A stretch of 33,337 bases of DNA from a virus. The DNA is taken from the IMG/VR virus record IMGVR_UViG_3300046011_005926, positions 1 through 33,337 of that record. One strand, given 5' to 3'. Below, in pieces: positions 1 through 33,337 of this stretch (position 1 is its first letter; each line of letters opens with the position of its first letter). The notes under the pieces were generated by a model. That model was not told the DNA's origin. It ran no database searches and saw nothing but the letters and a program-made list of their open reading frames with translations. A program made the translations under genes and the position numbers.

Positions 1-1
1 T

Positions 2-697
2 TTTGGATATCTAGAACGTCCAGATATGTTTAATGGATATGTAAATATTTTTAATGCGTTTGGTCAAATACAACCTAATGTGTTTTGTTTGTCTGAAGGG
101 ATTGCAAAAGTTTATCAAATAATGCTGAGCATTCCGCAAAAAAATCTGTTTATAACTCCAAACGGTGTCAATTCAGAAGTCTTTAATTACACTGATAATC
201 CAAACTTTGGAGATCGCAGCATTTACCTTGCTAAGATTGATTATCGTAAGCGCCAGCATCTTTTTCAATCTATTGATAGTCTTTGGTTTGCTGGTAATAT
301 TGCAGACTCTAGATTTAATCCAAACAAAAATTATCTAGGGGAATGGGATAAGGAAACTCTTTATAGGGAGTTGACTCAATATGGTAATCTAGTTTTGTTA
401 TCTGATGGAGAGGCACATCCTTTGGTTTGTATGGAAGCTCTTACAGCAGGACTTGGAGTTGTTGTGTGTGAGTGGGGGAAAGCAAATCTAGATACATCTA
501 AAGAATTTATTACAGTCATACCAGAAGATAAAATTAATGATGTCGAATATGTTGAGAGTAAAATTATAGAAAACAGAGAATACTCTTTACAACATCGCAA
601 AGATATACTAGAATACTCCAAGAACTTTGATTGGATCAAGGTCATTAAAAAACACTATGTTCCTAGCGTAACTGAAATTATCAATGGATACAAATAA
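2..697 (+). CDS. Glycosyltransferase (GT4/GT1-like), 5' end cut by window edge
   Basis: The frame is open to the left edge, so the N-terminus lies outside and the first visible ATG (26) need not be the start. The C-terminal half has the E-x7-E region of retaining GT-B glycosyltransferases (E-AHPLVCM-E, followed by a Gly/Ala-rich stretch), which normally contacts the donor nucleotide sugar. The segment ITPNGVNSEVF resembles the inter-domain PNGVD-type motif of the same fold. It probably moves a sugar onto a phage structure or host surface glycan; acceptor and donor cannot be read from sequence. The next gene, also a glycosyltransferase, overlaps its last 14 nt, so the two are probably co-translated. 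Confidence 0.75.
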   Translation, partial: FGYLERPDMFNGYVNIFNAFGQIQPNVFCLSEGIAKVYQIMLSIPQKNLFITPNGVNSEVFNYTDNPNFGDRSIYLAKIDYRKRQHLFQSIDSLWFAGNIADSRFNPNKNYLGEWDKETLYRELTQYGNLVLLSDGEAHPLVCMEALTAGLGVVVCEWGKANLDTSKEFITVIPEDKINDVEYVESKIIENREYSLQHRKDILEYSKNFDWIKVIKKHYVPSVTEIINGYK

Positions 698-1442
698 ATC
701 TGCATATAAATTAAATGGTATTTGTCCAATCTACTATCTAAATCTCGATGGGCAGCCAGAAAGAAGAAAGAACATTGAAGACCAATTTGATTACTGGCAA
801 ATTAAAAATTATGAAAGAATTTCTGCTTACGATGGTCGGGATGATGATCTTAGCCATATACTCCTTGGGAGATATCCAGAAATTTCATCTGGCGAAGTGG
901 GTTGTGTCACTTCTCACCTTAAAGGAATGAAGCATTGGCTAGAAACTTCTGATGAAGATCATGCCATTTTTTGTGAAGATGATTTGGATCTTGAAACAGT
1001 TAAGTATTGGCCCTTTACATGGAAAGAATTTTATAGCTATATTCCTTATGATTGGGATGTAGTGCAATTAGCTGTTATTAATCCACGTAAACTTCTTGGA
1101 AATTTACATCCTAGACTTGTGGATGATTTTTCTACAGCAGCATACATGATTAATCGTCGCTATGCTGAGAAGCTGATGGCGCTTCATGTTCGTGGAGATA
1201 AGTATAAATTGGATAATGGTGTCAGACCTAGAGCGGTTGCTGATGACTTAATTTATAATGCTGGTAAAACTTATGCCATTCCAGTGTTCATTTATAAACT
1301 TGATTTGGGATCTACGATACATCCTGAACATGTTGATGTTTTCCACAAAGGAAGTCGTGATGGTCTTCTTGCTTGGTGGCAAAATGAATCAAATAAAATG
1401 GAAACCCATCAGTTCTTTGAATTTGAATTCAATAATCTGTAA
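684..1442 (+). CDS. Glycosyltransferase family 25 (LPS-type)
   Basis: A 252-aa protein with the family-25 pattern: an N-terminal YYLNLDGQPERR segment (residues ~18-29), a central GEVGCVTSHLKGMKHW block and an acidic FCEDDLD motif that probably binds metal and nucleotide sugar. Family members transfer sugars in LPS or glycoprotein synthesis. The ATG at 684 lies inside the end of the upstream glycosyltransferase, implying translational coupling. A strong terminator hairpin follows at 1478. In T4-like cyanophages such genes may decorate virion proteins or alter the host surface; which applies here is unknown. Confidence 0.8.
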   Translation: MDTNKSAYKLNGICPIYYLNLDGQPERRKNIEDQFDYWQIKNYERISAYDGRDDDLSHILLGRYPEISSGEVGCVTSHLKGMKHWLETSDEDHAIFCEDDLDLETVKYWPFTWKEFYSYIPYDWDVVQLAVINPRKLLGNLHPRLVDDFSTAAYMINRRYAEKLMALHVRGDKYKLDNGVRPRAVADDLIYNAGKTYAIPVFIYKLDLGSTIHPEHVDVFHKGSRDGLLAWWQNESNKMETHQFFEFEFNNL

Positions 1443-1477
1443 GCATTTATACTTATTAAAGTCAGTATTCGATAACA

Positions 1478-1503
1478 AAGGGGCTTGACAGCCCCTTCTT
1501 TTT
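1478..1503 (+). terminator. Rho-independent terminator overlapping a promoter
   Basis: Perfect 8-bp stem AAGGGGCT (1478-1485) / AGCCCCTT (1490-1497) with a TGAC loop, then TCTTTTTCC. It ends the glycosyltransferase operon. The loop and 3' arm carry TTGACA, the -35 element of the hli promoter, so one stretch serves both purposes. Confidence 0.85.
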
Positions 1504-1513
1504 CCTATATAAT
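1485..1513 (+). promoter_or_regulatory. Consensus sigma70 promoter of the hli cassette
   Basis: TTGACA (1485-1490), 17 bp, TATAAT (1508-1513): both hexamers and the spacing match consensus exactly. Expected start is near 1520, giving a leader of about 20 nt before hli at 1541. The host RNA polymerase should read it early in infection. The -35 lies in the preceding terminator hairpin. Confidence 0.85.
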
Positions 1514-1515
1514 TG

Positions 1516-1532
1516 TGTAACAGTTCTTTACA
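1516..1532 (+). promoter_or_regulatory. Operator-like dyad TGTAA-N7-TTACA at the hli start site
   Basis: Perfect inverted repeat TGTAA (1516-1520) / TTACA (1528-1532) straddling the expected transcription start. Its first 15 nt recur with one change in the psbA leader (9805-9819). The outline TGTA-N9-TACA is one base wider than the cyanobacterial NtcA box (GTA-N8-TAC), so identity of a binding protein is only a guess. Confidence 0.4.
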
Positions 1533-1540
1533 AAACTTCA

Positions 1541-1735
1541 ATGACCGTAACAACGAATGATCGTGGGCAGCAAAATATGTTTGCTAAAGAGCCCACTATG
1601 TATTATGAAAATTATGGGATGGACACTCCCAATCAAGTAAAGGAGAAGTATAATGGGCGTTGGGCAATGGTCGGCATTGTTGCTGGTCTTATTTCTTATC
1701 TTGGCACTGGCAAACTCTTCTTCGGTGTCTTCTGA
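1541..1735 (+). CDS. hli: High-light-inducible protein (Hlip)
   Basis: A 64-aa single-helix chlorophyll-binding-type protein. The C-terminal half carries the Hlip signature: E-x-x-NGRWAMVG (residues ~35-45), then a membrane helix with an SYLGTGKLFFG ending. Hlips sit in the thylakoid and protect the photosystems, probably by binding chlorophyll and quenching excess energy. The phage copy would keep host photosynthesis running during infection. It is first in a three-gene cassette driven by a perfect sigma70 promoter, and its stop overlaps the next start (TGATG). Confidence 0.93.
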   Translation: MTVTTNDRGQQNMFAKEPTMYYENYGMDTPNQVKEKYNGRWAMVGIVAGLISYLGTGKLFFGVF

Positions 1736-1821
1736 TGACTGAAGCAATCTTCACCATTACCTCAGTTGCCTTTTTTGTGCTTCTGAGTTACTCTGTAGAA
1801 AAACTTTCTGAAACTTACTAA
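1735..1821 (+). CDS. 28-aa single-helix membrane peptide between two hli genes
   Basis: Begins MTEAIFTITSVAFF and ends SVEKLSETY: one hydrophobic helix of about 18 residues (4-21) with a short charged tail. The ATG overlaps the hli stop codon (TGATG), so translation is probably coupled. There is no Shine-Dalgarno sequence of its own, and the next gene's AGGAG overlaps its stop. Size and topology resemble small photosystem II or cytochrome b6f subunits (for example PetM or PsbT), but I see no convincing signature. The call as a real gene rests on position and tight packing. Confidence 0.55.
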   Translation: MTEAIFTITSVAFFVLLSYSVEKLSETY

Positions 1822-1832
1822 GGAGAACTAAA

Positions 1833-1952
1833 ATGAAATTCGGTTTTACCCCTGAGGCAGAGATCCTCAATGCTCGTCTTGCAATGATTGGATTTGTTGC
1901 AGGTGTTGGTGCTTATCTCACCACTGGTCAAATCATTCCTGGAATTTTTTGA
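1833..1952 (+). CDS. hli: Short high-light-inducible protein (Hlip)
   Basis: A 39-aa minimal Hlip: FTPEAEILNARLAMIGFVAG matches the helix signature (E-x-x-N-x-R-x-A-M-x-G) and is followed by YLTTGQIIPGIF. Clear ribosome binding site AGGAG at 1821-1825, 7 nt before the ATG. It lacks the N-terminal extension of the 64-aa copy, so it is little more than the chlorophyll-binding transmembrane helix. It is last in the photosynthesis cassette, and a hairpin terminator follows at 1972. Confidence 0.88.
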   Translation: MKFGFTPEAEILNARLAMIGFVAGVGAYLTTGQIIPGIF

Positions 1953-1971
1953 AATAATAATACACATAATC

Positions 1972-2005
1972 AACTCTGTTGCTAAATAAGCAGCAGAGTT
2001 TTTTT
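1972..2005 (+). terminator. Terminator hairpin with a late promoter in its loop
   Basis: AACTCTG-T-TGCT (1972-1983) pairs with AGCA-G-CAGAGTT (1989-2000): 12 bp including one T-G wobble, with loop AAATA, then a T run. It ends the hli cassette. The T4-type late -10 CTAAATA (1982-1988) lies in the loop. Confidence 0.8.
1982..1988 (+). promoter_or_regulatory. T4-type late promoter inside a terminator loop
   Basis: CTAAATA matches the T4-like late -10 motif (TATAAATA family). Initiation about 7 nt downstream would fall in the hairpin's 3' arm, so late transcripts would lack the terminator stem and read into the gene at 2011. Confidence 0.5.
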
Positions 2006-2010
2006 GTATT

Positions 2011-2175
2011 ATGCCACGCGGTCAATTGACTAAAGATATTATTAAGTGTGAAGTTCTTAAGTTAAAAAGAGACTTGAATAATGAATGGATGAATAAATCT
2101 GGGTGCGATCCTAAGTGGTTGGCACATCAATATCTTAATAAAGTCTTGGATAAGATTGAAGAGTATCGCATTTAA
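2011..2175 (+). CDS. Small hypothetical protein (54 aa)
   Basis: Starts MPRGQLTKDIIKCEVLKLKR; mostly helical and charged, with a WLAHQYLNKVLDKIEEYRI C-terminus. No recognised motif. It begins 5 nt after the T run of the terminator and ends in a TAA overlapped by the late -10 element at 2174. Coding is supported by the clean fit between two control elements and by protein-like composition. Function unknown. Confidence 0.6.
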   Translation: MPRGQLTKDIIKCEVLKLKRDLNNEWMNKSGCDPKWLAHQYLNKVLDKIEEYRI

Positions 2176-2181
2176 TAAATA
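2174..2181 (+). promoter_or_regulatory. T4-type late promoter (AATAAATA)
   Basis: AATAAATA matches the T4 late consensus at 7 of 8 positions and overlaps the stop codon of the preceding gene. It lies 26 nt before the peptidase start at 2208. Confidence 0.55.
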
Positions 2182-2207
2182 GGGTGGTGTTGTTTGTTAA
2201 CGAAAAA

Positions 2208-2879
2208 ATGACCCTAGATCTTCATAACTTTTTTAAATTTTATGATGAGAAGAACTCCAATCATGTAGCGGCAGTTCAGTGGTTGGAAGATAAACTTCCA
2301 GAAAAATTCTTAGATGATGCAGAGACTGACTGGATCGGTATTTTCAGAACAAAACCACCAACTCCAGAAGTTCTTGCAGTTCCATACTTCAATCAAGTAG
2401 ATAACTATAGAGATGCACATAGAACTTGTAACAGTTCATCGTGCGCTATGTGCCTTGCTTTCCTCAAGCCAGGAAGCATCAAAGGCGACGATGAATACGT
2501 TAAGAAAGTATTTGCGATTGGCGACACGACTGACCATGCGGTACAGACGAAAGTTCTGGCAGGCTATGGAATTAAGTCACACTTTAGCTATAATCTTTCT
2601 TTTGCTGACATTGATAAGAGTCTTGATGCTGGGAAACCTGTTGTTATTGGTATCCTGCACCGTGGTCCTTTATCTGCTCCTACTGGTGGGCACATGTGTG
2701 TAGTCATCGGCAAGACACCAGATGGCAAAGGATATTTTGTTAACGATCCTTATGGTTCTCTTAACGATAACTATACTGGTCCAGTGACAAATGGTAAGAA
2801 GACCATTTATACCAAAGCAGTTCTTAAGCATCGTTGGTGTCCAGGTGGCAACGATGGTTGGGGTCGTATTTTTGACTGA
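2208..2879 (+). CDS. C39-like cysteine peptidase with N-terminal targeting module
   Basis: A 223-aa protein. Residues ~1-50 (DLHNFF-FYDE...VQWLED) form a module repeated in the downstream lysozyme. The rest looks like a Peptidase_C39_2 papain-like fold: VPYFNQVDN, then RTCNSSSCAMCL with the likely nucleophile Cys, GGHMCVVIG with the catalytic His, and NDPYG with the Asp. I chose ATG 2208 because its N-terminus aligns with that of the lysozyme; an in-frame GTG at 2184 is probably not used. It probably cuts peptide bonds, perhaps in wall cross-links, and is late-expressed with the lysozyme 19 nt downstream. Confidence 0.75.
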   Translation: MTLDLHNFFKFYDEKNSNHVAAVQWLEDKLPEKFLDDAETDWIGIFRTKPPTPEVLAVPYFNQVDNYRDAHRTCNSSSCAMCLAFLKPGSIKGDDEYVKKVFAIGDTTDHAVQTKVLAGYGIKSHFSYNLSFADIDKSLDAGKPVVIGILHRGPLSAPTGGHMCVVIGKTPDGKGYFVNDPYGSLNDNYTGPVTNGKKTIYTKAVLKHRWCPGGNDGWGRIFD

Positions 2880-2898
2880 TTACTAAAGGAGAACAATC

Positions 2899-3567
2899 AT
2901 GGCAAGAGTAGATTTACACAACTTCTTTCAATTCTATGATGAAAGAAATCCTAACCATGTGAAAGCAGTTCAGTGGTTAGAAGACAATCTCCCTGTTGAA
3001 TATCTTGGTGATAATGTAGAATGGGCAGAGATTTATCGCGGAAAAAAGACTAGTGCTGCACCAGCCCCTGCCGCTGCTGCAGCTCCTGTAACTGGTGGTG
3101 ATGATGTCCCAATGATGGGTATTAAATTGATCAAAGAGTTTGAAGGATGTCATCTAAAAGCATATCCTGATCCTCTTTCTGGAGGTCTCCCAATTACTAT
3201 TGGTTGGGGTTCAACTCGCAAAAAGGATGGCTCAGCATTCAAACTTGGCGATACACTTACACAACAGGAAGCAGATGAACTTTTGATTGAACAATGTAAG
3301 AAGGAATTTCTTCCAGCATTACGCAAAATCCCACATTGGAGTGAAATGTCAGATGGAAAAAGAGGGGCTCTTCTCAGCTTTGCTTATAATCTCGGTGCTG
3401 GTTTCTACGGTGGCGCTAACTTTAATACTATTACTAAACGCCTGAAGAATAAAGAGTGGGACTTAGTTCCCGATGCTCTATTCCTCTATCGCAATCCTGG
3501 TTCAAATGTAGAAGCAGGTTTGGCACGTAGAAGAAAGGCAGAAGGTGAAGCCTGGAAGAAGGGATAA
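2899..3567 (+). CDS. GH24 lysozyme (endolysin) with the same N-terminal module
   Basis: A 222-aa protein in three parts: the DLHNFFQFYDE module (~1-50), an Ala/Pro linker (APAPAAAAAP, ~55-68), and a T4-type GH24 lysozyme domain. Active-site pieces are visible: EFEG (catalytic Glu), a downstream Asp (YPDP) and TIGWGST, matching the Glu-Asp-Thr triad of T4 lysozyme. LLSFAYNLGAG and AGLARRRKAE are also typical. It cleaves the MurNAc-GlcNAc bond of peptidoglycan. AAGGAG precedes the ATG. No signal peptide, so a holin (perhaps the gene at 5636) would release it. Confidence 0.9.
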   Translation: MARVDLHNFFQFYDERNPNHVKAVQWLEDNLPVEYLGDNVEWAEIYRGKKTSAAPAPAAAAAPVTGGDDVPMMGIKLIKEFEGCHLKAYPDPLSGGLPITIGWGSTRKKDGSAFKLGDTLTQQEADELLIEQCKKEFLPALRKIPHWSEMSDGKRGALLSFAYNLGAGFYGGANFNTITKRLKNKEWDLVPDALFLYRNPGSNVEAGLARRRKAEGEAWKKG

Positions 3568-3570
3568 ATA
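3563..3570 (+). promoter_or_regulatory. T4-type late promoter (GATAAATA)
   Basis: GATAAATA overlaps the TAA of the lysozyme gene. The start expected near 3577 gives a leader of about 134 nt before 3711, containing both folded elements described next. Confidence 0.55.
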
Positions 3571-3586
3571 AAATACAATCATTACT

Positions 3587-3705
3587 GATTCTTGATCTTC
3601 TGATCTGAATCTACATAGTCCGAGTCCTCTAGGACTTGGTGAATACTTTACTTTTAAACACACTTCGGTCTGTTTCGTTTAGTACACACTAAGTCATAGA
3701 GGACT
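3587..3705 (+). promoter_or_regulatory. Folded leader that sequesters the ribosome binding site
   Basis: Two structures. First, a hairpin GATTC..GATC / GATC..GAATC (3587-3611). Second, a long rod: 3623-3631 pairs with 3697-3705 (9 bp), a G-A mismatch, 3633-3641 with 3687-3695 (9 bp, one G-T), a 2x2 loop, and 3644-3647 with 3681-3684. Its top is a hairpin 3656-3675 closed by C(TTCG)G. The Shine-Dalgarno AGAGGA (3698-3703) is inside the basal helix. A competing small hairpin AGTCC/GGACT (3623-3636) could free it. Pairings were checked base by base; no folding energy was computed. Confidence 0.7.
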
Positions 3706-3710
3706 TTTAT

Positions 3711-5576
3711 ATGTCTTACGCTACGAGGACGCTTGCTGCAGCGTCTGCGCTTCTTCTTGGAGTGCCAACAGCAGCATTATCTCACACCAACTCTATCGGT
3801 TATGTTGGTGCTAGCGGCGGAACAGTAACATTCTGGTATGGTTCTTGGCACGCTGGAACTACCTTTACAGAAGGTTCTATGACTTTACAGGGTGTCAATG
3901 GAACTGCATTTACACCAACAACCGTCAACTGGACACTTCTCCAAAATACAACACCAGACGGACTAATTTCTGGTACAAACTATTTCCAGTCTGATGGAAC
4001 TAATCTTATTCCTTATGGGGATCCTGCCAGATTATATGGAATGGATAGTTATACCTGGCAGGGTGTAACATTCACGGGACTTGCTGCGGGAGATTATCAG
4101 TTTACTTATAACCCAATCGCACAACCAACGATGGATTGGGATCCATCATCACAAGTTATTCGTACTGGAACTGTAACTCTTTCTGCGGGTCTTCTTTCTG
4201 GTGACGCTAACCTGAATGGTATTCTTGATATTTACGAAACTGGTGGAACACCTCCACCAGCACCAACAGTTGTATCAACTGCTGCTGGTGCGAATATTGT
4301 TACAACTAGCACAACTACTGGAACCAGAACGGTAACAAATAATCCTCACAGACATGTGATGGGAACTGATGCGAATGGAAATCAAACTGAAACCCATTAT
4401 ACCGACACAGAAGTCATTACGATTCCTACAACCACAACTGTTACAACCACCACTCCAACAACTGTTACAACAATGAGTGATGGTTCTACCACCACAACAA
4501 ATGGAACTCCAGTTGTAACTACAGTAACAACTGATGATAATGCTGGAACTTCTGTTATAACTCAAGCAACTGTATCTGATTGGGTAAGAACTAGAACTTT
4601 TAGTGTTGTTCCTGTTTCTGCAGTAAATCACACTGCATCTGAAAGTGGTGGAAGACAGAAAATTAATGCACATACAACTACCACAACCACAACTACTCCT
4701 GTGTATACAAGAGTATTCACCAACGGTGCTGCTACTCAAGTTACATTTGGTGCTGCAACTGTTGAAGTTGCTAACACTTACAGAGATTACTTTGGTCGTG
4801 TAGATCAACTAGAAGTTCTTGATGGAATCAATGATGGTATCAATGGACTTCTCAACCATGAGCCAACTGCAGGTAAGCAAAGATTAAGAGTATTTGAGAA
4901 CAACAGATTTGTTCAGTCCTATAATGCTGACGGATATTCTGCTGATTCCAAGATCTTTGGTGGTGGATTTGAGTTTGATGTGACCAAAGGTTGGACTCTT
5001 GGTGGACAGTACAATAGAGTTAACGTAAACCTCAATGGTGTTGACTCAAGTACACAACAGAACAAAGATCACTTCGGTGTATTCAGTGAACTCAGAGGAA
5101 ACACACTGACTCTGAATACTAATACTGCGATTGCGAACAGCAACTATAAGTATAACAGAAATGTAGAAGGTGTCTTTAATAATGCTGGTGAAACAACTGG
5201 TTCTGAGTGGTGGGTTTCTAATCGTTTATACTGGCATCTTCATAAGGCAGTAAAACCATTTGTTGGATATACTGTTCAGAATGTAAAGAGAAACGCATAC
5301 ACCGAAACTGGTTCTTCAGAATCTGCTAGAAGTGTCGATGAGTTTAATCAGACTACACATGTTGGTGAAGCAGGTCTCAAACTGGAAACTCGTTTTGGTG
5401 GTAAGAAGAAGGATCTGTTTGGAGTCAGTGTAGAAGGTGCTTATGGTACTGATAACTCTTATGGGATTGCTGCAGAAGTAGATTATAAAGAGATGTTAAT
5501 TGTTGAAGCATCTCATGGTGTGAACAATGGAGTTACCAACAATTCTATTGCTGGTAAAGTCAAATTTAGGTTTTAA
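3711..5576 (+). CDS. Secreted protein with outer-membrane beta-barrel-like C-terminus
   Basis: A 621-aa protein with a clear signal peptide (~1-24, AALLLG.. to ALS). Residues ~25-175 form an unknown Gly/Thr/Trp-rich domain ending in GDANLNGILDIYE, a Ca-binding dockerin/EF-like loop. Residues ~180-345 are Thr-rich low complexity. Residues ~350-621 look like an amphipathic beta-barrel and end KVKFRF, with the C-terminal Phe and alternating pattern read by the BAM machinery in outer-membrane proteins. This resembles a small autotransporter. It may sit in the host outer membrane (lysis, receptor masking or superinfection exclusion); a virion fibre role is the main alternative. Late promoter, and a leader hiding the start. 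Confidence 0.5.
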   Translation: MSYATRTLAAASALLLGVPTAALSHTNSIGYVGASGGTVTFWYGSWHAGTTFTEGSMTLQGVNGTAFTPTTVNWTLLQNTTPDGLISGTNYFQSDGTNLIPYGDPARLYGMDSYTWQGVTFTGLAAGDYQFTYNPIAQPTMDWDPSSQVIRTGTVTLSAGLLSGDANLNGILDIYETGGTPPPAPTVVSTAAGANIVTTSTTTGTRTVTNNPHRHVMGTDANGNQTETHYTDTEVITIPTTTTVTTTTPTTVTTMSDGSTTTTNGTPVVTTVTTDDNAGTSVITQATVSDWVRTRTFSVVPVSAVNHTASESGGRQKINAHTTTTTTTTPVYTRVFTNGAATQVTFGAATVEVANTYRDYFGRVDQLEVLDGINDGINGLLNHEPTAGKQRLRVFENNRFVQSYNADGYSADSKIFGGGFEFDVTKGWTLGGQYNRVNVNLNGVDSSTQQNKDHFGVFSELRGNTLTLNTNTAIANSNYKYNRNVEGVFNNAGETTGSEWWVSNRLYWHLHKAVKPFVGYTVQNVKRNAYTETGSSESARSVDEFNQTTHVGEAGLKLETRFGGKKKDLFGVSVEGAYGTDNSYGIAAEVDYKEMLIVEASHGVNNGVTNNSIAGKVKFRF

Positions 5577-5580
5577 AAAC

Positions 5581-5587
5581 CTAAATA
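5581..5587 (+). promoter_or_regulatory. T4-type late promoter (CTAAATA)
   Basis: CTAAATA lies 5 nt after the barrel-gene stop and 49 nt before the holin-like start at 5636. Confidence 0.55.
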
Positions 5588-5635
5588 AGTGAGACTTCAT
5601 CACACAGACTGATGGGAAACACAAAGGAAAAAGCT

Positions 5636-5944
5636 ATGGGACAAGTGATTCGTATTGCGATTTTGAGTTGGTCTGCCGCTCTTCTGACCGCTAGTTATGC
5701 TGGTATGTTATCTAAAATGGATCCTACCTTTATTGCTACGGTCTTCACAGCATCTGCCGCCACTTTTGGTATTAATACAATGAAGAAAGGTGGGGAAGAT
5801 GAAGAGAAAAAAGAAGAGCCACGTAGAGAAGAAGTTGTAGAAGCTCCTCCCGAACCACCTGCTCCTGAAGCAGTAGCACCATCTCTTGAAGAAAGAGTTG
5901 AAGCATTGGAAGAAGGACAAGTTCAACCACGCACAGGAGCTTGA
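5636..5944 (+). CDS. Small membrane protein with acidic tail, holin candidate
   Basis: A 102-aa protein with two predicted membrane helices (~4-24 and ~30-48) joined by a short turn (SKMDP), then a Glu/Pro-rich tail from residue ~53. I chose ATG 5636 because AGGA at 5625-5628 is 7 nt upstream; the upstream in-frame start at 5612 would add a polar extension with no such site. Two helices plus a charged tail fit class II holins, and the context (peptidase, lysozyme, envelope proteins) fits lysis. There is no specific holin signature, so this is inference. Confidence 0.5.
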   Translation: MGQVIRIAILSWSAALLTASYAGMLSKMDPTFIATVFTASAATFGINTMKKGGEDEEKKEEPRREEVVEAPPEPPAPEAVAPSLEERVEALEEGQVQPRTGA

Positions 5945-6051
5945 TGGCTAAGTCATCTAACAAAGGAAAAAAAGGTTCTGCAAATAATAAAAAACAGAAC
6001 CAAGGAAATGCAACTGCGAATAAAGCAAAAAACGGTGGCAAGAAAAAATGA
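5944..6051 (+). CDS. Lys/Asn-rich 35-aa basic peptide
   Basis: Starts MAKSSNKGKKGSANNKKQNQ; 11 of 35 residues are Lys, and there is no acidic residue. Its ATG overlaps the stop of the holin-like gene (TGATG), so it should be made in step with it. Low complexity and no fold expected. It may bind nucleic acid, or the acidic tail of the protein encoded just upstream. A real gene is likely from the coupling, but function is unknown. Confidence 0.5.
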   Translation: MAKSSNKGKKGSANNKKQNQGNATANKAKNGGKKK

Positions 6052-6057
6052 GGTATT

Positions 6058-6252
6058 ATGCCAAGAGAATGGAATACTCCTATTCGGGAGCCTTGGAATC
6101 CTGTAATTAAGAAGTGTCTTGATGCTGTTGATGAACACATCAAGAACTATGTCAAAACTGAAGACAGCTGGCATTTATCACAAGCAGAAATATTAAGAAA
6201 ATATGTAAAAAATTTGAAGGTTTGGATACATCAACAAGAGGGGCGAGGATGA
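6058..6252 (+). CDS. Small hypothetical protein (64 aa)
   Basis: Starts MPREWNTPIREPWNPVIKK; helical, with a basic C-terminal half (LRKYVKNLKVWIHQQEG). No recognised domain. It begins 6 nt after the Lys-rich peptide and its stop overlaps the next ATG (ATGA at 6249). It is part of a co-directional run of small genes in the lysis and envelope region. Function unknown. Confidence 0.6.
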   Translation: MPREWNTPIREPWNPVIKKCLDAVDEHIKNYVKTEDSWHLSQAEILRKYVKNLKVWIHQQEGRG

Positions 6253-6995
6253 AAAAACTCCTTACAGCATTTGGTTTATCATTAACTTTAACATTTCCAG
6301 CTGTTGCTAGTTCTTTAGAAAAAAAACAGCCAACAGTTCCAGCATATAGTCTTGCTGCAATGGGCTGTATGATACTTAGAGAATGTACAAATGGAGTAGA
6401 ACAACTTACTCCAGACTCTACGTTTTTATCTGGTAAAGAATTTGATAACTTTAGAACTGAAATTAAATCTATTTTAGTAACACTCAATAAATTAAACGTT
6501 CCTGTTTACGTTGCTCCTAGTAGGTATTTTACTCCAAGAACAGTTGGGCTTTATAAGCCAGATTATAATCGGTTCTTTATCAACGAAGAACTTCTAAAAG
6601 ATCCTAGAGAGTTTCTGGGAACTTTACGGCATGAAGGGTGGCATGTTGTACAAGACTGTATGGGAGGTGGATTAAAAACTTCCTTTATGGCACAAGTTCA
6701 TCAGGACTCAGAGATTCCTGCTTGGGTCATGAAGATGACTAAACTATCTTATGAATCTATGGGTCAGAGTCGTGCCGTGCCTTGGGAAGCAGATGCTAAT
6801 TGGGCAGAAGAACAGTCTGGTCAAACTGCAAGGCATTTAGAAATGTGTGTTAAAGCTCCTTTGTGGGAACAGATTCGTCCAACACCTATGACAATGGAAT
6901 GGTTAATTGGTTGTGGATGGATGAAACCACAAGAAGGTTATAAAGAATATACACCAAACAAAAAGTCAAATTATTGTGTAGAAGGTAAATATTAA
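6249..6995 (+). CDS. Secreted HEXXH zinc metallopeptidase-like protein
   Basis: A 248-aa protein from ATG 6249, which is preceded by GAGG and begins a canonical signal peptide (MKKLLTAFGLSLTLTFPAVA, cut near residue 20-21). HEGWH at residues 128-132 is an HEXXH zinc site, and E180 in WEADA, 48 residues later, is a plausible third ligand of gluzincin type. Several Cys (40, 46, 137 and later) suggest disulfides in the periplasm. It probably degrades periplasmic or envelope protein, possibly assisting lysis. Substrate unknown. ATGA overlap with the gene before and TAATG with the gene after. Confidence 0.65.
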   Translation: MKKLLTAFGLSLTLTFPAVASSLEKKQPTVPAYSLAAMGCMILRECTNGVEQLTPDSTFLSGKEFDNFRTEIKSILVTLNKLNVPVYVAPSRYFTPRTVGLYKPDYNRFFINEELLKDPREFLGTLRHEGWHVVQDCMGGGLKTSFMAQVHQDSEIPAWVMKMTKLSYESMGQSRAVPWEADANWAEEQSGQTARHLEMCVKAPLWEQIRPTPMTMEWLIGCGWMKPQEGYKEYTPNKKSNYCVEGKY

Positions 6996-7147
6996 TGTCT
7001 GAGTTTCCGTGGGGAGTATTAATTATACTTAGCTGCGGACTTACTTTTGTAGCATACATCATTTACTACATATTAAAGTTAGCATTTGAGGAGATGAAAG
7101 ATGAAGAACCTAGCACTCATTCTGTCAGCGACAAGTCTGGCGATTAG
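6995..7147 (+). CDS. Small single-helix membrane protein (50 aa)
   Basis: Starts MSEFPWGVLIILSCG; one long hydrophobic helix (~6-30) followed by a charged, Ser-rich tail. Its ATG overlaps the metallopeptidase stop (TAATG). Its last 47 nt overlap the next gene in another frame. Function unknown. The lysis-like context suggests a spanin or holin accessory, but no lipobox or other motif supports that. Confidence 0.55.
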   Translation: MSEFPWGVLIILSCGLTFVAYIIYYILKLAFEEMKDEEPSTHSVSDKSGD

Positions 7148-7313
7148 TGGAGCACTTTGTTATGGTGCTTATGTAACTTATCAAAAAGCACAGAAGATTC
7201 TGGACAATCCAGAAGAATTTGTTGGTGCTGTTGTAGAGAAGCAGGTCAACAAAGCATTTGAGAAACTACCTATCCCTAAACTAAATACTGGGAGTATTAA
7301 GTTTCCTTTCTGA
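7101..7313 (+). CDS. Small membrane-anchored protein (70 aa)
   Basis: Starts MKNLALILSATSLAISGALC, an N-terminal helix that acts as a signal anchor. An amphipathic segment follows (YVTYQKAQKILDNPEEFVG), then a tail ending KLNTGSIKFPF. GAGGAG at 7088-7093 is 7 nt before the ATG. It overlaps the 50-aa membrane gene by 47 nt and the nuclease by 1 nt (TGATG). The Cys at residue 20 does not sit in a proper lipobox. Function unknown. Confidence 0.65.
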   Translation: MKNLALILSATSLAISGALCYGAYVTYQKAQKILDNPEEFVGAVVEKQVNKAFEKLPIPKLNTGSIKFPF

Positions 7314-7726
7314 TGTCAAACCAAGATCCATACATATATCGTATCAGAGAAATCCATAAGGTAGTCGATGGAGACACTATTGACGCTGATATTGATTTGG
7401 GGTTCGATATTTCTCTTACTAAACGGATTCGCCTCGCTGGGGTTGATACTCCTGAGTCACGTACAACAAATGCGAACGAAAAGAAATACGGACTTGAATC
7501 AAAAGAATGGTTGAAGAAGCGTTGTGAGAACGCAAAGGATATTCTTATCAAGACCGAACTTCCAGACTCTACAGAGAAGTATGGTCGTATCATCGGTCAT
7601 CTGTTTATCAATGGTGAAGAGACTTCATTGAATAACCAGATGATTGCTGAGGGTTATGCTTGGACTTATGATGGTGGAACAAAGGTTAAGAACTTTGCTG
7701 AACTGGATGCGAAGCGTAAGAAGTAA
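7313..7726 (+). CDS. Staphylococcal nuclease-like (SNase) endonuclease
   Basis: A 137-aa protein with the thermonuclease fold pattern: VVDGDTIDADIDLGF (residues ~17-31), IRLAGVDTPESR (~39-50, the strand and Arg that bind Ca and phosphate in SNase), EKYGRIIGHLF (~88-98, second catalytic Arg), and NNQMIAEGYAW near the end. SNases cut DNA and RNA to 3'-phosphate ends. There is no signal peptide, so it would act in the cytoplasm on host DNA or in processing. Its stop abuts the stop of the opposing gene. Confidence 0.85.
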   Translation: MSNQDPYIYRIREIHKVVDGDTIDADIDLGFDISLTKRIRLAGVDTPESRTTNANEKKYGLESKEWLKKRCENAKDILIKTELPDSTEKYGRIIGHLFINGEETSLNNQMIAEGYAWTYDGGTKVKNFAELDAKRKK

Positions 7727-7747
7727 TCACTTTGAGTGAAACTTCTT
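7718..7747. terminator. Shared hairpin between two convergent genes
   Basis: AAGAAGT (7718-7724) pairs with ACTTCTT (7741-7747) and TCACT (7727-7731) with AGTGA (7735-7739), loop TTG. It spans both stop codons (TAA 7724-7726 plus; TGA 7729-7727 minus). There is no long T run, so termination strength is uncertain. Confidence 0.45.
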
Positions 7748-8401
7748 ATATTGTTCTTTCTTTTGATTCTTCTGTTCTTTCTTCAGTAATTTATTGACTT
7801 TCTTAAGAGACTGACTCTTCTCAAAAGTAAAATATATTTGAAGTTCATATGGGGTAAGGTCTCTGTTCAAGAGTTTCTTACCCCTTACAAATATCTGCTG
7901 AACGATAGGTTTCATTTTACCTACCATCCATTCCACCAAAGATTTCCCAACAAGAGCCGCAGCAACAGAAGCAGTAGCAGTAGTCCCAGCAAGAATAACT
8001 TGCTCTTTAGGTGGAATGGGAACTTCCCCGACGATTGGTACTTCAATGACAGGTACTCCTAGGTTAGTTTTGGGGGCATCATCGGAAATAACCCGATTAT
8101 CCTGGGGGGTTTGAACAACTGGAGGCAGTTGAGGAGTAGGGGTTGTATCAGGCAGTCCTCTGGTCTTTTCTTGTTTTTCTTCTTCTTGTGCTTTTTGCTC
8201 TGCTCTTACCGCAGCATCAAACTCTTCTTGTGTAGGAACATCTATAACTGGATATTTGATAGATCCATTAGGCATATTAATTACAGGAACAGCCAATCCT
8301 CTTATAATAGGACGAGGAGCTTCTTGAGTTATTGGAACATCAATAGTTGGTATAATTGATGGGGGATCAATTTTTGCTGATCTTATTGGTTTTATTTCCA
8401 T
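7727..8401 (-). CDS. Proline-rich membrane-anchored protein with repeated P-x-I-x-x-P motif
   Basis: A 224-aa protein. Four copies of the hexapeptide P(T/V)I(D/N/E)(V/M)P occur at residues ~18-23, 39-44, 51-56 and 117-122. A Lys/Glu/Gln-rich helix (~57-80) and a Pro-rich linker separate them. One hydrophobic helix follows (~135-151), then a basic C-terminal helix (KKVNKLLKKEQKNQKKEQ). There is no signal peptide. It is last in a four-gene minus-strand operon with secreted proteins and overlaps the preceding gene by 35 nt. It may be a structural or envelope-spanning protein. No family recognised. Confidence 0.65.
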   Translation of the reverse strand: MEIKPIRSAKIDPPSIIPTIDVPITQEAPRPIIRGLAVPVINMPNGSIKYPVIDVPTQEEFDAAVRAEQKAQEEEKQEKTRGLPDTTPTPQLPPVVQTPQDNRVISDDAPKTNLGVPVIEVPIVGEVPIPPKEQVILAGTTATASVAAALVGKSLVEWMVGKMKPIVQQIFVRGKKLLNRDLTPYELQIYFTFEKSQSLKKVNKLLKKEQKNQKKEQYKKFHSK

Positions 8402-8960
8402 TTACCACGTCCTGCACTTTAGGATACTTTACTACAACATCAGAACATATTTTTGCATAAGGACTTTCTGGGTGAAAATATATACCCGACTTAATTGCTT
8501 CCCCACACTTTAATAATCTTACTAATTCAAAATCTAATCTTGCTTTGTCTGCTTCCGCTTGTTGTCTAGTGATTTCAACTCTTGCCCTTGCTTTGCATAG
8601 TTCTGTCAAACCACCATCAAGGGGGAAATTGAAGCCCATACTTACTCCACCATTTCCACTGTGAGTTTGATACGTTGAAGGATCATTGCCACCATTCATA
8701 TTTCCCAAAACAAATGGGGAAACGCTTAAAGTTGGCCCTTGACAACTAATCCCTGCTCCGTAGGTATTAACAGCATACGGCCCTTGGAGGACTTGGACTG
8801 CTTGGTTTGTAACGTTTCCAGTAGCACTAGCAGAAGGCCCAGCGATATTAGTATTACTAGGAGCTGTTTGAGCCAGCACAGGCGATACATAAAGACCTAT
8901 TGCGTAAAGACAGATATAGAGTTTGTGGTAGATTTTTGTTCGGTGGTGCGATCTATCCAT
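8367..8960 (-). CDS. Secreted protein (197 aa), unknown
   Basis: N-terminal basic stretch, then a hydrophobic signal segment (YICLYAIGLYVSPVLA, cut near residue 30). A Ser/Asn/Gly-rich beta-like part follows (~31-115), then a long charged helix (ELCKARARVEITRQQAEADK, ~120-139) and Cys-containing loops near the C-terminus. It overlaps the upstream gene by 64 nt. The helical tail could mediate oligomerisation. Like its neighbours it is probably exported or a virion surface protein. No family recognised. Confidence 0.65.
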   Translation of the reverse strand: MDRSHHRTKIYHKLYICLYAIGLYVSPVLAQTAPSNTNIAGPSASATGNVTNQAVQVLQGPYAVNTYGAGISCQGPTLSVSPFVLGNMNGGNDPSTYQTHSGNGGVSMGFNFPLDGGLTELCKARARVEITRQQAEADKARLDFELVRLLKCGEAIKSGIYFHPESPYAKICSDVVVKYPKVQDVVNGNKTNKISKN

Positions 8961-9262
8961 GTTTCTTTAGCCACTCCAGGACCGAGATGGGTTTCACTGA
9001 ACTGGAATGGAGCACCTTGATTCATAATTGTGTAACTTGATCCTGGCGCAGGATTGCCAGGAATGTTAATATTAGTTCCAGTCACAGTGTATGATGTGCC
9101 AGTTGTATATTCAATCTGACGAATTGCTTCTACTATCTTTGTGGTTGTTTCTGTGGTTGCAGTAATCGTGCCTCTGGTAAAATTAGGCACAACACTTTCA
9201 GCATATGCAGGAGTACAAATGACTCCCGCTGCTAAAAGCAGAACGGGAGTTATGTGTCTCAT
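8897..9262 (-). CDS. Secreted protein (121 aa), paralogue of its upstream neighbour
   Basis: Signal peptide MRHITPVLLLAAGVICTPAYA, cut before ES. The mature part carries Y-T-V-T-G-T-N-I and, ~20 residues on, SYTIMNQGAPFQFSE. The 148-aa neighbour has the same pattern (YSVSGTNI ... TYSINTAGQAFTFSE), so the two genes look like an old duplication. Beta-rich and Thr-rich. It overlaps the neighbour by 4 nt (ATGA). Function unknown; possibly an exported adhesin-like or virion decoration protein. Confidence 0.7.
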   Translation of the reverse strand: MRHITPVLLLAAGVICTPAYAESVVPNFTRGTITATTETTTKIVEAIRQIEYTTGTSYTVTGTNINIPGNPAPGSSYTIMNQGAPFQFSETHLGPGVAKETWIDRTTEQKSTTNSISVFTQ

Positions 9263-9705
9263 TTGAATACGCTTAACTCAATAGATCTTTGACCTGTCGC
9301 TGTTGTACCAGCACCGCCAGCAGTTACAGTGGGAACTGATGTGCCAGAGAGAGTACCAGCAAGGCTTCCAGCAACACCAGCAGCAGTAGAGGTAATATTT
9401 CCATAAGGTGCAATTGCTCCAGTTGATATAGATGCAGGTGTAGTATCCGCATCAATTAAACTTTCCGAGAATGTGAATGCCTGACCAGCAGTGTTGATTG
9501 AATATGTTCCAGCACCACCTACACCACCAAATGTAGATGATTGAATATTTGTCCCAGAAACTGAGTATTGTGCTCCAACACGAAGAGCTTGTGAAGCGGC
9601 AGCGTCAACCTTAAGCTGTACAGAGTCAGTGATTTTTGATGTGATTTCAGCGGCACTTACGGGAGTAACTAAGAATAGCGAAAAGATAAGGGCTAATCTT
9701 TTCAT
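9259..9705 (-). CDS. Secreted beta-rich protein (148 aa), first gene of minus operon
   Basis: Signal peptide MKRLALIFSLFLVTPVSA, cut before AE. A short helix (ITDSVQLKVDAAASQAL) follows, then the YSVSGTNI / FTFSE motif shared with the next gene, then a Gly/Ala/Thr-rich tail ending ELSVFK. A late promoter lies 28-35 nt upstream on this strand. The operon is divergent from psbA. Secretion is well supported; the role is not known. Confidence 0.7.
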   Translation of the reverse strand: MKRLALIFSLFLVTPVSAAEITSKITDSVQLKVDAAASQALRVGAQYSVSGTNIQSSTFGGVGGAGTYSINTAGQAFTFSESLIDADTTPASISTGAIAPYGNITSTAAGVAGSLAGTLSGTSVPTVTAGGAGTTATGQRSIELSVFK

Positions 9706-9732
9706 TTTTTCTAAACCAATAGAGGCTAAAGA

Positions 9733-9740
9733 TATTTATT
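9733..9740 (-). promoter_or_regulatory. T4-type late promoter of the minus-strand secreted-protein operon
   Basis: On the minus strand 9740-9733 reads AATAAATA, 7 of 8 bases of the T4 late consensus, with start expected near 9726 and ATG at 9705. It sits back to back with the psbA promoters 13 bp away. Confidence 0.55.
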
Positions 9741-9752
9741 CTACAGACCCCC

Positions 9753-9781
9753 TTGACAAGAAAATGGATCGCTGCTATACT
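9753..9781 (+). promoter_or_regulatory. sigma70 promoter of psbA
   Basis: TTGACA (9753-9758), 17 bp, TATACT (9776-9781). Start expected near 9788, giving a leader of about 160 nt. Probably read early by host polymerase. Confidence 0.8.
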
Positions 9782-9786
9782 AAATA
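9780..9786 (+). promoter_or_regulatory. T4-type late promoter overlapping the psbA -10
   Basis: CTAAATA begins inside the sigma70 -10 element (shared CT, 9780-9781). It could keep psbA on after the switch to gp55/gp33-dependent late transcription. Confidence 0.5.
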
Positions 9787-9828
9787 GATCAATACGTTAA
9801 GGAATGTAACGGTTCTTTAATGTTTGTA

Positions 9829-9926
9829 ACACCCGTTAACCGAGACCTATGGGTGTCTAAATTACGTCTCTCATATCCCGCCTGAGGGTGGCGGGAGCAT
9901 AGTAACTCCACCATTTCCCTGATGGT
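9829..9926 (+). promoter_or_regulatory. psbA: Structured psbA 5' leader
   Basis: Three hairpins: ACACCCGT (9829-9836)/ATGGGTGT (9849-9856); TCCCGCC (9876-9882)/GGCGGGA (9890-9896); ACCAT (9910-9914)/ATGGT (9922-9926). The first loop contains GAGAC (9842-9846), complementary to GTCTC at 9866-9870, allowing a pseudoknot. No Shine-Dalgarno sequence precedes the ATG at 9948. Confidence 0.5.
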
Positions 9927-9947
9927 CTTACTACTCTTTTAACAAAA

Positions 9948-11027
9948 ATGACTGCTTCAATTGCACAACAACGACAATCAAATACTTGGGAACAATTCTG
10001 TCAGTGGGTCACCAGCACCGACAACCGCCTCTATGTGGGTTGGTTCGGCGTTCTGATGATTCCTACGTTGCTCGCCGCAACAATTTGTTTTATCGTCGCT
10101 TTCATCGCTGCTCCTCCTGTGGACATCGATGGTATCCGTGAACCCGTTGCTGGTTCACTCATGTATGGTAACAACATCATCTCTGGCGCTGTAGTTCCTT
10201 CAAGTAACGCCATTGGTCTACACTTCTACCCCATCTGGGAAGCTGCATCTCTTGATGAATGGCTTTACAATGGTGGGCCTTTCCAACTGGTAGTCTTCCA
10301 CTTCCTCATCGGCATCTATGCTTATATGGGTCGTGAGTGGGAACTTTCCTACCGTCTGGGTATGCGTCCTTGGATCTGTGTTGCCTACAGCGCACCTGTT
10401 GCTGCTGCTTCTGCGGTGTTCCTGGTGTATCCTTTTGGTCAAGGTTCTTTCTCTGACGCGATGCCTTTGGGTATCTCTGGTACTTTTAACTACATGCTGG
10501 TGTTCCAGGCTGAGCACAACATCCTGATGCACCCCTTCCATATGCTTGGAGTTGCTGGTGTCTTCGGTGGTTCTCTGTTCAGTGCTATGCACGGTTCTCT
10601 GGTTACTTCTTCGCTGGTGCGTGAAACCACCGAGAACGAGTCACAGAACTATGGTTACAAGTTCGGTCAAGAAGAAGAGACCTATAACATCGTTGCTGCT
10701 CACGGTTATTTCGGTCGTTTGATCTTCCAATACGCATCGTTCAATAACTCACGTTCGCTGCACTTCTTCCTTGCTGCATGGCCCGTCGTTGGAATTTGGT
10801 TTGCTGCTCTTGGTGTTAGCACCATGGCATTTAACCTCAACGGTTTCAACTTCAACCAGTCGCTGCTTGATAATAACGGTCGTGTAATCAACACTTGGGC
10901 AGATATTCTTAACCGTGCTAACCTCGGTTTTGAAGTAATGCACGAGCGTAACGCACACAACTTCCCTCTGGATCTTGCTGCTGCTGAGACTGCTCCCGTT
11001 GCTCTTACTGCTCCAGCTATCGGGTGA
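9948..11027 (+). CDS. psbA: Photosystem II D1 protein
   Basis: A 359-aa full-length D1, the reaction-centre core that carries P680, QB and most manganese-cluster ligands and turns over fastest in light. Counting from Met1, all key residues fall at standard positions: Tyr161, Asp170, His190, His198, His215, Ser264, His272, His332, Glu333, His337, Asp342, and the CtpA cut after Ala344. Residue 130 is Glu, the form linked to high-light D1 isoforms. No intron or homing endonuclease interrupts it. Base use is more GC-rich than the neighbours, fitting host origin. The phage copy replaces damaged host D1 during infection. Early and late promoters are stacked upstream. Confidence 0.99.
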
Positions 11028-11048
11028 TCACTACACATACGCCGTATA

Positions 11049-11119
11049 AGTTGGCGGAAATAATCCGAGATACATTTCCTAATTTGTATCGACCATCTAA
11101 AGATTATAAACCGCCAGCT
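11049..11119 (+). ncRNA. Folded 71-nt element after psbA (candidate structured RNA)
   Basis: AGTTGGCGG (11049-11057) pairs with CCGCCAGCT (11111-11119), 9 bp with one T-G. Inside, GATACA (11069-11074) pairs with TGTATC (11085-11090), and ATCT/AGAT can form near 11095-11104. Length and long closing stem recall a tRNA, but no T-loop or anticodon loop fits. It could stabilise the psbA 3' end. It has no T run. Confidence 0.4.
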
Positions 11120-11129
11120 AATCGACCAC

Positions 11130-11158
11130 TTGACAAATAACATTAAACCACCTAGAAT
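11130..11158 (+). promoter_or_regulatory. sigma70 promoter whose -10 is inside a terminator
   Basis: TTGACA (11130-11135), 17 bp, TAGAAT (11153-11158). Start expected near 11165, a leader of about 17 nt before 11182. The -10 lies in the stem and loop of the psbA-side terminator. Confidence 0.75.
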
Positions 11159-11174
11159 ACCTAGGTGGTTTTTT
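11146..11174 (+). terminator. Terminator after psbA
   Basis: Perfect 10-bp stem AACCACCTAG (11146-11155) / CTAGGTGGTT (11161-11170), loop AATAC, then TTTT. It stops transcripts from psbA, while the promoter overlapping it restarts transcription for the next operon. Confidence 0.88.
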
Positions 11175-11181
11175 ATTACAC

Positions 11182-11844
11182 ATGACTGAATACACTATCT
11201 GGGTTGGCGGAGAACGTTCTTGGCAACGCACTTATCTTGGAGAGGTTGGTGCAGTAGAACTGACCGAAGAACAAGTTAAAAAATATTTTACCTTTACTGA
11301 AGATGGTATTGAGTTTGATGAAGAACTTCTTTCAGAAAAAACTGATATGTGGTCTTCTGAAGATACCGATCTTCCTACGTGGGACACCATCACTGATGGA
11401 TGTATGGGTTGGGGTGCTTATACCGATCAGTATGTAGGTGTTTGTAAGACTGATGCTGACGATGATGATGAACCTCTTTTGCTTACTGAAGTAGAAAATC
11501 TTGCATATTATACTGCAGAAGAAATTGCAGAAAATGCTCCTGTAAATGATGAACAAGATTCTGCTATTTGTGAGTATGTTGATGAACTTTGCTATCCTAG
11601 TGGGGTTTGGATGCTTTATCATTCAATTGAAAAGGGAAGTTACGAAGGAACCTTTGAACTTCCTGATGACGAAGAATTTGATTCTAAGAAATTGGTAATC
11701 AGAGTTCGTCAAATTGCAGAAGCATTTACCATTGTGACTGGTGCTAGATATAATGGTGAAGATATTGACATGAGTGGTGATACTGACGGTAAAGGAATCG
11801 ATTGGTACATCTGTCACGGAGAACATCTGATTAAATTTAAATAA
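11182..11844 (+). CDS. Acidic hypothetical protein (220 aa)
   Basis: Starts MTEYTIWVGGERSWQRTYLG. Very rich in Asp and Glu (for example DADDDDEP at ~96-103), with Trp/Tyr-containing beta-like segments and a Cys pair region (ICEYVDELCYPSGVW). No recognised domain. It is first in an operon with its own near-consensus promoter, so probably early. The negative charge would suit a DNA-mimic inhibitor of a host nuclease or DNA-binding protein, but that is speculation from composition only. It is followed by glutaredoxin after 10 nt. Confidence 0.75.
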   Translation: MTEYTIWVGGERSWQRTYLGEVGAVELTEEQVKKYFTFTEDGIEFDEELLSEKTDMWSSEDTDLPTWDTITDGCMGWGAYTDQYVGVCKTDADDDDEPLLLTEVENLAYYTAEEIAENAPVNDEQDSAICEYVDELCYPSGVWMLYHSIEKGSYEGTFELPDDEEFDSKKLVIRVRQIAEAFTIVTGARYNGEDIDMSGDTDGKGIDWYICHGEHLIKFK

Positions 11845-11854
11845 GGAGATTCTT

Positions 11855-12109
11855 ATGAAGCAAAAATTTACTGTGTATTCAAAAACTGGCTGCCCTTATT
11901 GCGATAAAATTGTTGATTTATTTCAACAAGCACATCTAGAGCATGTAGTTTATAAATTAGACGAACATTTCACACGAGAACAATTCTATAAAGAATTTGG
12001 AGAAGGCTCAACTTTCCCACAAATTCTTCTTGATGAAAAACAACTTGGAGGCTGTGCTGACACTATTGCATACTTAATTAATGAGGGGCACTTAAAAATA
12101 CAATCATAA
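11855..12109 (+). CDS. grx: Glutaredoxin
   Basis: An 84-aa protein with the CPYC dithiol active site at residues 13-16, the cis-Pro motif STFPQI (~51-56) and a C-terminal GGCADT glutathione-binding motif: a complete class I glutaredoxin. It passes electrons from glutathione to ribonucleotide reductase or other disulfides, as T4 NrdC does. Strong AAGGAG site before the ATG. It lies upstream of thyX, consistent with nucleotide supply for phage DNA synthesis. Confidence 0.93.
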   Translation: MKQKFTVYSKTGCPYCDKIVDLFQQAHLEHVVYKLDEHFTREQFYKEFGEGSTFPQILLDEKQLGGCADTIAYLINEGHLKIQS

Positions 12110-12110
12110 T

Positions 12111-12296
12111 ATGACATCAATAAATAAAGGTGTTGAGTTAATGCTTCGTCGTAAAAGGAGGAAAGCACCAGAGCCACAAAGTTGTTTTATTAAGTTTGGA
12201 AAGGTGGTAACTTTCTTCCGAAAAGAAATAACCATCTACTTTGAATTATCCTTTGATGTAAAGGACAAACGTAGAGGAGAAAAGAAATGGAATTAA
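12111..12296 (+). CDS. Small basic hypothetical protein (61 aa; start uncertain)
   Basis: From ATG 12111 the protein is 61 aa. From ATG 12141 (AAAGG at 12126-12130) it is 51 aa, starting MLRRKRRKAPEPQSC. The second start has the better ribosome site; the first 10 codons also contain AATAAATA (12119-12126), which could be a late promoter or chance. Lys/Arg-rich N-terminus and beta-like C-terminus (ITIYFELSFDV). Overlaps the next gene by 10 nt. Function unknown. Confidence 0.55.
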   Translation: MTSINKGVELMLRRKRRKAPEPQSCFIKFGKVVTFFRKEITIYFELSFDVKDKRRGEKKWN

Positions 12297-12502
12297 TTGC
12301 TTTTTCTATAACGTTCACCGTTTTATTTTCATTAATGTTTTTGATTGTTGGTGGACTTGTTGGTTGGGTGGCAAAGGATTACTTTAAGAAAAAGCGTATC
12401 CATCCTGAAATGTTTGATGAGAATGGAACCCTAATTCCAGACGAAGTAATTGCATTTCGTTTTGATGAAATGGAAGAATATGATGATGACGATGATGAGT
12501 AA
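12287..12502 (+). CDS. Single-pass membrane protein with acidic tail (71 aa)
   Basis: Starts MELIAFSITFTVLFSLMFLI: a hydrophobic helix (~3-27), a basic stop-transfer (KDYFKKKRIHP), then a cytoplasmic acidic tail ending YDDDDDE. N-out, C-in topology is expected. RBS GAGGAG at 12273-12278, 8 nt upstream. Overlaps the previous gene by 10 nt. No recognised family; an inner-membrane or thylakoid adaptor is possible. Confidence 0.7.
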   Translation: MELIAFSITFTVLFSLMFLIVGGLVGWVAKDYFKKKRIHPEMFDENGTLIPDEVIAFRFDEMEEYDDDDDE

Positions 12503-12519
12503 CTAGTTAAGGAGATGAA

Positions 12520-12966
12520 ATGAAACTACCTAATAACCCGTTGATTTCGGAAATTCTACAAAAAGTATCAAACGCAAAAACGAAGGAAGAAAAGACTTCC
12601 TTGCTTAGACAATATGAGAGTCCTGGTCTTAAGGCTCTCTTAATCTGGAACTTTGATCCTTCACTTAAGAGCTGTTTGCCTGAAGGTGAAGTTCCTTATA
12701 CCGCTAACGATGCACCTGCTGGAACAGAGCACACACGTATTCAAAGTGAGTATAGAAAATTTTACCACTTCATTGAAGGTGGTGACTATGAGATGAGCCA
12801 AAGTAAGAAAGAAGTTCTCTTTATTCAAATGATTGAGGCTTTGCATCAAGATGAGGCTGAAGTTTTATGTTTAGTAAAGGATAAAAATCTTGGAAAAAAA
12901 TATAGGATTACGCACAATGTCATCAAAGAAGCCTTCCCAACAATTGAATGGGGAAATAGATCGTAG
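12520..12966 (+). CDS. DUF6433-like phage protein (148 aa)
   Basis: Helical protein starting MKLPNNPLISEILQKVSNAK. The central FIQMIEALHQDEAEVLCLVKD and the C-terminal ITHNVIKEAFPTIEWG resemble the phage DUF6433 family, seen by memory of its pattern rather than a search. AAGGAG precedes the ATG. The next gene starts inside its last 50 nt. Role unknown; family members lie among T4-like replication genes. Confidence 0.7.
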   Translation: MKLPNNPLISEILQKVSNAKTKEEKTSLLRQYESPGLKALLIWNFDPSLKSCLPEGEVPYTANDAPAGTEHTRIQSEYRKFYHFIEGGDYEMSQSKKEVLFIQMIEALHQDEAEVLCLVKDKNLGKKYRITHNVIKEAFPTIEWGNRS

Positions 12967-13282
12967 TATCGATACTGTTTGGACAAAACAGGAGAAAGAA
13001 GAAATTAAGAGATGGGGAGTTAAAATTCTCCATGAAAAATGTGATCGATTGATAGCAGAATCAAAACAACTTCCTCTTGATTCTTACCTAGTAACTTATG
13101 AAGTTAACGGTAACATTCTTTATGATATTGTTCAATGCAGTGCAAAAGTTAAAATCTTTGATGCATACTACGATAAGTTTGGTGCAGGTGCTTTGAAGTC
13201 TATGGTATGGACTAGTGGCACAATTAATCCAAAGCTTTATGGTGCAACTAAACCAGAGCCTCCGAAGAAGAGAGGTAGATAA
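12917..13282 (+). CDS. Hypothetical protein (121 aa)
   Basis: I chose ATG 12917 (MSSKKPSQQLNGEIDRS) over an upstream in-frame start at 12890 because it reduces the overlap with the DUF6433 gene. The protein has a helical middle (KQEKEEIKRWGVKILHEKCD), a compact beta part (SYLVTYEVNGNILYDIVQ) and a basic Pro-rich tail (KPEPPKKRGR). No recognised domain. Its stop codon is part of the late -10 at 13278. Confidence 0.65.
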   Translation: MSSKKPSQQLNGEIDRSIDTVWTKQEKEEIKRWGVKILHEKCDRLIAESKQLPLDSYLVTYEVNGNILYDIVQCSAKVKIFDAYYDKFGAGALKSMVWTSGTINPKLYGATKPEPPKKRGR

Positions 13283-13285
13283 ATA
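13278..13285 (+). promoter_or_regulatory. T4-type late promoter (GATAAATA)
   Basis: GATAAATA overlaps the TAA of the previous gene and lies 20 nt before the ATG of the capsid-targeted protein at 13305, fitting late expression of a head protein inside an early region. Confidence 0.6.
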
Positions 13286-13304
13286 ACTAAAAAGATATTA
13301 ATAC

Positions 13305-14357
13305 ATGAAAACTTTTAGTCAATTTATTAACGAAGGTGTTGAAGACGCGCAAAAAGCGTGGCAAGCTTGGTTAAATACTCCTGCTGGAAAGGCTTCTTCA
13401 TTTAAATCTAGTGAAGATCTTAGTAAAGCGGCTAAAGAATTCATGAGAACTTACCAATCAACTGGTAAGCCTCCTGGTTGGGCGGGTAGTGGCGCAGGTA
13501 CTCCACCACCCCCCAAACCACCAACAGGAACAACTCCACCACCCCCCAAACCACCAACACCAGCACCAAAACCTTCTGGACTTGCAGGAAAAGTAGGTCG
13601 TGGTGCAATGGGTGCTCTTAATGTTGGTGTTGCTGGATATGATATTTACACGGGCACAAAAGAAAGGCAAGCAAAAGGAGAGCCATTAGCTACTGCACTT
13701 CCAAAGGAAACTGGTAAAGCTGGTTCTGGCATTCTTGCTTCAACTGCAGCTGCTACTGCTGCTTCAAGAGTGCTTCCTAAAAATCCTTGGATTAATGTTC
13801 CTGGAAGTGCTTTAGCTGGTATTGCTGGTTATGCTGCAGGAGAAACTGCAGCATCAAGTATAATTAAAAAGATAGAAGATCCTTTTGGCGGCAAAGCAAG
13901 AATGGCTAAAATTGATCAAGCCAGAATGCAAAGAAAGCAAAGGCAAGATGTACAAACATCTAGACAACAAGCATCAAAAGCTGGAGTATATGGAGCAACA
14001 AGAGGATCTGGTATTGTAGGAACTGGAAGACCAACAACATTCAATAAGGCAGCTAATACTATTACCACTAGTGGTAAAACCGTACAACTTCCTAAGACAC
14101 AAATTCTTCCTGGTGGTAGAGTAGGGGATCTTGCATACCGTGGTGGCAAAGCTACTTATCTTGCAAGAGCTTCAGTTGCATCTAGAGATACTAATGTTTT
14201 ATCTAGACTCTCTAGAGCCACTGGCATTGGCGGACAAAGAGAAAGAGATATTGCTGCTACGAATAGAGAAAGACAGCAAGCAATGCAAAATACTTTAAGA
14301 TATAGACAGCAACTTGGCATCACTGGAACTGGGGTTTCTAAGCCACCTAAAAAATAA
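13305..14357 (+). CDS. Putative internal head protein with capsid-targeting peptide
   Basis: A 350-aa protein whose N-terminus MKTFSQFINE-G closely matches the T4 capsid-targeting sequence (MKTYQEFIAE-A in internal protein III). It ends in a gp21 protease site of the form I-x-E/G (INE/G, cut after residue 10). T4 proteins with this tag are packed into the prohead core and often injected with DNA. The rest has a Pro-rich double repeat (~65-90), Gly/Ala-rich small-residue stretches (~95-180) that could insert in membranes, and a basic, Gln/Arg-rich C-terminal half (~195-350) suited to DNA binding. Late promoter directly upstream. Confidence 0.7.
   Translation: MKTFSQFINEGVEDAQKAWQAWLNTPAGKASSFKSSEDLSKAAKEFMRTYQSTGKPPGWAGSGAGTPPPPKPPTGTTPPPPKPPTPAPKPSGLAGKVGRGAMGALNVGVAGYDIYTGTKERQAKGEPLATALPKETGKAGSGILASTAAATAASRVLPKNPWINVPGSALAGIAGYAAGETAASSIIKKIEDPFGGKARMAKIDQARMQRKQRQDVQTSRQQASKAGVYGATRGSGIVGTGRPTTFNKAANTITTSGKTVQLPKTQILPGGRVGDLAYRGGKATYLARASVASRDTNVLSRLSRATGIGGQRERDIAATNRERQQAMQNTLRYRQQLGITGTGVSKPPKK
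13500..13559 (+). repeat. 27-bp tandem direct repeat in the Pro-rich linker
   Basis: Two identical 27-bp copies (13500-13526 and 13533-13559, period 33 bp), each encoding TPPPPKPPT. They are prone to slippage, so the repeat number may vary between relatives. Confidence 0.85.
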
Positions 14358-14358
14358 C

Positions 14359-14387
14359 TTGACTTCTATAAGACTCTAGGCTATAAT
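14359..14387 (+). promoter_or_regulatory. sigma70 promoter whose -10 is in a terminator loop
   Basis: TTGACT (14359-14364), 17 bp, TATAAT (14382-14387). Start expected near 14394 and ATG at 14410. It drives the small gene and thyX, phoH and the rest of the replication run. Confidence 0.8.
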
Positions 14388-14404
14388 ACTAGGGTCTATT
14401 TTTA
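14371..14404 (+). terminator. Terminator hairpin with -10 in its loop
   Basis: AGACTCTAG (14371-14379) / CTAGGGTCT (14389-14397), 9 bp with one T-G, loop GCTATAATA, then ATTTTTAT. It ends the capsid-targeted gene's transcript. Confidence 0.75.
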
Positions 14405-14409
14405 TCTCT

Positions 14410-14562
14410 ATGAGATTCCAGGATACAACAAAACTAGCAAAGAAAGCTCTGAAGCAGCCGTGGATGTACACTGAACAAGAGCTTGCTTATCTACGGAAAG
14501 CTAAACGACTTGCAAACCAAGCTATTAAACTACTGCATATGAAAGGTGAACGAGATGACTGA
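14410..14562 (+). CDS. Small basic helical protein (50 aa) upstream of thyX
   Basis: Starts MRFQDTTKLAKKALKQPWMY; two amphipathic helices rich in Lys and Ala, ending LLHMKGERDD. Its stop (14560-14562) overlaps the thyX start, so translation is likely coupled. No clear Shine-Dalgarno sequence in its ~16-nt leader. Function unknown; could bind DNA or regulate thyX. Confidence 0.6.
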   Translation: MRFQDTTKLAKKALKQPWMYTEQELAYLRKAKRLANQAIKLLHMKGERDD

Positions 14563-15250
14563 TGTTAAATTGATTGCAATTACGCAAGGCGCAGGAGAAC
14601 TTGTTAATAATAATGCTCAAGAAGTTATCTCTTATATTGCTCGTGTAAGTAATCCCAATAATCAACTTAACTTTGATACAGCAGCTGGACTTCTTAAGTA
14701 CTGTATCAAGCATGAGCATTGGAGCATCTTTGAGCAAGCATATATGACTCTGGAAATCAATACCACCAGAGGTATTGCCGCTCAAATTCTCCGCCACAGA
14801 TCTTTTACCTTTCAAGAATTTTCCCAACGTTATGCTGACACTAACCTGTTAGCTGATAACATTGAAGTTCCAGATCTTCGCCGTCAGGATACCAAGAATC
14901 GTCAAAATTCAATTGATGATATTAATCCTCGTGACAAAGCATATATGGAAGGTATGATTGAGATGCACTTTAAGGAATCTCAAGATCTTTATAATAAACT
15001 TCTTGAATACGGAGTGGCAAAGGAGTGCGCTAGATTTGTACTTCCTATTGCAACCCCAACTAAAATTTACATGACAGGCAGCGTGAGATCGTGGATTCAT
15101 TATATCAATCTACGTTCTTCACACGGCACTCAGAAAGAACATATGCTGATTGCTGAACAATGTCGTTGTGTATTTGTGAGTAAGTTTCCAACAATTGCAG
15201 AAGCACTTGATTGGACTTGCAATGATCAATCTGCAATTCTAATTGAATAG
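14555..15250 (+). CDS. thyX: Flavin-dependent thymidylate synthase
   Basis: A 231-aa protein with the diagnostic RHRX7S motif (RHRSFTFQEFS, residues 80-90, followed by QR). ThyX converts dUMP to dTMP with methylene-THF and NADPH-reduced FAD. A homotetramer is expected, and S91-R-region residues bind dUMP. I chose ATG 14555 over GTG 14546 because AAAGG (14542-14546) is 8 nt upstream and the protein begins MTDVKLIAITQGAG as in relatives. It supplies thymidylate for phage DNA synthesis. Confidence 0.96.
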   Translation: MTDVKLIAITQGAGELVNNNAQEVISYIARVSNPNNQLNFDTAAGLLKYCIKHEHWSIFEQAYMTLEINTTRGIAAQILRHRSFTFQEFSQRYADTNLLADNIEVPDLRRQDTKNRQNSIDDINPRDKAYMEGMIEMHFKESQDLYNKLLEYGVAKECARFVLPIATPTKIYMTGSVRSWIHYINLRSSHGTQKEHMLIAEQCRCVFVSKFPTIAEALDWTCNDQSAILIE

Positions 15251-15258
15251 GAGGTCTT

Positions 15259-15498
15259 ATGCCAACGTATCCTGTAGTCAACAAAGTGACTGGTGAAAAA
15301 CAAGAACTATTCATGCCCATGGCTGAATATGATAAGTGGAGAAAAGAAAATCCAGACTGGGATAAAGACTGGTCTGCTGGAACTGCTAGTGCTGTAAGTG
15401 GCATTGGCGATTTCCAAAACAAAACTGATGGTGGATGGAATGAAGTCCTTCATCGCGTATCTAAAGTTCCTGGTTCTGTAGTAAAACCCTATAAGTAA
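15259..15498 (+). CDS. Small conserved-looking protein (79 aa)
   Basis: Starts MPTYPVVNKVTGEKQELFMP, followed by EYDKWRKENPDWDKDWS. The pattern recalls a degenerate FmdB-type zinc ribbon whose Cys residues are lost, and is familiar from T4-like cyanophages between thyX and phoH. A Gly/Asn-rich tail ends VVKPYK. RBS AGGAGG at 15250-15255. Function unknown. Confidence 0.7.
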   Translation: MPTYPVVNKVTGEKQELFMPMAEYDKWRKENPDWDKDWSAGTASAVSGIGDFQNKTDGGWNEVLHRVSKVPGSVVKPYK

Positions 15499-15502
15499 TT
15501 AC

Positions 15503-16252
15503 ATGGCAAGAAAAAAGCAAATCACCCAAGTTGGTATTGGCATGAGCGCCAAGCAACTTCGTCGCAAGAAGCCCATTAATGATGACTTCTTGATTGATAT
15601 TGAACCCCTCACAGATAATCAAAAGAAACTTTTTGATGTTTATGAGAAAGGGCAAAACCTGTTTGCATACGGTGCAGCTGGTACAGGTAAAACATTTATC
15701 ACAATGTATCTCGCTCTGCGTGATGTGCTTGATTCTTCAACACCTTATGAAAAGCTTTACATCGTAAGATCGCTGGTTGCAACCCGAGAGATTGGTTTCT
15801 TGCCTGGAGATCATGAAGATAAGTCTTCTCTTTACCAAATTCCATACAAGAATATGGTAAAATATATGTTTGAGATGCCAGACGATCCTTCGTTTGAAAT
15901 GCTCTATGGCAATCTTAAAACACAAGAGACAATTTCTTTTTGGTCTACTTCCTTTATTCGTGGCACAACTTTTGACAACTCCATTCTTCTAATTGATGAA
16001 TGTCAAAACCTTAATTTCCATGAACTTGATTCGATCATCACCCGTGTTGGTGAAAACTGTAAGATCATGTTCTGTGGTGATGCAACTCAATCTGATTTGA
16101 TTAAGACAAATGAAAGAAATGGTATCATTGATTTCACCAAAATTCTTATGGCTATGCCCGAGTTTGATTGTATTGAATTTGGGGTTGAAGATATTGTCAG
16201 ATCTGGTCTCGTTAAATCCTACATCGTTAACAAATTGGCACTAGGTTTCTAA
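15503..16252 (+). CDS. phoH: PhoH-like ATPase
   Basis: A 249-aa P-loop ATPase: Walker A GAAGTGKT at residues 57-64, IVRSLVATREIGFLPGD (the PhoH-typical loop after strand 2), Walker B ILLIDECQNL (~154-163) and FCGDATQSD sensor-like segment. PhoH resembles the helicase core of superfamily 1. It is widespread in marine phages, sometimes linked to phosphate stress, but its phage function is not settled. It overlaps the next gene by one base (TAATG). Confidence 0.93.
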   Translation: MARKKQITQVGIGMSAKQLRRKKPINDDFLIDIEPLTDNQKKLFDVYEKGQNLFAYGAAGTGKTFITMYLALRDVLDSSTPYEKLYIVRSLVATREIGFLPGDHEDKSSLYQIPYKNMVKYMFEMPDDPSFEMLYGNLKTQETISFWSTSFIRGTTFDNSILLIDECQNLNFHELDSIITRVGENCKIMFCGDATQSDLIKTNERNGIIDFTKILMAMPEFDCIEFGVEDIVRSGLVKSYIVNKLALGF

Positions 16253-16929
16253 TGTTTACTCATCTTGATATTAATTTTGCTGAGTTGGAGACAACTTATG
16301 TGGATGGTAATCGTTACTATCCGTCTCCAACTACAGGGAACTTATACCCATCGATTACTTCAATTACTTCTCATTACAATCGTCAAGTCTTTAAAGACTG
16401 GCGAGCCAAGGTTGGAGACAAAGAAGCTGATCGTGTAATTAAAGAATCAACAACTCGTGGTACTTCTTTCCATAAATCAGCACAAGATTACCTTGAGAAT
16501 AAAATTGTAGAACATGAAAGTTCAGAAATTGAATTCATGTTTGACGCAGCAAAACCTTATCTTGATAAGATAAATAATATTCATGCTATTGAAAAATGCT
16601 TGTACAGTGATGTGCTTGGTATCGCTGGTAGAGTAGATTGCATCGCTGAATATGAAGGAGAGCTTGCAATCATCGATTTCAAAACATCAAAGAAGATCAA
16701 ACCTGAAGCCTGGATCCAACAGTATTTTGTGCAAGAGGTTGCTTACGCTTGCATGTATTATGAGATGACACAAAATGTGGTTAAGAAATTAATCACAATC
16801 ATGGTAACACCTGACGGTGAAACGAAAGTGTTTGACAAACGAGACAAAAAGGAGTATATTATATTACTAAAGAAGTATATTAACCAATTTGTACACGACA
16901 AACTTAACGAATATGGAAGTAGCAAATGA
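16252..16929 (+). CDS. PD-(D/E)XK exonuclease
   Basis: A 225-aa RecB/Cas4-like nuclease. Motifs are TRGTSFH (68-74), GRVD (126-129, catalytic Asp), IIDFKTSKK (140-148, E/D-x-K core) and QYFVQEVAYACMYYE (Q-x3-Y type motif, ~155-170). Such enzymes resect or degrade DNA ends with Mg. In T4-like cyanophages a nuclease of this type lies beside phoH. It may recycle host DNA or process recombination ends. It overlaps the gp33 candidate by 17 nt. Confidence 0.85.
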   Translation: MFTHLDINFAELETTYVDGNRYYPSPTTGNLYPSITSITSHYNRQVFKDWRAKVGDKEADRVIKESTTRGTSFHKSAQDYLENKIVEHESSEIEFMFDAAKPYLDKINNIHAIEKCLYSDVLGIAGRVDCIAEYEGELAIIDFKTSKKIKPEAWIQQYFVQEVAYACMYYEMTQNVVKKLITIMVTPDGETKVFDKRDKKEYIILLKKYINQFVHDKLNEYGSSK

Positions 16930-17173
16930 TTTGCAATTAGAATTAAAAAACAAATTCTTAAATCAATCAAAGTTTTCTAGTGATATTGAAAGCTTTGTTC
17001 AGACTGGAAACCTTAATTACATTGAGGCTATCGTTCAGTATTGTGAACAACACAACATTGAAATTGATAATGTTCCAAAGCTTTTATCTAAGCCTTTAAA
17101 AGAAAGAATTAGATGTGAAGCCATGGAACTTAACTATCTTCGCCGTTCTTCTAAAGCAAAACTTGCTATATGA
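16913..17173 (+). CDS. gp33: Late transcription accessory protein gp33 (candidate)
   Basis: An 86-aa helical protein from ATG 16913 (MEVANDLQLELKNKF). The call rests mainly on synteny: T4 has 33-59-32 in this order, and gp59 starts in its stop codon here (ATGA). The C-terminal EAMELNYLRRSS..LAI is compatible with gp33, which bridges RNA polymerase beta-flap and the sliding clamp to activate late promoters. The many CTAAATA-type late promoters in this window require such a factor with gp55. Shorter than T4 gp33 (112 aa). Confidence 0.6.
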   Translation: MEVANDLQLELKNKFLNQSKFSSDIESFVQTGNLNYIEAIVQYCEQHNIEIDNVPKLLSKPLKERIRCEAMELNYLRRSSKAKLAI

Positions 17174-17766
17174 CACCCATTGATTGCTATAAAACATACC
17201 TAGCATTCAAAAATCATTTTTCAAAACCAAGTTTTGATTACTTTAAATACGGCGGTAAAACTAGAGCAACCGCAGAATCATTTTACAAAAGAAAGGATCG
17301 ATATTTTTTTGAAAAGATGTCGAGACAAAAAGATGATCAAGAGATAAAAGAATACTTTCTTGCCAGTTTTATTGAATGTGATAATCCTCAGAAACTTTGG
17401 ATTGGAGAAATCATTAATTCTGGCAATGAGTATTATGAAGCTTGGAAAACAAGAGCTGAAAGTTTAACTTATAAGTTCAGACAAGACATTGCGTATTTGT
17501 TTGAAGGATATAAACTTGATGATGTTCTTAAATGTGATGTCGGTAATCACTCCAGTCTCCTCAAATCACACATGATAAATAAGGTGTCCATAGAGACACT
17601 TGTGATTCTTGATATGATTCTAAATTATGTTAAGGATTATGATAAGGTATTGACAGATCCCATCTGGGAGTTTTATAGTATGAAGATCAAAAAATATCGA
17701 CCGTTCTTAAACATCGATTCGACAAACTTTAAATCTATTCTAAAGGAGAAAGTAATCCATGGATGA
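17170..17766 (+). CDS. gp59: Helicase-loading protein gp59
   Basis: A 198-aa, mostly helical basic protein resembling T4 gp59 (217 aa): RKDRYFFEKMS (~38-48) matches the RRDKYFFQKLS block, and Y-x-MKIKKYRPFLNID near the C-terminus matches NYSIKLKAYRKILNID. gp59 loads the gp41 helicase onto gp32-coated forked DNA. It is linked to gp33 (ATGA) and to the next gene (8-nt overlap). gp32 lies two genes downstream, as in T4. Confidence 0.85.
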   Translation: MTPIDCYKTYLAFKNHFSKPSFDYFKYGGKTRATAESFYKRKDRYFFEKMSRQKDDQEIKEYFLASFIECDNPQKLWIGEIINSGNEYYEAWKTRAESLTYKFRQDIAYLFEGYKLDDVLKCDVGNHSSLLKSHMINKVSIETLVILDMILNYVKDYDKVLTDPIWEFYSMKIKKYRPFLNIDSTNFKSILKEKVIHG

Positions 17767-17983
17767 CCAACAACAACATTTGAAAGCTTGTGTTGATCAA
17801 CAAGCTGATCTTTTGAAAGATATGCAAACTCTTCAAACTCAACTGACTGAGAAGAGAGAACTTGCTCTTAAGCTTCAAGGTATTATTGAGTACCTGACAA
17901 GCAATGGTGTAACACTTCCTGAAGCACCAGCAGAACAACCTCAAGAAGAAGTCCCTGCAGAAGCTGCTAAGGAAGATGAGTGA
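17759..17983 (+). CDS. Small coiled-coil protein (74 aa)
   Basis: Starts MDDQQQHLKACVDQQADLLK; residues ~5-48 form a Gln/Leu heptad-like coiled coil (TLQTQLTEKRELALKLQGII). The rest is an Ala/Pro/Glu-rich disordered tail. AAGGAG precedes the ATG. It overlaps neighbours by 8 nt on each side, between gp59 and the DUF1825-like gene. Probably a small oligomeric adaptor; function unknown. Confidence 0.7.
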   Translation: MDDQQQHLKACVDQQADLLKDMQTLQTQLTEKRELALKLQGIIEYLTSNGVTLPEAPAEQPQEEVPAEAAKEDE

Positions 17984-18314
17984 TTTCTTTGACTCTGAAA
18001 TAGTCAAAGAGGAAATTGCAACCATTGGTGCTTTGCAACAAAGAATTCTGCAGAGCACCTTGGCATATCCAAATTATGATTACGAACAAAAGAAATATCA
18101 CATCCAATTATTAAAAGATCTTTTTGAAAAACAGAAGATCTTATACATGAGATTTTCTTTGTCCGATGATCCCGATGCCAGATCAATGATTGACAGAATG
18201 AAATCTGTGGCTGTCAGAATGGGCATTCCCGCAAACCTGACCATGTTGGAAATTTTTAAATTCCTACAAAACAAAATTGACAACATGGAAGCGTCGCTTG
18301 ACAAACAACGCTGA
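17976..18314 (+). CDS. DUF1825-like cyanobacterial-type protein (112 aa)
   Basis: N-terminus MSDFFDSEIVKEE, then KYHIQLLKDLFEKQKILYMR and FSLSDDPDAR, closely follow the cyanobacterial DUF1825 pattern (FFDSEIV-x-EE ... RF-x-LS-x-D). Helical throughout. The function of the family is unknown. In the phage it lies between gp59 and gp32, inside a replication cluster, and suggests capture from a cyanobacterial host. The gp32 promoter's -35 overlaps its last codons. Confidence 0.7.
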   Translation: MSDFFDSEIVKEEIATIGALQQRILQSTLAYPNYDYEQKKYHIQLLKDLFEKQKILYMRFSLSDDPDARSMIDRMKSVAVRMGIPANLTMLEIFKFLQNKIDNMEASLDKQR

Positions 18315-18326
18315 CGCTGTTAGACT
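18298..18326 (+). promoter_or_regulatory. sigma70 promoter of gp32
   Basis: TTGACA (18298-18303), 17 bp, TAGACT (18321-18326). Start expected near 18333, leader about 29 nt. An imperfect dyad AGCGTC (18290-18295)/GACGCT (18313-18318) overlaps it. Confidence 0.7.
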
Positions 18327-18346
18327 AACAAAGACCACATCCAACC

Positions 18347-18363
18347 TATCCGATTTATCCGAT
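18347..18363 (+). promoter_or_regulatory. gp32: Tandem TATCCGAT repeat at the gp32 start
   Basis: TATCCGAT occurs at 18347-18354 and again at 18356-18363, the second copy running into the ATG (18362). There is no Shine-Dalgarno sequence. An unstructured repeat at the start codon would suit autogenous repression by gp32, known in T4. Confidence 0.4.
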
Positions 18364-19288
18364 GTCTTTTTCTAATCTTAAGAAACAATCCTCCCTTGGC
18401 AGCTTGACTGCCAAACTTCAAAAAGAAGTTGAAAAACTGAATAGCAGTGCTTCCAATTCTGATGAACGCCTTTGGAAGCCTGAAGTAGACAAAACTGGTA
18501 ATGGCTATGCAGTTATTCGCTTCCTTCCCGCCCCCAATGGAGAAGATATTCCTTGGGTGAAAATGTACAACCATGCCTTCCAAGGAACTGGTGGTTGGTT
18601 GATTGACAATTGCCTCACTAGCGTTGGTGGTAAGTGCCCCATCTGCGAAGCAAACAGCCTCCTTTGGAACAGTGGTTCTGATGCCAACAAAGAAATTGCT
18701 CGTGGTCGTAAGCGTAAGCTCTCTTACTATAGCAACATTTATGTCGTGAAGGATCCTGCTAATCCTGAAAACGAAGGTCGTGTGTTCCTGTATAAGTACG
18801 GTAAGAAGATCTTTGACAAGATCCAAGCCGCAATGAAGCCTGAGTTTGAAGATGAAGAGCCCTTGAACCCCTTTGACTTTTGGCAAGGTGCTGACTTCAA
18901 ACTGAAGATCAAGAAGGTTGCTGGCTATTGGAACTACGATAGCTCTGAGTTTGCTCGTCCTTCTGCTCTTCTCGATGACGATGATGCTCTGGAAGCTATT
19001 TGGAACAAAGAGTATTCTCTTGCCCAGATTGTTGCAGATGATCAGTTCAAATCCTACGATCAACTGAAGGATCGTCTGAATGTTGTTCTTGGAAAGACCA
19101 CTTCTGCTCCTGCTGCAGTTGATGAATCTTTTGAAGATGAAGATGATTATCGCAGCCCTGCTCCTACTCAAGAAGAAGTGTCTGCGGGAAAGTCTGGTGG
19201 AGTTCCGAGTCGAAGTGCTTCGTCCTCTTCTGATGATGACGATGATGATGCTCTGAGTTACTTCCAACGACTCGCTGAAGAGTTCTAA
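18362..19288 (+). CDS. gp32: Single-stranded DNA-binding protein gp32
   Basis: A 308-aa protein with gp32 architecture: a basic N-terminal cooperativity segment (SFSNLKKQSSLGSL), a DNA-binding core with a zinc site (H71, C84, C92, C95; T4 uses H64, C77, C87, C90), aromatic/basic patches (RKRKLSYYSNIYVVKD), and an acidic C-terminus with DDDDDD then YFQRLAEEF that recruits partner proteins. It coats ssDNA in replication, recombination and repair. Codons are more GC-rich than neighbours, fitting high expression. It has its own promoter and terminator. Confidence 0.96.
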   Translation: MSFSNLKKQSSLGSLTAKLQKEVEKLNSSASNSDERLWKPEVDKTGNGYAVIRFLPAPNGEDIPWVKMYNHAFQGTGGWLIDNCLTSVGGKCPICEANSLLWNSGSDANKEIARGRKRKLSYYSNIYVVKDPANPENEGRVFLYKYGKKIFDKIQAAMKPEFEDEEPLNPFDFWQGADFKLKIKKVAGYWNYDSSEFARPSALLDDDDALEAIWNKEYSLAQIVADDQFKSYDQLKDRLNVVLGKTTSAPAAVDESFEDEDDYRSPAPTQEEVSAGKSGGVPSRSASSSSDDDDDDALSYFQRLAEEF

Positions 19289-19317
19289 AAAAATTGGGGG
19301 CTTATGCCCCCTTTTTT
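19287..19317. terminator. Bidirectional terminator between gp32 and gp53
   Basis: AAAAAAATT, then GGGGGC (19296-19301)-TTAT-GCCCCC (19306-19311), then TTTTTT. The A run on one side and T run on the other allow use on both strands. The gp53 stop (TAA on minus) lies in the T run. Confidence 0.92.
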
Positions 19318-19966
19318 ATGCTCTTCTAGGATTGAATGTCTTCAACGTTTTAGCATCCACGTATTCAGATGAAGGTTCATTGGCAAGTACAGATCTTAAA
19401 TCTCTTTCAATTACACTAATGTAGTCTGGCTTAAGTAAATAGATATTTCTTTTCTCTTCATTTTTTCTAAGTTCATATTCAAAGTTTGACACAGAAATTA
19501 CACAGGCATTATTTTGTTTCCATGTATCTTGATCAGAATAACTAACAACAAAGTCTGCATCTACAACAACTCCTGCTGGCATGACTACTGCACCAGAACT
19601 TGTGACAACCTCAGTAGTTTCGTAGTGATGAATCTGTGCGAGTTCTTCTGGAGTGTATTTTTGATTAAGATATAAATTTAAATCTGCTTGGCTGAGGGGC
19701 CAGTCTTCTTTTATGTTTTGAATGTTGTTTGTAACTAAGATAATCCAATCATATTTGGCGCTACCATAAACTCGTTCTGCTATGTTATCAGGTCTTTCAT
19801 CTCCAACAATTGAATACTGATTAAATGCAGTAAAGATACTGGCTACATCATCACGAATTTTGGCACGTTTAAAAATGTTTTTAATCAGTGTATAGTCACC
19901 AGATGATGTCCTCTCATTTCTAAGAGAAGGATAATATACATTGGGTAAGTATCTGAAGTAAGACAT
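19316..19966 (-). CDS. gp53: Baseplate wedge protein gp53
   Basis: A 216-aa protein, close to T4 gp53 (196 aa). FRYLPNVYYPS at the N-terminus and ERVYGSAKYDWIILVTNNI (~65-83) followed by DWPLSQADL are typical of gp53, the wedge component that ends wedge assembly and contacts neighbouring wedges around the hub. It is last in a minus-strand run gp4, unknown, gp48, gp53, overlapping gp48 by one base. Confidence 0.85.
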   Translation of the reverse strand: MSYFRYLPNVYYPSLRNERTSSGDYTLIKNIFKRAKIRDDVASIFTAFNQYSIVGDERPDNIAERVYGSAKYDWIILVTNNIQNIKEDWPLSQADLNLYLNQKYTPEELAQIHHYETTEVVTSSGAVVMPAGVVVDADFVVSYSDQDTWKQNNACVISVSNFEYELRKNEEKRNIYLLKPDYISVIERDLRSVLANEPSSEYVDAKTLKTFNPRRA

Positions 19967-21360
19967 TAGTAACCTACACTACCTTCTGGAACTTTTGCGT
20001 ATTCATTAGCAAATAGTGGAGTCAGTTCATGGAAAGTTGCTATAATTAAACTGGTGATTGGTTGAGAATCATCTTCATATGCTGCCCAACCAACTCCATC
20101 GGGAGCATAATCAACACGAAAGTCTACAAGAGCACAGAGTTTAAATTGAGGTAATGCCTCATTTCTTTCATTGTTTGCTTTTGTATATTGAACGGCAAAC
20201 ACATTAGGTGTCTCCATGAAGATTGCCGTTTGACTTAAATAAGGTAAACTATTTATTTTAAACCAACGAATCATTTTACGAATTCTTAAAGAATCCTCAG
20301 CACTTCTCGGTGAAAGTTTCCAAGCACAATCAAATGATCTTAGTTTAGGTCCTCTAAACAACAGCTCAGCATTATTATTTACAACACTACCAGTTGATCT
20401 TGCTAATGCAGCTAAAGGATCAACTTTAAAATCTGGTCCTAAACTAGCAAGAATGTCGCGGGTTAAATTGTTTAATACTTGAGTTCTTATTTGCCCACCA
20501 TCTCCAGCACTTCCATATGCTGATGCTAATGATGCCCAAGCTTCTAAATTTGAAGATTGTTTAAATCCAGATCTTAAGAGAGTCCCCATTCCTGTAGGAT
20601 CCATTTCATACTTGTTCCGAATAGAACTGTAAAGACCAAGTGCTAATGCATTTACAGTATCAATTCCCCACTCTGCACCTACAGCATCTCTTACTGCCAA
20701 TGGCATTGGTAAGATAACCTCTCCACGTTGATCATAATTTTTTATTAACGCATTTAATTGCTGATAACTATCAAACTCTTGATTATTTGATACTGTTCCT
20801 TCAGTAAACAAACTTCCAGTATTAAAAACACCTTCTAAGAAATCTTGTTGCGGAGGAACATATTTTAATGCTTTGATTCTTATGGTGTCTTGAGAATATT
20901 TTACTCCTCCAGATTCAGACTTTACAATCAAATCTGATGGGAACACTATTACACCAGATGTTTTTGGTTGACTTTTACCAACTAATGAATTAATATTTTG
21001 TAAATTTCTTCCTTGGAATTCAGCCCCATTAGATCTTTCTGTGGCGCTAACATTTGCAATTGCTTTATCAAGCTTAGTGCTTTCCGAATCAAACTGTGCC
21101 TGTGGAGCTAAAACATTATTTGCGCTTGTATATTCTTTATGAACACCACCAGCAGCTCTAAACTGTTTATTTAAAGAATCACTAATTATTAAACTATTTA
21201 ATAATGATGAACTTTGCTGTCTTGTTAAAGTTTCACTTGTTGAATTATTGATGACCGATACAACTTTACCAGATGTGTTTGAATCAGTATATACCGTATA
21301 GTATTGTCCTACCGCATCTCTAACAATAAATTGTTGTGTACCAGATTGTTGTACTGACAT
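19966..21360 (-). CDS. gp48: Baseplate tail-tube cap gp48 (candidate)
   Basis: A 464-aa protein, longer than T4 gp48 (364 aa). A variable N-terminal part (~1-140) precedes a region with VIVFPSDLIVK, DTIRIKALKYVPPQQ and VILPMPLAVRDAVGAEWG, and a C-terminal part with FDCAWKLSPRSAEDSLRIRK, consistent with the gp19/gp48/gp54 tube-like fold. gp48 binds the dome of the baseplate before gp54 starts the tail tube. Call supported by position between gp53 and gp4 and by gp54 opposite. Confidence 0.7.
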   Translation of the reverse strand: MSVQQSGTQQFIVRDAVGQYYTVYTDSNTSGKVVSVINNSTSETLTRQQSSSLLNSLIISDSLNKQFRAAGGVHKEYTSANNVLAPQAQFDSESTKLDKAIANVSATERSNGAEFQGRNLQNINSLVGKSQPKTSGVIVFPSDLIVKSESGGVKYSQDTIRIKALKYVPPQQDFLEGVFNTGSLFTEGTVSNNQEFDSYQQLNALIKNYDQRGEVILPMPLAVRDAVGAEWGIDTVNALALGLYSSIRNKYEMDPTGMGTLLRSGFKQSSNLEAWASLASAYGSAGDGGQIRTQVLNNLTRDILASLGPDFKVDPLAALARSTGSVVNNNAELLFRGPKLRSFDCAWKLSPRSAEDSLRIRKMIRWFKINSLPYLSQTAIFMETPNVFAVQYTKANNERNEALPQFKLCALVDFRVDYAPDGVGWAAYEDDSQPITSLIIATFHELTPLFANEYAKVPEGSVGY

Positions 21361-21363
21361 TAA

Positions 21364-21870
21364 TTATGCCGCCCAAACTCTACTATTTTTTACTTGTTGA
21401 TTGTATTTATTGACAAAATACTCGGTTATAAACTCAGCACATCCTTTCACATCTTCATCAGGAACTCTGTTAATATCATTGATACCTTGAGGGTAATATG
21501 AATGAAGACATTTATCTGGCAAAACGTTTGTTGCTTTTAATGCATTCAGTGCATATGTTCCACGAATAGATGGATTTAAATAATGAAAGTTTCCGCCTAG
21601 AATCAAACCAGTCTTAGTGTCAATACCTAAAATAATAGCTAAAGGAAATCTATCATAGTATGGATAACGATTTGGAAACTTTGCAACGTAATTAAAATAG
21701 TATACTTTACCAACTTCCAAACCAAAAGTATCTAGATTATCACTAACATCATAATTTTTTTGAACAACATTTAACTCTTCAAACAATCTCATTCGATACC
21801 AATCTTGAGTTTGAAATTGTCCTTTTAATCTTTTTTTAACTTCATCTTTGATTATTTCTGATGGCTTCAT
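21364..21870 (-). CDS. Conserved-looking structural or packaging protein (168 aa)
   Basis: Starts MKPSEIIKDEVKKRLKGQ. It contains YYDRFPLAIILGID (~73-86) and LGGNFHYLNPS, a pattern I have seen in T4-like phage proteins of unresolved function. ATG overlaps the gp4 stop (ATGA), and gp48 starts 3 nt after its stop. In T4, genes 3 and 2 lie next to 4, so a tail-completion or DNA-end role is possible, but I cannot align it to either. Function unknown. Confidence 0.65.
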   Translation of the reverse strand: MKPSEIIKDEVKKRLKGQFQTQDWYRMRLFEELNVVQKNYDVSDNLDTFGLEVGKVYYFNYVAKFPNRYPYYDRFPLAIILGIDTKTGLILGGNFHYLNPSIRGTYALNALKATNVLPDKCLHSYYPQGINDINRVPDEDVKGCAEFITEYFVNKYNQQVKNSRVWAA

Positions 21871-22310
21871 AATCCAAGATCCTCTTCAGTCAAAATCTTG
21901 AATGTCATCATTCTGTCCTCACACCACTCTTTTGCAGCCTCCCATTTAGCAGTGTTCTTTGCATACTCAAAAACACTTTTTTTCCAGTGCTGAGTTTTTC
22001 TTTTAGGATTTTGGACAGGGCCAATAACTTGTTTCTTTGGTTTAATCTCAATCAAATATTTTTTTACAACTCCAGTTTTTTCTTTGACTTTAATATAAAA
22101 ATCCACAAAGTACCTGTGATATCTATTGTCCAATGGAGAACGATAAGGTATTACAATCTCTTCACTTCCCCACTCCAAAACATTTGAATTCTCATCACAG
22201 TATTTCATGAAAACTAACTCCCAGGAAGACCTATAAAATATATTTGTAGGATCTCCTTTATACTTTTGATAATTCTTGGGCGAAAATTTCCCTTGATAAT
22301 ACATATACAT
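21867..22310 (-). CDS. gp4: Head completion protein gp4
   Basis: A 147-aa protein (145 from the second ATG at 22304) with the T4 gp4 pattern: YYQGKFSPKNYQKYKGDPTN, YRSSWELVFMKYCD, WGSEEIVIPYRSPLDNRYHR and FVDFYIKV..YLIEIKPKKQ. The D-x-n-E-x-K arrangement resembles a TnsA-like nuclease fold. In T4, gp4 finishes the filled head before tail joining. First gene of the minus-strand run, just after a late promoter. Confidence 0.92.
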   Translation of the reverse strand: MYMYYQGKFSPKNYQKYKGDPTNIFYRSSWELVFMKYCDENSNVLEWGSEEIVIPYRSPLDNRYHRYFVDFYIKVKEKTGVVKKYLIEIKPKKQVIGPVQNPKRKTQHWKKSVFEYAKNTAKWEAAKEWCEDRMMTFKILTEEDLGL

Positions 22311-22322
22311 AGTATAGATACC

Positions 22323-22334
22323 CCAAATATTTAG
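22323..22334. promoter_or_regulatory. Back-to-back late promoter palindrome between gp4 and gp54
   Basis: CCAAATATTTAG. The minus strand reads CTAAATA (22334-22328), a good late -10 for gp4. The plus strand reads CCAAATA, one mismatch from it, for gp54. The plus start would fall within a few nt of the GTG at 22338. Confidence 0.5.
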
Positions 22335-22337
22335 CTT

Positions 22338-23297
22338 GTGTCTAGTAATACAAGACTTTATTTTCCAATAGAAAGTGTAAAGAATACCTTTTCAAAGGTA
22401 TCTCTTAATAGTTACTACAAGGTAGCATTTCCATTAAGCGATAGAGCTGCAGGGAATGCTGGATTAGTTAGTTGGTTGCGAGCTGCTGGAATATATGATA
22501 CTGCATCAACCAATGGTCTAGATCCGATTGAAGCAATTGAACTGTTATGTGCTGGAACAGTTCTTCCTGGTCCTAATTTTAAAACAACAGATACGATTGG
22601 AAATAGGCAAGGAGTAATTGAAAAATATCCTATTCTTCGTCAGTATCCCGAATTGACGATGACTTTTTACGTTGACAATAATCATAGGATCATTAGATTT
22701 TTTGAAGAGTGGATTAATTTTATTAACCCATTGTATTCAGGCGATGGAGTTGTTACATCCTCAGAAGCAGGACAGGATTATCCTGTTGCTGGAAATGAAA
22801 ATAATTTTATGAAGTTTAGATATCCAAATACTTATTGCCAAAGAATTCTTGTTACTAAGTTTGAGAAAGATTTAAATACAACAACACGAGTTAATGATAC
22901 TACAATTCAAAGTTATAATAGTGGATATTTAAGCTATGAATTTATTCAAGCATATCCATCCAACATTATTGTTTCTCCTGTAAGCTATCAGGCAAGTGAA
23001 ATTTTAACTTTTACTGTTAACTTTAACTATAGTAGATATATCATTAGAAGAAACTTAAGCGCAGTTAAACAATATCATAGTGCTATCACAGTTCCTGATG
23101 TTCCAACTGGAAATGCATTGCAAGGTTTTGAAGAATTTTCTGGAGCACAGCCATTTGATACTAGTCCTTTTAGCAGAACATTGACAAATGAATATTATAA
23201 TAATGGAATTATACGTGGAAATACACCATCACAACAAACACAAGGTCCTGGACAAAGATCACAAGATGCAACCAATTTTGGTCGTGGTAATGCCTAA
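22338..23297 (+). CDS. gp54: Baseplate tail-tube initiator gp54
   Basis: A 319-aa protein, nearly the T4 gp54 length (320). QYPELTMTFYVDNNHRIIRF followed by FEEWINFINP, and LTFTVNFNYSRYIIRR, are typical of the gp19/gp54 tube fold. gp54 caps gp48 and starts polymerisation of the tail tube. The only in-frame start is GTG 22338 (a stop lies 6 nt upstream), with no room for a Shine-Dalgarno sequence, so a leaderless or near-leaderless message is likely. Confidence 0.82.
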   Translation: MSSNTRLYFPIESVKNTFSKVSLNSYYKVAFPLSDRAAGNAGLVSWLRAAGIYDTASTNGLDPIEAIELLCAGTVLPGPNFKTTDTIGNRQGVIEKYPILRQYPELTMTFYVDNNHRIIRFFEEWINFINPLYSGDGVVTSSEAGQDYPVAGNENNFMKFRYPNTYCQRILVTKFEKDLNTTTRVNDTTIQSYNSGYLSYEFIQAYPSNIIVSPVSYQASEILTFTVNFNYSRYIIRRNLSAVKQYHSAITVPDVPTGNALQGFEEFSGAQPFDTSPFSRTLTNEYYNNGIIRGNTPSQQTQGPGQRSQDATNFGRGNA

Positions 23298-23303
23298 TAA
23301 ATA
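23296..23303 (+). promoter_or_regulatory. T4-type late promoter (AATAAATA)
   Basis: AATAAATA overlaps the gp54 TAA (23295-23297) and lies 21 nt before gp26. Confidence 0.6.
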
Positions 23304-23323
23304 AATTTAACTGATCTTATAGT

Positions 23324-24049
23324 ATGCCATTACCAGAATATACTGTTCCACAATATGATTTGACTCTTCCATCAAATAAAAAGAAGATCAAATATAGACC
23401 ATTCCTTGTTAAGGAAGAAAAGGTTTTAATCATTGCATTAGAATCTAGAAATCCAAAACAAATTACTGACGCAATTAAACAAGTATTGTCTAATTGTATT
23501 CTCACTAAAGGAATTAAAATTGAAGAACTTCCTTCGTTTGATATTGAATACTTGTTTTTAAATATTCGTGCTAAATCTATTGGCGAGTCTATTGAACTTG
23601 TAATCACTTGTGGTGATGATGGTGAAACAGAAGTTCCAGTTACATTATTTGTAGATGAAATTCAAGTTCAATATCTAGAGGGACATACCAATAAAATTGA
23701 TATGGAAAATGGATATCATTGGCAAATGAAATATCCATCTTTAAATCAATTTATTGAAAACAACTTTGATGTTTCAGAAAAGTCTTCAGAGAATGTAGAA
23801 CGATCTGTAAAACTTATTGCATCATGTATGGAAAGCGTTTATAATGAAGAAGATTGTTGGATGGCTTCTGACTGTACTGAAAAAGAACTGATTGATTATG
23901 TTGAGAAGTTAACTCCCAAGCAATATAAAAAAATTGAACAGTTCTTTAAAACAATGCCTAAGTTGAGTCATACATTACAAGTAGTCAATCCTAACACTGG
24001 AAAAGAGAATAGTATCGTTCTGGAGGGTTTAACTGATTTTTTCGGCTAG
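23324..24049 (+). CDS. gp26: Baseplate hub/assembly protein gp26 (chaperone-like)
   Basis: A 241-aa protein (T4 gp26 is 208 aa). LTLPSNKKKIKYRPFLVKEEK (first 20 of ~13-33) and ITDAIKQVLSNCILTKGIK are typical of the T4_baseplate family. EYLFLNIRAKSIGE follows. In T4, gp26 acts in hub assembly, and its family has been compared with tail assembly chaperones. The last codons contain a slippery T-TTT-TTC (24037-24043) before the TAG, giving a route to a longer product with the gp51-like frame. Late promoter overlapping the gp54 stop. Confidence 0.87.
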   Translation: MPLPEYTVPQYDLTLPSNKKKIKYRPFLVKEEKVLIIALESRNPKQITDAIKQVLSNCILTKGIKIEELPSFDIEYLFLNIRAKSIGESIELVITCGDDGETEVPVTLFVDEIQVQYLEGHTNKIDMENGYHWQMKYPSLNQFIENNFDVSEKSSENVERSVKLIASCMESVYNEEDCWMASDCTEKELIDYVEKLTPKQYKKIEQFFKTMPKLSHTLQVVNPNTGKENSIVLEGLTDFFG

Positions 24050-24057
24050 CCCTAGCC
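24037..24057 (+). promoter_or_regulatory. Predicted -1 frameshift site with adjacent hairpin
   Basis: Zero-frame codons GAT TTT TTC form the canonical X-XXY-YYZ heptamer T-TTT-TTC (24037-24043). Directly after it, GGCTA (24044-24048) pairs with TAGCC (24053-24057), loop GCCC, enclosing the zero-frame TAG. The spacer is shorter than usual for a stimulatory hairpin. Confidence 0.65.
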
Positions 24058-24222
24058 AAAGAAGATCTTGAAACATATTTCAGGATCAACTTTGCGCTAA
24101 TGCAAGTTCATAAGTATTCTCTTACTGAAATAGAAAATATGATTCCTTGGGAAAGAGAAACCTATCTTGAACTTCTAAAACAATACATAGAAGAAAAGGA
24201 AGCAGAAAAACAAAATGGATGA
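24043..24222 (+). CDS. gp51: gp51-like C-terminal extension in the -1 frame
   Basis: The -1 frame entered at CGG 24043 gives 59 residues: RLALAKEDLETYFRINF, then HKYSLTEIENMIPWERETYL, ending AEKQNG. It is open from a stop just upstream of the slippery site to TGA 24220-24222. It has no ATG, GTG or TTG before ATG 24100, which would drop the first third and has no ribosome site. The expected fusion is 299 aa (240 + 59). The IPWERE-x-YL motif is typical of gp51/chaperone extensions in T4-like phages. The last 8 nt overlap the next start. Confidence 0.65.
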   Translation, partial: RLALAKEDLETYFRINFALMQVHKYSLTEIENMIPWERETYLELLKQYIEEKEAEKQNG

Positions 24223-25543
24223 AGAATCCCCAAAGGCTATAGACGCAAGTAAGTTTTTTGGTGCTGGAGAAGCAGTAATTGAAGGTGCTGCATCTCCAGC
24301 TGCAAGTGTGCAAAGAACACGAGCTGTCTATTCTGGTGGAGATGATTTATCTAGACTTCTTAGAATTATTAAAACTGAAATAGATATAAATGATGAGGAA
24401 GATCAATTAAAAGAAGATCCAGAAAAGATAAGATTGCAATCATTAGTTGATGGATTAACTGGTAGAGTTGATTTATTAACTTCACAACTCTCAGGATTAT
24501 TTTCTCTAATACTTGGTGATATAAAAGGTAGAAATATTGAAGCAAGACAATCAGTAAAAGAAGAACAACAAAGAAGCTCTGAGATTTCTAAAGCTACTAA
24601 ATTGCAAGCATTGCAAGCAACAACACAAGACATAATTAAAGCAGCTGAAGAAAGAGGGCAGCAACGTCAAGCTGAAATGGAACAAGAGCGTCAAATGGGT
24701 ACGCTAATTTCGGCTTTGGGTTTTGGTGTTGGAATATCTGGAATGATGCGGGGGAAAGATGAAGAAGATTTAAATCAATTTATTGGTGGAGAGCCTATTT
24801 CTAATCCAGTACGAGCCCAAGAAATATATCATTATTTAATTTCAAAAGGCATTAGTCATACACATGCAGTTGGAATATTAAACAACATTGAACATGAATC
24901 TGGATTTGATTCTGGTGCAATGGGAGATTATGAAAATGGAAAACCTAATTCTTTTGGATTGTTTCAATTTAATTTGGGTGGTGGACGTGCTCAAACAATG
25001 TTTAAATCTGTAGGCACAGATTGGGCAAAAGATTGGAAAGGTCAGGTTGATTATGCACTGTCTGAGCCAGCGATGAAAACATATTTGAAAAAATCTTTTG
25101 CAACACCAGCAGATGCATCAAAGGATTTTACAATAAATTTTGAAAACCCTGCAAACAAAGAAGAAAAATCATTAGAAAGATTAAACACAATTAATACGTT
25201 TGATAAATTTAAGGATCTTGGTAATCAATCAAGCAAAATGAAAGGCAGAGGGGCAACAGGTGATCCACCACAAGTAGCACAAATATCTTCCCCAGGAACT
25301 ATGATTAGTGTTCAGCAAGAAAAATTAAATGCTCAAGTTTTAGCACAAGAAACTGGTGGCAAAGCCATGTCACCACAAATAGCATTATTAAATGCTCCAA
25401 CTAAATCACCAACAATTCCTGAAGGAACTGGGGGAGCACCAACAACATCTCATGCATCTGCTCCTATTCTTCCAGCAACAAATCCTAAAGATCCTTATCC
25501 AATTGCAACAGCAATCAATCTCAATGCTGTTAAGCAAGCGTAG
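24215..25543 (+). CDS. Tail protein with coiled coil and lysozyme-like domain
   Basis: A 442-aa protein. Residues ~45-160 are helical with heptads (LVDGLTGRVDLLTSQLSGL; long Gln/Glu-rich helix ~105-160). A short hydrophobic segment (GTLISALGFGVGISGMM, ~162-178) follows, then a domain at ~200-330 that resembles Phage_lysozyme2: AQEIYHYLISKG, GILNNIEHESGF with the likely catalytic Glu at 226 or 228, and NSFGLFQFN. A Pro/Thr-rich tail ends it. It probably opens peptidoglycan during entry, taking over the role that T4 gp5 lysozyme plays. The coiled coil could also serve as a tape-measure element. Confidence 0.7.
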   Translation: MDEESPKAIDASKFFGAGEAVIEGAASPAASVQRTRAVYSGGDDLSRLLRIIKTEIDINDEEDQLKEDPEKIRLQSLVDGLTGRVDLLTSQLSGLFSLILGDIKGRNIEARQSVKEEQQRSSEISKATKLQALQATTQDIIKAAEERGQQRQAEMEQERQMGTLISALGFGVGISGMMRGKDEEDLNQFIGGEPISNPVRAQEIYHYLISKGISHTHAVGILNNIEHESGFDSGAMGDYENGKPNSFGLFQFNLGGGRAQTMFKSVGTDWAKDWKGQVDYALSEPAMKTYLKKSFATPADASKDFTINFENPANKEEKSLERLNTINTFDKFKDLGNQSSKMKGRGATGDPPQVAQISSPGTMISVQQEKLNAQVLAQETGGKAMSPQIALLNAPTKSPTIPEGTGGAPTTSHASAPILPATNPKDPYPIATAINLNAVKQA

Positions 25544-25545
25544 AT

Positions 25546-26529
25546 ATGGCAAAAATAACTGCGGAAACCATTAGTAAAGATATTGATATTGTAAAAGATA
25601 GAGTACAAGATATCACTGTCTTTATTGATAAAACAAAGTATGATTATATTAAAACATCTAAACTAATTAAAAGTAATTTATCTTTATTAAAACAATTAAA
25701 AAAACGTTCTCATGAACTTGAAAAGGAATTGCAAAGAACAAATCAAATACAAAAAACTGATCTTGAAAGAATAGATGAAAGGAGACAACAGGAAGAAAAA
25801 CAAAAGGCAGAAATTGCTCAAGAAACAAGTTTTAATAAAGAAATTCTCCAGACATTTTTGGGAACTGGTGTTGCCTCAATGGTTATTAGTGAAGAGATAC
25901 AGGAGCAGCAAGAAACTAAACCAGACGGTTCAAATGGAAGATTAAAACCAGATCAATTAAGAGATGTAGGTGATGGGTTTAAACTATGGGCTCCAGCAGC
26001 AGAATCTTACTTGCAAATGAAAGCTGCCGCCGCCAGAAATAAAGTATATTTTAAATTGTCAAGTGCTTATAGAACTTATGAAGAACAGGCAAAGTTAGAG
26101 GAAGAACTTGGAACATGGAGTCCAACAAATCCAGGAGCTGCACCACCAGGAACTTCTGCACATGGTTGGGGAATTGCAATTGATATTAGTTCACCAGGAG
26201 CACAACAATGGATCCGAAGATATGGTGGTCAGTATGGTTGGTATTCAACAGTATCAAATGAACCTTGGCATTTTGAATGGAAAGGAAGTGCAATTAATAC
26301 ACCTCAAAGTAAAGTTGAACCAGTAACTAAAAAAACTAATAATCAAAACAACAATCTTGTTTCATATAATACGAAAGAAGAACCTGAATCTTTATTACTA
26401 GCATTAGTTGCTCCACCAGATAATCCTAGTGTTTCACCACCAGTAAAGCAAAATGAACCCACGACACCTCCAAATCTGTCACTAAATAAGATTACGGCTA
26501 ATCCTTTCTTCATCACCCCCACTGGTTAA
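25546..26529 (+). CDS. Tail protein with coiled coil and M15 (VanY-like) peptidase domain
   Basis: A 327-aa protein. Residues ~5-95 are a coiled coil (KQLKKRSHELEKELQRTNQI). Residues ~135-250 form an M15 D,D-carboxypeptidase-like domain: SSAYRT (172-177), SAHGWGIAIDI (204-214, zinc ligands H206 and D213) and EPWHFEW (239-245, zinc ligand H242 with nearby Glu). A Pro-rich tail ends it. It probably cuts peptide cross-links of peptidoglycan during injection. Architecture parallels the previous gene (helices, enzyme, Pro-rich tail), and its stop overlaps gp27 (TAATG). Confidence 0.8.
   Translation: MAKITAETISKDIDIVKDRVQDITVFIDKTKYDYIKTSKLIKSNLSLLKQLKKRSHELEKELQRTNQIQKTDLERIDERRQQEEKQKAEIAQETSFNKEILQTFLGTGVASMVISEEIQEQQETKPDGSNGRLKPDQLRDVGDGFKLWAPAAESYLQMKAAAARNKVYFKLSSAYRTYEEQAKLEEELGTWSPTNPGAAPPGTSAHGWGIAIDISSPGAQQWIRRYGGQYGWYSTVSNEPWHFEWKGSAINTPQSKVEPVTKKTNNQNNNLVSYNTKEEPESLLLALVAPPDNPSVSPPVKQNEPTTPPNLSLNKITANPFFITPTG
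26482..26488 (+). promoter_or_regulatory. Possible internal late promoter before gp27
   Basis: CTAAATA inside the end of the M15 gene, 40 nt before the gp27 ATG. Position is suitable, but it is in coding sequence and may be chance. Confidence 0.35.
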
Positions 26530-27809
26530 TGTCTGCAGAAAATAGTTTTGAATATGGCAGCTTTAAAATAAAACCACTTAAATCAAGTTCTAATTTAAAG
26601 GAGATTGATTTAGGTGCAAAATCCATTGCGAGTTTTTCTTTTTATGAAAACGTATTATCGCCAGGGGTTACAGCAAGAATTAGTTTTGCTATAATTGATA
26701 TTACTAAAAGTTCTGGACTTGAATTATATGGTGGAGAAGAACTATTAGGATCAATTAATGTGCCAGATTTTCAAGGTGGAGAGATTAATTTTTCTACTCC
26801 AGGAAAAGGATTGAGAATTAGAACGATACAATCTTTAAGAGAATCTACAAAAAGTGTTTACAATTTAGAGTTGACTAGTTATGAAACTCTAATGAATGAA
26901 ATTGTTAGAGTTCCAAATCGATTTGATGGTAACGTAGGAGTCAGTGCAGAAAAAATATTCCGCCAATTAAAAAGTAATAAAACAATTGTAACCGAGAAGA
27001 GTTCTAATAATTATTCTTTTGTAGGAAATAATAAAAGACCATTTGATTTACTTAACTTCTTATGTCCTAAAGCTGTAGCGCCTGACAAAAAATCACCAGG
27101 ATATTTTTTCTTTGAAACACAAGATGGATTTGTATTTAAAAGTATTAACACACTATTAAAAGGCGGAACTAATGTTCCAATCTATACTCAGGAAGATGTT
27201 ACAAATGCAAATCGTGTTGCTAACAAATACAGGATATTAAATTCGTATATTGAAAAGAACAATGATGTATTGAATTCATTGCGTTTGGGAATGTATGCAA
27301 ACAAAAGTTTGTTTTACAATCTGTATACAAATGAACCTAAGTTTGTTGACTTTCAATTAAAACAGAAGTATAATGGTGAGATTGTAACCTCATCAGGTAA
27401 TCTTACAGATACATATCCACCACTGCCAGGGAACATGCAAGATTTCCCATCTAGATATTTTGTTAGAACTTTAGATGTTGGTGCATTAGATAAGACTGGA
27501 AAGTTAAGCAAAGATTCTTTGTATCCAGACCTACCTAAATATCAAGCAGAAGCTGTCGTAAGGTACAATCTTTTATTCTCTCAGATATTAAAAATTACTA
27601 TTCCATGTAATCCTTCATTAAGAGCAGGTCAAATTATAGAGTGTAGAATACCCGAGACAGCTTCCCAAATGCAAAATAAAAATTACGAATCAATTAGTTC
27701 TGGTCGCTATATGATAACGGCATTACACCATGCGTTTTCTGGGAAGGATTGTTACACTGCGCTTGAATTGGTTAAAGATTCATATGACATTAAAACGCAA
27801 TTAGCATAA
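26529..27809 (+). CDS. gp27: Baseplate central hub protein gp27
   Basis: A 426-aa protein (T4 gp27 is 391 aa). ASFSFYENVLSPGVTARISF near the N-terminus, FLCPKAVAPDKKSPGYFFFE (~172-191) and ILKITIPCNPSLRAGQIIEC (~351-370), followed by YMITALHHAFS, fit the two tube-like domains of the gp27 hub ring. The trimer joins the sixfold tube to the threefold spike and binds gp5. One nucleotide separates it from cp12, and gp5 follows. Confidence 0.85.
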   Translation: MSAENSFEYGSFKIKPLKSSSNLKEIDLGAKSIASFSFYENVLSPGVTARISFAIIDITKSSGLELYGGEELLGSINVPDFQGGEINFSTPGKGLRIRTIQSLRESTKSVYNLELTSYETLMNEIVRVPNRFDGNVGVSAEKIFRQLKSNKTIVTEKSSNNYSFVGNNKRPFDLLNFLCPKAVAPDKKSPGYFFFETQDGFVFKSINTLLKGGTNVPIYTQEDVTNANRVANKYRILNSYIEKNNDVLNSLRLGMYANKSLFYNLYTNEPKFVDFQLKQKYNGEIVTSSGNLTDTYPPLPGNMQDFPSRYFVRTLDVGALDKTGKLSKDSLYPDLPKYQAEAVVRYNLLFSQILKITIPCNPSLRAGQIIECRIPETASQMQNKNYESISSGRYMITALHHAFSGKDCYTALELVKDSYDIKTQLA

Positions 27810-27810
27810 A

Positions 27811-28023
27811 ATGGAAAACATTCAACAACATATCCAAAAGGATAAAGAAATTTTAAGTGATCCCACAGTTTCCCCACAAATGCGCCGCCATATTGAGGGT
27901 GAATTAGAAGATCTTCAAAAATATCATGAGCGTCATCCTGAAGATGATCATGATCCAACCCCATTAGAATTATTTTGTGACGCTAATCCTAATGCTTTAG
28001 AGTGTAAAGTATACGAAGACTAA
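27811..28023 (+). CDS. cp12: CP12, Calvin-cycle inhibitor
   Basis: A 70-aa protein whose C-terminus TPLELFCDANPNALECKVYED (first 20 shown to E69) matches the CP12 signature: Cys56 and Cys65 in C-x8-C, ending in the YED-type tail that inserts in GAPDH. CP12 clamps GAPDH and phosphoribulokinase into an inactive complex when oxidised. Phage copies are thought to turn off carbon fixation so that NADPH serves nucleotide synthesis. The N-terminal Cys pair is absent, as in many marine picocyanobacterial forms. It lies between gp27 and gp5 with a 1-nt gap and a 1-nt overlap, hence is probably late-expressed. Confidence 0.85.
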   Translation: MENIQQHIQKDKEILSDPTVSPQMRRHIEGELEDLQKYHERHPEDDHDPTPLELFCDANPNALECKVYED

Positions 28024-30128
28024 TGTTTCTTGATCAATCATCCAACCAACTAATTAGAACACACTACCTTGGAAGGGATGGTTTCGTGTGGTGGCTTGGC
28101 GTGGTTGTTTTACCTACCACTGGTAAGTGGTCTGGTCAAGACATCATCAACGGCAAAAAACCACCAGAATATTATAACAGAGTAAAGGTAAGAATATTTG
28201 GTTATCATACTAAAGAAGGTGGTCAACTACCAGATGCTGATTTACCTTGGGCACATGTATTAGTTCCACCTGGAGTTGCCAATGGGGTATTGTCTCAAGG
28301 TGATTCTCATGAGTATCAAGGTGGAGAGACTGTATTTGGCTTCTTTTTAGATGGTGATGATGGTCAGCAACCAGTTATCATTGGATCTTTGTATAAAGGA
28401 TCTAACATTAGTGACTTAATTACATCTGCACAAGTAGCGTCCAAAAATAGTTCTGAATTTTTACCAGTATCTCCTGGAGAATTAGGTGCTCATCAAATTC
28501 CAGTTCCACCTGCCAATGGTGGACAGAATGTAGGAACTGGTGTAGGAAATCCTGCTAACGTTGGTGTTTCCACGAGCGTATCTAAGTCTGGTATAGAAAA
28601 AATCTCCAGAACCACTGATAAAAATGTTGACCAGGCAGCAGGAAGTTTTGCCAAGAGGAGTGATATTAAATCTAATCCACCTAATCCATGTAAGTCAGAT
28701 AAGATTTCTAAGATTACAGATAAGTTGGAAGATTTCCTAGCAAGATTAGAAGGCTATCAGGCTTATGCAAATCTTTATGTTGGTGGTATTGCAAATAAGT
28801 TAGGCAACATTGAAAGTGAAATTAGAGAGACAGGAATGGAGATTGCTTCTCTATTCACTGACATGGTTAAGCTTGGAATGAAATGGTTATTTGATGAGTA
28901 TTCCAAGAAAATGGATAAGTTGATTGCAGATCTGTTTCCAAAACCAAAACAAAATGCTGCTGGACAAGTCATCAGAACATACATGTCCACAATATATTGT
29001 TTGTTCAAAAAGTTTATCAAAAAGATATTTACTTATGTTGTCAATCAATTAAAGTCGTTGGTTGGTCAAGTCTTAGGAACTGCAACTTGCTTAGTAGAAA
29101 ATTTTGTCGGACAAATGCTAAACAGCATGTTCAATTCTTTAGCAGATGCAGTTGGCCCTACACTTCAACAGTTAAGTAATTTCTTAGGTGGAGCACTAGG
29201 TAATGCAAATGATATTCTTGCCAAGGCAATGAATGTTGTTGGGTTCATTAAAAATCTATTTAATTGTGAACCAAGAAATTGCACACCTCCACAAAGCTAT
29301 ACCACTAGATATGGCCCCTCACAAAAAGAAATTGATAACTTCAACAAGATATTAAAGCAAGCAGGTGTTGGTGGTCTTAAGAATTTAAAGAGTGATCTTT
29401 ATAAGGATCTTGGGCTTGAGGATGTTGACTTAAGCTTTGGAAGCTGCACTCCAGATGTTTTAAGATGCGGGCCTCCATCAATTGCAATCTTAGGTGGCGG
29501 TGGTAATGGTGCATCAGCAACTGCGATTGTAAACAATCTTGGGCAAGTTATTGGTGCTAATATTCTTAATGGCGGCGGTGGTTATTTTGAACCTCCTTAT
29601 GTTTCGTTCATTGATTCATGTAATAATGGACAAAATGCTAGAGGAAGAGCGATTATTAATGGTGGGCAGGTAACAAGTATTGTTATCGATGAACCTGGAT
29701 CTGGTTATTTAAATACTCAAACCGTACAAACCTATGGATCGGAGCCTGCACCTGCACCTTCTGATGGCAGTACAGATGCTAACGCCAATTCTTATGTAAC
29801 ACAATTCAATGGTGTTAATGTAGATAATATTGGTGTTGGTTATGGTGAGGATACTTCAATCGTAGTTATTCCTGGTGATAACGATATTGGTTTAGTCACC
29901 TTACCTGAGTTCCAAATTACTTACGGGCCTAATGGATCTATTTTAAACATTGATGTTGTTGCACCTGGATCAGGATTTACTGAACTGCCAGAACTATTAT
30001 TAGTAAGTCTGACTGGTGCTGGTGCAAAGGTCAAACCAACCTTTGATTTTATTGAGGTAAATAAAGAAGATGCTGGTGCATTAGGAGTTGGAAGAGTGAT
30101 TCAAGTTGTTGATTGTGTACAGAGATGA
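28023..30128 (+). CDS. gp5: Baseplate hub protein gp5-like, without lysozyme domain
   Basis: A 701-aa protein. Residues ~1-130 are the gp5 OB-fold: IRTHYLGRDGFVWWLGVV, YNRVKVRIFGYHTKEG, DLPWAHVLVPPG, GETVFGFFLDGDDGQQPVII, then GSLY. A linker (~140-225) leads to helical segments (~240-420), then a Gly-rich beta repeat area (AILGGGGNGASATAIV, ILNGGGGYFEPP, IVIDEPGSGYLN) to the end. I see no lysozyme motif where T4 gp5 has one. It sits at the tail tip under gp27. Overlaps the next gene (ATGA), which supplies a beta-helix. Confidence 0.8.
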   Translation: MFLDQSSNQLIRTHYLGRDGFVWWLGVVVLPTTGKWSGQDIINGKKPPEYYNRVKVRIFGYHTKEGGQLPDADLPWAHVLVPPGVANGVLSQGDSHEYQGGETVFGFFLDGDDGQQPVIIGSLYKGSNISDLITSAQVASKNSSEFLPVSPGELGAHQIPVPPANGGQNVGTGVGNPANVGVSTSVSKSGIEKISRTTDKNVDQAAGSFAKRSDIKSNPPNPCKSDKISKITDKLEDFLARLEGYQAYANLYVGGIANKLGNIESEIRETGMEIASLFTDMVKLGMKWLFDEYSKKMDKLIADLFPKPKQNAAGQVIRTYMSTIYCLFKKFIKKIFTYVVNQLKSLVGQVLGTATCLVENFVGQMLNSMFNSLADAVGPTLQQLSNFLGGALGNANDILAKAMNVVGFIKNLFNCEPRNCTPPQSYTTRYGPSQKEIDNFNKILKQAGVGGLKNLKSDLYKDLGLEDVDLSFGSCTPDVLRCGPPSIAILGGGGNGASATAIVNNLGQVIGANILNGGGGYFEPPYVSFIDSCNNGQNARGRAIINGGQVTSIVIDEPGSGYLNTQTVQTYGSEPAPAPSDGSTDANANSYVTQFNGVNVDNIGVGYGEDTSIVVIPGDNDIGLVTLPEFQITYGPNGSILNIDVVAPGSGFTELPELLLVSLTGAGAKVKPTFDFIEVNKEDAGALGVGRVIQVVDCVQR

Positions 30129-30703
30129 GTAAAGTAAAAACTACAATAAAAAAGCGTTACAGAATAGACAGTGGTAATACCATGCCTATTCATGGTAAAG
30201 TAAATTATGCACTGATCTGTGAAAATGGTGATGGTGAAATTTACGGGATGGATGATGGTAGAAATGTTAAAGTTGTCAGTGGTGTTTCTGTTGAAGTTGT
30301 TGGAACAGAGCTGCAAGCTAATGCCGATGCTAAACAGCCACACATTCCAGCCAAATGGATTTGCGCTAAGAAAGGTGATGTAGTTATTGAAGCGCCACAG
30401 GGAACACTATATTTGTCTGGTAGAAACGTAGTCATTTCTGCATCAGGTCCTGAAACAGAAGATCAATCAAATGGCAACATAGATATACTTGCAACAAATG
30501 ATATCAATATATCATCTTATGATACAATTAAAATTTCAGGTACAAATGTGACAATGAATGCTAGTCTTGCAATGGATATTGCTGGGCAAACATTTTTAAA
30601 TATTGCAGGCAGTATGTCCACTGGCGGATCGACTTTAGATTTATCTAAGGGAATACTTGGAGCCACTGGAACATTATTAAAAAGTTTAACTGGAATCGGA
30701 TAA
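30125..30703 (+). CDS. Beta-helix spike protein (gp5 C-terminal-like)
   Basis: A 192-aa protein from ATG 30125, which overlaps the gp5 stop (ATGA); the in-frame start at 30113 is less likely. An N-terminal beta part (~1-80) is followed by repeats with short strands: GDVVIEAPQGTLYLSGRNVV, NGNIDILATNDINISSYDTI, KISGTNVTMNASLAMDIAGQ. This alternating pattern is that of the triple-stranded beta-helix needle of T4 gp5 and VgrG. It probably forms the membrane-puncturing needle below gp5 as a separate chain. Confidence 0.7.
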   Translation: MSKVKTTIKKRYRIDSGNTMPIHGKVNYALICENGDGEIYGMDDGRNVKVVSGVSVEVVGTELQANADAKQPHIPAKWICAKKGDVVIEAPQGTLYLSGRNVVISASGPETEDQSNGNIDILATNDINISSYDTIKISGTNVTMNASLAMDIAGQTFLNIAGSMSTGGSTLDLSKGILGATGTLLKSLTGIG

Positions 30704-30707
30704 CATT

Positions 30708-31673
30708 ATGAATTTTCCTTCGATAGCAGCAGAAAATACTTTGCATGTTGGACTTTCAGATCCAACTTTTATTCCTAAGAATCCTACAGTTCTTCCAGGT
30801 CTTGCAACCATTAACGGGCCTTTGATTGTTGGTGGAACTTTGATTGATGGAATTATGGGGCCTGCATTCCCTAAGACTGCAGTTGTTAATATTATTCCAT
30901 CAACGAATACACCAGGAGGAGCTGCATTAAAAATCAGCGCCTTAGGTGATGGAGTTGCTCCGTTTCCTGGAATTGGTTTGCAAGCCAGTGCCATCAACCA
31001 CAACATCTTAGCCACAACAGCAACAACATTAACAAGTCCTTTAACAACAATCAAAGGAAGTCTTGTTGACGTTCTTGCTCCAACTTACATTAAGACTTTA
31101 TTGAATGTTAATGGCGTAGCTTTTGTTGAGAAGTTTGCAACATTTAAGGATGCAATTTTTACAGGCACAATTACTTCAAATGGTGCGATTACTGCTAACG
31201 CTAGAATCACAGCTAACACTGGTATTACAATTACTGGACTTGGTGATGTAACAACAGAAGTTAATCTGGCAAAAGCATTACCAGCAAAGCCTTTTGATAT
31301 TCCACACCCATCAAAACCAAATCATCGTCTTAGACATGTTGCGATTGAGGGGCCAGAGATTGCTGTATTTTATAGAGGGAAACTTGAAGGTGAACACATC
31401 ATCTATCTTCCTGAGTATTGGAAAGATCTTGTAGATGAAAATTCTATCACAGTTCAATTAACCGCATGGAAACATTCCGACGCAACTTTACACGTTAAGG
31501 ATATTACATCAGAAAAAATTGTAGTTGGGTCGGAGAAACTAACAAAAGTTTATTGTCATTATACAGTATTTGCTGAAAGAAAAGATCTAGATAAATTAGT
31601 AGTAGAGTATGAAGGTACTTCGGTTAAAGATTATCCAGGACAAGACTTTATAGGTATTAATAATGGCAACTGA
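30708..31673 (+). CDS. Virion structural protein, tail-tip or short-fibre-like (321 aa)
   Basis: Residues ~1-180 are Gly/Thr/Ile-rich beta repeats (TFKDAIFTGTITSNGAITAN and similar), as in trimeric fibres. The C-terminal ~125 residues begin FDIPHPSKPNHRLRHVAIEG and contain GPEIAVFYRGKLEGEHIIYL, then LVDENSITVQLTAW, a domain I recognise from cyanophage fibre and appendage proteins. It may be a fibre or a spike collar attached near gp5. It overlaps the next gene by 11 nt. Confidence 0.65.
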   Translation: MNFPSIAAENTLHVGLSDPTFIPKNPTVLPGLATINGPLIVGGTLIDGIMGPAFPKTAVVNIIPSTNTPGGAALKISALGDGVAPFPGIGLQASAINHNILATTATTLTSPLTTIKGSLVDVLAPTYIKTLLNVNGVAFVEKFATFKDAIFTGTITSNGAITANARITANTGITITGLGDVTTEVNLAKALPAKPFDIPHPSKPNHRLRHVAIEGPEIAVFYRGKLEGEHIIYLPEYWKDLVDENSITVQLTAWKHSDATLHVKDITSEKIVVGSEKLTKVYCHYTVFAERKDLDKLVVEYEGTSVKDYPGQDFIGINNGN

Positions 31674-32400
31674 AAAATCAAAACGTGTAATTAAATATCT
31701 AAATGATAAGATTGGCGAAAACGCAGATGCTGTAAGTGCAATCACACCACTCATTGCGCCAACCGAAGATAGAATTGATGATTTTTTGCCATCTATTCAA
31801 GCGTTTGATAATCAAATCATTTCTATCACTGCACAGATTGTTGCAAAACAACAGCAAATCATAAGCATCGGATCCACGGCACAAAACGTGGTAGGTTGTG
31901 GAACCACAACAACTACAACTGTCAATCAAGATGTTGCACAAGCAAACACTTGGAATATAAACACAGCATCTTATAATGGAGATCAGCCTTACGGAAATAT
32001 AACAAGCAATACTTTATCTTCTGCAACAAGTGGCATTGGATCGTTCAATGTTTATTCAAATAATGGCGGAGCTTCTTTAGGAACTTACTATTCTCTTACA
32101 GGGCCTGGTTATTTGACAGGTACAAATGGTATTACAACTGTCACACCTACAGCAGGAGATAATGCAACTTGCACCGCATGTAAAGCTGCTATCGCAACTT
32201 TGGAAAGTGAAATTACTGCGTTGAGATCACAAGTATCTACAATAATTACAACTGCAAATACTTTAAAGTCGGAAAGAACTGAAGCAGAAGTTAGAAGATA
32301 TAGTTTAAGGAAAGGAATAGAACGTATGCAAGCAGACAGCACTAGAATGAGTTCTATTCTCACTATCTTGACAGACCCAACAAACGATGCTATAATATAA
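31663..32400 (+). CDS. Structural protein with terminal coiled coils (245 aa)
   Basis: Starts MATEKSKRVIKYLNDKIGEN. Helical N-terminus (~20-75, AFDNQIISITAQIVAKQQQI), a Thr/Asn/Gly-rich central beta part (~80-165), a Cys pair (CTACKAAI) and a long C-terminal helix (~170-235, LESEITALRSQVSTIITTAN). Coiled coil flanking a small beta domain suggests a trimer or a folded-back rod. It overlaps the previous structural gene, so probably belongs to the tail tip. No family recognised. Confidence 0.65.
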   Translation: MATEKSKRVIKYLNDKIGENADAVSAITPLIAPTEDRIDDFLPSIQAFDNQIISITAQIVAKQQQIISIGSTAQNVVGCGTTTTTTVNQDVAQANTWNINTASYNGDQPYGNITSNTLSSATSGIGSFNVYSNNGGASLGTYYSLTGPGYLTGTNGITTVTPTAGDNATCTACKAAIATLESEITALRSQVSTIITTANTLKSERTEAEVRRYSLRKGIERMQADSTRMSSILTILTDPTNDAII

Positions 32401-32423
32401 TAGTCCGTGTGAAGGAAGTTGCT

Positions 32424-32443
32424 GGAGGAGAGAAATCTCCTCC
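32424..32443 (+). other. Perfect GNRA-capped hairpin
   Basis: GGAGGAGA (32424-32431), loop GAAA, TCTCCTCC (32436-32443): 8-bp perfect stem closed by a GNRA tetraloop. A weak AATTTTG follows. It may be a terminator or an RNA stability or protein-binding element ending the baseplate transcript. Confidence 0.65.
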
Positions 32444-32462
32444 TCACCAATTTTGAAACTTT

Positions 32463-32627
32463 ATGAGACCAGAAACTAGACAAGCAATGGAAATGCTGTT
32501 CCATGCAAAATGGAACCTACCAAAAGCAGCAGCACATGCTAGATTGACTAACAAAGAAATGAAAATTACTTTTAACGAGTATTGTAATTTTCACCCACCA
32601 ATTTACACAAATGAATATAATCGATAA
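32463..32627 (+). CDS. Small basic helical protein (54 aa)
   Basis: Starts MRPETRQAMEMLFHAKWNLP; KAAAHARLTNKEMKITFNEY suggests a helix-turn-helix-like pair (A-x3-LT-x-KE). No good Shine-Dalgarno sequence. The stop overlaps the next ATG region by 17 nt. It may bind DNA or RNA, but I recognise no family. Confidence 0.6.
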   Translation: MRPETRQAMEMLFHAKWNLPKAAAHARLTNKEMKITFNEYCNFHPPIYTNEYNR

Positions 32628-33105
32628 TTTTTTATCCAAAAAAGATTTTTTACAATTGCAACAAGGAATAACATCAGATAGTTTTCCTTGGCATTACAGT
32701 AAAGTTCTTGACGATTATCACGAAAAATTTTGTAACCCAAATTATAACTTTCAATTTTATCATGGGTTTTATCATGGATTTAGACCAACTAGTGATTACA
32801 TTGAGTTGTTGACACCTTTTATTGATAACTTAAAACCCAAAGCTTTAGTTAGAATAAAATGTAATCTGACAACCAGAACTCATGAAATAATAGAACATGG
32901 TTACCATACAGACCAACCATTTTCAAATTTTAAGACTGGAATATATTACTTAAATGATAATAACGGCTACACAAAATTTGAAGATGGTTCTAAAGTGGAA
33001 AGTGTTGCAAATAGGTATGTCGAATTTGATGGTAACATACTACATACAGGAACCACTTGTACAAATTCAAATTATCGGATAGTAATAAACTTTAATTATT
33101 TTTGA
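32611..33105 (+). CDS. 2-oxoglutarate/Fe(II) oxygenase
   Basis: A 164-aa protein with the double-stranded beta-helix dioxygenase triad: HTD (H99, D101), H145 in ILHTGTT, and R156 in NYRIVINF that binds 2-oxoglutarate. TGIYYLNDNNGYTKFEDG is the typical strand between them. Related enzymes are common in marine T4-like phages and hydroxylate proteins, lipids or bases; the substrate here is unknown. 2-oxoglutarate is also the cyanobacterial nitrogen signal, so it could shift that pool. Confidence 0.85.
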   Translation: MNIIDNFLSKKDFLQLQQGITSDSFPWHYSKVLDDYHEKFCNPNYNFQFYHGFYHGFRPTSDYIELLTPFIDNLKPKALVRIKCNLTTRTHEIIEHGYHTDQPFSNFKTGIYYLNDNNGYTKFEDGSKVESVANRYVEFDGNILHTGTTCTNSNYRIVINFNYF

Positions 33106-33114
33106 TCTGACCTA

Positions 33115-33143
33115 TTGACAGCCTATAACCTCCATGCTATAAT
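33115..33143 (+). promoter_or_regulatory. Consensus sigma70 promoter of tRNA-Leu
   Basis: TTGACA (33115-33120), 17 bp, TATAAT (33138-33143). Start expected near 33150, about 7 nt before the tRNA. Confidence 0.85.
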
Positions 33144-33156
33144 TACTGCATACCAC

Positions 33157-33240
33157 GGGGCGGTGGTGGAATCGGTAGACACACCAGACTTAAAATCTGT
33201 TGGGCTTATGCCCGTGGGAGTTCAAGTCTCCCTCGCCCTA
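33157..33240 (+). tRNA. tRNA-Leu (anticodon UAA)
   Basis: 84 nt, class II. Acceptor GGGGCGG (33157-33163) / TCGCCCT (33233-33239) with two G-T pairs and discriminator A33240. Anticodon loop CTTAAAA with TAA at 33191-33193 (reads UUA). Long variable arm GGGC-TTAT-GCCC. T arm GGGAG-TTCAAGT-CTCCC. The upper anticodon-stem pair is C-T, a mismatch. CCA is not encoded. UUA is frequent in AT-rich phage genes, so it probably supports late translation in a less AT-rich host. Confidence 0.95.
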
Positions 33241-33244
33241 CCTA

Positions 33245-33319
33245 AACCAAAATTGACTTTTGGTTACAAAAAAGGTCGGAAAAAAATCCCGCCAAAAAAA
33301 TGCCAAAAAGGTTTTTTGG
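33245..33319 (+). terminator. Hairpins downstream of the tRNA, possible terminator
   Basis: AACCAAAA (33245-33252) / TTTTGGTT (33258-33265) and CCAAAAA (33303-33309) / TTTTTGG (33313-33319). The second ends in a T-rich arm. One or both may end the tRNA transcript; an imperfect G-C hairpin lies between them. Confidence 0.4.
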
Positions 33320-33322
33320 TAT

Positions 33323-33329
33323 CTAAATA
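33323..33329 (+). promoter_or_regulatory. T4-type late promoter at window end
   Basis: CTAAATA followed by AAC, directly after the last hairpin; it would serve a gene beyond the window. Confidence 0.45.
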
Positions 33330-33337
33330 AACAAAAG

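Follow-up and report, generated by a model that had tools for sequence, protein, structure and literature searches.

The gp26-like gene examined here stops at the point where a second, gp51-like reading frame opens in the -1 register, which raises the question of how that second frame is translated. The window is the whole stretch of DNA that was analysed (33,337 nucleotides, positions 1 to 33,337 of IMG/VR virus record IMGVR_UViG_3300046011_005926). Most likely, a -1 slip lets this cyanobacterial virus produce a tail-assembly helper protein in two versions from one gene. The argument involves the following features of the window.

23324-24049, plus strand: gp26-like ORF of 241 aa (short form, TAC-N equivalent), matching PF12322 T4_baseplate (E=4e-70) and phrog_150 baseplate hub (E=7e-74)
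24022-24026, plus strand: Shine-Dalgarno (SD)-like GGAGG (GGAGGG at 24022-24027), 10 nt 5' of the heptamer
24037-24043, plus strand: slippery heptamer T TTT TTC in the X XXY YYZ register
24043-24222, plus strand: -1 frame of 59 codons plus stop, the C-terminal domain of a predicted 299-aa gp26-51 fusion, matching phrog_634 (E=1e-24) and matched in phage records by tblastn
24047-24049, plus strand: 0-frame stop TAG, one codon past the heptamer
24049-24103, plus strand: predicted RNA stem-loop, its outer pairs 5 nt and its main stem 9 nt past the heptamer
24215-25543, plus strand: downstream ORF of 442 aa (tail lysozyme / tape-measure-like), matching Phage_lysozyme2 (E=2e-17) and the tape measure phrog_9570 (E=5e-14)

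The 3' end of gp26 reads CTG GAG GGT TTA ACT GAT TTT TTC GGC TAG. An earlier note on this DNA had recognized a slippery heptamer in GAT TTT TTC GGC TAG, and had claimed that slipping opens a 59-codon frame with an IPWERE motif and that this frame has no start codon before ATG 24100; all of this holds. The -1 frame is open over 24043-24219, ends at TGA (24220-24222) and contains MIPWERE. It has no ATG, GTG or TTG 5' of ATG 24100, and the sole near-cognate start there is ATC 24085; ATG 24100 itself sits within the conserved domain of the frame and within the predicted stem. The frame matches phrog_634, a baseplate hub assembly catalyst, as well as the end of phrog_150. The window is AT-rich, and TTTTTTC by itself is about as frequent in it as expected (21 matches vs 20.3), so one genome on its own proves little. 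If at most one mismatch is allowed, the combination GGAGG-N10-TTTTTTC is present once where 0.25 occurrences would be expected, and it was found in 22 of 100 shuffles, which alone is not significant. Because the heptamer word is common in the window, statistical weight was placed on conservation across relatives.

Two viral-contig scans and phage records yielded 172 loci in which gp26 ends in a poly-T site at the expected place, and grouping these at 90% nucleotide identity gave 82 clusters, mostly cyanophage-like. Since loci were selected by their poly-T ending, the fair denominator is the full set of 189 gp26/gp51 ORFs found, from which T4-type gp51 genes, three Ackermannviridae-type junctions, S-CRM01 and L099 were left out. 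All 82 clusters keep the heptamer in the same codon register, gp26 ending in NNT TTT TTC (80 clusters) or NNT TTT TTT (2), followed by one codon and then the stop, and in all 82 the -1 frame is conserved and open for 55-66 codons. Synonymous constraint at the junction is strong: relative to pooled gp26 codon usage, the third-base T leading into the heptamer occurs in 82 of 82 clusters (51 expected), TTT in 82 (56 expected) and TTC in 80 (26 expected). The earlier note had suggested aligning the junction in relatives for both the heptamer and the lack of a gp51 start; the former is invariant, but the latter is not constant. Starts in the gp51 frame vary, with ATG at -1 codon 3 in 45 of the 82 clusters and no start before codon 16 in about 25, the window included. 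A tblastn search with the -1 frame matched 546 phage records, mostly from Synechococcus phages and also from Vibrio, Sinorhizobium, Pelagibacter and other phages; among the matches listed, alignments begin at residue 1 or 2, which is the slip site. The same heptamer occurs in ValKK3, PX29, Mendera, ACP17 and PhiW-14, and the T6T form occurs in pf16. A GTDB genome scan found no relative, and a plasmid search gave no match.

Variant junctions were also observed. The stop follows the heptamer directly, with zero codons between, in S-CRM01 (L094, 2197-2205) and S-N03 (L195, 1147-1156). A Mendera-like contig (L099, about 2238-2262) has T5 rather than T6 at the slip site, which takes gp26 into the +1 frame by sequencing error or mutation. 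The Ackermannviridae-type junctions L090, L091 and L081 have GTT TTT or NTT TTC in place of the heptamer, which fits the U_UUN tetramer class, and two of these three have TAATG overlaps. The Ackermannviridae examples K355 and SD25 have a TAATG overlap together with the weaker sites CTT TTC and GTT TTT (U_UUN class), so coupling could matter there.

The SD-like element has the same 10-nt spacing in 41 of 82 clusters; this exact form is thus present in only half of them, which counts against the frameshift model. Codon choice around it is biased: its Glu codon is GAG in 54 of 68 cases (19 expected), and the preceding Leu codon is xTG in 47 of 63 (19 expected). Anti-SD pairing energy reaches its deepest mean minimum, -7.7 kcal/mol, at the position of this element.

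Downstream RNA structure is specific to the junction. The stem-loop of the window has z=-5.3 against dinucleotide shuffles, and it folds better than every one of 200 synonymous recodings. When the 69 nt that directly follow the slip are compared with synonymous recodings in the 82 clusters, the mean z is -2.6 and 63% of values lie below -2; thirteen other segments within gp26 that served as controls have mean z values of -0.1 to -0.7 and 4-13% below -2. The helices differ from clade to clade. In the largest clade (clade A, 52 sequences), 88% of cells pair and nine double-sided changes occur vs 1.7 expected from shuffles, for example U-A to G-C with a Glu to Ala change in the protein; these covariation counts are modest, come from related sequences and are less well supported in a second clade of 12 sequences. 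Some sliding controls show double-sided changes too, and therefore the paired fraction was weighed jointly with the covariation score and with the specificity of location. The stem is not universal: it is weak or missing in some relatives, among them the nearest isolate, DSL-LC03, in which no strong stem forms downstream (-6.9 kcal/mol).

A smaller hairpin at 24044-24057, which the earlier note had placed directly downstream of the heptamer, exists as sequence (GGCTA-GCCC-TAGCC) but was rejected as a stimulator. It leaves no spacer, lies outside the minimum-energy fold and is not conserved, being broken in L016 and DSL-LC03; its bases are used by the larger stem at 24049-24103.

The best explanation of the junction, and one that we consider very probable from comparative sequence evidence, is that gp26, in T4-type phages, is a tail/baseplate-hub assembly chaperone made in two lengths by an SD- and stem-aided -1 slip at U UUU UUC. 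The programmed -1 frameshift from gp26 into the gp51-like frame that was originally predicted is supported by the heptamer, its register and the open frame in 82 of 82 clusters, by the synonymous constraint and by the junction-specific RNA structure. Most ribosomes would terminate at TAG 24047 and release the 241-aa short form. A fraction would pause and slip by -1 on U UUU UUC (24037-24043), aided by pairing of GGAGG with the 3' end of 16S rRNA and by the downstream stem-loop, and would read on to TGA 24220 to give a long form of 299 aa (240 aa from gp26 plus 59 aa). We infer the slippage in infected cells, its efficiency and the assistance that the SD-like element and stem would give. When assayed in E. 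coli, U_UUU_UUC falls in the most efficient -1 motif class, H_HH.U_UU.Y (PMC4066793).

An improbable alternative is that gp51 is a separate small protein, translated from its own start codon in the -1 frame or by stop-start reinitiation after gp26. A separate gp51 with an ATG is annotated in P-SSM2 and S-PM2, several relatives (e.g., ValKK3, Mendera, S-CRM01 and PhiW-14) have TAATG or TGATG overlaps, and the codon 3 ATG of 45 clusters could in principle start such a protein. However, separate initiation fails for the window and many clusters because they have no ATG, GTG or TTG until the middle of the conserved domain. Even where the codon 3 ATG is present, it lies inside the stem in most of clade A, and the SD-like element is too far away to serve it because it lies about 24 nt upstream. 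A separate gp51 also leaves the invariance of TTT TTC and of the NNT codon unexplained, while conserved residues begin immediately past the heptamer, T4 gp51 is fused, and the -1 frame is unannotated in the records of ACG-2014h, S-CAM1, S-CAM4 and DSL-LC03. No joined gp26-51 CDS is annotated in any of the 20 phage stretches examined; the frameshift-type records among them leave the -1 frame blank or give it as a separate 'gp51' gene. It is very unlikely that RNA polymerase, rather than the ribosome, changes frame by slipping on the T run. There is a homopolymer at the junction, but it consists of six Ts, closed by C in 80 of 82 clusters and never preceded by another T, whereas the runs on which polymerase is described as slipping in bacteria are about 9 long (PMC5009743), and such slippage would require no codon register, SD-like element or stem. 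That gp26 and gp51 were once one gene whose frame was broken by mutation or sequencing error, as the T5 of contig L099 might suggest, is scarcely credible and already contradicted by an identical break in 82 clusters of isolates and environmental contigs.

Ribosomal slippage into the -1 frame would yield a protein that has a counterpart in T4. In T4 gp51 (249 aa), residues 1-201 form a complete PF12322 domain and the region after it matches phrog_634, which is why the -1 frame matches the end of phrog_150, and T4 gp26 (208 aa) has the PF12322 domain only. In an alignment read by eye, T4 gp51 runs on past the shared FF/VF position, colinear with the window's FFRLALAKEDLETYFRINFALMQVHKYSLTEIENMIPWERE. 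Judged by domain content and alignment, T4 gp51 is a natural form of the fusion predicted from -1 slippage here, with T4 gp26 as the short form, so gp26 and gp26-51 would be a short/long tail-assembly-chaperone pair. As in a T4-like chaperone pair, the short form carries PF12322 and the long form adds the gp51 C-terminal domain. The label 'gp51-like' given to the -1 frame fits its phrog_634 match, but the cyanophage 'gp51' is only the C-terminal part of T4 gp51. Likewise, T4 does encode 26 and 51 separately, as the earlier note stated, but its gp51 is itself a fusion of a gp26 domain and a gp51 tail. T4 thus differs from the window in obtaining the two forms from two genes on opposite strands rather than from one locus by predicted -1 slippage. 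T4 gp51 is needed for tail assembly and is absent from virions (PMC3004832), and a chaperone role of the gp26 forms would follow by analogy with T4 gp26/gp51 and lambda G/GT. In one contig (L108, 2001-2363), a T4-type gp51 is interrupted after about 120 aa, with the remainder in another frame.

AlphaFold2 gave confident models, with mean pLDDT values of 86.0 for the T4-type gp51 of L100 and 85.5 for the window gp26. A Foldseek search of the PDB with the short-form model gave no match at E <= 0.001; a weak match to the HK97 chaperone fold (2ob9_B, probability 0.57, E 1.6), alongside 3fgx_A (TMt 0.54, E 5.2), is suggestive only. The fold search of the PDB with the long-form model gave no credible match, and a PDB sequence search gave nothing credible. 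In a tree, gp26, gp51 and frameshift-type proteins form three separate groups; the tree is unrooted and therefore does not give the direction of duplication. A fuller scenario is possible, although we advance it tentatively: the signal would be a three-part, dnaX-like one, its stems rebuilt independently in different clades, that serves to keep the short:long ratio nearer parity than in lambda, and T4 would later have fixed both products as two diverged genes after duplication.

Downstream of the junction, the ATG of the ORF at 24215-25543 overlaps the end of the -1 frame; its matches to tape-measure PHROGs are partial and the ORF has only 442 aa. This Phage_lysozyme2 ORF and a VanY peptidase gene at 25546-26529, both with cell-wall domains, separate the chaperone gene from the tail gene that comes next (phrog_350). 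A short gene with a CP12 domain lies at 27811-28023; CP12 is a host-metabolism gene that is frequent in cyanophages.

The locus offers a clean way to test why both gp26 and gp51 are required in T4. It also provides a large natural series of SD, heptamer and stem combinations that could be used to measure frameshift efficiency in cyanobacteria. The roles of gp26 and gp51 as tail assembly chaperones of T4-like phages, with poly-T slip sites, are already published, as cited through PMC10885494 and PMC12846349 (Vladimirov, Gautam & Davidson 2022, Virology 566:9-15), so the link between T4-type hub assembly genes and chaperone frameshifting drawn in the earlier note holds but is not new. No description of an SD-like element or stem at the gp26-gp51 junction was found in the literature searched, in which few subscription papers are represented. 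The detail added here is a three-part, apparently dnaX-like signal.

E. coli dnaX resembles the window in having an upstream SD-like sequence, spaced by about 10 nt, an X XXY YYZ heptamer and a downstream stem-loop. It differs in its heptamer (A AAA AAG vs U UUU UUC in the window), in being a different gene and in that its slipped product is the shorter one. The heptamer of lambda G/GT is G GGA AAG, unlike that of the window, which also has the SD-like and stem-loop elements; we know of no sequence similarity between the lambda G/GT and window proteins. The likeness to lambda lies in a short and a long form with a common N-terminus and in a -1 slip shortly before the first ORF ends (PMC5009743). 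The TAC locus of Vandenendeviridae and Andersonviridae (Pseudomonas phage Adele) has a conserved poly-T -1 site where the short chaperone ORF ends and a -1 frame that is unannotated or misannotated, as in the relatives of the window, but it uses a GTTTTT motif and belongs to other phage families (PMC12846349).
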